Shown piece by piece: positions 1 to 64,000 of a stretch of 64,000 nucleotides of DNA; position 1 is the stretch's first letter, and each line of letters begins with the position of its first letter. The DNA lies in the NCBI RefSeq assembly GCF_001708185.1, contig NZ_MDDN01000003.1, positions 310,001 through 374,000 of the forward strand, in the 5' to 3' direction. The notes beneath the pieces are model-generated. The model searched no databases, was not told where the DNA came from, and worked only from the letters and a program-made list of their open reading frames with translations. The DNA comes from Lysinibacillus xylanilyticus (GTDB taxonomy: Bacteria > Bacillota > Bacilli > Bacillales_A > Planococcaceae). A program made the position numbers and the translations under genes.

Positions 1-610
1 TCAAAGCATCTCTTTCCACTAGGAAAAGTAGCATCATTCTTTCTACGTCTTTGTATTGATTTTTTTCCTGATCTAATAGTGAATTGATAGTAGTATATTT
101 ATAATTCATTGGTTTAGTGTATTGTTCAATATATTCTTCTTTTGTAAGATTCACCTTCTCCAATTGTTCAGTGAATTTCGCATTGTTCTCATTTATACTA
201 AGTTCAATCAATGTTTCAAGCTCTTTATCTATTTTTTCTTGAGTAGGTACTATCCCCTTTGATTGTGCGTAAGCATATAAAGATTCCAACTGTAAATAGG
301 ATTCAAATTCTAGTTTTTCATCAGACGTTACTATTGGATCCTTTTCCTCAGGATCTATTCCCAGAGAGAATTTTAATAACTTTTCATCAAAAACAATTGG
401 TATACTTGCTGATTGCTCCTGACTTCCACTGAATTGGGTATACAGAAATATACCAATACAAACTGTCAATATTATAGACATTACACTATATTGCCAACGC
501 CAAGACCTTTTTTTCATCTCACGCTGTTCTAAATGCTGTACAACATTGGTCATAACACGTTTTTTGCTTTCAGTTAAATCCTTTAATACCCTCACATCGA
601 CTTTACTCAT
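1..610 (-). CDS. Sigma-factor-linked single-pass membrane protein (partial)
   Basis: The reading frame starts at ATG 610 and runs off the left edge without a stop, giving at least 203 residues. The start overlaps the sigma factor stop by 8 bases, so the two are translationally coupled. The N-terminal ~40 residues are basic and cytoplasmic-looking, followed by one membrane helix (about residues 41-60, SVMSIILTVCIGIFLY). The rest is charged and external, with a helical stretch around residues 110-170 (TQEKIDKELETL...LTKEEYIEQY) that resembles the SurA N-terminal/PrsA-type chaperone fold. Position and topology fit an anti-sigma or sigma-regulated envelope protein. That role is inference; no anti-sigma zinc motif is visible. 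Confidence 0.6.
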   Translation of the reverse strand, partial: MSKVDVRVLKDLTESKKRVMTNVVQHLEQREMKKRSWRWQYSVMSIILTVCIGIFLYTQFSGSQEQSASIPIVFDEKLLKFSLGIDPEEKDPIVTSDEKLEFESYLQLESLYAYAQSKGIVPTQEKIDKELETLIELSINENNAKFTEQLEKVNLTKEEYIEQYTKPMNYKYTTINSLLDQEKNQYKDVERMMLLFLVERDAL

Positions 611-1124
611 GCAGTAGGACCTCCCATTCAATATGCTGAAGCTTTGGCTTTAATAGCTTTCGTCCACGACGTAGCCTTGTTTTCACCGTACTCTCCGGAA
701 TACTTAAAAGCTCGGCAATTTCAATAACAGGCATTTCCTCAAAATAAAAATAAATGAGGACCTCGCGCTGTTTTAATGGTAGTACTAAGATGGCGTTTTC
801 GATTAAAGTTTGTTCGTCTTGCTGCACTAGCATGTCCCTTTTCGTGACAGCCTGCTTGGCAAAAATCTTCTGTTGCACTTGTATTTTACGGTATGTCCAA
901 CTGCGTAAATAGTCTTTACTTTTGTTAATGACGAGCTTCGATAAATAGGCCCGTAATTCTCCTCTTTCTTCATAGTTTTGCTGATTATCGTAAAATTTAA
1001 TAAATACATCTTGCACGATATCTTCGGCACTTTGTAAATCCTTGACGTAATAAAAGGCTAGTCGGATGAGCCTTTCTGTATGCTGCTGCATTATTTCTTC
1101 GAGTTCTTTAATTTCAAGCAACAT
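603..1124 (-). CDS. ECF-type RNA polymerase sigma factor
   Basis: A 173-residue sigma-70 family protein with only regions 2 and 4. Region 2 is at about residues 15-75 (LIRLAFYYVKDLQSAEDIVQDVFIKF, the -10-binding and core-binding helices). Region 4 is at about residues 110-165 (LPLKQREVLIYFYFEEMPVIEIAELL then STVKTRLRRGRKLL, the -35 helix-turn-helix). Length is normal for the family. A GAGGGGG ribosome site precedes ATG 1124; the internal ATG at MQQHTE is a weaker alternative. It is the first gene of an operon with the overlapping membrane protein to its left, an arrangement typical of envelope-stress sigma/anti-sigma pairs. Its regulon cannot be read from the window. Confidence 0.9.
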   Translation of the reverse strand: MLLEIKELEEIMQQHTERLIRLAFYYVKDLQSAEDIVQDVFIKFYDNQQNYEERGELRAYLSKLVINKSKDYLRSWTYRKIQVQQKIFAKQAVTKRDMLVQQDEQTLIENAILVLPLKQREVLIYFYFEEMPVIEIAELLSIPESTVKTRLRRGRKLLKPKLQHIEWEVLLHE

Positions 1125-1318
1125 CTCTCCCCCTCTCTGCCCTATAAACGGTGCTCACAGTATAGAGGTTTGCTTTTTCTGTATTTTTTTAAAAAAAATT
1201 CTTGATTTTAGGTTTCCGAGAATGTATGAATCGATGTGCTATGCTGTTCTCCTTCCTTATCCGAGCAAATAAGGGCTTTTCCTGAGCGTATCCCTTTGCT
1301 ACCCGAGCAATTCCAGAC

Positions 1319-1765
1319 TCATTCTTCTAAATTTTTATCGGAAAAAGGCGTAATGACCGTTTTTTCAGTTGAAGACAGCACAATATTCGTTGAAGGCGTT
1401 CCATAAGGCATCGCATCATCGATAAATTGCTCTAATGTTTCCACTGAATTAGTTGCAATTTTTACAATATAACTAATTTCCCCCGCTACCCGATAGCATT
1501 CAAGGACATCGGGATGTGCGTTACAAAAATCCGAAAGACTTTTACAATCAATTGATTTAAATAAAATAATAGCTTGAATATCACGATTGATCTTTTTTAA
1601 ATTTACTTTTGCTCTATAACCTTCAATAATCCCCTGCTCTTCCAGTTTTCTTACACGTTCAATAACAGCTGGAGATGATAAATGAACCGTCGCCGCTAAT
1701 TCCTTCATCGAGATTTTCGCATTTTGCTGTAATTGCTGTAAAATTTCAGTATCTATTTGGTCCAT
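1319..1765 (-). CDS. Lrp/AsnC family transcriptional regulator
   Basis: About 148 residues. The N-terminal winged helix-turn-helix is at residues 1-60 (MDQIDTEILQQLQQNAKISMKEL...SSPAVIERVRKLEEQGII), followed by the RAM/AsnC ligand-binding domain (EISYIVKIATNSVETLEQFID). Start ATG 1765 is chosen because AGGTGG lies just upstream; the longer frame to 1828 begins with a hydrophobic run not found in the family. It is divergent from the DJ-1 gene, with a 28-base palindrome between them that may be its operator. Family members sense amino acids; the ligand here is unknown. Confidence 0.88.
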   Translation of the reverse strand: MDQIDTEILQQLQQNAKISMKELAATVHLSSPAVIERVRKLEEQGIIEGYRAKVNLKKINRDIQAIILFKSIDCKSLSDFCNAHPDVLECYRVAGEISYIVKIATNSVETLEQFIDDAMPYGTPSTNIVLSSTEKTVITPFSDKNLEE

Positions 1766-1833
1766 ATGTATCCACCTTTTTTTATAAATTAGATTAATTA
1801 AAATTCCTTTTATTATAAAGCAAATCATTCAAA

Positions 1834-1861
1834 TTACATTATACAGCTTCTGTAAATGTAA
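1834..1861. promoter_or_regulatory. Palindrome between lrp-like and DJ-1 genes
   Basis: The arms TTACATT(A)TACAG and CTGTAAATGTAA surround a central CTT and pair completely apart from one extra A in the left arm. It lies 46-73 bases before the DJ-1 ATG and 69 bases before the regulator ATG. This placement fits an operator shared by the divergent pair; binding by the Lrp-like protein is inferred. Confidence 0.5.
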
Positions 1862-1906
1862 AGCTTTATTCACTACAATTAAACGTACAAAAGGAGGCAA
1901 AACAAT

Positions 1907-2494
1907 ATGAAAAAAATTTTATTACTATTAGCAAATGGATTTGAAGCTGTAGAAGCGAGTGTTTTTACAGATGTACTTGGCTGGAATAAGTGGGAAGGTG
2001 ACGGCACAACAGAGGTCGTGACAGTAGGATTGCATCAGCAATTGCAATGTACATGGAACTTTAACGTTACCCCAGAAAAATTACTTCACGAAATTTCATT
2101 AGAGGACTTTGATGCTCTAGCGATTCCTGGAGGGTTTGAGGAAGCTGGCTTTTATGATGATGCCTTTAGTGAGGAATTTCAGGCAATTGTTCGTCATTTT
2201 GATGAACATAAAAAACCTATTGCTACGATTTGTGTAGCTTCCCTAATTCTAGGTCATAGCGGAATACTACATAATCGAAAAGCTACAACTTATAATCATC
2301 CAACTAGTAAACGATTAGGTCAGCTACAATCTTATGGTGCAGATATCGAGAATGAACGGATTGTTCAAACTGGGCATATTATTACATCTTCAAATCCTGG
2401 CACTGCATTCGACGTTGCATTCCGCTTACTGGAAATGCTGACCTCCGCGGAAAATACAAAAAAGGTAAAGGATTTAATGGGGTTTAACTCATAA
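1907..2494 (+). CDS. DJ-1/PfpI family protein
   Basis: A 195-residue single-domain protein of the DJ-1/ThiJ/PfpI glutamine-amidotransferase-like fold. The nucleophile elbow is ATICVAS (Cys at about residue 108), with the conserved early acid in LANGFEAVEASVF (about residue 14-17) and DALAIPGGFEEAGFY as the glycine-rich loop. Family roles include protein/nucleotide deglycase, chaperone or hydratase activity; which applies is not visible. AAAGGAGG precedes the ATG. It is transcribed divergently from the Lrp-like regulator and ends at a hairpin shared with the convergent LysR gene. Confidence 0.88.
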   Translation: MKKILLLLANGFEAVEASVFTDVLGWNKWEGDGTTEVVTVGLHQQLQCTWNFNVTPEKLLHEISLEDFDALAIPGGFEEAGFYDDAFSEEFQAIVRHFDEHKKPIATICVASLILGHSGILHNRKATTYNHPTSKRLGQLQSYGADIENERIVQTGHIITSSNPGTAFDVAFRLLEMLTSAENTKKVKDLMGFNS

Positions 2495-2500
2495 AAAATT

Positions 2501-2535
2501 GAAGCTGTCTTAAGGCGTTTAGTTGAGACAGCTTC
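2501..2535. terminator. Bidirectional hairpin terminator
   Basis: GAAGCTGTCT and AGACAGCTTC form a perfect 10-base stem between two convergent genes, flanked by an A run to the left and a T-rich stretch to the right. Confidence 0.75.
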
Positions 2536-2542
2536 ATTCTAT

Positions 2543-3394
2543 TTAATTTGATATTAATTGATATAATTTCGCTCCAAATTCTTTATTTTTCGTAACCAAT
2601 GAAATTGTTCTAGTTCTCCCAAAATTATTGATCGGTAAGGCAAAAAGCTGAAGATGACCGATATTTTTAGCCAGTAACTCTGGTACAATTGTAATCCCCA
2701 TACCTGACGTTATAGCCCCAAAAATAAAATCGCCAAAGTTCACTTCACTTTTGATATTAGGCTTATAGCCAAGCGCTTGTATTTGTTCTACTATATCCTT
2801 CCTTGAATCACAAGGAGCTTGATGAACAATAAGCGGCTCCTCACACAATTCTTCCAGATCCACTGCTGTTCTTGAATTAAAACGATGATTCAACGGAAAC
2901 ACAGCATAGTAAGGCTCCGTAAACAACTCGCAACTCCACAAAGATTCTTCGGAATATTTCACATCCACAAAGACTGCATCAAGTCTACCTTTTTGTAAAG
3001 ATTGCAACAGTTCATTTGAAGTATTTTGAATCATTAATGTTATAGGCCGATCTAGTTGCTTAAGTTCATTCATCTTGTTTGGCAAATAGTAAGTTGCTAA
3101 GCTAGGCAGACCACCAATTGCAATTGGGTTGCTCTGACTAAATTGCTGTAATTCTTCACGAATAGCTGTTATTTCAGTCAAAACTGGTGTAATGCGAGTG
3201 TAAAAACGTTCGCCAGCCTCAGTTAATTCAATACCAATGGATGTCCTAAGAAATAGCTCGATGCCAAGATTATTCTCTAGGTTTCGTATATGTTTACTTA
3301 GTGCCGGTTGAGAAAGATTAGTGATTTGAGCAGCTTTTGAAAAACTTTTCTGATTGGCTGCAGCAATAAAACTGTGTAACCATTCTACATTCAT
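2543..3394 (-). CDS. LysR family transcriptional regulator
   Basis: About 283 residues. The N-terminal helix-turn-helix (MNVEWLHSFIAAANQKSFSK...LSQPALSKHIRNLENNLG) is followed by the two-lobed substrate-binding domain, with a typical ending GITIVPELLAKNIG. ATG 3394 is preferred over the upstream in-frame start because GTGGAGG lies about 7 bases before it and the protein then begins at the normal family N-terminus. Divergent from an MFS exporter with two identical-arm palindromes between them, so it most likely regulates that exporter and itself. Confidence 0.9.
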   Translation of the reverse strand: MNVEWLHSFIAAANQKSFSKAAQITNLSQPALSKHIRNLENNLGIELFLRTSIGIELTEAGERFYTRITPVLTEITAIREELQQFSQSNPIAIGGLPSLATYYLPNKMNELKQLDRPITLMIQNTSNELLQSLQKGRLDAVFVDVKYSEESLWSCELFTEPYYAVFPLNHRFNSRTAVDLEELCEEPLIVHQAPCDSRKDIVEQIQALGYKPNIKSEVNFGDFIFGAITSGMGITIVPELLAKNIGHLQLFALPINNFGRTRTISLVTKNKEFGAKLYQLISN

Positions 3395-3411
3395 TATATT
3401 CCTCCACATCC

Positions 3412-3428
3412 TATAACGATTTGTTATA
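3412..3428. promoter_or_regulatory. LysR-type operator box 1
   Basis: TATAAC-N5-GTTATA, a perfect palindrome just upstream of the LysR ribosome site. It matches the T-N11-A symmetry of LysR boxes and would suit autoregulation. Confidence 0.6.
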
Positions 3429-3500
3429 CCCTTATAAAATAGTGATTGTTCCATATTCTTGTTTTTCTAGTAACCTATTAAATATAAAAGGTGCTTCGAT

Positions 3501-3517
3501 TATAACATAACGTTATA
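3501..3517. promoter_or_regulatory. LysR-type operator box 2
   Basis: A second TATAAC-N5-GTTATA with the same arms and spacing as the box 89 bases away, on the exporter side of the divergent region. The pair suggests two-site binding by the LysR protein. Confidence 0.6.
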
Positions 3518-3563
3518 GGTCGTCTATACTTAACATCTTTAATATTTTATGGAGGTTCAATAT

Positions 3564-4706
3564 ATGAAAAATGTTTTATTATTATCTTTCGGTATGTTTG
3601 CACTTGGCTTTGATGCCTATGTAATTGCAGGTCTTCTTCCAGGAATTAGCGATACGTATCAAAAAAGCACATCACAAGTCGGCCAGGCTGTGAGCATTTT
3701 TACATTATTTTACGCTATCTCAGCGCCGTTATTTTCTTCTTTACTCGCGGGAAAACCAATAAAAAAAATCTTAATATGGTCAATGCTTATCTTCACAATA
3801 GCGAATAGCATTACAGCTTTAGCACCGACCTTTTCTATTCTTCTACTATCGAGAGCAATTGCAGGGACAGGTGCTGGTTTATTTTCACCATTAGCTGTTG
3901 CGGCCTCTTCAAAGTTCGTTTCTAGTGAAAAGAGAGGGAGCGCTCTAGGGTTGACTATTGGAGGAATGAGTATGGGAACAGTGCTTGGCGTTCCCTTAGG
4001 CATCTATATATCAAACTTATTTGATTGGAAAGTAACACTTTGGCTATTAGTTATGATCGGTGTCATTGCTGTTTTATGTATGTATATTTTCCTGCCCGAT
4101 TTTCCAACAATGCCTCCCCCTGCACTTAACGAACGATTAAAGATGTTCCTCGATAGAAGAGTAACTATAACTGTAGGTATAACATTTTTCGCCAGTGTTG
4201 CAAGCCTAGGATTGTATACATATCTATCTCCCCTATTAGAAGAAATAGCAAGCTCAAGTAACTTAACGATATATCTTTGGGCATGGGGATTAGGTGGGCT
4301 GGTTGGAAGTATAATGATCGGTTACTTAATCGACTATTTCGGAAAACCAAAAACTTTGGTTACAATCATTTTATTTACTTTAACTTTATCCATAATTTGT
4401 TTACCATTAATGATTAACTTACCTATATTAAAGTACTTACCGTTCTTTGTCTGGGGAGCAATGGGTTGGGCATGTGTAGCACCTCAACAACATATTTTAC
4501 TATCATATCAGCCGAACAACGGGAGTTCGGCAGTGGCATTAAACAGTTCTGTAAATTATTTAGGAAGCGCAATTGGTGCAAGCTTAGGTGGAATTGTATT
4601 GTCCTTACAGATGGGAACTATAACATTGATTTATTTCGCCGTTATTTCTATGTCATTCGCAATTTGTTTACAGTTTTATAGTTTGAAGGGCAAATTTCGC
4701 GTTTAA
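3564..4706 (+). CDS. MFS drug/sugar efflux transporter (DHA1, 12 TM)
   Basis: About 380 residues with twelve hydrophobic helices and no large soluble domain. The family signature in the first half is seen as SRAIAGTGAGLFSPLAVAA, with a loop SSEKRGSALGLTIGGMSMG (motif C region of drug:H+ antiporters). ATG 3564 is preferred because the upstream ATG 3549 overlaps the GGAGG ribosome site that serves 3564. It resembles AraJ/YdhP-type exporters; substrate unknown. Probably controlled by the divergent LysR protein. Confidence 0.88.
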   Translation: MKNVLLLSFGMFALGFDAYVIAGLLPGISDTYQKSTSQVGQAVSIFTLFYAISAPLFSSLLAGKPIKKILIWSMLIFTIANSITALAPTFSILLLSRAIAGTGAGLFSPLAVAASSKFVSSEKRGSALGLTIGGMSMGTVLGVPLGIYISNLFDWKVTLWLLVMIGVIAVLCMYIFLPDFPTMPPPALNERLKMFLDRRVTITVGITFFASVASLGLYTYLSPLLEEIASSSNLTIYLWAWGLGGLVGSIMIGYLIDYFGKPKTLVTIILFTLTLSIICLPLMINLPILKYLPFFVWGAMGWACVAPQQHILLSYQPNNGSSAVALNSSVNYLGSAIGASLGGIVLSLQMGTITLIYFAVISMSFAICLQFYSLKGKFRV

Positions 4707-4733
4707 ACTTATTTAATAATTGCGGTTCTAACT

Positions 4734-5290
4734 ATGGATTTGATGATCCTATTCGTCACTTTGATGGTTAGAATCGCTATTTTGTGTTTCTATCCTTCTT
4801 TTCAAGGTGAGGCTTTCCGTCGTTTTGCATTTCTTTCCGTCGGTTTAGCCGTTCTTTCCGTCGTTTTGATGGTTCCATCCGTCGCTCTGACGATTCTTTC
4901 GGTCACTTCGATGGGATCTTCCGTCGTTGGAGATTCTTTCCGTCGGTTTAGCCGTTCTTTCCGTCGTTTCGATGGTTCCATCCGTCGCTCTGATGATTCT
5001 TTCCGTCACTTCGAAGGAACCTTCCGTCGTTGGAGATTCTTTCGTCGGTTTAGCCGTTCTTTCCGTCGTTTCGATGGTTCCATCCGTCGCTCTGATGATT
5101 CTTTCTACCACTTCAGCCACACTTTAAAGACCCTATCCGTCACTTTGGCGTTTCTATCCACGATTTCGGAGGTTCTATCCATCATTTCAGCAGTTCTATC
5201 CACGATTTCGGAGGTTCTATCCATCACTCATAGTTCTATTCGCCATTTCAGAAGTTCTATTCGCTACTTAATTGATTTCTATACTGACCA
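4734..5290. repeat. Higher-order tandem repeat of ~21-bp units
   Basis: A degenerate array built on a roughly 21-base unit (consensus TCTTTCCGTCGTTTCGATGG plus T). From 4832 five subunits are organised into a ~103-base super-unit starting at 4832, 4935 and 5038, the third copy losing one C and then diverging. Farther right the unit drifts to TCTATCCACGATTTCGGAGG-type repeats. Because 103 is not a multiple of three, the super-unit shifts frame at each copy and frames stay open on both strands, so the 217-codon forward and 91-codon reverse frames here are treated as repeat artefacts. No ribosome site serves them. It fills the space between two genes. Confidence 0.85.
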
Positions 5291-5300
5291 AGGAATGGAT

Positions 5301-5330
5301 AAAAAAACCGACTTCCCAGGAAATCGGTTT
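5301..5330 (-). terminator. Rho-independent terminator of the YcdB-type gene
   Basis: AAACCGA...TCGGTTT hairpin, with a run of seven T on the minus strand immediately after the stem. It is a near-copy of the terminator after aconitase at 6831-6860. Confidence 0.75.
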
Positions 5331-5383
5331 TATATTTTATATGATTACTCATCAGCCAACAAAAAACAATCCACCGAAAAAAG

Positions 5384-6790
5384 TTAAACGTTACTGACAA
5401 TAATTTCGCCAGTAGTCGCGTCAATATACCGGATAGGTGATCTAGTATGCCGATCACAAGCTTGATAGACAAGGTGATAGGACTCTTTGTCATCATCGTA
5501 ATTTTTGTCCCAAGCCAATTGAAAATCGACATTTTCTAGAAATTGACGATACGCTTCTTCCATAGAAATAGCTGGAACTGTAGGAATTTGGCTAAGTTCA
5601 TCCATATCAAAATTTGGTCCACTATAATAATCAATCTGACCTGTTGTACGATTCACAACGACGATAACCATATCAAGAGTAGCTATACCTTGATTATGGG
5701 CATGGAATATAAATGATTTTGATTTTCTTTCATCCTCTTCCTCATCTTCTTGAATTAATCGTTGAAGATACGGATAGTAATCAGGAATTATTTTCAGTAA
5801 AAAGTCTATTGCTATTTGATAACATACTTCTTGACTAAGCTGTAGATTTCCTAAACGTTCATGCAGCCAACCAAAGCTTCGTATTTTACCAGTTTTCTTT
5901 GAAATCATAGCTTTTACTGTATCTTCTGACCGCATTTTAAAAAAGCTATTTATCGATAAATCTTTATCGCTCATCTCCCAATCCCACTTACGCCACACAA
6001 TCCCTATCTCTGGTCCCATGTCTACTTCTCGAATCAGCTCCAGTTCATCTGTTATGCCAATGATTGCTTCCTTCGTAAATTCTTTGGCAATTAAGTTAGT
6101 TGGCAAAGGAGGAAGAGCAGCATAACTTTCAGGCTCATTTTCATCATGAACAATCGTTAATGATGGTTCTAGAGAATCTGCATGATACTTAAAAATTGAA
6201 TTTACTTCATAAACTAGATAAAGTCCGTCTTTCTTCACATTGTAAACACCATGACTTAGATTTGTAATTTCTAGTTGTAGCATTAATGTATTTCGTACAT
6301 GCTCCATTAAAGCTTCCTTAGAAACTAGCTTTGAAGGGATTTCAGGACTCGTTTTCACTCCGTTGTATTTAAATCTGACAATATTACCCATTGCATCAAC
6401 ATCTATAAAACAACCAGCATGTTCTAACGGTAAATCCATAACAATCTGTTCAAAATAAAAACGTTCCACTCCAGATAGTTCTTTAGCTTTTGAAAACGTT
6501 AAATCTTCCAGTGCAGATGGATAATGACTAAGTAAAAATTGTTCGGCACTTTTTCTTTTTTCATCAATAGATAAAGGATCAGCCTCAGAAACAGAATCAT
6601 TTTTTTCAATTGATAAGTATATGAGGTTTCCAGTGCAATCTAATTCTACAGTCATACTTTCATCTTGTTGTTCATTTACCCACGAAAACATCACAATTTT
6701 ATCTTCAGAATACTCTTCTATCATTAGTTTATAATGACTTGTTAATGGAACCATTGATAAAGCCCGTTCTTTTAGTTCACCTTTGTGCAA
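5384..6790 (-). CDS. YcdB/YcdC repeat protein (DUF4901-type)
   Basis: About 468 residues, acidic, without an evident signal peptide. It has repeated domains of about 110-150 residues, each with a helical part followed by beta strands reading like VDAMGNIVRFKYNGV, TGKIRSFGW, TTGQIDYYSG and ATTGEIIVSN, the pattern of the YcdB/YcdC (DUF4901) family of Bacillales. Function is unknown for the family. The frame is open into aconitase, but a TTG at 6790 has GGGGGG seven bases upstream; ATG 6754 is the alternative with a poor ribosome site. It follows the aconitase terminator and ends at a closely similar hairpin. Confidence 0.7.
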   Translation of the reverse strand: MHKGELKERALSMVPLTSHYKLMIEEYSEDKIVMFSWVNEQQDESMTVELDCTGNLIYLSIEKNDSVSEADPLSIDEKRKSAEQFLLSHYPSALEDLTFSKAKELSGVERFYFEQIVMDLPLEHAGCFIDVDAMGNIVRFKYNGVKTSPEIPSKLVSKEALMEHVRNTLMLQLEITNLSHGVYNVKKDGLYLVYEVNSIFKYHADSLEPSLTIVHDENEPESYAALPPLPTNLIAKEFTKEAIIGITDELELIREVDMGPEIGIVWRKWDWEMSDKDLSINSFFKMRSEDTVKAMISKKTGKIRSFGWLHERLGNLQLSQEVCYQIAIDFLLKIIPDYYPYLQRLIQEDEEEDERKSKSFIFHAHNQGIATLDMVIVVVNRTTGQIDYYSGPNFDMDELSQIPTVPAISMEEAYRQFLENVDFQLAWDKNYDDDKESYHLVYQACDRHTRSPIRYIDATTGEIIVSNV

Positions 6791-6830
6791 AACAAAGCCC
6801 CCCAATACGAATTTTTTTCTATGTATAGAC

Positions 6831-6860
6831 AAAAACCGACCTCCTAAGAGATCGGTTTTT
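6831..6860 (-). terminator. Rho-independent terminator of aconitase
   Basis: Stem AAAACCGATCT / AGGTCGGTTTT read on the minus strand, ending in a T run, starting about 13 bases after the aconitase stop. Confidence 0.8.
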
Positions 6861-6872
6861 ATATTTAAATGA

Positions 6873-9578
6873 TTACTCAGCAGCTTTTGCGCGAAGTACC
6901 ATTTGAAGGATACCACCATGACGGTAGTAGTCTACTTCTACCTCTGAGTCGAAACGAGCTAAAGCTTGGAAAGTTTTAACTGAACCGTCTTCAGATTTAG
7001 CAGTAACTGTTAAGATTTCACGTGGTTTTACGCTGTCAGTAATGTTAACAGAGATTTCTTCTTTACCAGTTAAGCCTAAAGTTTCAGCTGATTCACCTGG
7101 CATGAATTGAAGTGGAAGAACACCCATCATTACTAAGTTAGAACGGTGGATACGCTCGTAAGATTGTGCGATAACAGTTTTCACGCCAAGTAGGAATGTA
7201 CCTTTCGCAGCCCAGTCACGAGAAGAACCCATACCGTAGTCGTTACCAGCAAGTACTACTAAGCCAGTACCTTGCTCTTGGTATTTCATACATGCGTCAT
7301 AGATGTACTCTACTTCGCCTGTTGGCCAGTAAGTAGTGAATCCACCCTCTGTACCAGGAGCAACTTGGTTACGGATACGGATGTTTGCAAATGTACCACG
7401 CATCATAACTTCGTGGTTACCACGACGAGAACCGTATGAGTTGAAGTCACGGATTGCAACACCGTTTTCGATTAAATATTTACCTGCAGGTGTATCTTTA
7501 CCGATTGCACCAGCTGGAGAAATATGGTCAGTTGTAATTGAGTCACCGAACTTCGCCATAATGCGTAAGCCGTCTAAGCCTTTAATAGCTTCTGGCTCTT
7601 TCGCAAGACCTTGGAAGAATGGTGGGTTTTGGATGTAAGTTGATTTATCATCAAATGTGTATAGAGACTCCGTTGATGTTTCAATTGCATTCCATTTTTC
7701 GTTCGCTGTGAATACAGTTTCGTATTCTTTTTGGAATAATTCACGGTTAACTACAGTACCTAATACAGCGTTAACTTCTTCAGTTGTAGGCCAGATATCA
7801 GCGAAGAATACTTCGTTGCCATCTTTGTCTTTACCGAATGAATCTTTTTGTAGGTCAACATCCACAGTACCAGCAAGTGCATAAGCAACAACAAGTGGTG
7901 GTGAAGCTAAGTAGTTAGCTTTTACAAGTGGGTGTACGCGACCTTCGAAGTTACGGTTACCAGAAAGAACTGATGTTACGAATAAGTCGTTATCTTTGAT
8001 AGCTTCTTCGATTTCAGGAAGTAATGGACCTGAGTTACCGATACATGTTGTACAACCGTAACCTACAGTGTTGAAGCCGATTTGGTCAAGGTATGTTTGT
8101 AAACCTGAATCTTCAAGGTAACCAGTTACTACTTTAGAACCTGGTGCTAAAGAAGTTTTTACCCATTTAGGCACTGTTAGGCCTTTTTCTACAGCTTTTT
8201 TCGCAACTAAACCAGCAGCGATTAATACGTATGGGTTAGATGTATTTGTACAAGAAGTGATGGCAGCGATTGCTACAGCACCTGTTGGGATTTCTACATC
8301 ACCTTCAGCAAATTTAGCTACAGATGTTTTAGCGAATTCAGCATCAGTTAAACCGAAACCTTGTGTACCTTGTGGTGCCACTACTGCTTCTTTGTAACGA
8401 GTACGCATTTGAGATAGTGGAATTAAGTCTTGTGGACGTTTTGGACCAGAAAGGTTTGGTTCGATTTCAGATAAGTTTACTTCTAATACGTCAGTGTAAA
8501 CTGGCTCTAAAGTTGGATCGAAGAACATGTGGTTAGCTTTTAAGTAAGATTCTACAACCGCGATGTGCTCTTCGTCACGACCAGTTAAACGCATGTAGTT
8601 TAATGATTCTTCGTCAATTGCGAAGAAACCACATGTAGCACCATATTCAGGAGCCATGTTAGAGATTGTCGCACGGTCAGCTAGTGGTAATTTAGTTACG
8701 CCAGGTCCGAAGAACTCAACGAATTTACCAACTACGCCACGTTGACGTAATACTTGAGTTACTTTTAATGCTAAGTCAGTAGCAGTAGTTCCGTTTGGAA
8801 GATCGCCAACTAATTTAACACCGATAACTTCTGGGATTGGGAAGTATGAAGGTTGACCAAGCATACCTGCTTCAGCTTCGATACCACCAACGCCCCATCC
8901 AAGAACGCCGATACCGTTGATCATTGTTGTATGTGAGTCAGTACCTACTACTGAGTCTGGGAATGTTTCGAATGTACCGTCTGTATTTTCGTTTACGTGT
9001 ACAACTGGAGCTAAATACTCTAAGTTTACTTGGTGAACGATACCAGTTGCTGGTGGTACAGCACGGAAGTTGTTGTAAGCAGTTTGAGCCCATTTTAAGA
9101 AGTTATAACGCTCAGCGTTACGTTCGAATTCAAGGTCCATGTTTGCTGCTAATGCAGATGCATTACCGTATTTGTCAACTTGTACTGAGTGGTCAATTAC
9201 AAGGTCAACTGGAATAGCAGGGTTGATTTTGCTTGGGTCGCCGCCCATTTCTTTCATTGCTGAACGAAGAGATGCAAGGTCAACTACTACTGGTACACCA
9301 GTAAAGTCTTGTAATACAACGCGAGAAGGTTTGAATGGTACTTCTGCTTCTGGATCTGCACCGTTACCCCATTTTGCTAATTCGTTTACGTGCTCTTCTT
9401 TGATAACATATGCATCATATTGACGTAAAACAGATTCTAATAATACTTTGATTGAGTAAGGAAGGTTTGAAACTTTTGCAACGCCAGCTTTTTCAATCGC
9501 AGCTAAGTCATAATAATTATAAGTTTTACCATTAACTTCGAATGATGCGCGGCTGTTGTGTAAATTACCTTGTGCCAT
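6873..9578 (-). CDS. acnA: Aconitate hydratase A
   Basis: A 901-residue cytoplasmic TCA-cycle enzyme that interconverts citrate and isocitrate through cis-aconitate, using a [4Fe-4S] cluster. The three cluster cysteines are visible: TSCTNTSNP (about residue 437) and YGCTTCIGN (about residues 503 and 506). Other family motifs include [19 protein letters not shown] in the first half and [16 protein letters not shown] in the C-terminal swivel domain, which carries substrate-binding arginine and serine. Length is full for AcnA/CitB. AGGGGGATC precedes the ATG. Monocistronic, with its own terminator. A CcpC-type operator and promoter lie upstream. In Bacillus the apo-protein also binds iron-responsive RNA; that is family knowledge. 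Confidence 0.97.
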
Positions 9579-9650
9579 TTGCGGATCCCCCTAAATATCT
9601 TTTTGAAAAGGCCTATTTAAAAAAATTAAAGCATCTTTTCTCCAATACCC

Positions 9651-9717
9651 ATGATAACGCATTAATATTCATAAGTAAATTACATTAATATTATCTTTTT
9701 CAATAAGTAATTCTTAT
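9651..9717 (-). promoter_or_regulatory. acnA promoter with CcpC-type dyad and half-site
   Basis: Read on the minus strand, TTTACT (9679-9674) and TATCAT (9656-9651) are spaced by 17 bases and form a sigma-A type promoter, with a start point expected near 9644. Upstream sits ATAA-GTAATTC-TTAT (9703-9717), an exact ATAA-N7-TTAT dyad, and a half-site ATAA (9671-9674) overlaps the -35. The dyad centre and half-site are 39 bases apart, at about -66 and -27. This is the arrangement known for CcpC (citrate-responsive LysR repressor) at Bacillus subtilis citB. The ccpC gene is not in the window. Confidence 0.7.
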
Positions 9718-10128
9718 GACCTTAATTTCTAATCTAATGCATTTGATTTTTAGTTGTGCATAATATGAAGGTTTTGCTGAAAGGATATTTTTATACATTT
9801 GAATGTGAATGTTTTTAACTGGAGTTTCTGAATGGACCGTCTATTTTACGGGTTCTTTGTTAATTATTTTACTACGACGATCATTAAAATTCCATCCTAG
9901 CAAGATTTATTTTGAATACCCACATAACCAGCGCCGCTCGTTACACATATTATCAAAAAACACGAATCAATGATTTCAGAATGTCACTAGGTTAATATAC
10001 CTTTTGTATATTTGATGATAAAAAAATATCGGTTGTTTTCAATTAGAAACTAGGCTTAGTATATGTTTCTTCTCACGGACTCCAGATTTATCTTAAATTA
10101 TTCTTCCTTTAAACCACTCACATTTCCC
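9718..10128. other. Gene-free AT-rich stretch
   Basis: About 400 bases between the acnA regulatory region and the conserved leader of the next gene. No frame with a ribosome site, no strong hairpin and no recognisable gene relic was seen. Confidence 0.5.
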
Positions 10129-10243
10129 TTTAATTTATAACAAATTGATTAATATGACTAAAGCAATTCAATAGAGTTTGAATACTATAAAAATGTAATC
10201 TGCAGATTATAAAACTTTGATTTGGCAAGGAGGTGAATTTCAA
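10129..10243 (+). promoter_or_regulatory. Conserved leader of small beta-rich gene, copy 1
   Basis: This ~115-base segment is nearly identical to 35185-35300 in front of the paralogous gene. Shared blocks are CAATAGAGTTTGAATA, TGTAATCTGCAGATTATAAA and GCAAGGAGGTGAATTTCAA. Conservation across a non-coding leader suggests a shared promoter or a recent duplication. No sigma-factor box could be assigned with confidence. Confidence 0.6.
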
Positions 10244-10585
10244 ATGCCTTTAACTACTGGTCCAATTGAAAACACAGGAAATCTACCAGCTGATGCTGCT
10301 AGCGTTCGTATTAAAGTCCTCAATCTCACTGGAGGCTTACTTTCCGGATTCATCAGAGTTTTTAGACTGAACGGTACTAGACAATTACTATCAACGACTG
10401 CTTTTAATGTAGGTGCTAATTCTTCTACTTTTATAAATGCAAGCGTAGGAAACGCGGCTCAATATGAAGTTGAAATTGCTCCAAATCAACCTGGCGGATT
10501 ATATAGCGTTTACGGATTAACAGCTTCAGGTGTTATCATTACTGCCCAAAGAGTAGTGAACTCAGAGTTAACACAGATTCTTTAA
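10244..10585 (+). CDS. Small beta-rich protein, paralog A
   Basis: A 113-residue protein of unrecognised family, starting MPLTTGPIENTGN and ending TAQRVVNSELTQIL. It lacks cysteine, signal peptide and membrane helix, and is rich in S, T, N, G, V and I with alternating hydrophobic residues, suggesting a compact beta-sandwich. GGAGGTGAATTTCAA precedes ATG 10244. It has a close paralog at 35301-35642; most changes are in residues 15-25 and 60-75 while both ends are conserved. Spore-surface or exported assembly proteins of Bacillales can look like this, but no function is claimed. Confidence 0.8.
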   Translation: MPLTTGPIENTGNLPADAASVRIKVLNLTGGLLSGFIRVFRLNGTRQLLSTTAFNVGANSSTFINASVGNAAQYEVEIAPNQPGGLYSVYGLTASGVIITAQRVVNSELTQIL

Positions 10586-10596
10586 CTTTAAAAGCA

Positions 10597-10615
10597 GATC
10601 TTAACGGTTAAGATC
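10597..10615. terminator. Short perfect palindrome after paralog A
   Basis: GATCTTAAC-G-GTTAAGATC, a 9-base stem directly after the gene; no T run follows, so termination is uncertain. Confidence 0.4.
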
Positions 10616-10654
10616 GTCCAACAAGTCTCTTTTAAAATAATTTGTGTGACATTA

Positions 10655-10694
10655 AAAAGGCAGAAATGTTGTTAAATCAACGTTTCTGCCTTTC
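10655..10694. terminator. Hairpin between convergent genes
   Basis: AAAGGCAGAAA and TTTCTGCCTTT form an 11-base stem, extended inside by GTTG/CAAC. It separates paralog A from the convergent small membrane gene and could serve both. Confidence 0.65.
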
Positions 10695-10747
10695 CCTATT
10701 TACTGTTCCTTAGCAAAAATCCTCTTTTAGGACAGCCCTTTTTTAAA

Positions 10748-10963
10748 TTAGACTATTCTCACAATGATTTGAATTATATGTGAAATAATAATTAAACAAC
10801 CTAAAACAATACAACCTGTTGCTACCGTACTCTTTTTATCATTTTTTTGCTTTACAAGACCAAAAATGATCAAGCTTAATCCAATCATTATAGATACTAT
10901 TGATAAAATTATAAAAAACGGAGTACTAAATGATGGATTGAAAAAAATACTTTCTAATTGCAT
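10748..10963 (-). CDS. Small two-helix membrane protein
   Basis: About 71 residues, mostly hydrophobic: helix 1 at about residues 16-37 (FFIILSIVSIMIGLSLIIFGLV), a short basic loop KQKNDKKS, and helix 2 at about 46-70. AAGGAGA lies 8-9 bases before ATG 10963; an in-frame GTG one codon earlier is possible. No family recognised. One of three small two- or three-helix membrane genes on this strand between 10.7 and 11.8 kb. Confidence 0.6.
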   Translation of the reverse strand: MQLESIFFNPSFSTPFFIILSIVSIMIGLSLIIFGLVKQKNDKKSTVATGCIVLGCLIIISHIIQIIVRIV

Positions 10964-11042
10964 CACAATCTCTCCTTAAAGTTAGATTTGATAAATGACT
11001 GCCCATTTGCACCTTCCTTTGATTGTCCGTACTTCAAGTTAA

Positions 11043-11157
11043 ATCGCACCCTCTTTTTCAATAGTACGAATGCGATAATCGACCTTTTACATACCAACCA
11101 AAATCAAAATTTCTTCAATCCCTGCTTTAGTTGCTGTAACATGTCTCTCCTCTTCCA
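11043..11157 (-). pseudogene. Possible relic of a small gene
   Basis: The minus strand shows MEEERHVTATKAGIEEILIL then a stop, followed almost at once by KVDYRIRTIEKEGAI and a stop in the next reading block. The latter reads like a genuine protein C-terminus. Together they suggest a decayed small gene; evidence is weak. Confidence 0.25.
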
Positions 11158-11167
11158 TATAGTCATC

Positions 11168-11392
11168 TCACTGCACGGTCATTAAAGTAAGTATTGGTAA
11201 ACCATCACTATGCTTGTATTCACCCAATAATATATGGAAAAACATAACAGCTAAAAAAATGATAAATGCGAATTTCAAGAGTATATTCATGAATGCTAAA
11301 TATTTTGTAACCTTCAGTCCCATCCCAACTGTAGATCCTAATGCCATAAAGCTGGATGCAAGGGAAATGACTACAACCATTAGTTTAAGCAC
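11168..11392 (-). CDS. Small membrane protein
   Basis: About 74 residues with hydrophobic helices at about 4-25 and 35-58 and a hydrophilic tail GEYKHSDGLPIL. GTG 11392 is preferred because AAAGGAGAG lies about 8 bases upstream; ATG 11380 is an alternative. No family recognised. Confidence 0.5.
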   Translation of the reverse strand: MLKLMVVVISLASSFMALGSTVGMGLKVTKYLAFMNILLKFAFIIFLAVMFFHILLGEYKHSDGLPILTLMTVQ

Positions 11393-11494
11393 GGATTCGC
11401 TCTCCTTTCATTATGTACTTTAATAGTACGAATCTATTTTCTCTTTTTTCTTACTCATTCCTTACAAATTTATTAATTTTAAAGATGAATACAT

Positions 11495-11530
11495 AAAAAA
11501 GACCAGGATCTCATTTAGAGAATCCTGATC
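11495..11530 (-). terminator. Rho-independent terminator of DUF3955-like gene
   Basis: On the minus strand GATCAGGATTCTC / GAGATCCTGGTC pairs with one mismatch and is followed by six T. Confidence 0.75.
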
Positions 11531-11586
11531 ATTTCAATTTAAAGATATTTTATAGTTGGTAGCCTGCTATAGAAGAATTCATTATA

Positions 11587-11805
11587 TTAGTTTAAAACTT
11601 GTGTTTTCTTAAACATTGAAATCATCGCCACTCCTCCTAATGACACAATCCCTAAGAAAACTAATAAATATCCAATTGGAATCAAGAAGAAAGGTTCTTC
11701 TAAAGTGCCATCAGCAGCTACATTACCTCCAATGATTGCCTTTGCAAGCAAGCAGATTACTCCTAAAAGAATTGGTGTAGATGCAATTACATATTTTATT
11801 TTCAT
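11587..11805 (-). CDS. DUF3955-like small membrane protein
   Basis: 72 residues with two helices. The segment DGTLEEPFFLIPIGYLLVFLGI matches my recollection of the DUF3955 family of Bacillales (EPFFLIPIGYLF-type core). ATG 11805 is chosen because TGGAGG precedes it; the frame is open 15 bases further. Function unknown. Its own terminator follows. Confidence 0.65.
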   Translation of the reverse strand: MKIKYVIASTPILLGVICLLAKAIIGGNVAADGTLEEPFFLIPIGYLLVFLGIVSLGGVAMISMFKKTQVLN

Positions 11806-12386
11806 AATATATTCCTCCATTAAAGTTAGTTTATTTTCTAACGACTTATTTGTTTTATCCTGTTTTAATTTTGAATCGAAAAATCATACTAATGTGCAAA
11901 ACACAATTATAAATTTCAACCAATTTGACAATTCTTACTGTTTCATGCCCCACCGCTTTCTCAACTTTCTATAAACATAATATCCAAACTCTAATCCTTA
12001 GTCAATACTTTTTTATCGAAAAACAATAAATTATTATTGTTATGCATCACACTTAAAAATCATAGTTGGGCTAAAAGAATACTTCACCCTGGAAAAATGA
12101 AAACTTTGGAATCCTACTATTGAATATCAAGCAACAGACCATGTACATCGAATGGACAGTAATTCGTATGAATCTGATTAGTAGTAAAGGCTGTAGGTAT
12201 GTCCACAGTTGTAGAGTCCGTGGTCAAATAAGAACAAAGAAATTATTGATGATCGAATAATGCATGAAAAAATTCATAAAAACAACAGTATTAGCTCAAA
12301 TTATAAAAGGAAATATCTCAGGATAGCGCTAGTGCCATTTTTACGCAAAAAAAAAAGCACTTCATCACCTTCTATAGGAGGAAAAA
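11806..12386. other. Gene-free stretch before the nucleoside transporter
   Basis: About 580 AT-rich bases. Short frames such as 12260-12520 lack ribosome sites and overlap the transporter start. Only the TAGGAGG ribosome site at its right end has a clear role. Confidence 0.5.
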
Positions 12387-13640
12387 ATGAACATAAAATT
12401 ACGTCTAAAAATAATGATTTTTCTGCAGTTTTTTATTTGGGGATCGTGGCTTGTTACACTCGGCTCTTATATGATCAATACGTTGAATTTTACTGGCTCA
12501 CAAGTTGGAATTGTGTATAGTTCAATTGGTCTTGCTGCCATTTTTATGCCAAGTCTTATAGGCATTATTGCCGATCGTTGGGTAAAAGCAAATATTTTAT
12601 ATGGAATATTACATTTTCTCGGTGCGATTACCTTATTTGTCGCTGCTCAAATTTCAGATCCAACTTTCATGTTTTGGATCATGTTCTTTAACTCAATCGT
12701 TTATATGCCAACACTTGCCTTATCGAACACAATTTCTTATGTTAGCCTAGAAAAAGAAGGGTTTGATATTGTAAAGGACTTCCCACCTATTCGTGTCTAC
12801 GGGACAATTGGTTTTATACTTGCAATGTGGATTATCAGTCTTGCTAAACTTGAATTAAGTAATATTCAGCTTTTCATAGCTAGTGGAGCGTCGATGTTAC
12901 TTGCACTATACTCATTTTCTCTTCCAAATTGTCCAACTTCCAATGCAATAAAGGATAAGTCGTTGGTAAGCCTTTTGGGACTTGACGCTTTTATTCTTTT
13001 TAAACAAAAAAAAATGGCATTGTTTTTCCTTTTTTCAATGCTATTAGGTGTTGCACTTCAAATTGCAAATACATTTGGTGATCCTTTTTTACACGACTTC
13101 GCATTGAACCCAGAATATAAGGATAGCTTTGCTGTTAAATACCCAGCTATTTTATTATCAGTGTCACAAATTTCAGAAGTATTCTTTATTCTGACTATTC
13201 CTTTTTTCTTACGTAGATTTGGTATTAAGAAAGTAATACTTATTAGCATGGTTGCATGGACATTACGCTTTGCATTATTTGGATACGGAAGTCCAGTCGG
13301 TGTAGGATTCTTCTTGTTATTGTTATCGATGATCGTTTACGGATGTGCATTTGATTTCTTTAATATTTCGGGGGCCATTTTTGTAGAAAAAGAAGCCGAT
13401 CCTCGAATGCGGGCAAGCGCTCAAGGATTATTCAGCACAATGGTCAATGGAATCGGCGCCTATGTGGGGGCTATCTTTAGCGGAACAGTAGTTGACTATT
13501 TCACAGTTGACGGAGTAAGGAATTGGCAAAATATTTGGTTATTTTTCGGAGCCTATACGTTCGTTTTAGCCATAATTTTTGCGATCACATTTAAATATAC
13601 AAATGACAGCAATGAAATGAAAATTCAAAAAAGAATATAG
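12387..13640 (+). CDS. NupG-like nucleoside:proton symporter (MFS)
   Basis: 417 residues, twelve membrane helices, no long soluble loops. The text closely follows enterobacterial NupG/XapB: LKIMIFLQFFIWGSWLVTLGSYM at the start, DIVKDFPPIRVYGTIGFI in helix 5, FALFGYGSPVG, and YGCAFDFFNISGAIFVEKE with ASAQGLFSTMVNG near helix 10. These are nucleoside-H+ symporter hallmarks, so purine and pyrimidine nucleoside uptake is expected. GGAGG precedes ATG 12387. It stands alone; no nucleoside catabolic genes adjoin. The unusually close match to a proteobacterial/Bacteroidetes-type family suggests transfer. Confidence 0.88.
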   Translation: MNIKLRLKIMIFLQFFIWGSWLVTLGSYMINTLNFTGSQVGIVYSSIGLAAIFMPSLIGIIADRWVKANILYGILHFLGAITLFVAAQISDPTFMFWIMFFNSIVYMPTLALSNTISYVSLEKEGFDIVKDFPPIRVYGTIGFILAMWIISLAKLELSNIQLFIASGASMLLALYSFSLPNCPTSNAIKDKSLVSLLGLDAFILFKQKKMALFFLFSMLLGVALQIANTFGDPFLHDFALNPEYKDSFAVKYPAILLSVSQISEVFFILTIPFFLRRFGIKKVILISMVAWTLRFALFGYGSPVGVGFFLLLLSMIVYGCAFDFFNISGAIFVEKEADPRMRASAQGLFSTMVNGIGAYVGAIFSGTVVDYFTVDGVRNWQNIWLFFGAYTFVLAIIFAITFKYTNDSNEMKIQKRI

Positions 13641-13738
13641 ATTATGAATTGAATTCTTTTGTCTCTCTAACACCAATAATTTGTTCACTTTTCGAGATGT
13701 CAAGGATGTCACCACAATGCTTACTTTCAAGTACAAAT

Positions 13739-13773
13739 AAGAGCCTTACTGTTCATTGGTATAAGGCTCTTTT
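13739..13773. terminator. Bidirectional terminator
   Basis: AAGAGCCTTA / TAAGGCTCTTTT hairpin with a T run on the plus strand and an A run on the left, between the convergent transporter and VOC genes. Confidence 0.75.
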
Positions 13774-13828
13774 ACTTTAGTAGAAATACTTGCTACCTAC
13801 AGTTACTTCAGGATGCTGTTAAATGGCT

Positions 13829-14281
13829 TTAACGCTTTCTCCACTCTCCAAAAGACATCATTTTAAATTCTTCATCAACATCTAATCTCAATGGTGTAAT
13901 TAATTCTAATGAATTCCCATCTGGGTCTGAGAAATAGATCGCAGCATGCGCATGAGGATTGTTTGGTAGTACTAGAGGTTGATGTTCGGAAGTAAAACCA
14001 AATTCTGTTCGAATTTCAATTCCAATTGAATTTAACCACCCTGCTACACGCTCAAGATCTTCTTCATCAATTTTAAACGCTATATGTCGGATTGATGGAT
14101 GGTATTTTAATTGGACACGATCACTTTCCCATAAACCTAACCAGCTTTCACCTTTAACTATCCAAAAGAATGCAACTTTTCCTTTTTCATATGCAAGTTC
14201 TAACCCTAACTTTTTATAAAATACAATCGAGTTTTCTAGATTACTAACTGGTAGATGTGCTTCATATAAACCTTTAATCAT
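13829..14281 (-). CDS. VOC family (glyoxalase/dioxygenase-like) protein
   Basis: 150 residues forming one paired beta-alpha-beta-beta-beta VOC unit. Likely metal ligands are His9 (EAHLPVSNL), His67 (IRHIAFKI) and Glu126 (SDPDGNSLELI). The FYFSDPDGN-like motif before the last strand is characteristic. Relatives include fosfomycin/bleomycin resistance proteins and glyoxalases; the substrate is not evident. AGGAGAA precedes ATG 14281. Confidence 0.85.
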   Translation of the reverse strand: MIKGLYEAHLPVSNLENSIVFYKKLGLELAYEKGKVAFFWIVKGESWLGLWESDRVQLKYHPSIRHIAFKIDEEDLERVAGWLNSIGIEIRTEFGFTSEHQPLVLPNNPHAHAAIYFSDPDGNSLELITPLRLDVDEEFKMMSFGEWRKR

Positions 14282-14347
14282 TTTCTATATTCTCCTATTT
14301 CATCTCTATTAATGAAATAAATATATTAAAAACACTTTCCATTTACA

Positions 14348-14650
14348 TCAATCTTTAGTCTGAACCTTTAAAAATCCTATTAAAACAGAAAAAATGCCAA
14401 CTAATACATAAATCAAACTATTGAAAAAAACTATAATAGTGAAAAACATACTAATATAAGTAAAATCGTCACCGATACTAAAAATACTTGAGATTAATTT
14501 AACGAAAGATAGGAAAACAACTGGTATCAAAATTGCACCGAATAATCCAATACGTATCAATGAAATATTTTTTAATTTATAGAAATATAAAAACACACCA
14601 TTAATTAAAAAAATTAAAAATAAAAAAAATCCAGCTATAGATATATCCAT
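14348..14650 (-). CDS. Small three-helix membrane protein
   Basis: About 100 residues; hydrophobic segments at about 5-25, 33-55 and 65-95. Start ATG 14650 is uncertain because the GGAGG is about 14 bases upstream, and the longer TTG start overlaps that site. It lies 30 bases downstream of the phosphotransferase gene and is probably co-transcribed. No family recognised. Confidence 0.5.
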   Translation of the reverse strand: MDISIAGFFLFLIFLINGVFLYFYKLKNISLIRIGLFGAILIPVVFLSFVKLISSIFSIGDDFTYISMFFTIIVFFNSLIYVLVGIFSVLIGFLKVQTKD

Positions 14651-14680
14651 AATTAAACAAACGACCTCCAAAATTTAGCG

Positions 14681-15475
14681 TCAAAAGAACTCATATAATC
14701 CATTAACAAAATAATCATATATTTTGTCATCAATAATATTTTCACCATACCCTTCAAAAAAGATTTGTTTTTCGATTTCGTTTTCAAAGACATTTGGCTT
14801 TGGTCGAATCGCTAGTGAGACATCATATCTTGGATCTCCATATGCTCCACTCCCCCAATCAATCACACCTTTGATTTTCCCGTTGGAAACCAATACGTTA
14901 TCAATTGTAAAGTCTCCGTGAATGAACGTCTGCATATAATGATCTGGTCTATTCTTTATAACCTGTTCCAATAACTCCTTCGTTCCATCTACTTCATTAT
15001 TCATAAGATGATTGTGTGCTTGACTTATCATTTGCTCAAGCCAGTTTTTATTAGAAATTAGTTCCTTCGGGCAAGGCGTTGAATGAATATCAGCTAAGAG
15101 TTTGCCAAAGTTAAATATTATTTCTTGCCTAGTTTCCTTATTTTTCTCATCTTTTAAAGCAAGTCGGATCGTATCACCCTGTAAGTACTCAAAAAGTGCC
15201 CAACTTTGACTATTTTGCTTTTGTTCAACAAATAGCTTTACTTTCGGAATAAGTAGTTTTGTTTCCTTGGCCAAGCAGTTTAGTACTGAAACCTCTCTTT
15301 TTAACAAAGAACAAAAACATTCACCTGTTGTTCTTTTGAGGACATAAGAGCCTTGATGATTGTGAATAATCCCAACATCCGAGGTGTATCCTTGTCTTGG
15401 AAACTTAATTGAGTTAATGATTTTTAGATATTCTCCTATTTCATCTGGTATTTCACCTATCTGTATTGGCTGCAA
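14681..15475 (-). CDS. Aminoglycoside phosphotransferase-like kinase
   Basis: 264 residues of the APH/choline-kinase fold. The catalytic loop is IHGDFTIDNVLV (about residue 190), followed by the metal-binding IDWGSGAYGDPRYDVSLAI; the nucleotide-binding lysine region is VLKRTTGE near residue 47. These are complete, so the enzyme is probably an active small-molecule kinase; whether the substrate is an antibiotic is unknown. A TTG start at 15475 is supported by GAGGAGGG six bases away. Confidence 0.82.
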   Translation of the reverse strand: MQPIQIGEIPDEIGEYLKIINSIKFPRQGYTSDVGIIHNHQGSYVLKRTTGECFCSLLKREVSVLNCLAKETKLLIPKVKLFVEQKQNSQSWALFEYLQGDTIRLALKDEKNKETRQEIIFNFGKLLADIHSTPCPKELISNKNWLEQMISQAHNHLMNNEVDGTKELLEQVIKNRPDHYMQTFIHGDFTIDNVLVSNGKIKGVIDWGSGAYGDPRYDVSLAIRPKPNVFENEIEKQIFFEGYGENIIDDKIYDYFVNGLYEFF

Positions 15476-15707
15476 TTAAAACCCTCCTCTGAAAAGACTT
15501 TAGTCAAATGTTTGTGGAAGTTACATTTTGCTCAGTCATGTTATTCAGCTTTCTATCTTTGTTTGTATTCTACGACTGATTCCCCCTGAAAAAATGAATA
15601 GACACTCAGATTGTTTTTCTATTATTATAAAAGATAACAACTAATTTTCGAGATAAAAATTGCACCTTAGAGAATATTTCATACACATTCGAGGGGAGAT
15701 TATTTAA

Positions 15708-16664
15708 ATGGGGAGAGTCCAACAACTTGCATCAAACTTTTATTGTATTGATACACATGATTTAAATCGGGAACAACGTACAAGCTCCTATTTGCTAATC
15801 GATGAAAAAATTGCATTAATTGAGACTTCTGCTAGTCCGTCTATACCCTATATAATAGAGGGTTTAGAGGAATTACATATTTCTCTAGAGGATATTCAAT
15901 ATGTAATTGTTACGCATATCCATTTAGACCATGCTGGAGGTGCGGGATTATTTTTACAAAGTTGTCCAAATGCTTCATTCGTTGTACATCCACGAGGTGT
16001 CTCTCATATGGTTGATCCTAGTCGTCTAATCGAAAGTGCAAAAAGTGTTTATACTGCCGAATTCGAACGTCTATTTGATCCAATTGTTCCTATCGATGCT
16101 GAACGTATTATAGAAATTGGACATGAGGAAGTACTGTCGTTAGGTCAACATCAGCTAACGTTTTATCATACGGAAGGACATGCAAAGCATCATGTTTCCA
16201 TGCTTTATTCTGCGACAAATGGTTTGTTTGTTGGAGATACAACAGGTGTACGTTACCCAGAGATGGACGGAGAGGCCATTGATTTAATCATTCCGTCCGC
16301 TTCACCAAATCAGTACGACCCAGATACAATGGAACAATCTATTCAGCTTTATGAGAAGCTCCATGCTACAGAATTGTATTTCGGTCATTACGGAGCGTAT
16401 AAAAATCCAGCTGAAGCTTATAGACAAGTGCGCTACTGGACACCGTTCTTTCTAGCAGAAGGGGAAAAGGCACTAACTGTCTCAAGTGATTTGAAAGAAC
16501 AAGTACAATTTTTAGATACTCGTTTAAAGAAGCTTTTACACAACTACTTACAGGAAAATGGCATTGAAGAAAGTCATCCCGTTTATCAAAACATCCCACT
16601 CGATACAAATGTTTCGGCAATGGGGATTCTCGGTTACTTAGAGAAAAAGAATTCCAAAAATTAA
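15708..16664 (+). CDS. MBL-fold metallo-hydrolase
   Basis: 318 residues. The zinc motif is THIHLDHAGG (HxHxDH), with the further histidine in TEGHAKHHVS, the bridging aspartate in LFVGDTTGVR and the final histidine in LYFGHYGAY. This is a complete metallo-beta-lactamase fold with about 100 extra C-terminal residues, predicted helical. Substrate unknown. GAGGGGAG precedes ATG 15708, and a terminator follows at 16697. Confidence 0.87.
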   Translation: MGRVQQLASNFYCIDTHDLNREQRTSSYLLIDEKIALIETSASPSIPYIIEGLEELHISLEDIQYVIVTHIHLDHAGGAGLFLQSCPNASFVVHPRGVSHMVDPSRLIESAKSVYTAEFERLFDPIVPIDAERIIEIGHEEVLSLGQHQLTFYHTEGHAKHHVSMLYSATNGLFVGDTTGVRYPEMDGEAIDLIIPSASPNQYDPDTMEQSIQLYEKLHATELYFGHYGAYKNPAEAYRQVRYWTPFFLAEGEKALTVSSDLKEQVQFLDTRLKKLLHNYLQENGIEESHPVYQNIPLDTNVSAMGILGYLEKKNSKN

Positions 16665-16696
16665 AGCATCGGCAGTGTTGTATTTTAGACTTACTT

Positions 16697-16724
16697 GGAG
16701 AGGAGTATTCCTCTCTGTTTTTTT
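16697..16724 (+). terminator. Rho-independent terminator
   Basis: GAGAGGAG-TATT-CCTCTCT followed by a T run, just after the metallo-hydrolase. Confidence 0.85.
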
Positions 16725-17223
16725 ATGTTCTTTTTTCTTGAATTGTTACGATATGTTTAATTTCAGTAGGCATGCAAGTAAGTTCTGATTTAAAGAACTC
16801 TGGGAATAGAAAGGCATCCTTAAGATTCGAAATAGGTAACCATTCTAATCTTTCTTCCATACCTTCACTGGTGTAGCTTTCACTTTTTACTTCGACTTCA
16901 CTTGATTTCATCAAATAAAAGAATGATATTTCATGAAATTGCGTTTCTCCATATGGACCACTTTGAACGGGGAAAAAGTTTTCATGAAGAAACACTAAAC
17001 GCTCAACTTCAAAATGCACTTTCGTTTCTTCAAAGCATTCGCGGATGATGGCTTCTTCCATCGTTTCCTGTAATTTTACTCTTCCCCCGACAGAATAGTA
17101 GTAAAGGTCACGACTATTTTTAACCATCAGCACGTTACCATCACGGAGAATTATTGCGCCCACCCTCATATTGAATACACCATCTTTAGTCGGGAATGTA
17201 ATGTCTTGCTTTTGTTTATCCAT
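16723..17223 (-). CDS. Nudix hydrolase
   Basis: 166 residues. The Nudix box is complete: GGRVKLQETMEEAIIRECFEE then TKV, with the REx2EE metal-binding core, at about residues 46-68. It hydrolyses a nucleoside-diphosphate-linked substrate, not identifiable here. The ribosome site is modest (AGGCAGGGA). An IS3-family relic lies immediately upstream and may have altered its promoter. Confidence 0.88.
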   Translation of the reverse strand: MDKQKQDITFPTKDGVFNMRVGAIILRDGNVLMVKNSRDLYYYSVGGRVKLQETMEEAIIRECFEETKVHFEVERLVFLHENFFPVQSGPYGETQFHEISFFYLMKSSEVEVKSESYTSEGMEERLEWLPISNLKDAFLFPEFFKSELTCMPTEIKHIVTIQEKRT

Positions 17224-17259
17224 CTAAATCCCTGCCTTTCAAATGTTAGCATTATCACT

Positions 17260-17388
17260 CTATATAGCCATCTTTTCTCGATATTGAACTGGACTACATT
17301 TGAGTTTATTCTTGATACGCTTACCGTTGTAGTAGTGAATATATCCATTAACAGCGAGCTTTAAATATTCAAAACTAGAGTAAGCTTC
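17260..17388 (-). pseudogene. IS3-family transposase C-terminal relic
   Basis: The minus strand reads NGYIHYYNGKRIKNKLK then CSPVQYREKMAI and a stop. This is the C-terminal end of an IS3/IS150-group OrfB integrase (YIxYYNxxRIxxKLxxxSPxxYR). Only about 43 codons remain; neither the DDE core nor clear inverted repeats are present. The rest of 17389-17604 holds nothing recognisable. Confidence 0.75.
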
Positions 17389-17604
17389 CCTCCCTCACCT
17401 ATAAATAAGCATAGATTACACTCTATTTAATAACTTCTCATATTTTACCATACAAAAACGCCATTCATTAAAGTGCAAGACGAATATGCATACAATCTTT
17501 TTATTAAGATGCAGAACAGCTTTGTTAATATCTAAAAGGTATTGTTTTAATCATGATCGAATATAGAAAATATAGGTAATTTAAATAAATACGGGGTGAG
17601 TTAA

Positions 17605-18525
17605 ATGAACGATGCATTTTATAGTAAACACTTTACGCTAGAGCAAATTAGTAAAAGTATCTTTGCAGCAATAGCCAAAGAAGGTAGCGGGGCTGTGGCA
17701 AATGCAGGTTTTGTGGATCTAGGAGATAAAATTATCATTTTTGATACATTTAACACACAACAAGCATCTGAAGACTTAAAACTCATAGCAGAAAAAATTA
17801 CTAATCAAACCGTTACATGGGTTTTTAACAGTCATTGGCACGGCGACCATATTCGAGGCAACCAAACATTTAAAGATAGTATTATTATTTCAAGCAAAAT
17901 TACACACTCAAAAATAAGAGACATGCATCCTTCTAGATTCAGTAAACAGAAAAATGATATTCAAGGCTTAAAAGACTATATTCAATCCTTAAAAGACCAG
18001 CTAAATCAAACCAACGATATCAAAATACAATATCAGATAAATTCACTGAGTGAGTTAAAAGATTCTATACCTACTTTGGAATTAGTATTACCGAACCGAA
18101 CATTTAACAATGAAATAACCTTACAAGGAACCAAACGCTGTGCAAAACTTTTCACATTAGGAGGAGGTCATTCTTTTTGTGATGCTATGCTTTATATTCC
18201 GGATGAGAAAGTAATATTTATGGGGGACTTATTATCTGTGAATTGTCACCCAACGTTTTTCGAAGAGTCTGACCCTGTGAAATGGAGCAAAATTTTAAAA
18301 GAGGTTGAAAGACTAGAAATTGATGTGGCGGTACCCGGACACGGTCCAACGGGTACAAAAGAAGATATCTCAAAAATAATCAATTATATTTCTAAATTAA
18401 CTTCCATTGCAGAAAAGAGCAGCTCAAATGAGAATATTGAAATCCCTGAAATCTTTAAAAAATGGAGTTCACCGGAGTTTTACCTACAAAATATAAAACG
18501 AATAAGAGAGTTGTCAAAACTTTAG
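17605..18525 (+). CDS. MBL-fold metallo-hydrolase (subclass B-like)
   Basis: 306 residues. The zinc motif is NSHWHGDHIRGNQ (HxHxDH), the third ligand is in LGGGHSFCDAMLY, the bridging Asp in IFMGDLLSV and the last His in VPGHGPTG. A charged helical insertion (about residues 100-150) separates the two halves. No signal peptide, so it is cytoplasmic and not a classical secreted beta-lactamase. GGGGTGAG precedes the ATG. It is convergent with ligD. Confidence 0.85.
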   Translation: MNDAFYSKHFTLEQISKSIFAAIAKEGSGAVANAGFVDLGDKIIIFDTFNTQQASEDLKLIAEKITNQTVTWVFNSHWHGDHIRGNQTFKDSIIISSKITHSKIRDMHPSRFSKQKNDIQGLKDYIQSLKDQLNQTNDIKIQYQINSLSELKDSIPTLELVLPNRTFNNEITLQGTKRCAKLFTLGGGHSFCDAMLYIPDEKVIFMGDLLSVNCHPTFFEESDPVKWSKILKEVERLEIDVAVPGHGPTGTKEDISKIINYISKLTSIAEKSSSNENIEIPEIFKKWSSPEFYLQNIKRIRELSKL

Positions 18526-18594
18526 TTTTTGTAGTATTGCATTTACAATATTCAAGTTTAGTAAAAGAGAAGGCTTATAATTTGGCCTCCTCTT

Positions 18595-20415
18595 TTATTC
18601 ATTTAAATGATCCAAGACAGATCGAAAATCCTGCTCCTCCCCTATTTCTCGAAAATTCCGAAATGGATTCTCCATCTTTTTCATTCGATCAAGTACAGCT
18701 GGAATTGTAAAGAGATCTGGCGTTAACTGTTCATTGACCTCCTCCCAGTGTAATGGGGTTGCCACTAAACCCATTTCATTACCTCTAGTTGAATATGGAG
18801 CAATAATCGTCTTACCTTCTGCATGCTGTACATAATCTAAATATAATTTTTTATGCCTATTCTTCTTTAAACGCTCAATTGTATACAAGTCCGGTTTTTG
18901 CTCACATAAAAATCGACAAATAAATTCAGTAAATACTCGTACTTCTTCATAGGAAAATACATTTTCAGGTAACGGTATATATAGCTGCAACCCTTTACCT
19001 CCCGATGTTTTAACAAAAGATTGTAGCTTAAAATAATCGATAATTTCCTTTAAATCTAGCGCCCCACGAATGGCCAGTGAAAATTGCTCTACGGATGGAG
19101 GGTCTAGATCGAAAACAATCTCAGTCGGATGCTCTGTTTGCAACGTTTGGAATGGGATATGTAGCTCTAACGCAAGCTGATTGCCTAGCCACAATAATGT
19201 TTCTAGATTGTTACATACAAGATAATTAATGTCTTCTACCCTTCCCGTTGATACAAATGCAGGTATTTTCTCGGGACTACTTTTTTGATAAAAGCTTTCA
19301 CCCGGAATCCCATGTGGAAACCGAATTAATGTAAGTGGCCGATTTCTCAGGAAAGGTAATAAATACGGAGAAATCATTTGTAAATAATGCAAATACCCAT
19401 CCTTCGAAATACCGATTTCTGGCCAAACAGGCTTATCAGGATGCGTAATCTGAACAGTATCTGGAATCGGAAAAAGTTGACGCTGCATGTGCTGCCATTG
19501 ACAATCCTCTGGCAACATCTCCAGGCGAAATGCATGGAAACGTGGTTCTCGAAGTTTGCTTCCATCAAAATCAATACATGCTATATCAACACAAATGGAT
19601 GGCTCCAGTTCCCATGTTTCATTATTCCTCTGTCCATTTGCTTGAAAAAATGCAATGAGTGTTTTACGCTCTTCCTCTGACATTCCATGTTTAAAACTTA
19701 CTATTTCTACTAGCTCGTCATGTTGATAAACAGAGCCGTGAAAATAACCATTTCCATGATCATATTTAGTAACTATGACCGTTACATAGCGCCAATTTTT
19801 AATTTTCACCCAATGTGTAGAGCGAGAATTCTCCATCCATTTACTCGTTTTCTTCTTTGCAACTATTCCCTCCCCATTGTAAACCTTTATAGCATGCCAA
19901 AGTGTTTCACTATGCTCCACACTGCTAATCGCTTGCAAAGGGCGTTGATCCTCATAATTGACAGTCACAGGGAGCTTTAAGATCGTAAAGAGCTTTGAAA
20001 GTTGCTGTTTACGTGTTTTTAAATATTTATTTGTCAGTGACTCGCCTTTAAAGCTTAGTAAATCAAAAGCAATATAATGAAACGGAAAGGAGCTTGCATG
20101 CGCAGCAATCACTTCTCTATTTTGCATCCTCCCTCTTTTTTGAACTAACGAAAAATCACTGTTAAAATCATTCGTTAAATAAACTAACTCACCATCAAAT
20201 GTTAATGGTAAATACTTTTTAATTTTATTTAGTATACTTTTACAAAAATCGAGTATCTCCGGAAACAAGTGATTTAAGTTGTTGCCATTTCTGCTTATTA
20301 ACAATGGCTGTTCGTCCCAAACTAACATACATCTAAATCCATCATATTTTGTTTCGTACAACCATTCCTCACCAATAGGCGTTTCGAGTACTTCTGTTAA
20401 TAGCATTGGTTTCAT
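18595..20415 (-). CDS. ligD: NHEJ DNA ligase/polymerase LigD
   Basis: 606 residues. An N-terminal ATP-dependent ligase domain has adenylation motif I ETKYDGFR (Lys24) and later motifs WVKIKNWR (about residues 203-210). A C-terminal primase-polymerase domain (about residues 320-590) contains LIRFPHGI, FDLDPP (catalytic aspartates) and TSGGKGLQLY. No phosphoesterase domain, as in the ~611-residue Bacillus YkoU. With Ku it repairs double-strand breaks, notably in spores. Divergent from ku, 104 bases apart. Confidence 0.95.
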   Translation of the reverse strand: MKPMLLTEVLETPIGEEWLYETKYDGFRCMLVWDEQPLLISRNGNNLNHLFPEILDFCKSILNKIKKYLPLTFDGELVYLTNDFNSDFSLVQKRGRMQNREVIAAHASSFPFHYIAFDLLSFKGESLTNKYLKTRKQQLSKLFTILKLPVTVNYEDQRPLQAISSVEHSETLWHAIKVYNGEGIVAKKKTSKWMENSRSTHWVKIKNWRYVTVIVTKYDHGNGYFHGSVYQHDELVEIVSFKHGMSEEERKTLIAFFQANGQRNNETWELEPSICVDIACIDFDGSKLREPRFHAFRLEMLPEDCQWQHMQRQLFPIPDTVQITHPDKPVWPEIGISKDGYLHYLQMISPYLLPFLRNRPLTLIRFPHGIPGESFYQKSSPEKIPAFVSTGRVEDINYLVCNNLETLLWLGNQLALELHIPFQTLQTEHPTEIVFDLDPPSVEQFSLAIRGALDLKEIIDYFKLQSFVKTSGGKGLQLYIPLPENVFSYEEVRVFTEFICRFLCEQKPDLYTIERLKKNRHKKLYLDYVQHAEGKTIIAPYSTRGNEMGLVATPLHWEEVNEQLTPDLFTIPAVLDRMKKMENPFRNFREIGEEQDFRSVLDHLNE

Positions 20416-20468
20416 TTGAATACCTACTTTGCTTTTTACCTTCAGTTTTTGACGATTTCACTTTAAGA

Positions 20469-20499
20469 TACATAAAAATAAGTAAAATATATCATAGTA
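20469..20499 (+). promoter_or_regulatory. Candidate sigma-G promoter of ku
   Basis: ACATA (20470-20474) and CATAGTA (20493-20499) are 18 bases apart, matching GNATR-N17/18-CATNNTA except for one base in the -35. The -10 match is exact. ykoV/ykoU of Bacillus subtilis are forespore genes; use of this promoter is inferred. Confidence 0.45.
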
Positions 20500-20519
20500 A
20501 GAAAAACGAGGTGATACAA

Positions 20520-21338
20520 ATGCATACAGTTTGGAAAGGCAGTATCTCATTTGGTCTTGTCAATATACCGGTAAAACTACATGCCGCTACAGAAAATAAA
20601 GACATTAAATTGCGACAGCTCCATAAAGAATGTCATACACCTATTAGCTATAAAAAGGTTTGTGAAGGCTGTAACCAAGAAGTAAAAGATGAGGATATTG
20701 TTAAAGCATATGAATATGCCAAAAATAAGTTTGTCGTATTAGATCAAGAAGAGTTAGAGAACTTACGGAAGGAAAATGAAGATAAGGCCGTTGAAATCAT
20801 TGATTTTGTGAAATTAACCGAAATCGATCCTATTTATTTTGAACGCACTTATTTTTTATCCCCTGATTCGACTGGCGGGAAGGCTTACTCCCTATTACGT
20901 CAAACATTAGAGCAATCCGGAAAAATAGGCGTTGCTAAAATTATGATCCGTTCAAAAGAGCAACTAGCAATTGTACGCGTTTATCAAAACGCTTTAGTAA
21001 TGGAAACGATTCATTACCCTGATGAAGTTAGAAGTGTTGGTGATGTACCAAATGTTCCAAGCGAACCAAACATTGTTCCAAAAGAGCTAGAAACCGCACT
21101 GATGCTTGTCGATCAATTAACAACAGAATTTAATCCTGAAAAATATACAGATGATTATCGCAATGCTTTAATGGAGCTTATAGAAGAGAAAAAAGCTACG
21201 AATACAATATCGACTAGTGATAAACGTCCAGTACCTGATAATGTAACGGACTTAATGACAGCACTCCAAGCCTCATTAGAGAAAACGAAAAAGCCAGCAA
21301 CAAGAAAACGAGCAACCAAAACGAAGAAAAATGCTTAA
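20520..21338 (+). CDS. ku: Ku DNA end-binding protein
   Basis: 272 residues. Starts MHTVWKGSISFGLVNIPVKL, the invariant bacterial Ku beginning, followed by the beta-barrel core with CHTPISYKKVCEGCNQEV and EIDPIYFERTYFLSPD. The C-terminal tail KKPATRKRATKTKKN is lysine-rich, the region that binds DNA and stimulates LigD. ATG 20520 is set by GAGGTGAT; the longer frame to 20406 overlaps ligD and has no ribosome site. It forms a homodimeric ring on DNA ends and recruits LigD. Confidence 0.95.
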   Translation: MHTVWKGSISFGLVNIPVKLHAATENKDIKLRQLHKECHTPISYKKVCEGCNQEVKDEDIVKAYEYAKNKFVVLDQEELENLRKENEDKAVEIIDFVKLTEIDPIYFERTYFLSPDSTGGKAYSLLRQTLEQSGKIGVAKIMIRSKEQLAIVRVYQNALVMETIHYPDEVRSVGDVPNVPSEPNIVPKELETALMLVDQLTTEFNPEKYTDDYRNALMELIEEKKATNTISTSDKRPVPDNVTDLMTALQASLEKTKKPATRKRATKTKKNA

Positions 21339-21383
21339 AATGTACATTTAAGAAGCGTATCCATTGTTTTTGGATATGCTTTT

Positions 21384-21887
21384 TTAAAGAATTTGCCTCT
21401 TACTAGATACGACCAATAGCTTGTCACAATACATTTCAAATTTATGATAAAAATTGGGCTTGACAATCTCTTCAAAACGGCGATTCCATTTAAGCAAGTT
21501 AATGAATATTGCAAAAGTAGGTTTGTAATTCGACTTTTCCAAACCTAGTTTTTGTAACGTAAATCTCTTTATTATTCGATAGATTCTGATGAAATACTTT
21601 GTATCTAAGAAAATAATTAAGTCGGCATTCGAAAAGCTTTGTGTTACCCAGTCTTCATTATGAACACCCTCAATAATCCACGCATTTGTAAGAATGATAT
21701 TATTTAAATATGCAACTTTTTGTTGTTCGGTTCTTCTAATGTCACCGGAATTTTGCCTTAACCAAACAACATTATCTAGTTCATAATAAGGGATATTTAA
21801 TTTCGCGGATAATTCTTTCGCTAAAGTTGTTTTCCCACTCCCAACAGAGCCAATGATATGTATTTTGCTCGGAAATTTCTTGTTCAA
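21384..21887 (-). CDS. P-loop kinase, FlaR/adenylate-kinase-like
   Basis: 167 residues. Walker A GSVGSGKTTLAKEL near the N-terminus, then the family block NIPYYELDNVVW and IIEGVHNEDWV, Walker B-like ADLIIFLDT, and a basic lid region IYRIIKRF. These match the small AAA/adenylate-kinase-like proteins often labelled topology modulation protein. Substrate not known. TTG 21887 is supported by AGGAGGG five bases upstream. Confidence 0.78.
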   Translation of the reverse strand: MNKKFPSKIHIIGSVGSGKTTLAKELSAKLNIPYYELDNVVWLRQNSGDIRRTEQQKVAYLNNIILTNAWIIEGVHNEDWVTQSFSNADLIIFLDTKYFIRIYRIIKRFTLQKLGLEKSNYKPTFAIFINLLKWNRRFEEIVKPNFYHKFEMYCDKLLVVSSKRQIL

Positions 21888-21989
21888 ACGAACCCTCCTA
21901 TCCTTTATAGTTTATTATTTTGTAGCTCATCACCAAAAGTTAGGATGGCAATTTAGTAAAAAGATTCACTATATACGTTGATCTAAGGT

Positions 21990-22110
21990 CCGGCTAGACG
22001 ACTCCTTGGATTAGTTAAGATGAGACCCTGGAGCACAAGTGAAGCGGCTCACCGACGCGTCCAAGCTAGAAAGGAAATCAACCCTACATTTATGGTGCAA
22101 ATCTAATTTG
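21990..22110. repeat. Dispersed intergenic repeat, copy 1
   Basis: Contains CTGGAGCACAAGTGAAGCGG, CTCACCGACGCGTCC and AGGAAATCAACC, a more GC-rich block than its surroundings. Related blocks occur at 39229-39345 and, as a 3' fragment, at 54217-54262. Such elements are scattered between genes of these bacilli; function unknown. Confidence 0.55.
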
Positions 22111-22174
22111 TGTGAATATTGGATTTATTATACAATATCTATTAAATAAAGTTAACGGTGAAGGAGTTAGAGGT

Positions 22175-22939
22175 ATGTATCAAAATGAATTTAGTAGAAA
22201 TTTAGAAAAATATAAAAATCCTATTGAATATGATGCACTTCATGAAAATTACAACGAGGATTTACTTTTTATTGAAAATCTTCTTAGCAAGAATAACGAT
22301 ACGATAATTGAATTAGCCTGTGGCACTGGTCGGTTAGCTATTCCACTAGCCAAGCAAGGCTTCAATGTTTATGCAGTAGATATCCATGAAGGGATGCTTC
22401 AATTGGCAATTGAAAAAGCGAAAAAACAAAATGTACATGTGCATTTTACTGTGCAAGATTGCACGCAACTTCAACTACCAATCACATCAAATTTTGTCTA
22501 TATGACAGGAAATGCATTTCAACATTTTTTAAGTAATGAAAGCCAAAATGCTTTATTCCAATCCGTAAAAAAGCACTTACATCCAGGTGGAGAATTTGTA
22601 TTTGATACGAGAAATGCTCTTCTAAATGAACTGTCTATCGTGGATGAATACGAAGAAAGTTCAGTCAATAGTAAAGGAGAAAAACTAACCATTCAGCATA
22701 AGGAAGAATATAATCCTGTCACACAAATCTTAACTTGTCGTTCTATAAATAAGCTAGAACATTCAACTTTCGAAGATTCAATTCTACTTCGCTATACATA
22801 TCCAATGGAATTGAAAAGGCTATTAGAACAAAATGGGTTTGAATTATTACATCTATACGGTTCATGGAAAAAAAGTGAATTTACGAAGGATAGTCCTTCT
22901 ATGATTGTACATGCGCGATTAACAAAACAAAACCCATAA
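22175..22939 (+). CDS. Class I SAM-dependent methyltransferase
   Basis: 254 residues. Motif I IIELACGTGRLAIPLAKQG (about residue 40), acidic end of strand 2 VYAVDIHEGML, and motif VQDCTQLQLP. C-terminal half carries the beta-rich cover found in small-molecule methyltransferases (LRYTYPMELKRLLEQNGFELL). ATG 22175 is chosen because AAGGAG lies 10 bases before; the longer frame lacks one. Acceptor unknown. Confidence 0.85.
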   Translation: MYQNEFSRNLEKYKNPIEYDALHENYNEDLLFIENLLSKNNDTIIELACGTGRLAIPLAKQGFNVYAVDIHEGMLQLAIEKAKKQNVHVHFTVQDCTQLQLPITSNFVYMTGNAFQHFLSNESQNALFQSVKKHLHPGGEFVFDTRNALLNELSIVDEYEESSVNSKGEKLTIQHKEEYNPVTQILTCRSINKLEHSTFEDSILLRYTYPMELKRLLEQNGFELLHLYGSWKKSEFTKDSPSMIVHARLTKQNP

Positions 22940-22996
22940 CACAAACATTCGTTCTGCTTTTCTGTTATAATAAAGAAAAAACCAGGAGCTAAATAG

Positions 22997-24022
22997 ATGA
23001 TAAACATTCTTGAACGCATGGAGCATTATCGAATAGCAGGTCTTAGCCTTGTAGCGATCGAAAAAGGAAAAATCAGTAAGGCAGATTATTTTGGTGTTTC
23101 TGAAGCAGGTACCGATCATAAAATTAATGAGCACACAATTTTCAATGCTTGTTCGATTAGCAAGTTTTTAACTAGTATTTTAGTGCTGAAATTAGTAGAA
23201 CAAGGGCTAGTAGACTTAGATGAAGATGTCAATCAGAAGCTAGTTTCATGGAAGGTACCTGACAATGCATTTACAAAGCATAAAAAAGTTACATTACGCA
23301 ACTTACTCTGTCATCAATCCGGTATTGTAGACCCGGAAGGCAGTTTTACGACGGTAGAAACTTTCAATGACATGCCATCCATGGTTGAAATACTGAATGG
23401 TAAAACTCCTTATTGCAATACCCCTATTGAGGTAACGTATGAACCCGAAAGTGAATTTCACTATTCGGATGCAGGCTTTTGCGTCATTCATTTACTTATT
23501 GAAGACACAATGAGCAAACCATTTTCAATTCTTATGGACGAACTTATTTTCAAACCGTTAAACATGACAAACAGTATATTTTCTACCAATATTCCAACAT
23601 TCAATACGGCCTATTTAGCTTGCGGTCATGATCTAAATGGTGCGTTAATTTTAGGGAAATATTCTATTTATCCATATCTTGCAGCTTGTGGTATATGGAC
23701 TACTCCAAACGATTTAGCAAAATTATTACTGGATAATATGAATGGTGTCAAAGGACGAAGTAAAATTGGTATTACGACAAAACAAGTAAATGAATTGTTT
23801 CAACCTCAAGGATGTAAGGAATGGTCAGGCCTTGGTGTATTTCTGGATGGGGCTGACAAGAAACTCGAATTTTCATCTCTTGGCTGGGGTGTTGGGTTTC
23901 AATGTATGCTCGTAGCCTATCCACATCTCGAACAAGGACTTGTTATGATGACGAATGCTGATACAGGGGTGCATCAAATGAAGGGAATTATGGGAGAAAT
24001 CTATCATTCGCTTTACAAATAA
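22997..24022 (+). CDS. Serine hydrolase, beta-lactamase/PBP4*-like
   Basis: 341 residues, no signal peptide. SxxK motif in NACSISKFLTSILV (Ser about 54, Lys about 57), the Tyr motif FHYSDAGFCVIHLL (YSD in place of YSN) and GVGFQCML near the KTG/HxG position. The fold is class C beta-lactamase-like; esterase or D-amino peptidase activity is more likely than antibiotic hydrolysis. ACCAGGAG precedes the ATG. It is downstream of the methyltransferase, about 57 bases apart. Confidence 0.8.
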   Translation: MINILERMEHYRIAGLSLVAIEKGKISKADYFGVSEAGTDHKINEHTIFNACSISKFLTSILVLKLVEQGLVDLDEDVNQKLVSWKVPDNAFTKHKKVTLRNLLCHQSGIVDPEGSFTTVETFNDMPSMVEILNGKTPYCNTPIEVTYEPESEFHYSDAGFCVIHLLIEDTMSKPFSILMDELIFKPLNMTNSIFSTNIPTFNTAYLACGHDLNGALILGKYSIYPYLAACGIWTTPNDLAKLLLDNMNGVKGRSKIGITTKQVNELFQPQGCKEWSGLGVFLDGADKKLEFSSLGWGVGFQCMLVAYPHLEQGLVMMTNADTGVHQMKGIMGEIYHSLYK

Positions 24023-24102
24023 CCGAAAAAAAGCTGGATGATTTATCTTATGGTGACAACAACTCACGGAATAGTTTAGTTGAATGAGGAATTTCTTACT
24101 AA

Positions 24103-24544
24103 GCAGATTTAGTTATAATTGAAGAAACAGCAGATGGAACGCTTATCTTTAATTATTTTGGAGAAAGTCATGCAGGTTCACATATGATACATCCTTTAGA
24201 AATTGAAATAGATGGAGATCAGAAGCTTTGGAAACCTTACTGTCCGATTTTATTAAGTTATTTCTAGTTGAAGAATTAGCGATTGATTCAACATAATATA
24301 TAAAGATCAATTTACTTTGCCAGACAGTCAATACACGGACTCTATCTATTATGAAGAATTTGATCATGACAAAGTAACGAAAGAAAAAAAGCAAACATGG
24401 GAAGAGCCTCTACAACAAATAACGTTGATTTGGGAGAGTTAAAGAGGAACTGATTTGTATCAAATAGGGCGAGAAAATCAGAAAGAATATGTCACAGTTA
24501 GTTTAGTAAGGGATAATCTTTTTAAATCGATTGCTTCACAATAA
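24103..24544 (+). pseudogene. Decayed gene(s) in three blocks
   Basis: Three coding-like blocks on the plus strand are separated by stops and a frame change. Block 1 (24103-24267) reads ADLVIIEETADGTLIFNYF and ends PYCPILLSYF. Block 2 (24308-24442) includes LPDSQYTDSIYYEEFDHD. Block 3 ends KSIASQ at 24544. No intact start is seen. The composition is protein-like, but the family is not recognised. Confidence 0.55.
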
Positions 24545-24549
24545 ATACA

Positions 24550-24585
24550 AAAAAGAGAAATTGCGCTGTGCAATTTCTCTTTTTT
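24550..24585. terminator. Bidirectional terminator
   Basis: AAAAAGAGAAATTGC / GCAATTTCTCTTTTTT, a 15-base perfect stem ending in T on one side and A on the other. It serves the protease gene on the minus strand. Confidence 0.85.
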
Positions 24586-24602
24586 GCTTGAACTGAAAAT
24601 AA

Positions 24603-27600
24603 TTATAACTCATCCTCGGTAACTTCATTATTATTTTTATTACCATTTCCATTACCATTTCCATTACCATTGCCATTACCATTGCCGTTTCCATTGCCGT
24701 TGCCATTTCCATTTCCGTTGTCATTCCCTGGCTTTACAACCAACACATCAAATGTTAGTGTATGCTCACCATACGTTACCGTAACCGTCGTATTACCTTG
24801 ACCTTTTCCTTTTACAGCCCCTGCTTTTACAGTAGCTATTTTATCATTCGCTACTTCGTAGGTTGCAAGATTTGTAACATCTTTTTCTGTTGTTTTACCA
24901 TCAAAAGTAGTTACTTCAGTAATCTTAACTGGAACTTCTTTACCTATTCTAGTTTCAACCTGAGCTTGATCAATTTCTAGTGTTACTATTGGTTTTTCTA
25001 TAACAGGTGCTTTAACTGTAACATTTAAAGTAACTTTATTATCACCGTATGAAATAGTAATTGTAGTTGTGCCCTCACCTACTGCAGTTACTAATCCATT
25101 TACTATTGTTGCAACATTTTCATTTCCAACAACATAAGTAGCTTTTGAAGTTACGTCTTGCTTTGTTGCATCACCTTCTGCAGGCGTTGTCGTTTCTGTT
25201 ACCGTAAGTTGTGCAGTTTCTCCAGCTGTTAGGTTTAGCTCAGTTGGATTTACTGAAAGTGTTACTACTGGTTCTACTACTTCTTTTTCATATATCTTCG
25301 CTTCACCAACATTCCCGGCAGCGTCTTTAATTATTACTGATACAGCATTAGTTTCTGCTGTTACTGGGAATGTGAAGCTACCATCTTGATTTAATTCAAA
25401 AGCAACTGGAGCTTGTACTTCGCCATTTACCGTCGAAATATAGGAAGCTTTTAATTTATCATTTAAATTGTAATTTAAACCATATGAATATAACTCTTCA
25501 TTGTAGTCGATATACTTATCTGTTACCTGTCCTGTAGCGACACCTTTAGCTACTGAACCAGTAATTTCTGGTTTCGTCGTTTTCACGATAATTGGTCCAA
25601 CATAATCGGAAACTACTCCTGATGCTGCAAGACCGGTGAAGTCAATTGTATACAGACCATCTGGAATCTTTGTGGCAGATGCTGTCCCCCATGGTTTGTA
25701 CTGCCCACCAACCTTCAGCGTATAAGAGCCTTTTCCTAGTGAAGTACCTGCATGTAGATAACCAATGTAGCCGTCTCCGTATTCTCCACCTTTAGGATTC
25801 ATAATATCCCAAAGCTCGATATAGTTAGTTGTTACATCTCCAGTTAATGTAAATGAAAGTACAGCTGAGTCTTTTACTCCATCTCCGTTAAAGGATAGGT
25901 CTGTTTCTGTAATCTTGAAATCTTTAATTTCAGTTGCTGCCGCGCCGCCAAAGTCTGCTGCGAATGGCAATGAAATTTCTGTATCTCCACCGCTGATGTC
26001 AATATATCCCAGTATTTCAGAGCCGTTTGGTGCTGTAGCTTGTGAAGCCGTTAATGTAATATTTAAAAGTTGCTCACCATCTAGATTAAATGTCGGCTGA
26101 TCTACTGTAACAGTTGCATCACCAAAAGTTTTTGTTACATCTATTGATACGTTATAATTGCCGCCGTTCCCTTTAATATCTTTTACTAAAACTTGTTTTG
26201 TTACAGAAATATCTCGGTCTTTAAGCGATTGTGGACCGAAAGTAACTGTACCTTTCAAGTTTTCTGTAACTACACCAGTTCCATCTAAAATTGCGCTATC
26301 AAGTGCATAGGCAAGAATTTCTGGATGAGCTGCTGCATAAGGATCTACACGACCTGCACCTTGAGAAAACACATCGTATTTGGTTTTATCTATAACCTTT
26401 GCTGTATTAGAAAGCGCCACTTTTACATCGAACGCATTCCAATCCGGATTTGCTTGTTTAACTAATGCTGCAATACCTGCAATATGCGGTGTTGCCATAG
26501 AAGTTCCTGTTTTACGACCATATGCTTCCCCATAATCTGCATTAGGGAAATCTTTTTTATACATTGGAATCGTTGACATAATATTTGTTCCAGGTGCACT
26601 TACATCTGGTTTAATATCAAAGTTTGGTGTAGATGGTCCACGTGAACTTGAAGAGTTTACATCATCCCCTAGTGTCTTTGTGGAAGCAAATTTACTAAAG
26701 CTTACTTTTCCGGTTCCGCCTGCTAATGCAGCGCGAATTGCATCGCCATCCGTTTGGGACATATCAAATGTTGGCAGAAATTCAAAAGAATCACCAAGGA
26801 ATGTACCTGAAATGTTCGGTGCATTCGTTCCACCGGCAAAGTTATGAATAATTGTTGCGACTGCTCCATTTGCCTTTGCATTCGCAATTTTATCAACGAA
26901 TGCGATACTGCCACGAGAAATCAATGCCACTTTACCTCGTACATCAATTCCTTCATAGTCTTTTACTTCTCCGTTTCCAGGAACAGCAACTAGGTCAAAT
27001 TCTCCTTGAAGCTGTGTTGCTAAATTTTTCGCAAAGGTCGTTCCCATTAATGGAAGCTGCTTTTTTAAGTTGTAGTTGCCAACTGTAACATTCACTTCAC
27101 CGTTATACATTGTTTCAGGGTTTGTTGTGTTACCAACAGCAATTCCTAAACGAGCGGTTGCAGGCGTGCCCATTGTTCCGCGATTTGGACCATCGTTCCC
27201 TGTTGCAAGTACTCCGATTGTTCCAGCCATCATTGCATTATTAATAGCAAATGAACCAGCATCCGTTTCAGAGTTAGCTCCCCCGCCAAGTGAAAGGTTG
27301 ATAATGTCCATTTTTTCGATTACAGCAGTTTCAATTGCTTTCACAATACCAGATGTAGATCCACTTCCGTATGCTCCAAGAACACGGTAAGCATAAAGGT
27401 CTACCTTTGGAGCAATTCCTTTAATACCAAATTCGTTAGCTCCGATTGCTGCAATTGTTCCAGCAACATGTGTACCGTGAGAAGTATAGAACGCGCTTCC
27501 CTTTTCATTAAATTCAGGTGTCCCGACTGGACGCTCCGAAGGCAATGTTTCCGATGCATCATCATCTGCCCGAGGCTTCGTGTAAGTTGCTGAATTCGGA

Positions 27601-28337
27601 ATGAAGTTCTTTCCACCTTTATAAATTCCGGCAAACTCAGGGTGATCTACATCAATACCCGTATCTAATACTGCTACTTTTATTCCTTGTCCTTCAAGTC
27701 CTTCCTTCCAAAGCTGTTCGATGCCAAGGAAAGAATTACTTGTATTCATTTGAGCTTCTAATTGATCTTCTTTAATAAGTTCCGATGATTTCTTTGTATT
27801 ATCTTCTGATGCGTAAACAATTGCATCAGGTTCGATTAATGTAATTCCTTCTACTGTAAGCAGTTTCGGGAGATCATTTGCTTTCACAGTTGCCGCAAAA
27901 CCGTTTAAAACAGTATCAAATGTGTATCCTTGAGTCATCTGAACTTTTTTAGCAGCTAACTCTTGTTTAACCTCTGCTTGTTGTGCTTTTACATTTGAAC
28001 GAACTTCATTTGCTCGAGCATTAGAGAATTTTTTGCCTTTGACTTGGCTCATTCCTTGCTCTAGTGCCACAGGCATTTCAGATAAATGAACGATGACTGC
28101 AACATCTTGATTGCCTGATACATTTTGTAAGCTTTCGTGAAGAGTTGGACCATCTTTAGACAAGCTTAGCTGTTCAGCGATAGCCGCCTTTAGTTGAATT
28201 ATACTTTCACTTTGACTATCCTGCTTAAATGGTTTCGATTCTTCAGCACTAGCGCTCGACAATGGAACCAATAGAGAAAGCACCATAACGAAAGCTAGAA
28301 TACTACTTAAGAACTTCGTAAACTTAAACTTTTTCAA
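24603..28337 (-). CDS. Secreted subtilisin-like serine protease (S8) with Big2 domains
   Basis: 1244 residues. Signal peptide 1-31 (ending SSASA), inhibitor I9 propeptide about 75-175, then the S8 catalytic domain with Asp225 (VLDTGIDVDHP), His287 (SHGTHVAG), oxyanion Asn381 (ATGNDGP) and Ser613 (GTSMATPH). A PA domain is inserted at about 430-545. Beta-sandwich domains follow, including two Big2-type repeats (about 1035-1120 and 1125-1205), then a (Gly-Asn)n tail and an acidic end NEVTEDEL. Architecture resembles Vpr/lactocepin-type cell-surface proteases without an LPxTG anchor. TTG 28337 is supported by AAGGGGG. Confidence 0.93.
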   Translation of the reverse strand: MKKFKFTKFLSSILAFVMVLSLLVPLSSASAEESKPFKQDSQSESIIQLKAAIAEQLSLSKDGPTLHESLQNVSGNQDVAVIVHLSEMPVALEQGMSQVKGKKFSNARANEVRSNVKAQQAEVKQELAAKKVQMTQGYTFDTVLNGFAATVKANDLPKLLTVEGITLIEPDAIVYASEDNTKKSSELIKEDQLEAQMNTSNSFLGIEQLWKEGLEGQGIKVAVLDTGIDVDHPEFAGIYKGGKNFIPNSATYTKPRADDDASETLPSERPVGTPEFNEKGSAFYTSHGTHVAGTIAAIGANEFGIKGIAPKVDLYAYRVLGAYGSGSTSGIVKAIETAVIEKMDIINLSLGGGANSETDAGSFAINNAMMAGTIGVLATGNDGPNRGTMGTPATARLGIAVGNTTNPETMYNGEVNVTVGNYNLKKQLPLMGTTFAKNLATQLQGEFDLVAVPGNGEVKDYEGIDVRGKVALISRGSIAFVDKIANAKANGAVATIIHNFAGGTNAPNISGTFLGDSFEFLPTFDMSQTDGDAIRAALAGGTGKVSFSKFASTKTLGDDVNSSSSRGPSTPNFDIKPDVSAPGTNIMSTIPMYKKDFPNADYGEAYGRKTGTSMATPHIAGIAALVKQANPDWNAFDVKVALSNTAKVIDKTKYDVFSQGAGRVDPYAAAHPEILAYALDSAILDGTGVVTENLKGTVTFGPQSLKDRDISVTKQVLVKDIKGNGGNYNVSIDVTKTFGDATVTVDQPTFNLDGEQLLNITLTASQATAPNGSEILGYIDISGGDTEISLPFAADFGGAAATEIKDFKITETDLSFNGDGVKDSAVLSFTLTGDVTTNYIELWDIMNPKGGEYGDGYIGYLHAGTSLGKGSYTLKVGGQYKPWGTASATKIPDGLYTIDFTGLAASGVVSDYVGPIIVKTTKPEITGSVAKGVATGQVTDKYIDYNEELYSYGLNYNLNDKLKASYISTVNGEVQAPVAFELNQDGSFTFPVTAETNAVSVIIKDAAGNVGEAKIYEKEVVEPVVTLSVNPTELNLTAGETAQLTVTETTTPAEGDATKQDVTSKATYVVGNENVATIVNGLVTAVGEGTTTITISYGDNKVTLNVTVKAPVIEKPIVTLEIDQAQVETRIGKEVPVKITEVTTFDGKTTEKDVTNLATYEVANDKIATVKAGAVKGKGQGNTTVTVTYGEHTLTFDVLVVKPGNDNGNGNGNGNGNGNGNGNGNGNGNGNGNKNNNEVTEDEL
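24650..24725 (-). repeat. GGNAAY hexanucleotide repeat coding Gly-Asn tail
   Basis: About a dozen tandem six-base units code for alternating Gly-Asn in the protease C-terminus. Units vary only at third positions. Slippage would change repeat number without shifting frame. Confidence 0.85.
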
Positions 28338-28955
28338 ATCTCATTTCCCCCTTCTGCTTTTAGTTGTCGCACTTTTCAGTATAGTGCGATATTTCAAATT
28401 TATCACAAAATTACCAATACTAATATCGGAATATTTAAACATTTTAAAATATTGATAATTAGTATCAGTTTATCAAATATAGATTAAATCTATCTTCCTA
28501 GTAATTTAATAAAAAAGTAGAACTTTCATATGAGAAATGACTTACAGTAATTCATTAATTTTTTCAATTAATCCTATCAAGGCAAGAGTTGTAGGTGCAA
28601 TCGCCGGTGTAGTTGCTGATAGAAAATTAGAAGGGTAGTAAGAGGCGTGATTGGAGGTGAATCGATTTAGTATGTGATCCGGGAAATTAAAATAACTGGC
28701 GATTATTAAAAAAATCGCCAGTTAATAGGTTGTGATGAATCATATCAAAAGCTATTAGTGTTATTGTAAATAAATGATAAAGTTTATTCTTTCGAAAATG
28801 CTTATTTTTTGATGAGAAATAACTACATTATGATGAACCTAATTAGTTAGAGATTGGTGATTGAGAAAATATATATAGCTCTACGTGTAAAAAAGCTCTA
28901 AATTCTGTAACATAATTAAATTCTAGAAGTTATATATGTGAGGGAGGTGAAAAGA
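28338..28955. other. Gene-poor stretch with one hairpin
   Basis: No gene is evident. A strong inverted repeat TAACTGGCGATT / AATCGCCAGTTA sits at 28693-28725. A plus-strand fragment KARVVGAIAGVVADRKLEG (about 28577-28638) could be a small gene relic, without a start. Confidence 0.45.
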
Positions 28956-29066
28956 ATGGACTTTGAGGAGATCTATCTATTCCATACCTTATATAAATCA
29001 TCAAGCCTCTTTCATGACCATATAATGCATTTGCACCATTTGTCCATAGCGAGTCGTATGGATTAA
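28956..29066 (+). pseudogene. Truncated gene start, sigma-factor-like N-terminus
   Basis: A strong site GAGGGAGGTGAAAAGA precedes an ATG whose product begins MDFEEIYLFHTLYKSS. Beyond codon 15 the frame runs antisense through the end of the DHFR-like gene and stops at codon 37. MDFEEIY is a common opening of ECF sigma factors, so this looks like a 5' end cut off by a rearrangement near 29000. Confidence 0.4.
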
Positions 29067-29531
29067 CTTCAAATCTTGAAATGGATTATTATACTTAAAC
29101 AGCGGAATGCCAGTACCTAATAGATGTGGTGTGATTGTAATTATCAGTTCATCTATTAACTGTTCCTTCATAAATGCATCAAGTATGTCAGCTCCACCAA
29201 CCATCCAAATTTTCGAGCCTTCCTGTTCCCTTAATTTTTTCGAAAACGCTACGACATCCTCATTCACAAACTCAACATGTTCGTTTTTACCTCTTAATGA
29301 AGTCGAGAAAACATAACATTTCTTATCGGGATATGGAAAAGTCTCCGAGTGCTCTATAACGTAATCATACGTTCTTTTCCCCATAATAATGGTATCGATG
29401 GCTTGATACATGTCGGAATAGCCAGCATCCCCTTCCACCTCTGCCTCTTCCAGCTATTGTAAATCATCATTTTCTTTCGCAATAAATCCATCCACACTAG
29501 TCGCAACATATAAAATGATTTCTCGAGACAT
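29001..29531 (-). pseudogene. DHFR-like (RibD C-terminal/YyaP) gene with amber stop
   Basis: The full frame from ATG 29531 (site AAGGGAGA) reads MSREIILYVATSVDGFIAKE then NDDLQ, a TAG at 29456-29454, and continues LEEAEVEGDAGYSDMYQAID, DTIIMGKRTYDYV, IWMVGGADILDAFM to the stop at 29001. Relatives have Trp where the stop lies (DxxxxWLEEVEG), so one base change (TGG to TAG) interrupts an otherwise intact 176-codon gene. A restart at 29438 (GTG-like/ATG) would lack the first strand of the fold. It is divergent from a WYL regulator. Confidence 0.8.
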
Positions 29532-29591
29532 ATCGTCATCTCCCTTTCTCTTTTGAAAAACTCATGAACACTATCTATAATAAACCTAAAA

Positions 29592-29610
29592 CATGACAAT
29601 TACTGGCATG
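29592..29610. promoter_or_regulatory. Candidate operator of the WYL regulator
   Basis: CATGACA-ATTAC-TGGCATG: arms match in 6 of 7 positions. It lies 24 bases before the regulator ATG, in the divergent promoter region. Confidence 0.4.
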
Positions 29611-29633
29611 ATTAAATGAAAAAAGGTGAGAAA

Positions 29634-30578
29634 ATGTCAAAAGCAAAACGTTTATTAGATATTCTTCTATTTGTTAGCGCAAAAAAGAAATTTACTGCAC
29701 AGGAAGTTGCTGATGAATTCAATATATCGATTCGCACTGTTCATCGATATATTTTAGATTTAAGCGATATGGGCTTGCCTATTTACGCAGAACAAGGACG
29801 AAACGGTGGCTATACTGTCCTAACGAGCAGACTTCTTCCCCCTATTTTATTTACAGAAGATGAGGTAGTTTCGATTTTCTTTGCGTTTCAATCACTGCAC
29901 TATTACCGCGATTTACCTTTTAATACGGAAATTAAATCCGCTTCTCATAAGCTTTATAGCTCACTTCAAGAGGAAGCGAAGCGTAAAGTAGATAAACTTC
30001 AATCCTATATCGCCTTTTGGAATCCTAAAAGGGCAATTGAAACACCTTTATTGAAAGATGCTTTAGAGGCAGCCATAGAAAATAATAATCTTTATATTCA
30101 ATATGAATCCAAATCAGGTACTACTACGAAACATATTCATCCACTAGGTGTTTATGCACATGATGCGTTATGGTATATGCCTGCCTTTGATTTCACTAAA
30201 CAAAAAATATTACTATTTCGTGTAGATCGTATTCTTTCTATCGTAGAAAGTGAAGAAAACAAAGAAAAATTCTTAAATTTGGAGGAGTGGTTTGGCAGTC
30301 CATATGAAACTAAACAACCCATTCGTTTACACGTTTTATTATCAAGGGAAGGTGTAAGACAATGTAAAAGCGATCCAAGCCTGGGGGATTTTGTCGTCAT
30401 AACACAAGACGGCACAGGCTATATTGATTCCATTATAGACAAAGGTGAGCTTAATTTTATCAGCCCCCTCTTTTACCGACTTGGTGTGCATGCTCAAATT
30501 GTAGAACCTAAAGAATTAATCAATATTTTACGACAGCAGGCAAAAGACATTCTATCTCTCTATCAAGAAAATGATTAA
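29634..30578 (+). CDS. HTH/WYL-domain regulator, YafY family
   Basis: 314 residues. N-terminal HTH_11 (MSKAKRLLDILLFVSAKKKF...FNISIRTVHRYILDLSDMG then the wing GRNGGYTVL), middle WYL domain about residues 135-225 (GVYAHDALWYMPAFDF, the WYL-like segment) and a C-terminal WCX-like extension. ATG 29634 uses AAAGGTGAG; the earlier ATG 29616 sits on that site. Likely represses the divergent DHFR-like gene. Confidence 0.85.
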   Translation: MSKAKRLLDILLFVSAKKKFTAQEVADEFNISIRTVHRYILDLSDMGLPIYAEQGRNGGYTVLTSRLLPPILFTEDEVVSIFFAFQSLHYYRDLPFNTEIKSASHKLYSSLQEEAKRKVDKLQSYIAFWNPKRAIETPLLKDALEAAIENNNLYIQYESKSGTTTKHIHPLGVYAHDALWYMPAFDFTKQKILLFRVDRILSIVESEENKEKFLNLEEWFGSPYETKQPIRLHVLLSREGVRQCKSDPSLGDFVVITQDGTGYIDSIIDKGELNFISPLFYRLGVHAQIVEPKELINILRQQAKDILSLYQEND

Positions 30579-30671
30579 TGTTATATGACGATTTTGTAAG
30601 ATTGGCGTAACATTCATCGTTACTACTTTATGGATAATTTCCTTATACTTTGTAAGTGAGGAGGAGATAAC

Positions 30672-31709
30672 ATGCAACCAATTGAATTAAATAAACGAAT
30701 TGATACATTAGATTATTTAAGGGGATTTGCTTTATTAGGAATTATTTTAGTAAATATCCCAGCATTATTGTGGATTAATCCACCAGAAACATCTATAGAT
30801 ATTGCATACAATAGATTTTTAACACTTTTTGTGGAAGGAAAGTTTTTCTCCATTTTTTCATTTTTATTTGGTGTAGGTTTTTATATTTTTATATCTCGTG
30901 CAATGGCTAAAAATAATAACGCAAATCTTTTATTTATTAGAAGAATGATTATCTTATTGTTAATCGGGCTTGTACATTTTTATTTCCAACCTGGAGAAGC
31001 ATTAACCGTCTATGCAATTTTTGGCTTAATAGCGTTACCATTTTACAAAGTTCGTAAAGAAATAAACGTAACTATAGGACTTATATTGTTAGCTGTGACA
31101 GCTTTTTATGGCATCAAAATTGCTATGCCACTTCCACTTATTTTACTGGGATTAGCTGCGGGACAGTATCGAATTTTTGAAAAGATCAACGACAATCGTA
31201 AAAGCATATTTATCTTTACAATTATAATGTTCTTTATTAGCATAGGGGGCTTGCTGTATCAATGGCATTATGTCCCAGAGGCAATGGTGAACGTTGACAA
31301 TTTGACAAAAGTTGAATTTACAGAACATATGACAAACATTGAGAAATTTTCATTAATCGGGCTTCAATTTAGCCCATTTGTATCTGCATTTTATGTGGGA
31401 TTATTAATACTTTTACTGCAACACCCTGTATGTCAGACTTTGCTTTCACCGTTAAAAAACTATGGCCGAATGGCATTAACAAATTATTTAGGACAAACAG
31501 CGCTAATCTTACTAATCGGCAATGCTTTTCACCTGATAGGCAACATTCGTTTTATCCAATCTCTTTGGATTTGCATAGGCATTTACATTTTTCAATTATT
31601 ATTTAGCGAAATTTGGCTGAAATTCTTTAGATTTGGTCCATTTGAATGGCTGTGGCGAATGGGCACGTACTTGACAATACCATCATTACGTAATAGTTCA
31701 AAAAAATAG
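30672..31709 (+). CDS. DUF418 membrane protein
   Basis: 345 residues with about eight to nine hydrophobic helices. Opening RIDTLDYLRGFALLGIILVN and C-terminal NYGRMALTNYLGQTALI plus PFEWLWRMGTYL are signatures of DUF418/YeiB proteins, related to acyltransferase-3 membrane enzymes. No function established. GAGGAGGAG precedes the ATG. Confidence 0.85.
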   Translation: MQPIELNKRIDTLDYLRGFALLGIILVNIPALLWINPPETSIDIAYNRFLTLFVEGKFFSIFSFLFGVGFYIFISRAMAKNNNANLLFIRRMIILLLIGLVHFYFQPGEALTVYAIFGLIALPFYKVRKEINVTIGLILLAVTAFYGIKIAMPLPLILLGLAAGQYRIFEKINDNRKSIFIFTIIMFFISIGGLLYQWHYVPEAMVNVDNLTKVEFTEHMTNIEKFSLIGLQFSPFVSAFYVGLLILLLQHPVCQTLLSPLKNYGRMALTNYLGQTALILLIGNAFHLIGNIRFIQSLWICIGIYIFQLLFSEIWLKFFRFGPFEWLWRMGTYLTIPSLRNSSKK

Positions 31710-31883
31710 AATGAAGAATGGCAGAGACCTAACAGCAAGTTTTTCATATAAACATAATGGTAGTGAACCTAATTTAATCCAATCTTTACTCAAACCTTCG
31801 ACAAAAACAAACCTCATTATTTTGGGCATTTCTACTTAGGTAGTGACCTTTTTTGTTGTCCAATGCTTATGAAGTTGATTATA

Positions 31884-31926
31884 TTAAAAAATCGACAAAA
31901 CCTTTGTGGTTTTTGTCGATTTTTAC
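31884..31926. terminator. Bidirectional terminator
   Basis: AAAAATCGACAAAAACC-type stem (ATCGACAAAACC / GGTTTTTGTCGAT) flanked by A and T runs between convergent DUF418 and RidA genes. The 31710-31883 stretch before it holds nothing recognised. Confidence 0.75.
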
Positions 31927-31929
31927 TTT

Positions 31930-32322
31930 TTATTTAGCGGCCCAAATATCAATTTCTATTTTAATATCAGGAAGTCCTAATGCAGTAATATAAGCGATTG
32001 TCATAGAAGGATAAGGATTGCCAAACATGGTTTCCCAGTGTTGATAGAAATCATCCCAATCAATTTCTTCTGTTGCCCAAATATTAGCTTTCACCACATT
32101 GTCTGCGTTTAGTCCTTCTGTTTCTAATATAATTTGGATGTTTTTTAATGTATTCTTAACCTGCTCAGTTAGTAGTGATGGTAATTCCCCGGTTTGCCCT
32201 ACCCCAATCTGTCCGGATAATGCGTACATTGTTGCATCTTTAGGGATGATGGTCAGATGGCTGTAATTGCCAACAGGACTAGGTGCTTGGATTGGATTTT
32301 TACGTGTAATTCTATTTTTCAT
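31930..32322 (-). CDS. RidA family (YjgF/YER057c/UK114) protein
   Basis: 130 residues, a trimeric chorismate-mutase-like fold. Seen: SPVGNYSHLTIIP, YALSGQIGVG, QVKNTLKNIQIIL, VVKANIWATEEIDW and PYPSMTIAYITALG. The canonical active-site Arg of RidA (usually in a PxRxx segment) is replaced here by SMTIAYIT, so it may belong to a non-deaminase Rid subfamily. ATG 32322 uses GAGGAG; an upstream TTG overlaps it. Confidence 0.82.
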   Translation of the reverse strand: MKNRITRKNPIQAPSPVGNYSHLTIIPKDATMYALSGQIGVGQTGELPSLLTEQVKNTLKNIQIILETEGLNADNVVKANIWATEEIDWDDFYQHWETMFGNPYPSMTIAYITALGLPDIKIEIDIWAAK

Positions 32323-32519
32323 GTTCAATCTCCTCTAGGTTTTTATTTTTCTAAAAAAGGGCAGACTTCTCCCTATAAACTCAATTTTAGAAAAAAACAG
32401 CAGTTGAGAATCCAATACCCATACTTAAAAAACACAATGATCTTTTTTTCATTTGGACTCTCCCCTTCCACCTAAAGTAGCTTTTACATTACCATATCTT
32501 TCATAAACAATCAAATCTC

Positions 32520-34010
32520 TTACTTATTTTCCTTTTTGGTAAAAATGCGCAATAACCCTAACAAATAAAATATAACACTTGTCACGATCGCATTATAAAA
32601 TAACATAGAAATTGAAGTTGGACCCCATACTTTAATAAATTCCCAATTTACCCCTATTACAATTTTAGGGAACATCAATAAAAGTGTTAAAAATATTGCT
32701 ACAACTAAAGAATGTATAATTAGGAAGAACGTCCTTTGTGCATTGAACGATACTCTAATTCGCTGTTTTTTAACAATCTTCCTCACCGTTGTTAGCAATA
32801 AAATACTTAAAAACATCACCAGTCCAACGACAATCACACACAAAAGCGTCATGATTTTATCTATCCTTTGTAAGTTGTCAGAATGATTATTGTTAACATT
32901 TTTCCCTTCCCACAGATCCATCACACCTTGACCAATAGCTGTTGTATAGCTCGAGTTCATATTGGACAGGACGGCCACTCCTAATTGTTCATCAGGCTGC
33001 ATGATGAAATAAGATGTAAATGTTGGATTTTCACCTGCATGGAGGATATATTGTTTTTTGTCGCTTTCCATTACTCCCCATCCACTAGCGTAGTATGTAT
33101 CCTTATCAAAAGGCTCTACAGACTGATCAGGAATATGCGATTCTTGAATTAATTTTTTATCAATAGAATAAATTTGGCTACTTTCTAACTGTAGTTTTAA
33201 CCATTTCGCTATATCATTCGTGTTGCTTATCATATATCCAGCAGGTACATTTCCACGATAGATAGGCGGTGTGTAAGGCTGCTCTCTCATAAGTCCGATT
33301 TTATAACCAGACGCCATCTCATTAGAATTAACTTGATGAAGACCAACAAATGAATCATTCATATTGAGTGGCTCTAATATATGATGTTTGATATACACAT
33401 CAAAGGGCTGTCTTGATACCTTTTCCACAATGAGTCCCAAAACATCATAATTGAGCGTTGCGTATTCAAATGAGCTACCTGGTTTTCGATCTAATGGCTG
33501 ATCAAGTAATTTTCTCACAGTCAACTCAAGGGCATCACTTTCATTACTTTCAGGGATATTAGCTATAGTGATAGTTGGAATCCCACTTGTATGATATAGT
33601 AACTGATTAATCGTAATCGACTGTTGCTCCCCATTATATTTTAACTTCAACCATGGGATATACTTTTGGACATCATCAGATCGTTTTAACAATCCTTCCC
33701 TTTCCAATTGTAGAATGGCTAGTCCTGTAAATGCTTTCGATGTCGATCCAAGTTCAAATAATGTATCAGAAGTAACTGGTGTTTTGGACTTAACATCGGC
33801 ATATCCGAAGCCTTTTTCATAGACCGTCTTCCCCTTTTCTACAATTACTAACGATATCCCTGGAATTTTACTAATCGCCATCTGCTCTTCGACAAATTGT
33901 TCAATTTTTTGAATTTTTTCATCTGAGTTTGCATTAACGATTATTGGCGAAAAACTATAAAACGCTACTATCATGGCTATCATAAACAGATAGATTTTGG
34001 ATGATTTCAT
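32520..34010 (-). CDS. Membrane-anchored serine hydrolase (beta-lactamase superfamily)
   Basis: About 496 residues. Signal peptide about 1-28, extracellular class C-like domain to about 365, then three to four membrane helices near the C-terminus (TLLCVIVVGLVMFLSILLL, FFLIIHSLVVAIFLTLLLM and the last near YNAIVTSVIFYLLGLL). SxxK motif is ELGSTSKAFTGLAIL; the usual Y-S-N is Y-A-T (FEYATLNYDVLG); HAGENPTF is the HxG motif. Similar to PbpE/FmtA-like proteins. ATG 34010 is chosen over 34016 for spacing from AAGGAGAA. Confidence 0.83.
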   Translation of the reverse strand: MKSSKIYLFMIAMIVAFYSFSPIIVNANSDEKIQKIEQFVEEQMAISKIPGISLVIVEKGKTVYEKGFGYADVKSKTPVTSDTLFELGSTSKAFTGLAILQLEREGLLKRSDDVQKYIPWLKLKYNGEQQSITINQLLYHTSGIPTITIANIPESNESDALELTVRKLLDQPLDRKPGSSFEYATLNYDVLGLIVEKVSRQPFDVYIKHHILEPLNMNDSFVGLHQVNSNEMASGYKIGLMREQPYTPPIYRGNVPAGYMISNTNDIAKWLKLQLESSQIYSIDKKLIQESHIPDQSVEPFDKDTYYASGWGVMESDKKQYILHAGENPTFTSYFIMQPDEQLGVAVLSNMNSSYTTAIGQGVMDLWEGKNVNNNHSDNLQRIDKIMTLLCVIVVGLVMFLSILLLTTVRKIVKKQRIRVSFNAQRTFFLIIHSLVVAIFLTLLLMFPKIVIGVNWEFIKVWGPTSISMLFYNAIVTSVIFYLLGLLRIFTKKENK

Positions 34011-34279
34011 TTTCATTTCTCCTTTGGATCTATACTTTCAAAAAGTATCGCTAGGTATTAGCTAACAACATTGTTTACTATAACAGGCAATTAGTAGCGG
34101 AACCATCGTTCAACATGACTAAAAACGACACTACATGACAATTTTGTAACGTACAGGTTTTTTGCTACAAATCTGTATAGACGACCACATATTAGAAAGA
34201 GATCTTACGTAAACAAAAAAGACCAAGCTCAAAATTAATTGATGCATGGTCATCATCTTTTACGCAGCAAATTGCTGTG

Positions 34280-34981
34280 TTATCGTTTATTTTTAATCAC
34301 AACTTCTGTTACAGTTAGTAATTTTCTTGGTTTAATATTATCCATGATAATATCCGCGATATCATTAGGATCCATTAAGTTCTTTGTACGTTCCTCCGAA
34401 AATATCCCGTCCCAAAACTCTGTTCTCATGCCACCCATGTATACAGCACATACATTAATGGCTGTTTCGTTTAATTCCAATGCTAGGCTCTCTGTAAATC
34501 CTTTAACTCCAAATTTACTTGCACAATAAACAGATTCCGTTACTTTCCCTTCTTTACCAGCTGTGGAAACTATATTGACGATCGTTCCTTCATTACGTTC
34601 TTTCATACCTTTTAACACTTCTTGTGTACAAAAAATTGTTCCTTTTAGATTAATATCAATCATTTGATGCACTGAATCTTCACTCAAGTTTTCAGCATTA
34701 TCAAAATACCCAACACCAGCATTATTAATGAGTAATTGAATTGATCCAAATTCATCTTGTATAGTTTGAATGATCTGAGCGACCATTTGTTTTGAAGAAA
34801 CATCAACCTCATAAATAGAATAACCATTGCTTAAAGTTTTAGCCGTTTCCTCAAGCTTTGATTTCGTTCTACCAAGCAAACAAATGTAATAGCCTAAACC
34901 TGAATATTTTTTTGCCAGTGCAGCACCTAATCCACTGCCAGCGCCTGTTATAACAACGATATTTTTGCTCAAATTTATCAT
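34280..34981 (-). CDS. Short-chain dehydrogenase/reductase
   Basis: 233 residues. Cofactor motif TGAGSGLGAAL (TGxxxGxG), NNAGVG, catalytic Ser in NIVSTAGKEG and YCASK (YxxxK). The Arg after strand 2 (LLGRTKSK) suggests NADPH preference. Substrate unknown. GAGAGAGG precedes ATG 34981. Upstream 34982-35184 shows no gene. Confidence 0.9.
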   Translation of the reverse strand: MINLSKNIVVITGAGSGLGAALAKKYSGLGYYICLLGRTKSKLEETAKTLSNGYSIYEVDVSSKQMVAQIIQTIQDEFGSIQLLINNAGVGYFDNAENLSEDSVHQMIDINLKGTIFCTQEVLKGMKERNEGTIVNIVSTAGKEGKVTESVYCASKFGVKGFTESLALELNETAINVCAVYMGGMRTEFWDGIFSEERTKNLMDPNDIADIIMDNIKPRKLLTVTEVVIKNKR

Positions 34982-35184
34982 CCTCTCTCGCAGTTAATTA
35001 TAACAGAATAGAAATTTCTATCAATAAACGAGCGTTGAATTGTATGAGTCCCCTTGCCCTAGAACTGGCATGGTAAATCTCATAAATAGGAGTTACTCCT
35101 GACATGCTAATAAAGACATATCATTACTTATGTATAGTTACTAAAATACATGGATCCAGAATAGGTTTGCTTTCATATGTTTTC

Positions 35185-35300
35185 TTTTTATTTATAGCAA
35201 ATTGATTCATATGTCTAAAGCATTACAATAGAGTTTGAATATTATGATTATGTAATCTGCAGATTATAAAACTTTTATTTCGCAAGGAGGTGAATTTCAA
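35185..35300 (+). promoter_or_regulatory. Conserved leader of small beta-rich gene, copy 2
   Basis: Nearly identical to 10129-10243: CAATAGAGTTTGAATA, TGTAATCTGCAGATTATAAA and GCAAGGAGGTGAATTTCAA are shared exactly or almost exactly. Confidence 0.6.
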
Positions 35301-35642
35301 ATGCCTTTGACTACAGGTCCAGTTGAAAATACAGGGAATCAACCAGCAAATGCAAATAGCGTTCGTATTAAAATTCTTAATCTCACTGGAGGTACGCTCA
35401 CTGGAACAATCAGAGTTTTCAGACTGAATGGCACAAGACAACTACTGTCAACAACTTCCTTTAGCGTAGGTGCAAATGCTTCTACTTTTTTCACTCGAGG
35501 TTTAGGACTCTCAGCACAATATGAAGTAGAAATTTCTCCAAATCAAACTGGCGGATTATTTAGTGTTTACGGGCTAACAGCTTCAGGTGTTATCATTACT
35601 GCCCAAAGATTTGTTAACTCAGAATTAACACAAATTCTTTAA
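35301..35642 (+). CDS. Small beta-rich protein, paralog B
   Basis: 113 residues, same length as paralog A at 10244 and alignable without gaps. Conserved ends (MPLTTGP.ENTGN and TAQR.VNSELTQIL) and core FRLNGTRQLLST. Substitutions are mostly conservative, suggesting both copies remain under selection. Family not recognised. Same GGAGGTGAATTTCAA site. It is followed by a duplicated 150-base non-coding block. Confidence 0.8.
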   Translation: MPLTTGPVENTGNQPANANSVRIKILNLTGGTLTGTIRVFRLNGTRQLLSTTSFSVGANASTFFTRGLGLSAQYEVEISPNQTGGLFSVYGLTASGVIITAQRFVNSELTQIL

Positions 35643-35696
35643 GTGTTAGAACAGGATTTTTCATTTAAAGGTTAAAGTTAATTCAACACTTCCCTT

Positions 35697-36030
35697 TGTA
35701 CCCACTCGAAATTTTTAAATATAATAGAAGAAAGTCACTTATTTTTATTTTTAAATGAGTGACTTCTTATTGTTCTAAGAAGATTTCTTTTCAACCTTGC
35801 TTGCTTATCTAAATATCCCGAATTGCTTGGATCATCTTTACGCTCAAGTCATTTCTTCTTTTTGTGAAAACCCCTCACTTGTACCCACTCAAAATTTATA
35901 TATTAATAGAAGAAAGTCACTTATTTTTTAAATGAGTGACTTTTTATAGTTCTTATAAGGTTTCTTTTCAATCTTGCTTGCATATCTAAATATTCCTAAT
36001 TACGTGGATCATCTTGACGCTCAAGTCATT
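35697..36030. repeat. Tandem duplication of a hairpin-bearing block
   Basis: Two imperfect copies (35697-35853 and 35880-36030, period 183) start TGTACCCACTC and end CGCTCAAGTCATT. Each contains AAGTCACTT...AAATGAGTGACTT, a terminator-like hairpin (copy 2 ends in five T). The same GTCACT(C/T)ATT hairpin recurs at 61985-62026 and 62794-62832. Confidence 0.75.
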
Positions 36031-36194
36031 ACGTCTAATTTTTATTCATTTTTACGTATACAAGTTTCAAGTCATCTCGACTTCTTTCTATTAGTATTAT
36101 TTTGTAATTTTTTGGGTATGCAATGCATATAATATTAATTAATATAAACGGCATACATTCATTGAATGAAGAATATAATTCTGGAGGGTGTTAA

Positions 36195-37319
36195 ATGAAT
36201 ACAATTAAATCTTTAATTTTCCCCCAAGACTTGAATAGATTGACCAAAACTCTACTTAAAGAGGTTTGTAGTGATATGACTTTAGAAGCAACAGGTAATG
36301 TAAATGAACTAGCAAGTAGAGTATGGAACGCTTTTGAACGTATTGAAGGAGATGTTCTTACAACGATAAGCAATAATATTTTTACTGGGGCCGTTTCTTT
36401 AGTTTGGTATCGAACTACAAATCCAGCTGGTTTAACTGGGCTTAAACAAAGTATTATTAATAAAATGCCATTTAACCCTTTCGAAACAGTAATTACACCA
36501 AATTGCGAAAATGTTCCCATTGAACCTGCCATTATTGCTGCTACTGAAATCGATGGTTCACAAGCTTATTATTTAAGGTTTATTCATAGAACCGGGGTAA
36601 ATGTAGATTACTTTTTAACTCATCGAAGAGAATACATTAAACATGAAATTACGACAGTTTATATTGATGAAGTTAAGGGAATAATTGAAGTACGAGCAAG
36701 TTCAGCAGTTGCAAAGAAAATTATTGCTGGATTAGCTAAAATTGTAGATGATGAATATGAATTCAAACAATATGATTTCTTACAGAAGTATGGCGGAACT
36801 CTTGAGCCTTTAGCTGATATTCTTCAAGGAAGGCTTATTGATGCTACAGGAAGACCAGCAGGATTAGTAAATACATTTGAAGAAACGCAAGGTAAATCTA
36901 TTGTAAGAATACTTTCCGCAATTGATGAATACTATACTAATGGTGAATTATCAGCTCTTGAGCAAAACTTAAATAGCGAAGATATTACCAGTATTTTAGA
37001 AACAACACCTTTTACTTTGTTACTTTTAAGTGGTCTTGAAACAATTGGATTAGGTAGCATTAGAGAGTTAAGAGGCTTACCATTGTATAATTATTTAGAG
37101 CCTTATTTATCCAAACAAAAAGGATCAATACTATTTGAACATAGTGTTGGTGGTGTGGTACAAGAATATTCTATTCGAATTGGCGTAACTACAAAGACAT
37201 TTAAGTTCAATGTATTTGCGTCTGAACATGTATTGGATTATATTAGAGAAAAATTGATTCTGCGAGGTAAAAGTTTTGAGCAATTTAAAACCATGGGAAA
37301 TTTCTCAAAAAATAGATAA
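36195..37319 (+). CDS. Unrecognised 374-residue cytosolic protein
   Basis: I do not recognise the family. No signal peptide; one moderately hydrophobic helix at about residues 272-290 (TPFTLLLLSGLETIGLGSI). The first third is mixed alpha/beta, the middle carries VYIDEVKGIIEVRASSAVAKKIIAGLAKI, the last third ends in GGVVQEYSIRIGVTTKTFKF. TGGAGGG precedes ATG 36195. Its last 44 bases overlap the start of the next gene, which has its own ribosome site inside this one, so the two are translationally coupled. It is the first gene of a compact cluster in an otherwise repeat-rich accessory stretch. Confidence 0.75.
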   Translation: MNTIKSLIFPQDLNRLTKTLLKEVCSDMTLEATGNVNELASRVWNAFERIEGDVLTTISNNIFTGAVSLVWYRTTNPAGLTGLKQSIINKMPFNPFETVITPNCENVPIEPAIIAATEIDGSQAYYLRFIHRTGVNVDYFLTHRREYIKHEITTVYIDEVKGIIEVRASSAVAKKIIAGLAKIVDDEYEFKQYDFLQKYGGTLEPLADILQGRLIDATGRPAGLVNTFEETQGKSIVRILSAIDEYYTNGELSALEQNLNSEDITSILETTPFTLLLLSGLETIGLGSIRELRGLPLYNYLEPYLSKQKGSILFEHSVGGVVQEYSIRIGVTTKTFKFNVFASEHVLDYIREKLILRGKSFEQFKTMGNFSKNR

Positions 37320-37665
37320 TGCACTCGAAGCAATTGCTATAAGTAAAGTTGATAAATTTTACCATAGTTATATTGCAGAAATAACTGGCTTACCTCTTGG
37401 AGTAGTTATTGATAAATTATCTGAATTAGAAAAACAAGAAGCGCTCGTTATAGAATTAGAATTCCACTGTGAGGAATGTAGTAGAAGTATTTTAACCGCC
37501 AATAAACATGAATTGGAAAATATGGATTCACTTACTTGTAAGTATTGTGGGGCCGAAAATTGTTTTGATCCTTTAAACGCTATTCCAATCATCAAATTAA
37601 GTGAAGATTTCAAACAAAGTTTTTCTAAAAAAAAAATAATAACAAAAGGGCTAATGTCGGGTTAA
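37276..37665 (+). CDS. Winged-helix-like protein with zinc ribbon
   Basis: 129 residues from TTG 37276, supported by GCGAGGT about 8 bases before. Residues 1-60 look like a helix-turn-helix (IDNALEAIAISKVDKFYHSY, ITGLPLGVVIDKLSELEKQ). Residues 62-95 hold two CxxC knuckles (HCEECSRS and LTCKYCGAENC), a probable zinc ribbon. The frame crosses a run of ten A (37627-37636) and stops 29 bases later. Reading -1 at that run joins it to the next frame, giving one protein of about 283 residues. Confidence 0.65.
   Translation: MSNLKPWEISQKIDNALEAIAISKVDKFYHSYIAEITGLPLGVVIDKLSELEKQEALVIELEFHCEECSRSILTANKHELENMDSLTCKYCGAENCFDPLNAIPIIKLSEDFKQSFSKKKIITKGLMSG
37627..37636 (+). other. A10 slippery run at gene junction
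   Basis: Ten consecutive A. A -1 ribosomal slip or one extra A by transcriptional slippage would fuse the zinc-ribbon gene to the following frame (SFSKK then NNNKRANVGLSKENKPE), which is open without any stop from 37629 to 38123. A sequencing indel in the run gives the same picture. Confidence 0.6.
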
Positions 37666-37790
37666 GTAAAGAAAATAAACCTGAGAGTTTAAGAGAAATT
37701 ATTGATATTTTAGCAAAAGAAAATTCTGGTCAATTATTAGATACAGTATCGAAACTCGGGCAAGTCACTATTATTTTAGGAGATGGTTAT

Positions 37791-38123
37791 ATGGGTGAAT
37801 CTAGTAAATATGGTGGTTTAACTTTCGGAGAAAACAAAGGTAATATAACGATTGAGAACAACGGTACACTGAATCAAGGAATAGCTAGCCGATCTGATGA
37901 TATTATTCTTGCGTTAAAACAACTTCACGAAGATATTCAATGCCTATCAGATGAACAACGAGAAATTGCAGAAGCGCATTTTGAACTCCTTCAAACTCAT
38001 ATAAACAATGGAGATAAAGAGAAAGCTAAAAAACCATTAGAGAAATTGACTGAAATACTTGGTGTAATTACCTCTCTTATAACTATTGCTTCTGCCTTAG
38101 GACTTGGAATTCCTTTAAAATAA
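37791..38123 (+). CDS. Small protein with C-terminal hydrophobic helix (or C-terminal half of fused protein)
   Basis: 110 residues from ATG 37791, which has AGGAG eight bases before, so independent initiation is possible. The same frame is open from 37629 but offers no other start, and the upstream part (SLREIIDILAKENSGQLLDT, VSKLGQVTIILGDGY) is clearly protein-like. Residues 15-32 are a Gly/Asn-rich strand segment (GENKGNITIENNGTLNQG), then a long amphipathic helix pair, and the end LGVITSLITIASALGLGIP is a probable membrane helix. Two products, a long fused form and a short form, are conceivable. Confidence 0.6.
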   Translation: MGESSKYGGLTFGENKGNITIENNGTLNQGIASRSDDIILALKQLHEDIQCLSDEQREIAEAHFELLQTHINNGDKEKAKKPLEKLTEILGVITSLITIASALGLGIPLK

Positions 38124-38683
38124 TAATTTATATGAGATTCAAAATTAAACTGCCCTTCAATTGTCGGACATAACTAACCCTAGGACACTAGGAGGTGCAA
38201 TTTTTATGTGGAGAAATATAGTATATAACTATGGAATGATAAGCCTGACACACAGTCACGCTCAAGTATTTTGGACGCTTTCTCCACTTTACAATTGCCC
38301 TTTATTCTATAATTGTCATGTTATTAGATCCCTTTACATATATTAGTTTCGGGATAGCTTCTTTACATCGCCCCAAGCTGTAATCGCATTTTGCTATCCC
38401 ACCACTTTTGTTAATTCCTTAGATCGGTAAGATTTTTGAAAAACAACTACCTATGGGGATTGAAGCTGGGACATAAGTATCCTTTCTCAGCAAAATAAAA
38501 AAGTCACATCAGAAAAGCGCGAGAAATCAACGTTAAAATTGATTTCTCGTGCTTTTTAAGGTTTTGACCAGTTACGTCCAATCCCCTTTCATTTAATCCT
38601 CATATTGTTTAGTAATAGAGGTATTAAAGTTCGCGTTATTGTGCTAATATTTACACAAATAAGAATATTAAAAGGAGACCTTT
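38124..38683. other. Gene-poor stretch with hairpins
   Basis: An AGGAGGTGCAATTTTT site precedes a 46-codon frame at 38206-38346 starting MWRNIVYNYGMIS; its remainder is not protein-like, so it may be a relic. GGGATAGC / GCTATCCC (38351-38400) forms a long-loop hairpin. GAAGCTGGGACATAAG near 38461 is an element widely scattered between Firmicute genes. A strong terminator is at 38513-38557. Confidence 0.45.
38513..38557 (+). terminator. Hairpin terminator
   Basis: AAAAGCGCGAGAAATCAA / TTGATTTCTCGTGCTTTTT, an 18-base stem with one mismatch and a terminal T run. Confidence 0.8.
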
Positions 38684-39148
38684 ATGAATTCATATGAAAC
38701 TAGAGTTAAAGAATTTTTAGACTCTAATAATGTAAAAGCTGAACACTTCGTATTTAATCAATCATGCCACTCCGTAAAAGAGGCTGCTGAAGCAGTTAAT
38801 GGTTCGGAAGACGATTTTGTAAAAAATATTTGCATGATTGACTCAAATAATGAATTAATAGTTGCTATTGTAAAAGGAAACAATAGAGCTAGTACAACTC
38901 GTGTTGCCAAATCATTAAACATAGAAAAACCAAGACTTGCTAACGGAAATGAAATTATTGAACATACAGGTTTCCCCCCAGGTGGAGTTCCTTCGTTTGG
39001 TTTTCAAGCAAAGTTTTTAGTTGACCCCAAAGTAATAAATATGGATTACATATATACCGGTGGTGGTTCTGAGAACTCATTAGTTAAAATAAGTGTTCAA
39101 GACTTATTAAGAATCAATCAAGGTACTATCATTAAAGTAAGTAAATAG
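38684..39148 (+). CDS. YbaK/EbsC-type aminoacyl-tRNA deacylase
   Basis: 154 residues of the YbaK/ProRS-INS fold, which hydrolyses mischarged tRNAs. Seen: SCHSVKEAAEAVNGSEDDFVKNI, the conserved Lys and substrate loop VAIVKGNNRAS, and GFPPGGVPSFGF (the GxPPxG motif). The N-terminal region is extended compared with classical YbaK and resembles the YeaK-type. AAAGGAGACC precedes the ATG. Confidence 0.87.
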   Translation: MNSYETRVKEFLDSNNVKAEHFVFNQSCHSVKEAAEAVNGSEDDFVKNICMIDSNNELIVAIVKGNNRASTTRVAKSLNIEKPRLANGNEIIEHTGFPPGGVPSFGFQAKFLVDPKVINMDYIYTGGGSENSLVKISVQDLLRINQGTIIKVSK

Positions 39149-39190
39149 CAATGCAAAACAACCGTATAAAATGACGGTTGTTTTGCATTG
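39149..39190. terminator. Long perfect hairpin
   Basis: CAATGCAAAACAACCGT / ACGGTTGTTTTGCATTG, a 17-base perfect stem starting at the deacylase stop codon. There is no T run after the stem. Confidence 0.7.
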
Positions 39191-39212
39191 TAAGAACAAC
39201 ATACTCTTCTCT

Positions 39213-39345
39213 ACTGCACATTTTCTTTCTGTTGCCCAAGCGGCTCATCAGACGCCCCTAGGAAGCTCTGCTCTGTGCGAAAGCAAAGCGTCAGCACCAA
39301 AGCGTTAAGTCGGAACGGAAATTAACCACACGTTATGATGATGAG
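39213..39345. repeat. Dispersed intergenic repeat, copy 2
   Basis: CTACTGCACATTTTCTTTC, AAGCGGCTCATCAGACGCCC and GGAAATTAACCACACG then TTATGATGATGAGCC. The first string recurs at 53832 and the last at 54225, suggesting two parts of one mobile intergenic element. Confidence 0.6.
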
Positions 39346-39401
39346 CCTAAAAGGCAGAAACATTTTCCAATTTTAATCGTTTATTACTTTGTAAAGGAGA
39401 T

Positions 39402-40166
39402 ATGAAAAAGTTCAGTTTACTTAATCTAGGAAGTCTTGTTCTTGGAATAATCGCTTGACTATTACCAATCGGAAATCTTTTGCATTCTAATATGCAAGTT
39501 CATAATAATGGGATAATAATTTGTATGTTGAGCTACAGTGCTTGTACGACATCGATAAGTTTCCAGTTATTTTATTATGACCAACTAGTGAAAATTGAGG
39601 ATTGGACTGCTCTTATGGATACATCAGGAAGTACAGTTGTTGCTGTAACCATCCTGCTCATCGGTACGATTCTCTTAAATATTTTAACTATAATTGTACA
39701 TCGTATTAAAAAAGAAACCTATATTCGTAAACGGAGTGAAAAAATGTACAGAAATAACCGTTCCTACTACATAGTTGCTATAACAAATATAATTATTGTT
39801 TGTTTAGCCCAAATTTTTTACCAGACACTACTTGAAGAATCAATAAATATTGCAATTTTTGAATTTTTGATTTTCCCTTTACTTTTTGTACTTATCAATT
39901 TTTTTCTTTGGTTTAGCCAATTCAAACTAGAATTTTATGAACACACATTATTTGCCTATCTAGCCTTCTTTGTTTACGTCATTGTATCTTCTATATTGAA
40001 ATTAGTAATCATAGGACCTGCTCAAGAACTACCTCCAGGCGAAATCGTATTAGGGGCAGATTTGATAATGATTCTTGCCATCTCAATAATACAGTGTCTA
40101 ATTTTACTGTTTTTAAATTTCATTTGTTATATAGGTTATCGAATCTTTGGAACTCAAAAAAAATAA
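39402..40166 (+). pseudogene. Membrane protein gene with opal stop at codon 19
   Basis: AAAGGAGAT precedes ATG 39402. The frame reads MKKFSLLNLGSLVLGIIA, TGA (39456-39458), LLPIGNLLHSNMQVH and continues in frame to 40166. LGIIA-W-LLPIG is what a signal/membrane helix would read, so TGG to TGA is the likely change. The 3' part encodes about seven membrane helices with a conserved-looking charged loop HRIKKETYIRKRSEKMYRNN. Restart at ATG 39492 would give about 224 residues. No family recognised. Confidence 0.65.
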
Positions 40167-40541
40167 TAATTATTTCCAAATAAAGAATGATACGGGATCA
40201 GTAATTTTCCTTAATATAGAAAAGTAAATTACTGATAAACACCCTAATTCCTTTCTATCAGCAGCGAATAATTAATCATCAAGCTTTAACGATCTGTACT
40301 TCAATCCTGCGTATACTTATCTTATTCTAACTTATTACTCAATTTGTACTTCCACCATTTCCACTTCGCCATCTTTTGTTATTTTATCTGTCCCAGATTC
40401 TTTATTTGTTTTATTTCCCATTGCACATAATAAGCATTATTTTTTACCTCTACGAATACAAAATATTGTAACGGCAAATTTATTAATTAGTTCCATCAAT
40501 ATGTGTTACAATTTTCACGAAATTCATTATGAGGTGATATT
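40167..40541. other. Gene-poor stretch with one hairpin
   Basis: GATCAGTAATTTT / AGTAAATTACTGATA near 40197-40235 is an inverted repeat after the membrane gene. A 28-codon minus-strand frame (GDGEVEMVEVQIE-like end at about 40340-40425) might be a relic. Nothing else seen. Confidence 0.4.
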
Positions 40542-40748
40542 ATGGAGAGTAATAAATTAGTCTGCAAGGCTTGTGGTTACGACTCTTTTGCAACTGGTCA
40601 ACTTGGTCATGGTAGTTTTACTACAGATAGTAATATTAGGCCTATAGGATCTTTAATTGCTTCTGGTTCCCCCCTCATTTTGTCATTTTGCAAAAATTGT
40701 GGGGAAGTAACTTCAATCAAAGTTGCTAAGCCCAAAAAATTCAAATAA
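40542..40748 (+). CDS. Small zinc-ribbon protein
   Basis: 68 residues. Two cysteine knuckles, VCKACGYDSF at the start and FCKNCGEVTSI near the end, enclose a Gly/Ser-rich loop; the basic tail KVAKPKKFK is suited to nucleic acid. GAGGTGAT precedes the ATG. Family of small nucleic-acid-binding zinc proteins; role unknown. Confidence 0.75.
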   Translation: MESNKLVCKACGYDSFATGQLGHGSFTTDSNIRPIGSLIASGSPLILSFCKNCGEVTSIKVAKPKKFK

Positions 40749-40869
40749 TCAGTTTATTATGGTCACTTTCAGCCGAGTGACCCTTTTCCCTCATACTTGT
40801 TCATTAGTTTTTATTTCCCTTTTTACTAAGATAACTTATACTTCATAGTAACGAAAGGGAAGATTTTCA

Positions 40870-41262
40870 ATGAACAACAGTTTAATATCAAAATTAAAAG
40901 CCTTTGCAAAAAAATTAAAACAAAATTTATTTGTACTTTATCTGTCCTATAAAGATCCCAGAACACCCTGGTATGCTAAGCTTGTGGCAATGTTCGTAGT
41001 TGCATATGCTTTTAGCCCAATAGATTTAATTCCAGATTTCATTCCAGTTCTAGGATATCTAGATGATTTAATAATTGTACCTTTTGGAATTATCCTCGCT
41101 TTAAAATTAATTCCTCCACATGTAATTGAGGATAATAAAGAAGCTGCTGAGAGGTTGAAACTATCTGCAAAACCAAAGAATTGGTTTGTTGGAATACTTT
41201 TTATAATTATCTGGATTATCTTTGCTGCTTGGATTAGTAAAATTATTATTCAACATATTTAA
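40870..41262 (+). CDS. YkvA family (DUF1232) membrane protein
   Basis: 130 residues. The DUF1232 core is YKDPRTPWYAKLVAMFVVAYAF followed by SPIDLIPDFIPVLGYLDDLI, with a further helix IILALKLIP and a C-terminal membrane helix GILFIIIWIIFAAWISKII. Function unknown. CGAAAGGGAAG precedes the ATG. Confidence 0.88.
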   Translation: MNNSLISKLKAFAKKLKQNLFVLYLSYKDPRTPWYAKLVAMFVVAYAFSPIDLIPDFIPVLGYLDDLIIVPFGIILALKLIPPHVIEDNKEAAERLKLSAKPKNWFVGILFIIIWIIFAAWISKIIIQHI

Positions 41263-41266
41263 AGAA

Positions 41267-41301
41267 ATGTGCAGCAAAATTTTTCCTCCCTTGCTGCACA
41301 T
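41267..41301. terminator. Hairpin terminator after YkvA-type gene
   Basis: ATGTGCAGCAA / TTGCTGCACAT, 11-base perfect stem. Two further hairpins follow: AGAGAGCCT/AGGCTCTCT (41322-41360) and AAGCTGCC/GGCAGCTT (41432-41456). Confidence 0.65.
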
Positions 41302-41528
41302 GTTCTTTCAAGTATTCACTAAGAGAGCCTCATTCAAAATGCATTTACTAAGGCTCTCTATTATAAACCTCACTTACATATGATACGGTTCACCGAAACT
41401 AACTAACCTGCTTAATTAGCTCAATAAGAAAAGCTGCCTTTGACTTCGGCAGCTTGATCTTAAACTCTTGCCTTCGATAGTAGAACAAAACGAGCCTAAC
41501 CTTTTTGTTACTTCACCTAAATTTATCC

Positions 41529-42098
41529 TTATTTATCGTAAGTGTTTCTTGTAAGATTGAGCTTTGGCATATAAGTACCTCCACCTGCTACCGTTTCTTT
41601 TGTTTCAACATCATAAATTGCATATCTTCCTCTAAATTCTTTTTCTGTGTCTTTAAAGGAATAAAAGAAATAAACTTGCCTATCAGGGCTAACAGTCTGA
41701 TGGTAGTTAATATCTATATCAGGGTAGGAGCGAAGAATATTTCCATCCAAAGTTATATAATTTAATCTTTCTACCTCTTTAAACAATAACTTTTTTCTAA
41801 TACTTACAGATGCATCAGGCATTTCTTTAAAAAGAACCGTATCCAAATGGATTTGCTGTTCCTTTGACCGTTGCTTATATCTTTGATAAACCTCCTGATG
41901 TACAGGATACTTTAAGTCCCTTAATGCCTGGTAAAATTCATCTACAGTTTCATCAAAAACTTTTTCCTTATTTACAGGATATAAATATTCAATTTTATCT
42001 GAAGGTGTAGATTGTGAATAAACAGAATTTCCTATTAACATGGAAAGACTGCACGAAAATATAAACGTAGACAAACTAATTAAGAATGGATTTTTCAT
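41529..42098 (-). CDS. Secreted hypothetical protein
   Basis: 189 residues. Signal-type N-terminus MKNPFLISLSTFIFSCSLSM then LIGNSVYSQS; an internal Cys at 16 is not in a standard lipobox. The mature part has DETVDEFYQALRDLKYPVH and a C-terminal beta region VSPDRQVYFFYSFKD...RYAIYDVETKETVAGGGTY. Family not recognised. AAAGGGAG precedes the ATG. Confidence 0.65.
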   Translation of the reverse strand: MKNPFLISLSTFIFSCSLSMLIGNSVYSQSTPSDKIEYLYPVNKEKVFDETVDEFYQALRDLKYPVHQEVYQRYKQRSKEQQIHLDTVLFKEMPDASVSIRKKLLFKEVERLNYITLDGNILRSYPDIDINYHQTVSPDRQVYFFYSFKDTEKEFRGRYAIYDVETKETVAGGGTYMPKLNLTRNTYDK

Positions 42099-42282
42099 AT
42101 AGGTTACTCCCTTTTTAAAAGTAACGTACCCTAAATGTTCTTTAACTATCCTCCCTCTATAAACATTGATGTATCAACGGTTTCCACCACTCAGTGATGA
42201 AGAAAAAATATTATATTTTTCCACTTGATTTATTAATCGTATTTTTAATTTATAGTTATAATTTACATTCTGAGTGTACGCT

Positions 42283-42622
42283 TCGCTAAAACTAATGGAA
42301 ATCATTAGCTTTTTAATCCACTATGTGATGTACAATGGATCTCTGCGTTACTTATGACGACGTACCCTCCCCATCCAGTAGTGACCTATAGGCTCAATCC
42401 CTATTATTTCTTCAGTTCTCTTAGTTCCTTCATCGTTTGAAGAATCTTTTCATACAAGTTTTCGAAGCCTTCTTTCGATTGATGTACGGCAAAGGCTTTT
42501 TCTATTATTCACCCGCGTTCATCGACAAAGCATGCGTAATGAATACGCTTTGCAATATCTATACCGACAACGAGTGTATTTTCAGTAACTTGATTAAATT
42601 TATTATTCCATTTAAAATGCAT
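42283..42622 (-). pseudogene. IS110-family transposase N-terminal relic
   Basis: From ATG 42622 (site AAGGAGG): MHFKWNNKFNQ, VTENTLVVGIDIAKRIHYAC (the DEDD-type first catalytic Asp in VGIDIAK), FVDERG, an in-frame TGA, then IIEKAFAVHQSKEGFENLYE. Farther on GIEPIGHYW, the IS110 EPTGHYW motif, is readable, then frame breaks. The C-terminal half is missing. Confidence 0.85.
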
Positions 42623-42845
42623 AAAGGAGTCCTCCTTGTTTGATGATGGGTCAATGGTCGTTGACACTCATGCATCATACTAGAGAGCTCCTTTTCTTTT
42701 CAAGACCTTGAATATCCTTCAAACAGGACAGGAATGCTGCTCCGTTAGAATAATAAGAAAAAGAGCTACCTAAGCAGCTCAATGACCTTCAGTAAAGTAT
42801 TCGATTAGTTCTTTAAGACTTATTCTAACCTTTTTGTTTTTGGTA

Positions 42846-43409
42846 TTACTCTGACGGTATGAGATTCTCCAACCATTGTAAAAATACTTCCTCTGTATTT
42901 TCATTGACGTCTATCTGAATCCATCGTTTATCTTTTGGTATTCGACTGTACCAACTTAGTTCTTTAACGTTAAAATGTTGTTTTCCATTGTCACTGTATT
43001 CTTGTAAGAAAAGTATCTTTTTATCTTCATTATCTAAATAATAACAATAACCTTCATAATATACCCCTAGAACCCAAGCATATGGATGCTCGTGTTTTTC
43101 TTTACATAAGGACACATTTCCGTTTAAAGCTTTGAAGATGTTTAAGAATTTAGATAAATATTCTTTCTTCACTGGGATGACAGGACAAGCGTAAATAGGC
43201 TCTCTATATGTGAGACCAGTATACTGTTCCTCTATCCTTACATCACAATATCTATCTTCTTGAAAGCCTTCCCTGTTCATATCCCTTAAATAGTATTGAC
43301 CATACTTATTTAGGATTTTCAAAATATGTTTAGATGGAGGTAATACATCACCGTATAAAATCATTACTTTTGTCACCATAAATTCATGATCATTCTCGTT
43401 TCTGTCCAA
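42846..43409 (-). CDS. Hypothetical acidic protein
   Basis: Up to 187 residues; the start is uncertain because neither TTG 43409 nor ATG 43379 (MVTKVMILYGD) has a clear ribosome site. Soluble, aromatic-rich (YAWVLGVYYEGYCYYLDNEDK), ending QWLENLIPSE. Not recognised. It could be an immunity or stress protein, but nothing in the sequence proves it. Confidence 0.5.
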   Translation of the reverse strand: MDRNENDHEFMVTKVMILYGDVLPPSKHILKILNKYGQYYLRDMNREGFQEDRYCDVRIEEQYTGLTYREPIYACPVIPVKKEYLSKFLNIFKALNGNVSLCKEKHEHPYAWVLGVYYEGYCYYLDNEDKKILFLQEYSDNGKQHFNVKELSWYSRIPKDKRWIQIDVNENTEEVFLQWLENLIPSE

Positions 43410-43536
43410 TATTTACTTTTAATCACTATAAGAAATCTAATCATTAAATGCTGAATTTGATAATATCATACGAACAAATTAGTAAGCTAACCTGCTTCGT
43501 CGTAAAGATAATTCAATTTCTTTCATGGGAGTTGAA

Positions 43537-43935
43537 TTAACGATTGGGATTACGGTCAATAAACTCATCGATTTCATCCGATAACATAAAAACAAGGTGA
43601 AAATAATCTTTTTCTGTCATTGGACCTTCAACTCTCCACTTTTGCATTTCTTTATAGTGGAAATCATAAAAATAACCCACCAAATCATGTCTCGATACTC
43701 CCTGTTTCTTTGCCATATCCGAAATAGAAAGTCCCTTTTTCCAATATTTTTTATATTGATCAAGACTTATTCCCAAAAATTTAGATATTGCATCATAATC
43801 GTATTTGACATGGTAAACTATAGTTCCTTCGACACTTTTCCCTTGTTCTTGTTCATTTTTTTCCGCATGGACTACTAATGAATAAAATAAAGCTAAGGTA
43901 AAGAAAAGAAGTAATCCTTTAAAAATAGACTTCAA
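43537..43935 (-). CDS. Secreted or membrane-anchored hypothetical protein
   Basis: About 132 residues from TTG 43935, chosen because AAAGGAGG lies seven bases upstream and the product then begins with a signal/anchor helix (LKSIFKGLLLFFTLALFYSL then VVHAEKN). The mature part contains a helix-turn-helix-like segment YKKYWKKGLSISDMAKKQGV. Not recognised. Confidence 0.6.
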   Translation of the reverse strand: MKSIFKGLLLFFTLALFYSLVVHAEKNEQEQGKSVEGTIVYHVKYDYDAISKFLGISLDQYKKYWKKGLSISDMAKKQGVSRHDLVGYFYDFHYKEMQKWRVEGPMTEKDYFHLVFMLSDEIDEFIDRNPNR

Positions 43936-44187
43936 TATCGAACCTCCTTTTTCTTTATTGTGTGAGGTTTTTGATATGTTATGTCCATCGTTTAAAAAAC
44001 TTAAATATGCAATAGTAAACAAGCCTGCGCAGTTAGTTGACCCTATTAACTACCTAAAATGATGGATATCTCTAACTTATTATTAACCTAAATCGTCCGA
44101 TAGCTTATATTGAATAAAAATGAAATATTTGGTTGAGATAAATTAATCTTTTACGAACAAAATAAACATAAAAAAGGAGATGCAAAA

Positions 44188-44482
44188 ATGAAAAAAATTA
44201 TTATAGTTCCTTATTTTTTTCACTACTATTACCCAATATCCAAGAAGCAGTCCTTTGGTGTATCTATAAGAAATAAAAATTATAAATTTGGAAATAATAG
44301 GAACAAGTTTTATGTTTTTAGTAACCCTCGAAGTCACTCCAGTTTTAGGTGCACATAACTCAGTAGGAAGAGATCAACTAACGTTTTCTATAAATCCAAA
44401 TGAAATCAAGCTTAAAGATTTTAAACACATGGAAAATTTTGGACTTCCACCGCATTTACAAAATATCATAAAGAAAAAGTAA
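44188..44482 (+). pseudogene. Possible frameshifted small exported protein
   Basis: AAAAAGGAGATGCAAAA precedes ATG 44188, starting MKKIIIV. The +1 frame then reads LFFSLLLPNIQEA, a credible signal peptide, and from 44288 another frame reads TSFMFLVTLEVTPVLGAHNS to HLQNIIKKK at 44482. No single frame joins these. It may be a decayed gene or two unrelated small frames. Confidence 0.3.
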
Positions 44483-44623
44483 ATGATTAATGATTAGAAT
44501 TTTTGGATTCACTTCCCATTTTTTGGGTTTTTCATTCCTAACCTTCAAGTAATTTAGCCAATATCTTCAATTATTCTGCCTGTTAGTTCAACAATGAATT
44601 ATAATGATCTTTTACAAAAATCC

Positions 44624-45022
44624 CTATATTCCGTAATACTTTTTATAAAAATTCAGGACTTCTTCTACATTATAATCCTCAAAATCTTCTTTACATTTCC
44701 GTAAATAGCTTAATTCTTCCTTTGCCTCTAAAGTATTCATTTTTTTGAGAAAACCCATTGTCTTTTCCAATCCTGCACCACATAATAGTTGAACATCAAC
44801 ATAGCCATGTGTATCAAAGTCCTTTTCCTTTGCTCTCCAAATTAACAGCGTATCGTCAACACATCCTAAAGCAAATAATTGAATACATAGTGTTTTTAAG
44901 TATTCATTATCTTCAGATGATTCATTCTCTATTTCTTCTTTTAATAAATTTCTGATTCTATCAACAAAATCTATCTTAGGTACTAAACCAAAATTTTTTA
45001 AAAGTTCTTCAGTTTTATCCAT
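44624..45022 (-). CDS. Hypothetical protein, immunity-like
   Basis: 132 residues, acidic and helical. The block LCIQLFALGCVDDTLLIWRA, KEKDFDTHGYVDVQLLCGAG and LEKTMGFLKKM resembles small orphan proteins that accompany polymorphic toxins in bacilli; that link is recollection, and no toxin gene adjoins. AGGGGGAAC precedes ATG 45022. Confidence 0.55.
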   Translation of the reverse strand: MDKTEELLKNFGLVPKIDFVDRIRNLLKEEIENESSEDNEYLKTLCIQLFALGCVDDTLLIWRAKEKDFDTHGYVDVQLLCGAGLEKTMGFLKKMNTLEAKEELSYLRKCKEDFEDYNVEEVLNFYKKYYGI

Positions 45023-45265
45023 AAATCACAGTTCCCCCTGTTTTCCATTTGATGAACTAAATTCTCCTAATTCATTGTACTCCTTCTTGAACTAACCTTC
45101 CCGTTAGCCATACATGAAGCGCAATTGTAGTCACTCCTATCAAATTTGTTACAGAATTTAAAAAACAATATCGTTGAAGTAAATTTTCTTACGTTACCTT
45201 GTTTTGGTCTTGACATTCCACCTTTTAACATAGGCTGCTAATATTTTTGAGAACCTCAACCCTGA
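45023..45265. other. Intergenic stretch with a duplicated leader
   Basis: Positions 45126-45176 (GTCACTCCTATCAAATTTGT, TACAGAATTT, AAAAAACAATA) match the leader of the gene at 46567-47124 (about 47129-47176). A CTAACCTTCCCGTTAG element is at 45092. No gene. Confidence 0.5.
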
Positions 45266-45299
45266 GCTGTAGCGTGTGACGACGCTACGGCTTTTTATT
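45266..45299 (+). terminator. Hairpin with T run, plus strand
   Basis: GCTGTAGCG / CGCTACGGC plus CTTTTTATTTT. No plus-strand gene is intact upstream. Confidence 0.6.
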
Positions 45300-45403
45300 T
45301 TATAATCTTATCCATTCAACTTTAAAAGAATCTAGCTCACCATCTTCATCTCAAACAGTGTTCCGCGTAACCAATTTGATCAACAATTTTGCCATCTTCG
45401 TCA

Positions 45404-45514
45404 TTAAAGCTGGTGGTCTCGTATAAAAGCAGCTTTAAGTGGAACTTCAGCAGAAGCACCTGTTAAAAAGTTAAAACTAACAAATAGTATTAATAATAAT
45501 ACCCTAATTGCCAT
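45404..45514 (-). pseudogene. Broken secreted protein gene
   Basis: GGAGATG precedes ATG 45514. The product MAIRVLLLILFVSFNFLTGA then SAEVPLKAAFIRDHQL is a signal peptide plus a mature start, stopped after 36 codons. Coding-like sequence continues in another frame to about 45310 (NDEDGKIVDQIGYAE). The remainder has been lost. Confidence 0.5.
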
Positions 45515-45856
45515 TAATCACATCTCCATTTAATAGGATGTCTTGACGAATGACAAATATTCGACCAGTGAGCCTAACAATATCTGGCACCAATCAGTGA
45601 CAAATAAATCATTTTGTCCACGAGTGTTTACGTCACGTGGTTCTATAATAAATAGTCGTTACTTTCCACCGCTTCCATATTGAACAACCTCCATCGTTAG
45701 CTCAAAAGCGATTGCTCTTATTGCAATCGCGCCCGTTTGTTGAATTAGGAAATTCCTCTTAAGGTTACAGAGTAGGTCTGTCCTTTTGCGTTAATCCTCG
45801 TCAATGATGTAAGAAAAAGAAACGTTATTCCAAAGCCAATCTCGGAAAAAAGACTC
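45515..45856. other. Gene-free stretch
   Basis: One hairpin, GCGATTGC / GCAATCGC, near 45709-45731. No frame with a ribosome site and no recognised relic. Confidence 0.45.
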
Positions 45857-46354
45857 TTATTTCTTCCATCCTACCGCTATATCATTAGAGGGGAATTCAA
45901 TAACCAATTTAATTTGAGGTGAATAAATATATCTGCCCCAATTTCTAACTTCTTCAATTCTGTGTATAATTCTAATCAGTTTTGTTTTAATAACATGTTG
46001 ATAGTTAAGGTCAATAATATAGCATATTTCATTATTTACATTATGATTTTTAATGACTAGTTCTGCTAATGCACCTTCATAGTCAACTAAGTTAGAAAAT
46101 ATAGTTTTATAAAACATCAGTGTCCATTCAATTCCACTTCTGTAAAATGGAAATTCTTTGAATAATTCATCAGTAATTTTTTTTGAATCCTCTTTTGATA
46201 ATATTTCTACTTTCTCTTCAGAACCAGTATTCGGAAATAACTCTTTAACTTCCTCTAAAACAGTTTCGTATTCTCTTTTTTCCTGTTCTTTAATTCCTTT
46301 TTGTTTTTGCTTGTCTAGCAACTCTTTTAAACGTTCCTTTTTATCCTTCACCAT
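45857..46354 (-). CDS. Hypothetical protein
   Basis: About 165 residues. A very charged N-terminal helix (KDKKERLKELLDKQKQKGIK) is followed by a globular part with GIEWTLMFYKTIFSN and RIIHRIEEVRNWGRY. Start among GTG 46360, ATG 46354 and GTG 46351 is unclear as AGGTGA is very close. Not recognised. Confidence 0.5.
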   Translation of the reverse strand: MVKDKKERLKELLDKQKQKGIKEQEKREYETVLEEVKELFPNTGSEEKVEILSKEDSKKITDELFKEFPFYRSGIEWTLMFYKTIFSNLVDYEGALAELVIKNHNVNNEICYIIDLNYQHVIKTKLIRIIHRIEEVRNWGRYIYSPQIKLVIEFPSNDIAVGWKK

Positions 46355-46566
46355 ATTCACCTAACTATTTTGTTTATTATATTTGATAGTATATCAATTC
46401 CACCTCTCACTAACCTCCCCCGTTATTTCAATAAAAAAAGAGCTGCATATGCAACTCTTTGATCTTCAAGTAAATGTATCCGTTAGTTCAGAAAGTTCTA
46501 CACAATCGGGTCTAGTAGTAAGTTTGTTTTAGGTTTTGCATTTGTTCCTTTTGCTGCAACAACGCA

Positions 46567-47124
46567 TTACTTGTCCTGTAGCGTTTTTTTACAAAAGATA
46601 AAATGATCATTAGGGTTCCAAACGTGTAGATGATCAGCACAATATCCTCGAAGCCACAAAACACCGTTAATTCGTCTTAGGTAGAAGCCTTTCGGAAACT
46701 CATCATCTTCAGTTAGTATCTCTGATGCTATTGTGATGGAGCCTGATGGAGCTTGTTGTTGCTTTAAAGGATTTCCTGAATTACCCTCAAGCTGATCCAG
46801 ATACTCCATCCTTAGGTGCGGTCCCAGCTCAAGTGGACACAATTTCAACCCAAGTTCATCAGCTTTTTTAAAGATTCGATTCGTATTAGCTCCATCAGGA
46901 AAGCCAAGATTTCCAACAGTTAGTTCAACAGTCTGCAGGCTGTACTTCTTATTAGAAGTCGTAAATTTATCATCAGCAAATAACTTCTCTCCATACTCAT
47001 TCATCAAAATAGAGTACTGTTGCAATTTCTGAATAAGCTGTGATTTAGTAAGTCCGCCAACTTCCACTATTCTGGTGATAAATGGACAATGAGGATATAT
47101 TTCACCATCGTTTTCAAAGTGCAA
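46567..47124 (-). CDS. Hypothetical protein of a conserved Bacillus family
   Basis: About 185 residues. Blocks LCPLELGPHLRMEYLDQLEG, SGSITIASEILTEDDEFPKG and FYLRRINGVLWLRGYCADHL recall a widespread Bacillus orphan family sometimes mislabelled helicase; no helicase motifs are present. TTG 47124 is favoured by AGGAGTG eight bases before; GTG 47133 overlaps it. Function unknown. Confidence 0.65.
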   Translation of the reverse strand: MHFENDGEIYPHCPFITRIVEVGGLTKSQLIQKLQQYSILMNEYGEKLFADDKFTTSNKKYSLQTVELTVGNLGFPDGANTNRIFKKADELGLKLCPLELGPHLRMEYLDQLEGNSGNPLKQQQAPSGSITIASEILTEDDEFPKGFYLRRINGVLWLRGYCADHLHVWNPNDHFIFCKKTLQDK

Positions 47125-47401
47125 TGTATTCACTCCTATCTAATTTGTTACTGAATTTGAAAAAACAATAAAGAAGATTATTTTTAATCATTTACAAAAC
47201 CCATAATCCCCTTGTTCAACTAAACTTAAATGTTAGGAAGAAAACAGACTAAAAAGAAGCAACCTTTTGGCTACTTCATCATCTGAACTAAAATATTGTT
47301 TCTTACTTTACATTAATGGTTACCCAAAATGATGAATTAATAGAATCGAATTTTATTTTACAGTCATCTATATAGTTTGTTCAGCTGGTGTACTTCATTA
47401 G

Positions 47402-48262
47402 TTACTTCTTAAGAAAATCAACGATCATTTTCTTTTCACGCTTTGGCAACATATGCATGTGTCCGCACCCTTTTAGCATATGAACTGTGTTATTTGGTAT
47501 GATTCTTTTTGCTCTTGGTAATACTTTTCTCGCGGGAAATAAACAATCTTTTTCTCCTGCCATAATAAGTGTCGGTGCTTTACACTGTTGCATTAATCTC
47601 TCATTCACATTGGATGGCATCCCTACTTTTGTTTTTACATGATCAAAACTATCTTTCACCATATCCAAAGTATCTTTATCAAGAACTTCTTCTTTAAGAG
47701 CCATAAATAAAGCTGTTTCTTTTATATATTTTTCCATCTTTGTTAGTTTATATTTAAGTAGTGGTATCATCATTTTCACGGTACTGATTGGAAAGGCATT
47801 ATTAATACCTGATGGCACAATTAATACGGATTTTTCTATCTTTTCCGGTGCGAAACACATCAGTTTTGCCAAAACTCCACCTCCAAACGAAACCCCAAAA
47901 CAAGCTATTTTATCAAATCCAAGTCCTATTATAACGTCATTTGCCCACTTTCCATAATCATAATTTCTAGGAGAGAGGCTCACTTCATCGCTTTTTCCAG
48001 GGTGACCAATAATATCAACGCCATAGATGTGAAAATCCTTAAGCAAGAATCTATACATTAGTAAATTATAGGCAGTCGTACTATTCCCGCCATGAAATAC
48101 AAGCAATGGTTCACCTGATAGATTGCCAGTTTCAATGATATGGGTTCTTCCAAAACGAGTATGAACGTAAACATCCTTACATGAATAATCCAATTTATTC
48201 AATTGAGCTTCATAAAGCTTTAAAGACATTTCTCTTCCCGATTGTGTTTTGTATATACTCAT
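47402..48262 (-). CDS. Alpha/beta hydrolase
   Basis: 286 residues. Nucleophile elbow GVSFGG (GxSxG, Ser about 122), oxyanion HGGNSTT, acid in GEKDCLFPA and His in GCGHMHMLP. An N-terminal segment (KLYEAQLNKLDYSCKDVYVH) is seen in acyl hydrolases such as CarE relatives. Its ATG overlaps the stop of the HEPN-like gene by four bases (ATGA), so it is the second gene of that operon. Confidence 0.88.
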   Translation of the reverse strand: MSIYKTQSGREMSLKLYEAQLNKLDYSCKDVYVHTRFGRTHIIETGNLSGEPLLVFHGGNSTTAYNLLMYRFLLKDFHIYGVDIIGHPGKSDEVSLSPRNYDYGKWANDVIIGLGFDKIACFGVSFGGGVLAKLMCFAPEKIEKSVLIVPSGINNAFPISTVKMMIPLLKYKLTKMEKYIKETALFMALKEEVLDKDTLDMVKDSFDHVKTKVGMPSNVNERLMQQCKAPTLIMAGEKDCLFPARKVLPRAKRIIPNNTVHMLKGCGHMHMLPKREKKMIVDFLKK

Positions 48263-49134
48263 CTGGTCCTCTCCCTCCTATCATTGAATATTGCAGCGTT
48301 TTTAAACCAATCTTTTCTTTTTACATCTAACTGTGTTAAATCAGATTTTTCACCTAAAAGATATGCTGTGATAATTTCCTTACTTAGAATCATACAGTTT
48401 ACATATTCATAGATCCCTATATTAGCATTTCTTGAATTCCCATGTGAAGCAGCGTTATTCCGAAGTCTAACTAATTTACCGCAATAATCAACCTCCCTCT
48501 CCAATTTTAAAAAAAGGAGGGTATTTTTAATTTTTCTACGTTGCGTTAATATTCCTTCTCGGAACTATCAAGTTATTAATATCATTATCTTTTCCTTCCT
48601 CTTTAAATTCTTCATCAAATAATTCCTTGAGTAAATTAGGCACTACTGAAGATATGGCATCATTAAAATCTTTTTGATGATGATTTTTGTAAACATTATT
48701 AGAAATTAATTTAATAGGTTTGTATACAGATAAAAATGCTTCTTCATACAACTCAAGTTCTGATAACTTTAAAGAGCGAGAATAATAATGTAGAGATTTT
48801 TTGATAAGTTTTTTTTGTTTTTAGTTTCGTTAGAATGGATCCATTTGGTCATTGGTAAATTTTTCGTTTCTGAGATCATATAACTGGTAGTAATAGTTAA
48901 ATCTATATTGTACATAAAATTTAATAATTCTATCATAAAACGTATATCTTTATTCGCTTTTTCTTTATCTTCTACATCTACATAAATAGATAAAGTATTT
49001 ATAGAACCTGAACGATTAGTACTCCATTCACTTAGTAGATAAAAATTATGTATTTTAAACAAATTATTACGAGGTAACTTGATTAAAATCTTATTATCAC
49101 TTAAATCTTCTAATTTTAATGTTGTGACAAACAT
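48259..49134 (-). pseudogene. HEPN-like protein gene split by two frameshifts
   Basis: Three consecutive frames make one coherent protein of about 290 residues. Part 1 (49134-48769) starts MFVTTLKLEDLSDN after GGGGAGG and loses frame at a run of eight A (48816-48809 on the minus strand). Part 2 continues KLIKKSLHYYSRSLKLSELE and LYEEAFLSVYKPIKLISNN to 48536. Part 3 (back in the first frame) carries GKLVRLRNNAASHGN, an Rx4-6H HEPN ribonuclease motif, and ends ERTR at 48259. The layout resembles Apea-type HEPN proteins of phage defence and RNA-targeting systems. Overlaps the hydrolase start. Confidence 0.65.
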
Positions 49135-49406
49135 TTTTATCCTCCCCAAATAATGAAAAGTTAAAATTCCAACCTCCAGAAAATTATACAACATTTAACA
49201 AAAATAAAGAACTGATGGTAGATTCTGTCTTTAAATATTTTCTCTACAGTAATATGTGTATGTCTTCATTCCATATTAGATGCTATCCATAAAGGGCATA
49301 AACCAATTCGAGCTGTAGCGTCTGATCAAGCTGTGGCTATTTTAAATGTATCAGTAACTTTAATTTGCATACACTAATATTGAGTGTATCGCACGCATTT
49401 AGAAAG

Positions 49407-49440
49407 GCTGTGGCGTTGGTTGACCGCCGTGGCTTTTTTT
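49407..49440 (+). terminator. Hairpin terminator with wobble pairs
   Basis: GCTGTGGCG-N9-CGCCGTGGC pairs fully when G-U is allowed, then TTTTTTT. Confidence 0.7.
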
Positions 49441-49495
49441 ATGTATAAATAAACAAACTGTGTATTTATATTGTCATGAAGTTTTCTCTTGATTT

Positions 49496-49534
49496 AAAGC
49501 AACAGCTTTTCCCTTCGCTGTTGCTTTTTTTATT
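49496..49534 (+). terminator. Hairpin terminator
   Basis: AAAGCAACAGC / GCTGTTGCTTT, 11-base perfect stem followed by TTTTATTTTTT. Confidence 0.75.
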
Positions 49535-49559
49535 TTTTAACTAACTTTTCTCAAAACGT

Positions 49560-49781
49560 TCAAAACATAAGTTTTTCCATAACGGCCCAGACTTTATTGC
49601 ATGTTGTATCACATTTATTTCGATTAAGCGTTTTGAATCGTTCGTTTTGAGTACCACGCCTTACTAAACGAAACCCTCTTGCTTCAAGATCAGCAATAGC
49701 AATATCTAACTCTGTGTCGTTTTTCCGCTGTATTGGTGGTAATCTAAATACGCCATTATGTGCTGATAAACGATTGAACAT
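49560..49781 (-). CDS. Small hypothetical protein
   Basis: 73 residues from ATG 49781 (AAGGAG nine bases before): MFNRLSAHNGVFRLPPIQRK, then ELDIAIADLEARGFRLVRRG, then a basic Cys-containing tail NRNKCDTTCNKVW. The segment DIAIADLEARGF looks like a compact helix-strand unit common in small phage or plasmid proteins. Not recognised. Confidence 0.55.
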   Translation of the reverse strand: MFNRLSAHNGVFRLPPIQRKNDTELDIAIADLEARGFRLVRRGTQNERFKTLNRNKCDTTCNKVWAVMEKLMF

Positions 49782-49918
49782 TAAATCCATCTCCTTGAGA
49801 AAATATTCAGCTTATCGTGAGCAACATTGCCATATTTTATTCTGTGAATATCTATGGATTTTTGGTTATTAAATATAGTTTGTTGATTCAGTAATTTTTC
49901 AAATCAGAAAAAATCTAA

Positions 49919-49947
49919 GGATAATAAAACATTTTCTGAACAGACTA
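49919..49947 (+). promoter_or_regulatory. Candidate sigma-G promoter of sspE
   Basis: GGATA (49919-49923) and CAGACTA (49941-49947) with a 17-base spacer match GNATR-N17/18-CATNNTA except one base in the -10. It lies 20 bases before the ATG. Gamma-SASP genes are forespore sigma-G genes. Confidence 0.6.
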
Positions 49948-49966
49948 AATTCGGGAGGTGAAATCC

Positions 49967-50212
49967 ATGCCAAATAATAACAACAACCAATACGTTAACC
50001 AAATCAAACAACAAATCCAACAAGCAGAAGCTAACAAAAATCAAGCATCCGGTCGATTCGCAACTCCGAATGCAATGAACTCAATGAACGAAGAATTCGG
50101 GACTGAGACTGATGTTAACCAAGTCAGACAACAAATCCAACAAGCAGAAGCTAACAAATACCAAGCTTCTGGTAGCAATGCAAATAATGGTTACGATAAC
50201 AATACAAATTAA
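49967..50212 (+). CDS. sspE: Gamma-type small acid-soluble spore protein
   Basis: 81 residues. Two near-identical repeats (VNQIKQQIQQAEANKNQASG and VNQVRQQIQQAEANKYQASG) separated by RFATPNAMNSMNEEFGTETD, which holds the FGTETD site cut by the germination protease GPR. Very rich in Gln and Asn, no Cys or Trp. It is an amino-acid reserve of the spore core that does not bind DNA. GGGAGGTG sets ATG 49967. Confidence 0.95.
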   Translation: MPNNNNNQYVNQIKQQIQQAEANKNQASGRFATPNAMNSMNEEFGTETDVNQVRQQIQQAEANKYQASGSNANNGYDNNTN

Positions 50213-50225
50213 GTTGATTGATCCT

Positions 50226-50255
50226 AAACCGGCAACCCTTTTTGCCGGTTTTTTG
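50226..50255 (+). terminator. Rho-independent terminator of sspE
   Basis: AAACCGGCAA / TTGCCGGTTTTTTG, strong stem plus T run, 14 bases after the stop. Confidence 0.9.
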
Positions 50256-50554
50256 TTTTCACCTGCTGAACACTGAAAGTTGCTTACGCAGAAGTTTATA
50301 AGAAGTTATGAGGGAGGATTCTCCCCTTCTTATTCAACTAACGGTGCAGGTTAGTTAAATTCATAAAAAAAACGCCATCCTTTCTTATAATTCCTACAGA
50401 AAGAATAACGTTTTTTGGGCTTTATGGAAAGTGTAAAAACCTTAGTTTGATAGTGATGGTGGATGTATGGTGCCTGCCTCCTACTAGAGTGCAAATCGAG
50501 TCTGTGTTCTCTTACTCCTACCATCTTTTTAAAGTCGCTATTACTTTAATTAAT
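50256..50554. other. Intergenic stretch with repeat element and hairpin
   Basis: An AACTAACGGTGCAGGTTAGTT palindrome lies at 50335-50356, a member of the CTAAC/GTTAG family. AAAACGCCAT...ATAACGTTTTTT (50366-50416) forms a long hairpin. Confidence 0.5.
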
Positions 50555-51229
50555 TTATAAATTAGTTAGCAACTTTTTAGCAACTTCTCTAGTTGAAAAT
50601 GGATTTTGACCAGTTATTAGGTTGCCATCTTGCACCACAAAAGAACGAAAGGCTCTAGCTTTCTGGAAAATTGCCCCATGCTTAATAGCTATATCTTTGT
50701 TTAAAAATGGTACAATAGATTTTTTAGTACTTAAAATTTCCTCAGTTGTAGTAAAGCCTGTAATCTTCTTATTTCTAATAAGATAATCACCATTCTTATC
50801 TTTAATATTTAATAAACCTGCTATACCATGACAAACTGATGCAATATAACCACCGTTATTATAAATGGTTAAGCTAATTTGTTGTAATTCAGGATTATTA
50901 GGAAAATCCCACATAACACCATGGCCACCTGTATAATAAATCGCAATATAATCATTGGGATTAACCTCTGAAGGGTGCATAGAATTTCTTAATGCTCGAT
51001 TTTGAAAATCTTCACTTTCATAGATAGAAAATGTGGATTCATCAGCATATTTCATACTACGTGGATCAACAGGTACAAATCCTCCCTTAGGACTGACATA
51101 ATCTACTTCAAGTCCACTTTTGGTAACTTCCTCAACAAATTCAGTAGCTTCACCAATCCATAATCCTGTAGCCTCAGTTGTATTTGCGTATCTTGTTATG
51201 TTAGTTAAAACTACTAAAATTTTCTTCAT
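50555..51229 (-). CDS. DJ-1/PfpI (Hsp31-like) family protein
   Basis: 224 residues. Nucleophile elbow IASVCHGIAGLLN (Cys with following His, as in class I glutamine amidotransferase-like hydrolases and Hsp31 deglycases/glyoxalase III), acid in GLWIGEATEFVEE, and YYTGGHGVMWDF. The start shares one base with the ArsR stop (TAATG), so the two are one operon and probably co-regulated by aldehyde or oxidative stress. Confidence 0.88.
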   Translation of the reverse strand: MKKILVVLTNITRYANTTEATGLWIGEATEFVEEVTKSGLEVDYVSPKGGFVPVDPRSMKYADESTFSIYESEDFQNRALRNSMHPSEVNPNDYIAIYYTGGHGVMWDFPNNPELQQISLTIYNNGGYIASVCHGIAGLLNIKDKNGDYLIRNKKITGFTTTEEILSTKKSIVPFLNKDIAIKHGAIFQKARAFRSFVVQDGNLITGQNPFSTREVAKKLLTNL

Positions 51230-51564
51230 TATTTCCCCTCACTTTTTTCAATAATAGTTGTAACGTGATTTAATAAATTTTTTAACTTATCAATTTCGGT
51301 AGTTGTATGCGATAGAAAATAATAATTTTTAGTTCCTTCACTACGCATTTCGATAAGCCCAACTTGTTTTAAAATTTTCAAATGATGTGACACTGCTGGC
51401 CGTGATAATTGAGTCGCATCAGTTAAATCGTTGACACGTAGCCCTTTACATGAATTATTTTGTAAAAGCGTAATGATAATAGATTGACGTTTCTCATCAC
51501 CTAAAGCAATGAGAAAGTCGCTAATATCGTTAAATTCTTTTTTTAATTGTTCTAATCTTTCCAT
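51229..51564 (-). CDS. ArsR-type winged-helix repressor
   Basis: 111 residues, one winged helix: IALGDEKRQSIIITLLQNNS, VNDLTDATQLSRPAVSHHLK (recognition helix) and LIEMRSEGTKNYYFLS (wing). No metal-binding Cys/His cluster in the recognition helix, so a redox, aldehyde or other signal is more likely than metal. Two identical 14-base sites flank the divergent promoters. Confidence 0.87.
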   Translation of the reverse strand: MERLEQLKKEFNDISDFLIALGDEKRQSIIITLLQNNSCKGLRVNDLTDATQLSRPAVSHHLKILKQVGLIEMRSEGTKNYYFLSHTTTEIDKLKNLLNHVTTIIEKSEGK

Positions 51565-51588
51565 AAGCCCTCTCCTTAGTTTGTATTT

Positions 51589-51707
51589 TTAAACCATTAA
51601 ACCATCGGTCTTTATTTTTGTCAAAAAATCAGTAGATGCTGCTATGGTTGACAATTTAAATATTCCACCGTAATATGTTCATTAGTTTAAATGATTAAAC
51701 CATTAAA
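51589..51707. promoter_or_regulatory. Paired ArsR operator candidates
   Basis: TTAAACCATTAAAC occurs exactly at 51589-51602 and 51694-51707. The second is within AGTTTAAATG-N7-CATTAAACT, a near-perfect palindrome. One copy lies before each divergent gene. Confidence 0.65.
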
Positions 51708-51728
51708 CTGAAAATGGAGGTTACAACA

Positions 51729-52739
51729 ATGAATAAATATATGAATGCCGCAGTAATCCATCGCTATGGTCAAAAAAATTTAGAATTAACAAAAATAGAA
51801 ATTCCGAAGATTTCTTCTGATGATTTATTAGTAGAGATCCATGCAGCAAGTATAAATCCCATTGATTATAAAGTACGTGATGGTAAAGTAAAGATGCTGT
51901 TAAGCTATAAAATGCCACTAGTTTTAGGTAATGATTTTTCAGGGGTTATTGTAAAAGTTGGGAAAAGTGTAACTGAATTTCAAGTAGGTGATGAGGTATA
52001 TGGCCGACCAAGAAAGTCTAGAATTGGAACATTTGCAGAATACATTGCCATTCATAAAGATGATATTGCTATAAAACCAAAAAATTTAAGTTTTGAAGAA
52101 GCTGCCGCTATTCCATTAATCGGCTTGACCACTTATCAAGCATTTTATGATATTATGCAAATAAAACCGAATGATAAAGTACTTATTCAGGCTGGTTCAG
52201 GTGGTGTAGGAACATTTGCTATTCAATTAGCAAAGTTAATGGGAGCATACGTAGCAACCACTACGAGTAGTAGAAATGAAGCACTAGTTAAACGTTTAGG
52301 TGCGGATAAAGTCATCAATTATAAAAACGAGAATTTTGAAGATATATTGTCTGATTATGATTATGTTTACGATACATTAGGCGGGGAAGCATTACAAAAT
52401 TCGTTTAAAATTCTTAAGCCTGGTGGGAAAATTGTATCTCTTTCAGGTACACCTAACTATCGCTTTGCCAAAGCGTATGGTTTAAATTTATGGAAATCAT
52501 TACTGCTTAAATTTGCTACTAGAAAACTGACTGATCTGGAAAAACAGTATGAAGTAGAATATCATTTCTTATTTATGAAGCCGAGTGGAACACAACTAGA
52601 AATTATCCGGGAATTTATTGAAGCAAAAAAAATTGTACCTATTATTGATCGAGTAGTATTAATGGATGACATTCAAAAAGCTTTTGAATATTCCGAGTCC
52701 GGTAGAGCTAAGGGGAAAGTTATTGTAAAAATAAAGTGA
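51729..52739 (+). CDS. Zinc-independent NADP quinone oxidoreductase (MDR family)
   Basis: 336 residues. GroES-like N-terminal domain (AASINPIDYKVRDGKVK, PLVLGNDFSGVI) and a Rossmann domain with VLIQAGSGGVGTFAIQLAKL. The structural zinc cysteines of alcohol dehydrogenases are absent, as in quinone oxidoreductases. ATG 51729 is set by TGGAGG; the longer start covers that site. Divergent from ArsR/PfpI and likely part of the same stress response. Confidence 0.9.
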   Translation: MNKYMNAAVIHRYGQKNLELTKIEIPKISSDDLLVEIHAASINPIDYKVRDGKVKMLLSYKMPLVLGNDFSGVIVKVGKSVTEFQVGDEVYGRPRKSRIGTFAEYIAIHKDDIAIKPKNLSFEEAAAIPLIGLTTYQAFYDIMQIKPNDKVLIQAGSGGVGTFAIQLAKLMGAYVATTTSSRNEALVKRLGADKVINYKNENFEDILSDYDYVYDTLGGEALQNSFKILKPGGKIVSLSGTPNYRFAKAYGLNLWKSLLLKFATRKLTDLEKQYEVEYHFLFMKPSGTQLEIIREFIEAKKIVPIIDRVVLMDDIQKAFEYSESGRAKGKVIVKIK

Positions 52740-53220
52740 TAGCTAATATAAATAAATACTTTGTAAGAGTAGAATTATTAGTGAGTGTACCTTTATAAGG
52801 GGAGCACTACATTCTCATTAACTTAATTTCACATGGAGATGCCAATTTTCTCGTTTTGGAGGATTAGCTTTTCTTAACAGATATTAGTGTGACAGAACCC
52901 CCATATAGATAATTCTTTGAACAAATTTTTAAAAATGCACTTAAAACAAGGGTGGAGAATTATATCATAAGTAAATACGTTTCTTTAGTAAGATTATCTT
53001 TTCTTATTCAACGGGTGCTTTAGTAAAAAAAGAAAGGGTTCTACATATTAGTCCTATCTAATATATAGAACCCTTTAAATTTCCTATCTTTTTTAAATGA
53101 GGTCTTGATAAGAAAGAAATTGTTCAGTAACCTTGTTTTTTTATAAGAATAAATTTTTTCATTTCAACCATACTATCCTTGTTAAAAAAAATGGCGAAAA
53201 ACCAGAAAAGGAAGTGTAGG
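52740..53220. other. Gene-free stretch with one terminator hairpin
   Basis: AAAGGGTTCTA / TAGAACCCTTT with an inner ATATTAG/CTAATAT extension sits at 53033-53079. Nothing else identified. Confidence 0.5.
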
Positions 53221-53730
53221 ATGGGAATACTTAGCGGAAATCCAAAAGATGAACCATTGCATTATGGTGAAGTGTTTAGTGTTTGGTCAGGCTTAGTTGC
53301 AGACTATGGTATGATTGCTGGATATCAAACATTTTATAATCACGCAGGTGACGAAGATCTAAAAAAAATTATTGAAGATATAATCGAACTTTGCAGGGAA
53401 GAAGTAAAACAATTTGAAAAAATCCTAAAAACTAATGGTATTGGTTTACCTCCTGCTCCACCTGAACGACCTGTAGCCAGACTGGAAGATATCCCTCCAG
53501 GAGCAAAGTTTAATGATCCAGAAATAAGCGCAGCGCTTACTGCCGATCTAGCTGCTGGATTAGTTGCATGCAGTCAAGCGATGGGCACTTCTACTCGAGA
53601 AGATATCGCATTAATGTATGGTCAATTCCATGTAGCAAAAGCTCAAATTGGCGCTAAACTACTACGTCTTAATAAAAGTAAAGGTTGGTTAGTTCCACCA
53701 CCATTACACGTAGATTATCCAGAAAAATAA
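53221..53730 (+). CDS. DUF3231 ferritin-like protein
   Basis: 169 residues: MGILSGNPKDEPLHYGEVF, a helical bundle with VADYGMIAGYQTFYNHAGD and CREEVKQFEKIL, then a Pro-rich loop GIGLPPAPPERP and the second half MGTSTREDIALMYGQFHVAK. This matches half of the duplicated DUF3231 of Bacillales spore-coat-associated proteins. ATG 53221 uses AAAGGAAG; the longer frame begins with a basic segment lacking a site. Confidence 0.78.
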   Translation: MGILSGNPKDEPLHYGEVFSVWSGLVADYGMIAGYQTFYNHAGDEDLKKIIEDIIELCREEVKQFEKILKTNGIGLPPAPPERPVARLEDIPPGAKFNDPEISAALTADLAAGLVACSQAMGTSTREDIALMYGQFHVAKAQIGAKLLRLNKSKGWLVPPPLHVDYPEK

Positions 53731-53755
53731 TATTTATTTACCTGACAAACCGTCT

Positions 53756-53779
53756 CCCCAGTATAAACTGGGGTTTTTT
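53756..53779 (+). terminator. Rho-independent terminator of DUF3231 gene
   Basis: CCCCAGT-ATAA-ACTGGGG then TTTTTTCC. Confidence 0.85.
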
Positions 53780-53856
53780 CCTTTTTATTACCTTATTCAT
53801 CGCTCCAGAATGTTTTGTACAACGCTATCCCACTACTGCACATTTTCTTTCGATTA

Positions 53857-54040
53857 ATCACAACGTCCATGTTTTTTCATCACTTCTACAATCACATCGA
53901 TTAATGGCTCATCTGTATTAATCACAATGTAATGTTACTGCCACCTGGCTCTATTCCGTCTCTTCTCGCCCTTTTTCAATATTTTCTAAAAGATAAGTAC
54001 TACCCACATTTCTTTTGGAGTGGATGGATCAAGAACTTCG
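53857..54040 (-). pseudogene. P-loop kinase C-terminal relic
   Basis: On the minus strand the fragments EVLDPSTPKEMW, GIEPGGSNITL and IVINTDEPLIDVIVEVMKKH then GRCD and a stop read as the C-terminus of a small nucleotide/sugar kinase, with a frame change between them. The Walker A end is gone. Confidence 0.45.
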
Positions 54041-54216
54041 TCTTATGGCTTAATATCGAGTAATTTCTTGATTTCCCTTCCAATACTGTTCCTTAGAAAA
54101 CTTCATCTATTTACTGCGCAATTGCTTCAAAAGCATTTTGCAATCGGCTTTTCTTTATGTTCTTTAGTCTCTTCACCAAAAGTTGCTGATGACATTTGTT
54201 TAGATATATGCCTTTG

Positions 54217-54262
54217 CTATAAGTCCTAACGGAAATCAATCACACGTTATGATAATGAGCCG
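54217..54262. repeat. Dispersed intergenic repeat, fragment
   Basis: CTAACGGAAATCAATCACAC then GTTATGATAATGAGCC, the 3' part of the element at 39213-39345. The rest of 54041-54406 holds no gene. Confidence 0.55.
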
Positions 54263-54406
54263 TTCTTTAACTTTGTTAACCATTACCAATAAACTAGTTT
54301 TCAAATTTGTCCTCCTGCACATTGTTTTTCCGTTATTTCGAATCTTTATCAAACAAGCACCAATACTTTCCAAAAACATATAATGCAATTGAAAGGAGTG
54401 GCAAAC

Positions 54407-54631
54407 ATGCCTTGGCAATATAAGATTAGATTTTTATTAGGTCAGCCAGTTGGTGTTTCCTTTACAAATGGTCAAGGAACTTCTGGAGTATTGTGTGGGG
54501 TTTCTGGTGGGAAATTACAAGTGATGGAATACTTATATCAAAGTCAATTTGCATTAAAACAATACGACTTTCGGATGATTAGCGATGTTAACGGGTTCCC
54601 ATCTTGTCATATGCAACAACCGTTATATTAG
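54407..54631 (+). CDS. Small DUF2642-like protein
   Basis: 74 residues: FLLGQPVGVSFTNGQGTSGV, LCGVSGGKLQVMEYLYQSQF and FRMISDVNGFPSC. The GQxVGVxxxNGQGxSGVLC...LVMEYLYQ pattern is that of short Bacillales spore-related proteins with an LSm-like barrel (YuzF/DUF2642-like). ATG 54407 is set by AAAGGAGTGG. Confidence 0.65.
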   Translation: MPWQYKIRFLLGQPVGVSFTNGQGTSGVLCGVSGGKLQVMEYLYQSQFALKQYDFRMISDVNGFPSCHMQQPLY

Positions 54632-54892
54632 CCGAATTAAATCAAAAGGCTGAAGCTTAAGCATCTCAAAAACGATATAAATATTGGTGTGCGGAAACAT
54701 AAGAAAGAATATGATAGTGAATTAGAAGAGGACAGATTACGTATTACTACCGCAAATCTAAAACCAATAAGTAGAGTTACATTGTGATAATGTTCAATGC
54801 CATAAAAAAACATCAAAGCGAAAGCTTTCTTCCCAGATATTGAGTCACACTTTTTCTAAGCATTTGATTATGACATACTTTACATGAAAATA
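54632..54892 (+). pseudogene. Possible C-terminal gene relic
   Basis: One plus-strand frame reads NIGVRKHKKEYDSELEEDRL then RITTANLKPISRVTL to a stop at about 54787. No start codon with a site is present. The rest of the stretch is empty. Confidence 0.3.
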
Positions 54893-54930
54893 AAAAACAC
54901 TCAGCTCTCTTAATAAGTGGCTAAGTGCTC
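54893..54930 (-). terminator. Rho-independent terminator
   Basis: Read on the minus strand, AGCACTTAGC / GCTGAGTGTT pairs with wobble and ends in a T run; it overlaps the end of the following gene. Confidence 0.7.
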
Positions 54931-55187
54931 ATTTCATTATATTCTTGAATGGCTTCCTGAATCAGTTTATTCACTTCAACCATTTCATCATCTTGAATAG
55001 CTTCGTTCAAGATGTATTTCATTCTCTCAATCGTATATAATTTCAAAAATTTACGGTACTTTTGCATCGAATAACCTTCTCCTGCAAAATCAATCCATTC
55101 TGGAACACCATCGAGCGTATGTTGATATTCAAAAAGATTTTCAATGTATCGCTCTGGTAATTCTAAATTCATAAGTTCTTTCTTCAC
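54921..55187 (-). CDS. Small helical hypothetical protein
   Basis: 88 residues, acidic and helical: ELPERYIENLFEYQHTLDGV-like start, then KYRKFLKLYTIERMKYILNE and VEVNKLIQEAIQEYNE. GTG 55187 is supported by CGGAGG about nine bases before. Not recognised. Confidence 0.6.
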   Translation of the reverse strand: MKKELMNLELPERYIENLFEYQHTLDGVPEWIDFAGEGYSMQKYRKFLKLYTIERMKYILNEAIQDDEMVEVNKLIQEAIQEYNEMST

Positions 55188-55565
55188 TTTATATTTCCTC
55201 CGTATAAACTACATTCCATAATATCTAGCAATCGCAACTTTTACATCAGCTTCAAAGAGCGAGTGCTTTCAAGATAATCATCAATGCCATCAACACCTTG
55301 AATACTTTGGTAAAATCATCAGTGAAATAGGCTTAGAGTTGTAAATACGCATTTTCCAGACGCTATCCTTTGAATTTACGTGTTCCGTCCGTTTTTGACC
55401 TACATTTCCAAGGGTATTCGCGGCGAAATTTTGCGCTCTCGCCTTGCACTACTGGATGACTTTCTCTCCTTGGGGTTGTTGATCCTTTTGCATTTCCTGC
55501 CAAGCTCGATTCCATGTGGACCAATCCTTGATATCAACAGTTGTCACTATACTCCTATTTTTATT
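55188..55565. other. Junction stretch with a possible coding relic
   Basis: From about 55370 rightwards composition becomes visibly richer in G+C, as in the following MFS/LysR genes. A minus-strand fragment TVDIKDWSTWNRAWQEMQKD (about 55460-55550) looks like a protein end without a start. Probably the edge of an acquired segment. Confidence 0.4.
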
Positions 55566-56963
55566 TTACTTACTTGTACTCAGTTCGTCCAATTGCTCTG
55601 AATATCTGAGCCGCAGACTTATAAATACTAAGAACAATGCAATGACCGTTAGGAAAACTCCAAGCAAACGAAATCCTGTAAAGTTGAACTCCCCTCCCAT
55701 GATGATGCCTGTCAACAGTGAAGATAAAATTGTTCCCAAGTATCTCGAGGTATTAAATAGGCCAGATGCTACACCAACAATTTCTTTTGGAGAGCTATTA
55801 AACAAAGCCGCCTGCATACCAACAGCGTTTAGCCCGTTGCTAAAACCGAATGCAGCTAACGCCAGGCACACACTGATGACCGGTGAATTTTGCGTCCATG
55901 TCACGATCCACACTGAACCAACTACCATCAATAATGAGGATACGATCAATGCAGGTCTGGGTCCCGATTTACCGACCCATTTTCCAGCTATCGGCGAAGC
56001 TACGATCGAGCTCAAGCCCAAGGTTAACATAAGAATACCTGTCTGAAATTCGCTGACATGCCGCACCATTTGCAGGTATGATGGGATCCCGAAAAAGAGT
56101 GCATAATAAAGCAAGTTAACGAGCATGTATTGTATATTGACCCAAGTCATCGCAGGATATTTGGCGAAGGTGTGCAAAGGAATAAAGGGCGACACCGTTC
56201 TTAACTCATGTCGTACGAATATCCCCAACGCAACGAGGCCGATTATCCCAACAACGATATTCCACATAGAGAAATGCCCGGATGATTTCGCTGACAGCAA
56301 GCCAACTAGAAGGGCAATCAGTCCCACCGCAAAGAGCAGAATTCCTGACACATCAATTACACTCCATAATTTTCGAAGCGACATGTCACGTGAAACCGAT
56401 GCTACCGGCTCGTCTTTAGGAATCATTTTCCAAGCTAAAAGAAAGCTCGCCACTACAAACGGAATATTGACGATGAAGATCGCTGGCCAGTCCCACCACT
56501 GAATAAGTACTCCTCCTACAAAAGGTCCTATAGCTGCCGCACCGGATAGAAAAATCGATAATCCTGCCAACGCATCTGCTTGCTTATCTGTAATATGAAT
56601 GCGTACAATTGCTGTTCCAACTGCGATCAGCATACTAGTTCCGATTGATTGCACGATTCGGGATACGATAAGCCATCCAAAATTCGGAGAAAACGGGGCC
56701 AGAATAGAAGAAACCAAGGATACAACAAGACCAGCCAGAAATATCTTCCTTCGACCAAATAAATCGCTAGCCTTCCCCATTACAGGTTGCGCGATAGCAC
56801 TAGCAATATAAAAAGAAAATACAATCCAAGAAACAGTGGTAAAATCAATGCGATACACATGTTGCAACCTAGCAATAGCAACAGAAATCATCGATGAATT
56901 TAAAGGGTTTAATAATATTCCTAGTCCAACGGATATCATTAACCACCTACTGCAAGAATTCAT
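55566..56963 (-). CDS. MFS multidrug transporter (DHA2, 14 TM)
   Basis: 465 residues with about fourteen helices. Motif A-like GKASDLFGRRKIFLAG after helix 2, motif B SRIVQSIGTSMLIAVGTAIV, and FLSGAAAIGPFVGGVLIQWW (motif C) are those of EmrB/QacA/Bmr3-type drug:H+ antiporters. Divergent from a LysR regulator. Base composition is richer in G+C than most neighbours. No obvious ribosome site beyond GGGGGG before ATG 56963. Confidence 0.9.
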   Translation of the reverse strand: MNSCSRWLMISVGLGILLNPLNSSMISVAIARLQHVYRIDFTTVSWIVFSFYIASAIAQPVMGKASDLFGRRKIFLAGLVVSLVSSILAPFSPNFGWLIVSRIVQSIGTSMLIAVGTAIVRIHITDKQADALAGLSIFLSGAAAIGPFVGGVLIQWWDWPAIFIVNIPFVVASFLLAWKMIPKDEPVASVSRDMSLRKLWSVIDVSGILLFAVGLIALLVGLLSAKSSGHFSMWNIVVGIIGLVALGIFVRHELRTVSPFIPLHTFAKYPAMTWVNIQYMLVNLLYYALFFGIPSYLQMVRHVSEFQTGILMLTLGLSSIVASPIAGKWVGKSGPRPALIVSSLLMVVGSVWIVTWTQNSPVISVCLALAAFGFSNGLNAVGMQAALFNSSPKEIVGVASGLFNTSRYLGTILSSLLTGIIMGGEFNFTGFRLLGVFLTVIALFLVFISLRLRYSEQLDELSTSK

Positions 56964-57001
56964 TTTTATCCCCCCTCGTATATTTGTTATATTGATATCT
57001 T

Positions 57002-57038
57002 ACTTGAAATTCAACATTCACTCCAACGCATTTCAAGT
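57002..57038. promoter_or_regulatory. Inverted repeat in the MFS/LysR divergent region
   Basis: ACTTGAAAT-N19-ATTTCAAGT, perfect 9-base arms. Suitable as a LysR binding region; binding inferred. Confidence 0.5.
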
Positions 57039-57079
57039 TATGTTATCATTGATCAAAAGGAATGAATGGAGAGAAAAAA

Positions 57080-57967
57080 ATGGAACTTCTTCAACTACAA
57101 TATTTTCTAGCGGTAGCTCGATTAGAGCATGTAACCGAAGCTGCACGAAGTCTCCACGTTACGCAATCATCGCTAAGTAAAACGATTCAACGCCTGGAAG
57201 AAGATTTAGGGGTACCATTATTTGATCGAACAGGGAGGAAACTGCGATTGAATGAGTTTGGCAACAAATTCCTTTGTCGCGTGGAAAGGGCTTTGTTCGA
57301 GTTGGAACAAGGGAAGCAGGAGATTAGCGATTTGTCCAGCGCAGAATTTGGCACACTCAAGCTGGCAGTAACCACAGCAAGCACATTGCCCCAGATTCTG
57401 CGAGAGTTTCGTAAAAAACGGCCTAATATCCAATTTCATGTGCAAATGCTCACCACGCTGGAAATGGTCACGCTTTTACATCGAGGTGAAGTCGATTTTT
57501 GCTTATCGTCCCCTCCTATCCAAGGGGAAGACATCGAATGTCAAGTTGTCTTCGTTGATCCCATTCTTGTAGCTGTTCCTATTGGGCATCGGCTAGCAGA
57601 CCGAAGTAGCGTAACTTTGACAGAACTAAAGGATGAATGCTTTGTCGGTGTGAAGAGAGGCTACGGCACTCGCGATTTAGTGGACTCTGTATGTAAATCG
57701 GCCGGAATTGACCTTAAATATGTGTATGAGGGCGATGAACCTACACGGCTGATCAATCTTGTAGAAGCTGGAATAGGACTTGCTTTCATACCAAGCACAG
57801 CAAAGATGCCATGGGAAAAAATTAAATATCTTCAAGTTGAGAATCACGAACTTGTACGCGATATCGCTTTACTATGGCATAAAAGTCGGTACATGACGCA
57901 AGCTTCTTTGGAATTCCACGAGGTCGTTCTGGACTATTTTGAAACAATATCGAACCAGTCCGATTAA
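57080..57967 (+). CDS. LysR family transcriptional regulator
   Basis: 295 residues. HTH MELLQLQYFLAVARLEHVTE, AARSLHVTQSSLSKTIQRLE, followed by the effector domain (FGTLKLAVTTASTLPQILRE...VEAGIGLAFIPSTAKM). ATG 57080 is set by TGGAGAG; the longer frame lacks a site. Likely regulates the divergent DHA2 transporter. Confidence 0.92.
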   Translation: MELLQLQYFLAVARLEHVTEAARSLHVTQSSLSKTIQRLEEDLGVPLFDRTGRKLRLNEFGNKFLCRVERALFELEQGKQEISDLSSAEFGTLKLAVTTASTLPQILREFRKKRPNIQFHVQMLTTLEMVTLLHRGEVDFCLSSPPIQGEDIECQVVFVDPILVAVPIGHRLADRSSVTLTELKDECFVGVKRGYGTRDLVDSVCKSAGIDLKYVYEGDEPTRLINLVEAGIGLAFIPSTAKMPWEKIKYLQVENHELVRDIALLWHKSRYMTQASLEFHEVVLDYFETISNQSD

Positions 57968-58249
57968 ATATTACAGCATGATTCATACTGATTCGATTGG
58001 TTATTATGTGGGTTGAGCACAATAATTACAACGGTAAAATTTTATTCAACTACTAAATCAGAACTTTGAGATTTTATGAGAAGAATGGTCGGAAGAAGAA
58101 CACATCCAAAGTGAAAGTTGAAATGTTCAAAAAGGTTCGCGTCATCAGCCATTAATGAATCACTTTAATTACCCAAATTTGGGGTGCAAAATGGGGTACA
58201 AACATATATAACGTATTACAATACAAAAAGAATTAAGGCAAGATAAAAA
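57968..58249. other. Gene-free stretch
   Basis: Contains TTGGGGTGCAAAATGGGGTA then CAAAC (about 58171-58203), a GGGGTACAAA-type motif seen again near the integrase relic. No gene. Confidence 0.4.
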
Positions 58250-58282
58250 GGCATGAGCCCGATACAATATCGAACTCATGCC
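58250..58282 (-). terminator. Hairpin terminator
   Basis: GGCATGAG / CTCATGCC with a T run on the minus strand, about 80 bases after the cold-shock gene. Confidence 0.6.
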
Positions 58283-58294
58283 CAAACCGCTGCT

Positions 58295-58336
58295 TAATGA
58301 AATAACCGTGTCTAACTTTTAGGGGTCACTTCAACT
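58295..58336 (-). mobile_element. Possible IS3-family terminal repeat relic
   Basis: On the minus strand TGACCCCTAAAAGTTAGACA followed by CGGTTATTTCATTAAGCAGC resembles the TGACCCCAAAAAGTTAGAC end of IS3/IS150-group elements. No transposase adjoins. Confidence 0.4.
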
Positions 58337-58360
58337 AAGAGTGGTTTTCTTCATTAAAAA

Positions 58361-58561
58361 TTAAAGTTTTACGATGTTTGCAGCTTGTGGTCCACGTTGG
58401 CCTTCTTCTACTGAGAATTCAACTTTTTGACCTTCTTCAAGTGATTTGAATCCGTCACCTTGGATAGCTGAGAAGTGAGCGAATACATCATTCCCGCCTT
58501 CCATTTCGATGAAACCAAAACCTTTGTCTGCGTTAAACCATTTCACTGTACCTTGTGCCAT
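58361..58561 (-). CDS. Cold-shock protein (CspA family)
   Basis: 66 residues, a complete [23 protein letters not shown] with RNP1 (KGFGFI), RNP2 VFAHF, and C-terminal [10 protein letters not shown]. Nucleic-acid chaperone melting RNA structure at low temperature. TGGAGG precedes ATG 58561. A strong hairpin with a T run lies 55 bases upstream. Confidence 0.96.
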
Positions 58562-58615
58562 TTAAATGACCTCCATTAATTGTATTAAATAAAATCATAC
58601 TACTTCAAAAGAAAA

Positions 58616-58674
58616 AATTCACATATTACAAAAAGTATCTAACAAAACACGATTACTCTTTGTAATATGTGAAT
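58616..58674 (-). promoter_or_regulatory. Leader hairpin/possible attenuator before the cold-shock gene
   Basis: AATTCACATATTACAAA and TTTGTAATATGTGAATT are perfect 17-base arms around a 25-base loop. On the minus strand the stem is followed by TTTTCTTTT. It could terminate transcription within a long csp leader or end an upstream transcript. Confidence 0.5.
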
Positions 58675-58799
58675 TCATTGTTCCTTTGTAAACGATTCTA
58701 TTACATCAACTATATGTTAAAAAAACATATTTGTATAGTGTAAAAGCAAATTTATTAACTATCAACTAAGCTAAATGACTTTTAAGCGCTGTTCCAGCA

Positions 58800-58973
58800 T
58801 CAGTAAAAGACATAGCTCTTAAAAGAGAAAGACGGACCGAACTTAGCTCTAGTCGCATCTACCGTATGCTGGGAGATACACCTGAAATGGCAATGAAAGC
58901 ATATGCACATTCGCTTGATGATGAAGAATTAAAAGCCACTAAAATTCTTACATCATTAATAAAACTTGAGTAA
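58800..58973 (+). pseudogene. Tyrosine recombinase C-terminal relic
   Basis: Plus strand: SSSRIYRMLGDTPEMAMKAY then AHSLDDEELKATKILTSLIK and LE stop at 58973. LGDTPEMAMKAYAHS parallels LGHxxxxTTxxYAH with the catalytic Tyr of phage integrases. No N-terminal part remains. Confidence 0.5.
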
Positions 58974-58993
58974 ATTACTTATTTTCACTCAAA

Positions 58994-59027
58994 TTCAGGG
59001 GTACAAATTTAATTTGTACCCCTGAAA
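58994..59027. terminator. Perfect 16-base hairpin
   Basis: TTCAGGGGTACAAATT / AATTTGTACCCCTGAA with a single central T, between the integrase relic and the EAL gene. It could end the EAL transcript or be a recombination-site relic. Confidence 0.6.
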
Positions 59028-59052
59028 CATTGATATATAAGCATTTATAAGG

Positions 59053-60258
59053 CTATCTAAATATATTGTGTTCATAAAGGTAATCATAGGAAAGATCGAC
59101 GAACAAATACTCATGCTCGTTGATAGCAATCGAAAACGTTCTCGTAATTTCCCCTGTCTCAATATCTCGATAAAGCTCTGAAATTTCCCCGCTTTGATCG
59201 TTGCGCATTTTAATGATGGTTTGTAGGAAATATGGACGCCAACTCCAGTTTTTCTTAATAGCACTAGGCTGCAATTCCCACTGTCCATCTATACGCATTA
59301 CGTTTGGAGATAGCTGGAAGCCATCTTCATTACAAATATATAATCTGAATGAATAACTATCCAACAACTTAGCTAAATGCTCTAAATGTGAGATGTTATC
59401 ACTAGAAGGTTTAATACGATGAACAATTGCCTCTAGCTCCTCCCGCAGTTTTTTCAGTTGAAAATATTGCGCATTTAATATTTTCTTTTCAGTAGTAATA
59501 AATTGCTGACACTCCTCTTTAAACCGCTCCTTTAAGATATCCTTCTCAACAAATGTTAGTGCAGGATTTGCTAAGTATCGCCCTTGATAGAAGCGCCCCC
59601 CATTTTTCCAGGCAAACTGTAATTGATAAACAGTTTCGATTCCTTCAAATAAGAGGTTTGCGCCAATTTTATAAGCTAGACTACCTATTGCTGATATCAT
59701 ATCCGACTGCGCAGACCAAGAATCATAATTTAAATCTCGAATATTAACCTTTAAAATTTGTGGGGATAATAGAGCAATATGTTCTAAATGACTCTCCGCT
59801 CCCACTTCTTGCACAGCAATTTTCACACCAAAAGTCGTAAAATAACGTAGTGCATGATGCAACTTATTAATGTCACCTAAAAAACGGTGTTCAGAAACAA
59901 CTAACACAATACGATGTAACTCTTCTTCACTTATATATTGTTGAATAATATTAAAGTGACTTTCGCCAAAATCCTGCATCAGTACGTTCGGATTACTTGG
60001 AATATAAATATCAAATTCCGGTGCAATTTCTTCTATTCTGGCTAAAGCAGCATGTAGAATTTTATGTTCCATGTCAATACGGTACTCTTCTGGAATATCT
60101 TCATTATTTAAAAAATCTTTTAAATTAATTTGTTGACCCTCAATTTGTAACTGTCCGGAAATTTCGTAGGCAATCACCGTATGCGCATCTGCGCTAAATA
60201 TAGGTTGAAAATACCCATGTATTTGATCTAAATTTGTTAACACTTCAATTGCGTCCAT
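59053..60258 (-). CDS. YkuI-like EAL domain protein (degenerate)
   Basis: 401 residues. EAL domain about 10-250 and a YkuI-type C-terminal PAS-like domain about 275-400 (SYSFRLYICNEDGFQLSPNV, EHEYLFVDLSYDYLYEHN). The signature E-A-L is E-I-S (IAYEISGQL), but EGIET and QGRYLANP are retained. Bacillus YkuI binds c-di-GMP without clear hydrolysis; this one is likely a c-di-GMP receptor too. ATG 60258 uses GGGGGT; the longer start overlaps it. Confidence 0.87.
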   Translation of the reverse strand: MDAIEVLTNLDQIHGYFQPIFSADAHTVIAYEISGQLQIEGQQINLKDFLNNEDIPEEYRIDMEHKILHAALARIEEIAPEFDIYIPSNPNVLMQDFGESHFNIIQQYISEEELHRIVLVVSEHRFLGDINKLHHALRYFTTFGVKIAVQEVGAESHLEHIALLSPQILKVNIRDLNYDSWSAQSDMISAIGSLAYKIGANLLFEGIETVYQLQFAWKNGGRFYQGRYLANPALTFVEKDILKERFKEECQQFITTEKKILNAQYFQLKKLREELEAIVHRIKPSSDNISHLEHLAKLLDSYSFRLYICNEDGFQLSPNVMRIDGQWELQPSAIKKNWSWRPYFLQTIIKMRNDQSGEISELYRDIETGEITRTFSIAINEHEYLFVDLSYDYLYEHNIFR

Positions 60259-60845
60259 TGTCGAAACCCCCATACATGAATAACGCCAAAACTGTTACTC
60301 AAGAATAGCATTACATTCACAGCTCATTTCATAAAAAAAGCTCTCTGACTGTATAATAATTCGTTTATGGTAAATTCGCAACTTCACTTGGCAAAATTTG
60401 ATGGGAATAACAGTTCTGAATTTTCAGATAAAAATTACCAAACTCTTTTTAGAACGAGGTAGCTACCAATTCATTTTCACAATAAGGGATCCTAAAACTT
60501 TATTAAGTTTCTAATACATTAAATTTGCTAAATTCACCATCACTTTAAATAAGGATCACTGTTTTTCTTGTACTGCTGAGTAAAGAATGTAAAAATTTCT
60601 TTATCACTATAACTTATGCAACTAACCGCCACGAATGCCGTGATAATTAGAGTTATTCATCCAATTTACTTATATTTTCGGTCGTTCACCCATTTATTCA
60701 GAGTAATTGAGCTATTGTCGCATTACCTTCTTTTCATGTTAAAAAAGTAAAATCCCTCACAATGATAAAATGATAGCCATTCTAACACGAAGCGGTGAAA
60801 TGAAGGGATCTCCACATGTTTCATATTTTTCAAACAACATGCAAA
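60259..60845. other. Gene-free stretch
   Basis: About 590 AT-rich bases without a credible frame. An A-run/hairpin near 60335-60350 and GAAGCGGTGAAATGAAGGGA near 60790 were the only notable strings; neither is identified. Confidence 0.45.
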
Positions 60846-60884
60846 AAAACGAGGTCATACCATCTGCTAGTATACCTCGTTTAA
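60846..60884 (-). terminator. Rho-independent terminator of DUF423 gene
   Basis: AACGAGGT / ACCTCGTT with inner ATAC/GTAT pairing, followed on the minus strand by seven T. Confidence 0.8.
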
Positions 60885-60913
60885 TTTTGTTTAGATCGAT
60901 ATTTAATTGTTTC

Positions 60914-61288
60914 TTAAGCAAATGCTGAAATAGCAACTAGCACCCAGGCAACGATAAATAACATACCGCCGATTGGTGTAATCGCTCCAAGCTTTTTCAC
61001 GCCTGTAACGGCTAAAACATATAAACTTCCAGAGAAAAACACAATACCAGCAAACATTAAATAACCTGCCCACGAAAGCATACTAGATGCTCCTAAAAGG
61101 GCGTCACTAGATAAAATACCAAGTCCCAATAAACCTAATGAGTGATACATATGATATTGTACCGCAGTTTCCCAAATGGCCGCATAATGTGGTGACGCAA
61201 ATTTATCTTTAAGTGCATGTGCCCCAAAAGCACCTAGCACAACACCAAGACAAGCCATAATAGCCCCTAAAACTAATAACATTTCCAT
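60914..61288 (-). CDS. DUF423 membrane protein
   Basis: 124 residues with four helices. GAIMACLGVVLGAFGAHALK, the tract YHMYHSLGLLGLGIL, and FSGSLYVLAVTGVKKLGAIT PIGG are DUF423 (YwdK/YgdD) hallmarks. Function unknown. AATAGGAGA precedes the ATG. Twelve bases after the thioesterase gene, hence co-transcribed. Confidence 0.92.
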   Translation of the reverse strand: MEMLLVLGAIMACLGVVLGAFGAHALKDKFASPHYAAIWETAVQYHMYHSLGLLGLGILSSDALLGASSMLSWAGYLMFAGIVFFSGSLYVLAVTGVKKLGAITPIGGMLFIVAWVLVAISAFA

Positions 61289-61299
61289 ATATACGTCTC

Positions 61300-61725
61300 C
61301 TATTTCGTCTCACATGCGATTTCTTTATATTTCGCATCCCATGCTGGATCAATTTTACTCAGGGATACCGGACGTAACGTATCTTTATGCGCTAAAATAT
61401 GTACGGACTGAGCAGTCGCAGCTATTGTGCCATCTTCATGTAAAATTTCATAGCCATATGTTGTACGTAAACGATCATGTTTTTCCACCCATGTACGCAC
61501 AGTTGCTACTTGACCATAATGCATAGCTGCCTTATAAGAAATGGATAAATCCATCACTGGTGATACATAACCATCTTTTTCTAATGCTGCATACTCAAAG
61601 CCTGCATCATTTACTAACTGTGAACGACCAATCTCCATCCAAATGATGTAGTTGGCATGATACACCACGCCCATTTGGTCAGTCTCAGCATATCGAATTT
61701 CAATTTGTTTCTCACTAACAAACAT
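61300..61725 (-). CDS. Acyl-CoA thioesterase, 4HBT/YbgC family
   Basis: 141 residues of hot-dog fold. Catalytic segment RYAETDQMGVVYHANYIIWM (Asp and the Tyr-His-Ala-Asn-Tyr block), then VSPVMDLSISYKAAMHYGQV. Family enzymes hydrolyse acyl-CoA esters. ATG 61725 is set by GAGGTGAAG; the longer frame overlaps it. First gene of a pair with DUF423. Confidence 0.9.
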   Translation of the reverse strand: MFVSEKQIEIRYAETDQMGVVYHANYIIWMEIGRSQLVNDAGFEYAALEKDGYVSPVMDLSISYKAAMHYGQVATVRTWVEKHDRLRTTYGYEILHEDGTIAATAQSVHILAHKDTLRPVSLSKIDPAWDAKYKEIACETK

Positions 61726-62168
61726 TTTCTTCACCTCGTCCTTCATTATAGCGTAAAAATATTGATTTGGCGGGTTTTTGCTCTATTGAATTTTGTGAGG
61801 TGAAAAACAATGGTTCGATTAAGTGTGATGATTAATGAAAAAACAAATTTATTATATGTTTATCTCTATTCCATATAAACTCGTATAAAATCTTTTAATT
61901 GGGGTACTTTCTGGGGTACCGTGGGGTACCATTATTTTAAACATAAAATACAACAGCATTGAGCAGGTACAATACTATAAATATATAATCATTAAAAAAT
62001 CACTCATTTTTTTCGAATGAGTGATTTTTATGTCCATTTCTATTATCTGAGAACAACGAACTATCCATTAAATTAGTGGGTACCTTAAAAACAATACTGA
62101 CAACACTTACCAATATTGATATAATTTTAATGATACAAATATATACAATAGAGGAGAATACTTTACAA
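61726..62168. other. Intergenic stretch with GGGGTACC cluster and hairpin
   Basis: GGGGTAC occurs at about 61902, 61912 and 61922 within 30 bases. AAATCACTCATTT / AATGAGTGATTTTT (61985-62026) is a terminator-like hairpin of the GTCACTCATT family. GAGGAG at 62151 is the site for the next gene. Confidence 0.5.
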
Positions 62169-62783
62169 ATGAAGAAAAAATTAATTTTTAGTGCAGCACT
62201 AGTACTATCTCTTGGACTAGCTGGATGTGGAGAAGATACTACAAAGGATACTTCAGATAAACCTGTTGAAGAATCTAAAAAAGAAGATACAACTAAACAA
62301 AAAACTACTGCACCTGCTACTAAAGAAGAAACTAAATCAGATAAATTAACAGAGGAAAAGTTCAAACAAATCAAAGAAGGTATGACATATGAGGAAGTAG
62401 TTAAAATTGTCGGTTCTGAAGGTAAAGTAATTTCAGAAACAGGCGTTGCTGGTGATCCGTATCATACTGTAATGTACGAATTTGAAACTGATGGAACTTT
62501 CTCAACATCTAGTATGATGTTCCAAGGTGGTAAATTAATTAATAAAACTCAAATTGGTGTGGGTTCGTCTGATGTTAAAATAACAATTGATGAGTTTAAT
62601 AAACTTGAAAATGGTATGCCAGAAGCTAAAGTATTTGAAATTCTTGGTGGTGAAGGAGATTTAATTTCCGAATCAGGTAATCTAAAAATGTATAATTACG
62701 CTGGCGAAAAAGCATTATCTAATGCTTCTATTACCATTCAGGATGGTAAATTGATGAACAAAACACAAATGGGATTAGAATAA
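62169..62783 (+). CDS. Lipoprotein with two DUF3862/SmpA-like repeats
   Basis: 204 residues. Lipobox LGLAGC (Cys20), then a Lys/Thr/Glu-rich linker (about 21-60). Two homologous domains follow: EEKFKQIKEGMTYEEVVKIV...MMFQGGKLINKTQIG and IDEFNKLENGMPEAKVFEIL...ITIQDGKLMNKTQMG, each a BLIP-like alpha/beta unit. Anchored outside the membrane; role unknown. ATG 62169 starts a proper signal peptide. Confidence 0.88.
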   Translation: MKKKLIFSAALVLSLGLAGCGEDTTKDTSDKPVEESKKEDTTKQKTTAPATKEETKSDKLTEEKFKQIKEGMTYEEVVKIVGSEGKVISETGVAGDPYHTVMYEFETDGTFSTSSMMFQGGKLINKTQIGVGSSDVKITIDEFNKLENGMPEAKVFEILGGEGDLISESGNLKMYNYAGEKALSNASITIQDGKLMNKTQMGLE

Positions 62784-62793
62784 TATATAAAGG

Positions 62794-62832
62794 AAAGTCA
62801 CTCATTATTTTTTAAATGAGTGACTTTTTTAC
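62794..62832 (+). terminator. Rho-independent terminator
   Basis: AAAGTCACTCATT / AATGAGTGACTTTTTT, T run after the stem, just after the lipoprotein gene. Confidence 0.85.
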
Positions 62833-62940
62833 CAAAAATAAACGATTTTTATCATGGTAAAGAAGTCTCTTTTTGGTTAAAGTTGTTTCTGGAGGTTTTT
62901 TTAAGAAATTACCTTTGACAACTTTAAGGAGGATACATAT

Positions 62941-63987
62941 ATGAGTAAGTTATTCAAAAAAAGTTTTATTTATCTAGCATTAATACTGCTAGCACTAATT
63001 AGCTATAACATTGAAGATGCACATGCTGAAGATGGTTATTCAGAAAATTTAATACCTAAAATGACTTCAATTGAATCAGAATTTGGTAAAGCATCCTCTT
63101 CGAATAACTATATTAGTACACCAAGTTGGCTAGCATTCGATGGTGAACTAAGTTATTATAAGACGGATTACACTGCTTGGGCATCTACCCAAGAAACAGG
63201 TTGGCTAGCCTACGAATTTACTACTCCAAAAGCAATAAGTAAATACGTAATGCATAATAGTGGTACCTCTCCAACATTATTCCCAAACACATGGACTTTT
63301 GAAGCTTGGAATGGTTCGGAATGGATAGTATTAGATTCTCAAAATAATGTTACAACAAAGGATTGGGCGAAGAACCCCGAACAAAGCTTTACCTTTGATA
63401 ACAATAATTATTATAACAAGTATAGAATAAATATCAGCAAGGCTAATGGGGCATCTGGTACTGCCAGAGTTGGAATATGCGAACTTCAAATGATGGAAAA
63501 GAATTCAAACCCATCTGAACCTAACACTCAATCCATCACATTAGACAGAAATGTATTAGAACTTCTAGAAGGTAGCCAAGATAAGTTAATTGCAACAGTT
63601 ACACCTGATACAGCAAAAGTAATTTGGTCATCTAGTGATGAATCAATTGCTACTGTAGATCAAGATGGTAATGTAACGGCTCTTCGCGAAGGTGAAGCAA
63701 TAATTACTGCAAAAATAGAAAACACAGATATTACTGCCACTAGTACAGTAATTGTTAAGAAACCAATCAATGATTCTTCAAATGCTATTTTAAGCATTAC
63801 ATTAGTAAACGGTATAACAAAAGAGTATGACGTTACTAATAAAGTATTAAATGACTATTTGAAATGGTTTGATAGTGCACAAGGTAAATCAACATTCAAA
63901 TTTTCAAAAACAATTTCACCTTATAAAAAGGTAACTGAATATATCGTACATGATAAGATTGCTTCATTTGAAGTAAGAGAATATTAA
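62941..63987 (+). CDS. Secreted discoidin-like/Big2 protein with KTSC-like end
   Basis: 348 residues. Signal peptide about 1-29 (ending DAHAED). A discoidin/F5-8 type C-like domain about 35-180 (KASSSNNYISTPSWLAFDGE, WLAYEFTTPKAISKYVMHN, GTARVGICELQM) binds carbohydrate or surface. A Big2 domain about 195-275 (IWSSSDESIATVDQDGNVTA) follows, then a C-terminal module ending HDKIASFEVREY. AAGGAGG precedes the ATG. Complete within the window. Confidence 0.88.
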   Translation: MSKLFKKSFIYLALILLALISYNIEDAHAEDGYSENLIPKMTSIESEFGKASSSNNYISTPSWLAFDGELSYYKTDYTAWASTQETGWLAYEFTTPKAISKYVMHNSGTSPTLFPNTWTFEAWNGSEWIVLDSQNNVTTKDWAKNPEQSFTFDNNNYYNKYRINISKANGASGTARVGICELQMMEKNSNPSEPNTQSITLDRNVLELLEGSQDKLIATVTPDTAKVIWSSSDESIATVDQDGNVTALREGEAIITAKIENTDITATSTVIVKKPINDSSNAILSITLVNGITKEYDVTNKVLNDYLKWFDSAQGKSTFKFSKTISPYKKVTEYIVHDKIASFEVREY

Positions 63988-64000
63988 ACACAAAATGACC

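Follow-up and report, generated by a model that had tools for sequence, protein, structure and literature searches.

The window is a 64,000-nt stretch of the Lysinibacillus xylanilyticus contig NZ_MDDN01000003.1 (positions 310,001 to 374,000), in which three overlapping or abutting reading frames occupy 36195..38123, the first two sharing 44 nt. An earlier note, made from the sequence alone, had described these frames, a TTG start for the second within the first, and a run of ten A at 37627-37636, all of which we re-found. The features, all on the plus strand, are as follows.

36183..36187, +: GGAGG, likely ribosome-binding site of ORF1, judged from the sequence
36195..37319, +: ORF1, 374 aa, ATG start; SAP-like N-terminus at about residues 13-48 and RdgC-like fold at residues 62-356; predicted DNA-binding; phrog_38742
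37276..37665, +: ORF2, short form, 129 aa, TTG start inside ORF1; predicted winged helix and zinc ribbon (model of the relative P0025)
37468..37548, +: zinc-ribbon region CxxC...CxxC of ORF2, residues 65-91
37627..37636, +: A10 run leading from the ORF2 into the ORF3 frame; predicted slippage site
37637..37790, +: 51 codons from the run to the internal ATG, open solely in the ORF3 frame and holding no ATG, GTG or TTG there
37778..37782, +: AGGAG, 8 nt 5' of the internal ATG, conserved in all 12 Lysinibacillus sequences that extend this far
37791..38123, +: ORF3, 110 aa, ATG start; C-terminal domain with a Gly/Asn-rich segment and a predicted helical part (P0025 model)
38055..38111, +: hydrophobic C-terminal helix of ORF3, mean Kyte-Doolittle 2.17 over 19 residues; found in Lysinibacillus and Desulfosporosinus only

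Upstream of ORF1 lie an orphan gene of 113 residues (35301-35642), which has no Pfam or NCBIfam match, and then, noted by eye, two stretches that resemble each other and include a short inverted repeat (35690-35990). Loci L037 and L039 also have an ORF upstream of ORF1 that is equal to the orphan in length (113 residues).

The earlier note recognised no known family, and database searches agree: ORF1-3 have no Pfam assignment above the curated cut-offs and none in NCBIfam, and match only unnamed PHROGs. A housekeeping or phage structural identity found no candidate for ORF1-3 in any of the three collections. For ORF1, phrog_38742, listed as of unknown function, covers nearly the whole protein (residues 4-354, E 3.4e-22). 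The best fold match of ORF1 is RdgC, with the features of an RdgC-type fold, and its best viral fold matches include phage proteins named recombination-associated; a likeness to Chl4, Iml3 and CENP-N of the kinetochore is less secure. The family also carries a SAP motif, with PF02037 (SAP) matching 5 of 15 ORF1 members at best at 1.5e-5, although not the window's own protein, and with profile positions 13-48 matching DEK at E 0.012. ORF1 nevertheless differs from RdgC in this SAP-like N-terminus, in its partner gene and in its Pfam matches, the RdgC family being absent among the six Pfam families listed for the 15 members at E 0.1. RdgC is not known to have a SAP-like N-terminus or a partner of two lengths.

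The helix-turn-helix-like and zinc-ribbon character proposed for ORF2 is borne out as a predicted winged helix and zinc ribbon. A fold search with the ORF2-ORF3 long form gave no match at E 0.001 or better, and its helical-bundle and MarR-like matches were set aside as generic. The membrane helix suggested for ORF3 holds for the window, where the segment is strongly hydrophobic, but not as a family trait: among the 27 loci whose C-terminal part is complete, the best segment exceeds 1.6 on the Kyte-Doolittle scale in only 13 (12 Lysinibacillus and Desulfosporosinus) and stays below it in the other 14.

ORF1 occurs in 15 of 151 genomes, including the window's own and one partial match, and ORF2 in 14 of 151 and in 13 of 32 genomes of the genus (again counting the window's own). 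When ORF1 profiles were run against genome sets that overlap, matches came from 15 of 261 genomes in the order, 8 of 398 in the class (two partial) and 4 of 398 in the phylum. Farther afield, carriers include Cytobacillus, Sporosarcina, Desulfosporosinus, Paenibacillus, Moorella and Desulfoscipio, and two near-identical viral contigs (L049 and L050) carry the module as well. Plasmid records searched with the operon DNA, and phage records searched with the ORF1 protein, gave no match. Twenty-nine loci were tabulated after leaving out two partial ORF1 matches (L029 and L069) and L048, which belongs to the same prophage as L041; in all 29, an ORF2-like gene comes after ORF1. The module is a two-gene operon present in several genera of Bacillota, in some cases next to prophage genes and in others at different places in the chromosome.

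The junction of ORF2 and ORF3 is marked by an A run that exceeds chance. Taking from each locus the longest A run 250-520 nt past ORF1, 25 of the 29 have A9-A11, in each case at this junction. Nine-A matches are rarer than expected in the window, with 5 observed on both strands against 14.4 expected, and PMC1088944 describes avoidance of A/T runs as visible at length nine in a large share of bacterial genomes. Four loci are exceptions. L. agricola (L018, genome G014) has A6-C-A5 and an early ORF2 stop just before it, in an assembly listed with 5% contamination; a Paenibacillus locus (L045) has A8 at a contig end; and in the two viral contigs the longest A run lies elsewhere and ORF2 and ORF3 are fused in frame. 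The L. agricola locus retains ORF3 with its AGGAG and ATG, and this lineage has seemingly lost the fusion, or the assembly is at fault. Sequencing error as the source of the A10 is rejected because 11 of 12 further module-bearing Lysinibacillus genomes share the run, L. agricola alone differing. Within predicted genes of at least 100 residues, the window holds a single other A/T run of nine or more, an A9 at 13006-13014 in a nucleoside permease gene (12387-13640).

What the run does to the frame varies. A shift of -1 is needed to enter ORF3 in 19 of the 25 run-bearing loci (12 Lysinibacillus, Cytobacillus, Sporosarcina, Desulfosporosinus, Moorella, G515, G704 and G988), +1 in three (Desulfoscipio, G574 and G674), and no shift in three (G308; G373, whose protein is Brevibacillus P0026; and G502, whose protein is Exiguobacterium P0025). 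Of these Lysinibacillus loci, L034 is readable for only 19 codons past the run before its contig ends. Since the shift differs by lineage while A9-A11 stays, it is the run that is conserved and not a frame. On the ORF1 tree, which has 23 rows, long branches and several open forks, the frame-state labels require at least seven changes, fewer if well-supported branches alone count; L018, L022, L024, L041 and L065 are off this tree by a length filter and L034 was removed by the program. The -1 frameshift put forward in the earlier note therefore survives as a meaningful junction but not as a fixed direction. Stops lie close to the run: in the 22 out-of-frame run loci the zero frame ends 9-35 codons from the run start, and in all three in-frame run loci both other frames end within about 10 codons. 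A run of about nine or more A or T kept within a coding sequence in relatives, here in 25 of 29 loci, and nearby stops that give products of distinct length are both features of programmed transcriptional slippage.

Slippage at the run is likely to be transcriptional, judging by this pattern, and we favor this over a ribosomal event, which may yet operate at the -1 loci. Programmed -1 ribosomal frameshifting on A-AAA-AAA heptamers within the run would account for the majority direction (19 of 25), and the slippery heptamer is there, with AAA AAA AAA as the zero frame in Lysinibacillus. Downstream folding leans mildly the same way in Lysinibacillus, with negative z values (-0.5 to -1.8) at 10 of the 11 loci, but the mean over 24 loci is only -0.6, and a Shine-Dalgarno-like motif is absent from the 20 nt upstream in all 11 Lysinibacillus loci tested. 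Relatives do not share one direction, and the run is kept all the same where +1 or no shift is required; L044 and L067 retain A9 even though their zero frame is not three lysines. We therefore regard a ribosomal origin of the long form as rather unlikely. A rough estimate of about 1.8e-6 that all the lysine codons would be AAA (13 rows, multiplied by hand; Sporosarcina, nearly a copy of Cytobacillus, was dropped) presupposes a fixed KKK and does not enter the evidence.

The differing frames of distant lineages might also point to phase variation, with replication slippage altering the run length and switching the long form on or off. Such switching is improbable here, as all 12 run-bearing Lysinibacillus loci stand at -1 (L034 over its 19 readable codons) and no in-frame Lysinibacillus form emerged from a search of 5.8 billion proteins. 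The predicted Lysinibacillus long form was not found in that search because gene callers split ORF2 from ORF3.

Evidence that ORF2 and ORF3 may be read as one comes from the DNA between them. In the window, a -1 step at the run joins them without a stop, as the earlier note claimed, into a protein of 282 residues rather than its 283. Across 11 Lysinibacillus loci (L018 and the contig-end locus L034 were left out), the 51 codons from the run to the ORF3 ATG are free of stops when read as ORF3, while the two other frames contain 4-9 and 3-7, and their pN/pS in the ORF3 frame of 0.46 indicates weaker constraint than in ORF2 (0.26) or ORF3 (0.28). In 22 of 23 out-of-frame loci, L065 being the exception, the ORF3 frame opens -27 to +2 nt relative to the run. 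Nine relatives are single, natural, in-frame fused proteins, seven of them with KKK at the junction, so that the joined ORF2-ORF3 protein exists as a unit. These fusions, and the 51 open codons, which in 7 of 12 Lysinibacillus loci contain no ATG, GTG or TTG in frame ahead of the ORF3 ATG, make it very improbable that the locus is simply three separate genes with ORF3 expressed only from its own start and no fusion at all. That reading draws on the AGGAG lying 8 nt ahead of the ORF3 ATG, which the earlier note had pointed out and which is present in 12 of 12 Lysinibacillus sequences, even in L018, where the run is lost. Outside Lysinibacillus, with the first three ATGs of each locus considered, a strict AGGAG or GGAGG 7-8 nt ahead of an in-frame ATG is confined to L065 and the two viral contigs (GGAGG at 7 nt in G515 and the viral contigs). 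Given the conserved AGGAG and ATG, the C-terminal domain may also be made alone in Lysinibacillus.

From the sequence comparisons, we consider it fairly probable that the operon encodes a slippage-made protein of two lengths together with a DNA-binding partner. We propose a model where RNA polymerase slips at the conserved A9-A11 in the second gene of a probably prophage-derived two-gene operon, which would yield a short winged-helix/zinc-ribbon protein and a long form that continues into a C-terminal domain. ORF1, with its SAP-like N-terminus and RdgC-like fold, would bind DNA, and the winged helix and zinc ribbon would attach the long form either to DNA or to ORF1. When foreign or replicating DNA is sensed, the ratio of short to long forms may then determine the number of C-terminal domains that are brought in. 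A close precedent is dnaX of Thermus thermophilus, which, as described in PMC1088944 and PMC5009743, has an A9 within its coding sequence and two products with a common N-terminus, both lengths arising by polymerase slippage with stops close by in both other frames. Here, unlike dnaX, the gene often sits beside prophage genes and the long form is reached by -1, by +1 or in frame according to lineage. Conservation of the run and not the frame offers a natural series in which transcriptional slippage can be separated from ribosomal frameshifting. In the open-access journal literature, including term searches in PMC3711429 and PMC5009743, we found neither this family described nor slippage reported for an exclusion system. 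The proteins appear to form a family without a name, with a putative recoding site kept across distant Bacillota, the run being conserved and the frame relation not.

Prophage genes are frequent neighbors. In six of 20 neighborhoods inspected, prophage lysis genes lie next to the module: L047, L049, L050 and L078 have Pfam matches to holin and/or amidase, L046 has one to amidase, and in L. macroides (L114/L041) lysis-like genes were identified by reading, with tail-fibre matches at L041. Because L049 and L050 are near-copies, about five of these are independent; in the other 14, no lysis genes were recognised by eye. The L. macroides module (L041, L048 and L114) lies in a prophage-like region with lysis-like and tail genes and adjoins an integrase-like gene, again by reading, and its ORF1 frame stops after 267 residues. 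In eight Lysinibacillus genomes the module is at most 2 kb from the same short-chain dehydrogenase gene (at least 81% identical), which indicates a settled chromosomal locus there; the dehydrogenase occurs in these eight genomes, all module-bearing, and no empty site was seen. The operon is probably prophage-derived, and an RdgC/RexA-type fold with a SAP-like N-terminus is placed in a prophage-associated setting.

The defence or conflict module envisaged by the earlier note finds only indirect support. The fold of ORF1 is shared with RexA (PMC11077077), and several relatives adjoin lysis genes, but a defence island was rejected, as none of 71 neighbors at seven loci, all outside Lysinibacillus, matches a PADLOC model at E 1e-12. 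RexAB-type systems, as described in PMC12894663 and PMC6426596, consist of two prophage genes that act in exclusion, one partner being a membrane protein. The present operon resembles lambda RexAB and Sbash gp30/gp31 in its two genes, prophage association, downstream partner and the RexA fold (PMC11077077). It differs in that its partner is a winged-helix/zinc-ribbon protein and not one with four membrane helices, at most one C-terminal segment above 1.6 being found per locus (best segment only), and in that exclusion is putative. Homology to RexA by sequence was rejected: ORF1 showed no link to lambda RexA (probability 0.2%), and DUF4747 is absent among the Pfam matches for the window ORFs and the 15 ORF1 members. 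As to use, then, a Rex-like prophage exclusion or host-control module is our tentative first choice. Equally defensible, and held just as tentatively, is that ORF1 and its partner form a modulator of recombination or replication of the RdgC kind, a question of function and not of recoding; RdgC as best fold match, the recombination-associated phage proteins and the lack of defence models among the 71 neighbors speak for it, while the SAP-like N-terminus, the two-length partner and the lysis genes adjoining several relatives speak against it.

It is tempting to speculate that the A run itself is the sensor in a phage-exclusion system, though we hold this to be a long shot. An incoming phage that modifies or replaces the host polymerase, or shifts nucleotide pools, would alter slippage, and the changed ratio of short (buffer) to long (effector-bearing) forms would arm the DNA-binding partner with its RdgC/RexA fold. 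Selection would then preserve the run and not the frame.

The C-terminal domain also recalls PADLOC PDC-M14. That of the in-frame relative L066 matches PDC-M14B at E 1.2e-7, but the match is limited to the C-terminal part and to one of four in-frame relatives scanned, and ORF3 of the window reaches E 0.003 only. PDC-M14A is absent among the nine families listed for the 15 ORF1 members at E 0.1, so the two components were not found together. The L066 match hints at a domain common to other candidate conflict systems.
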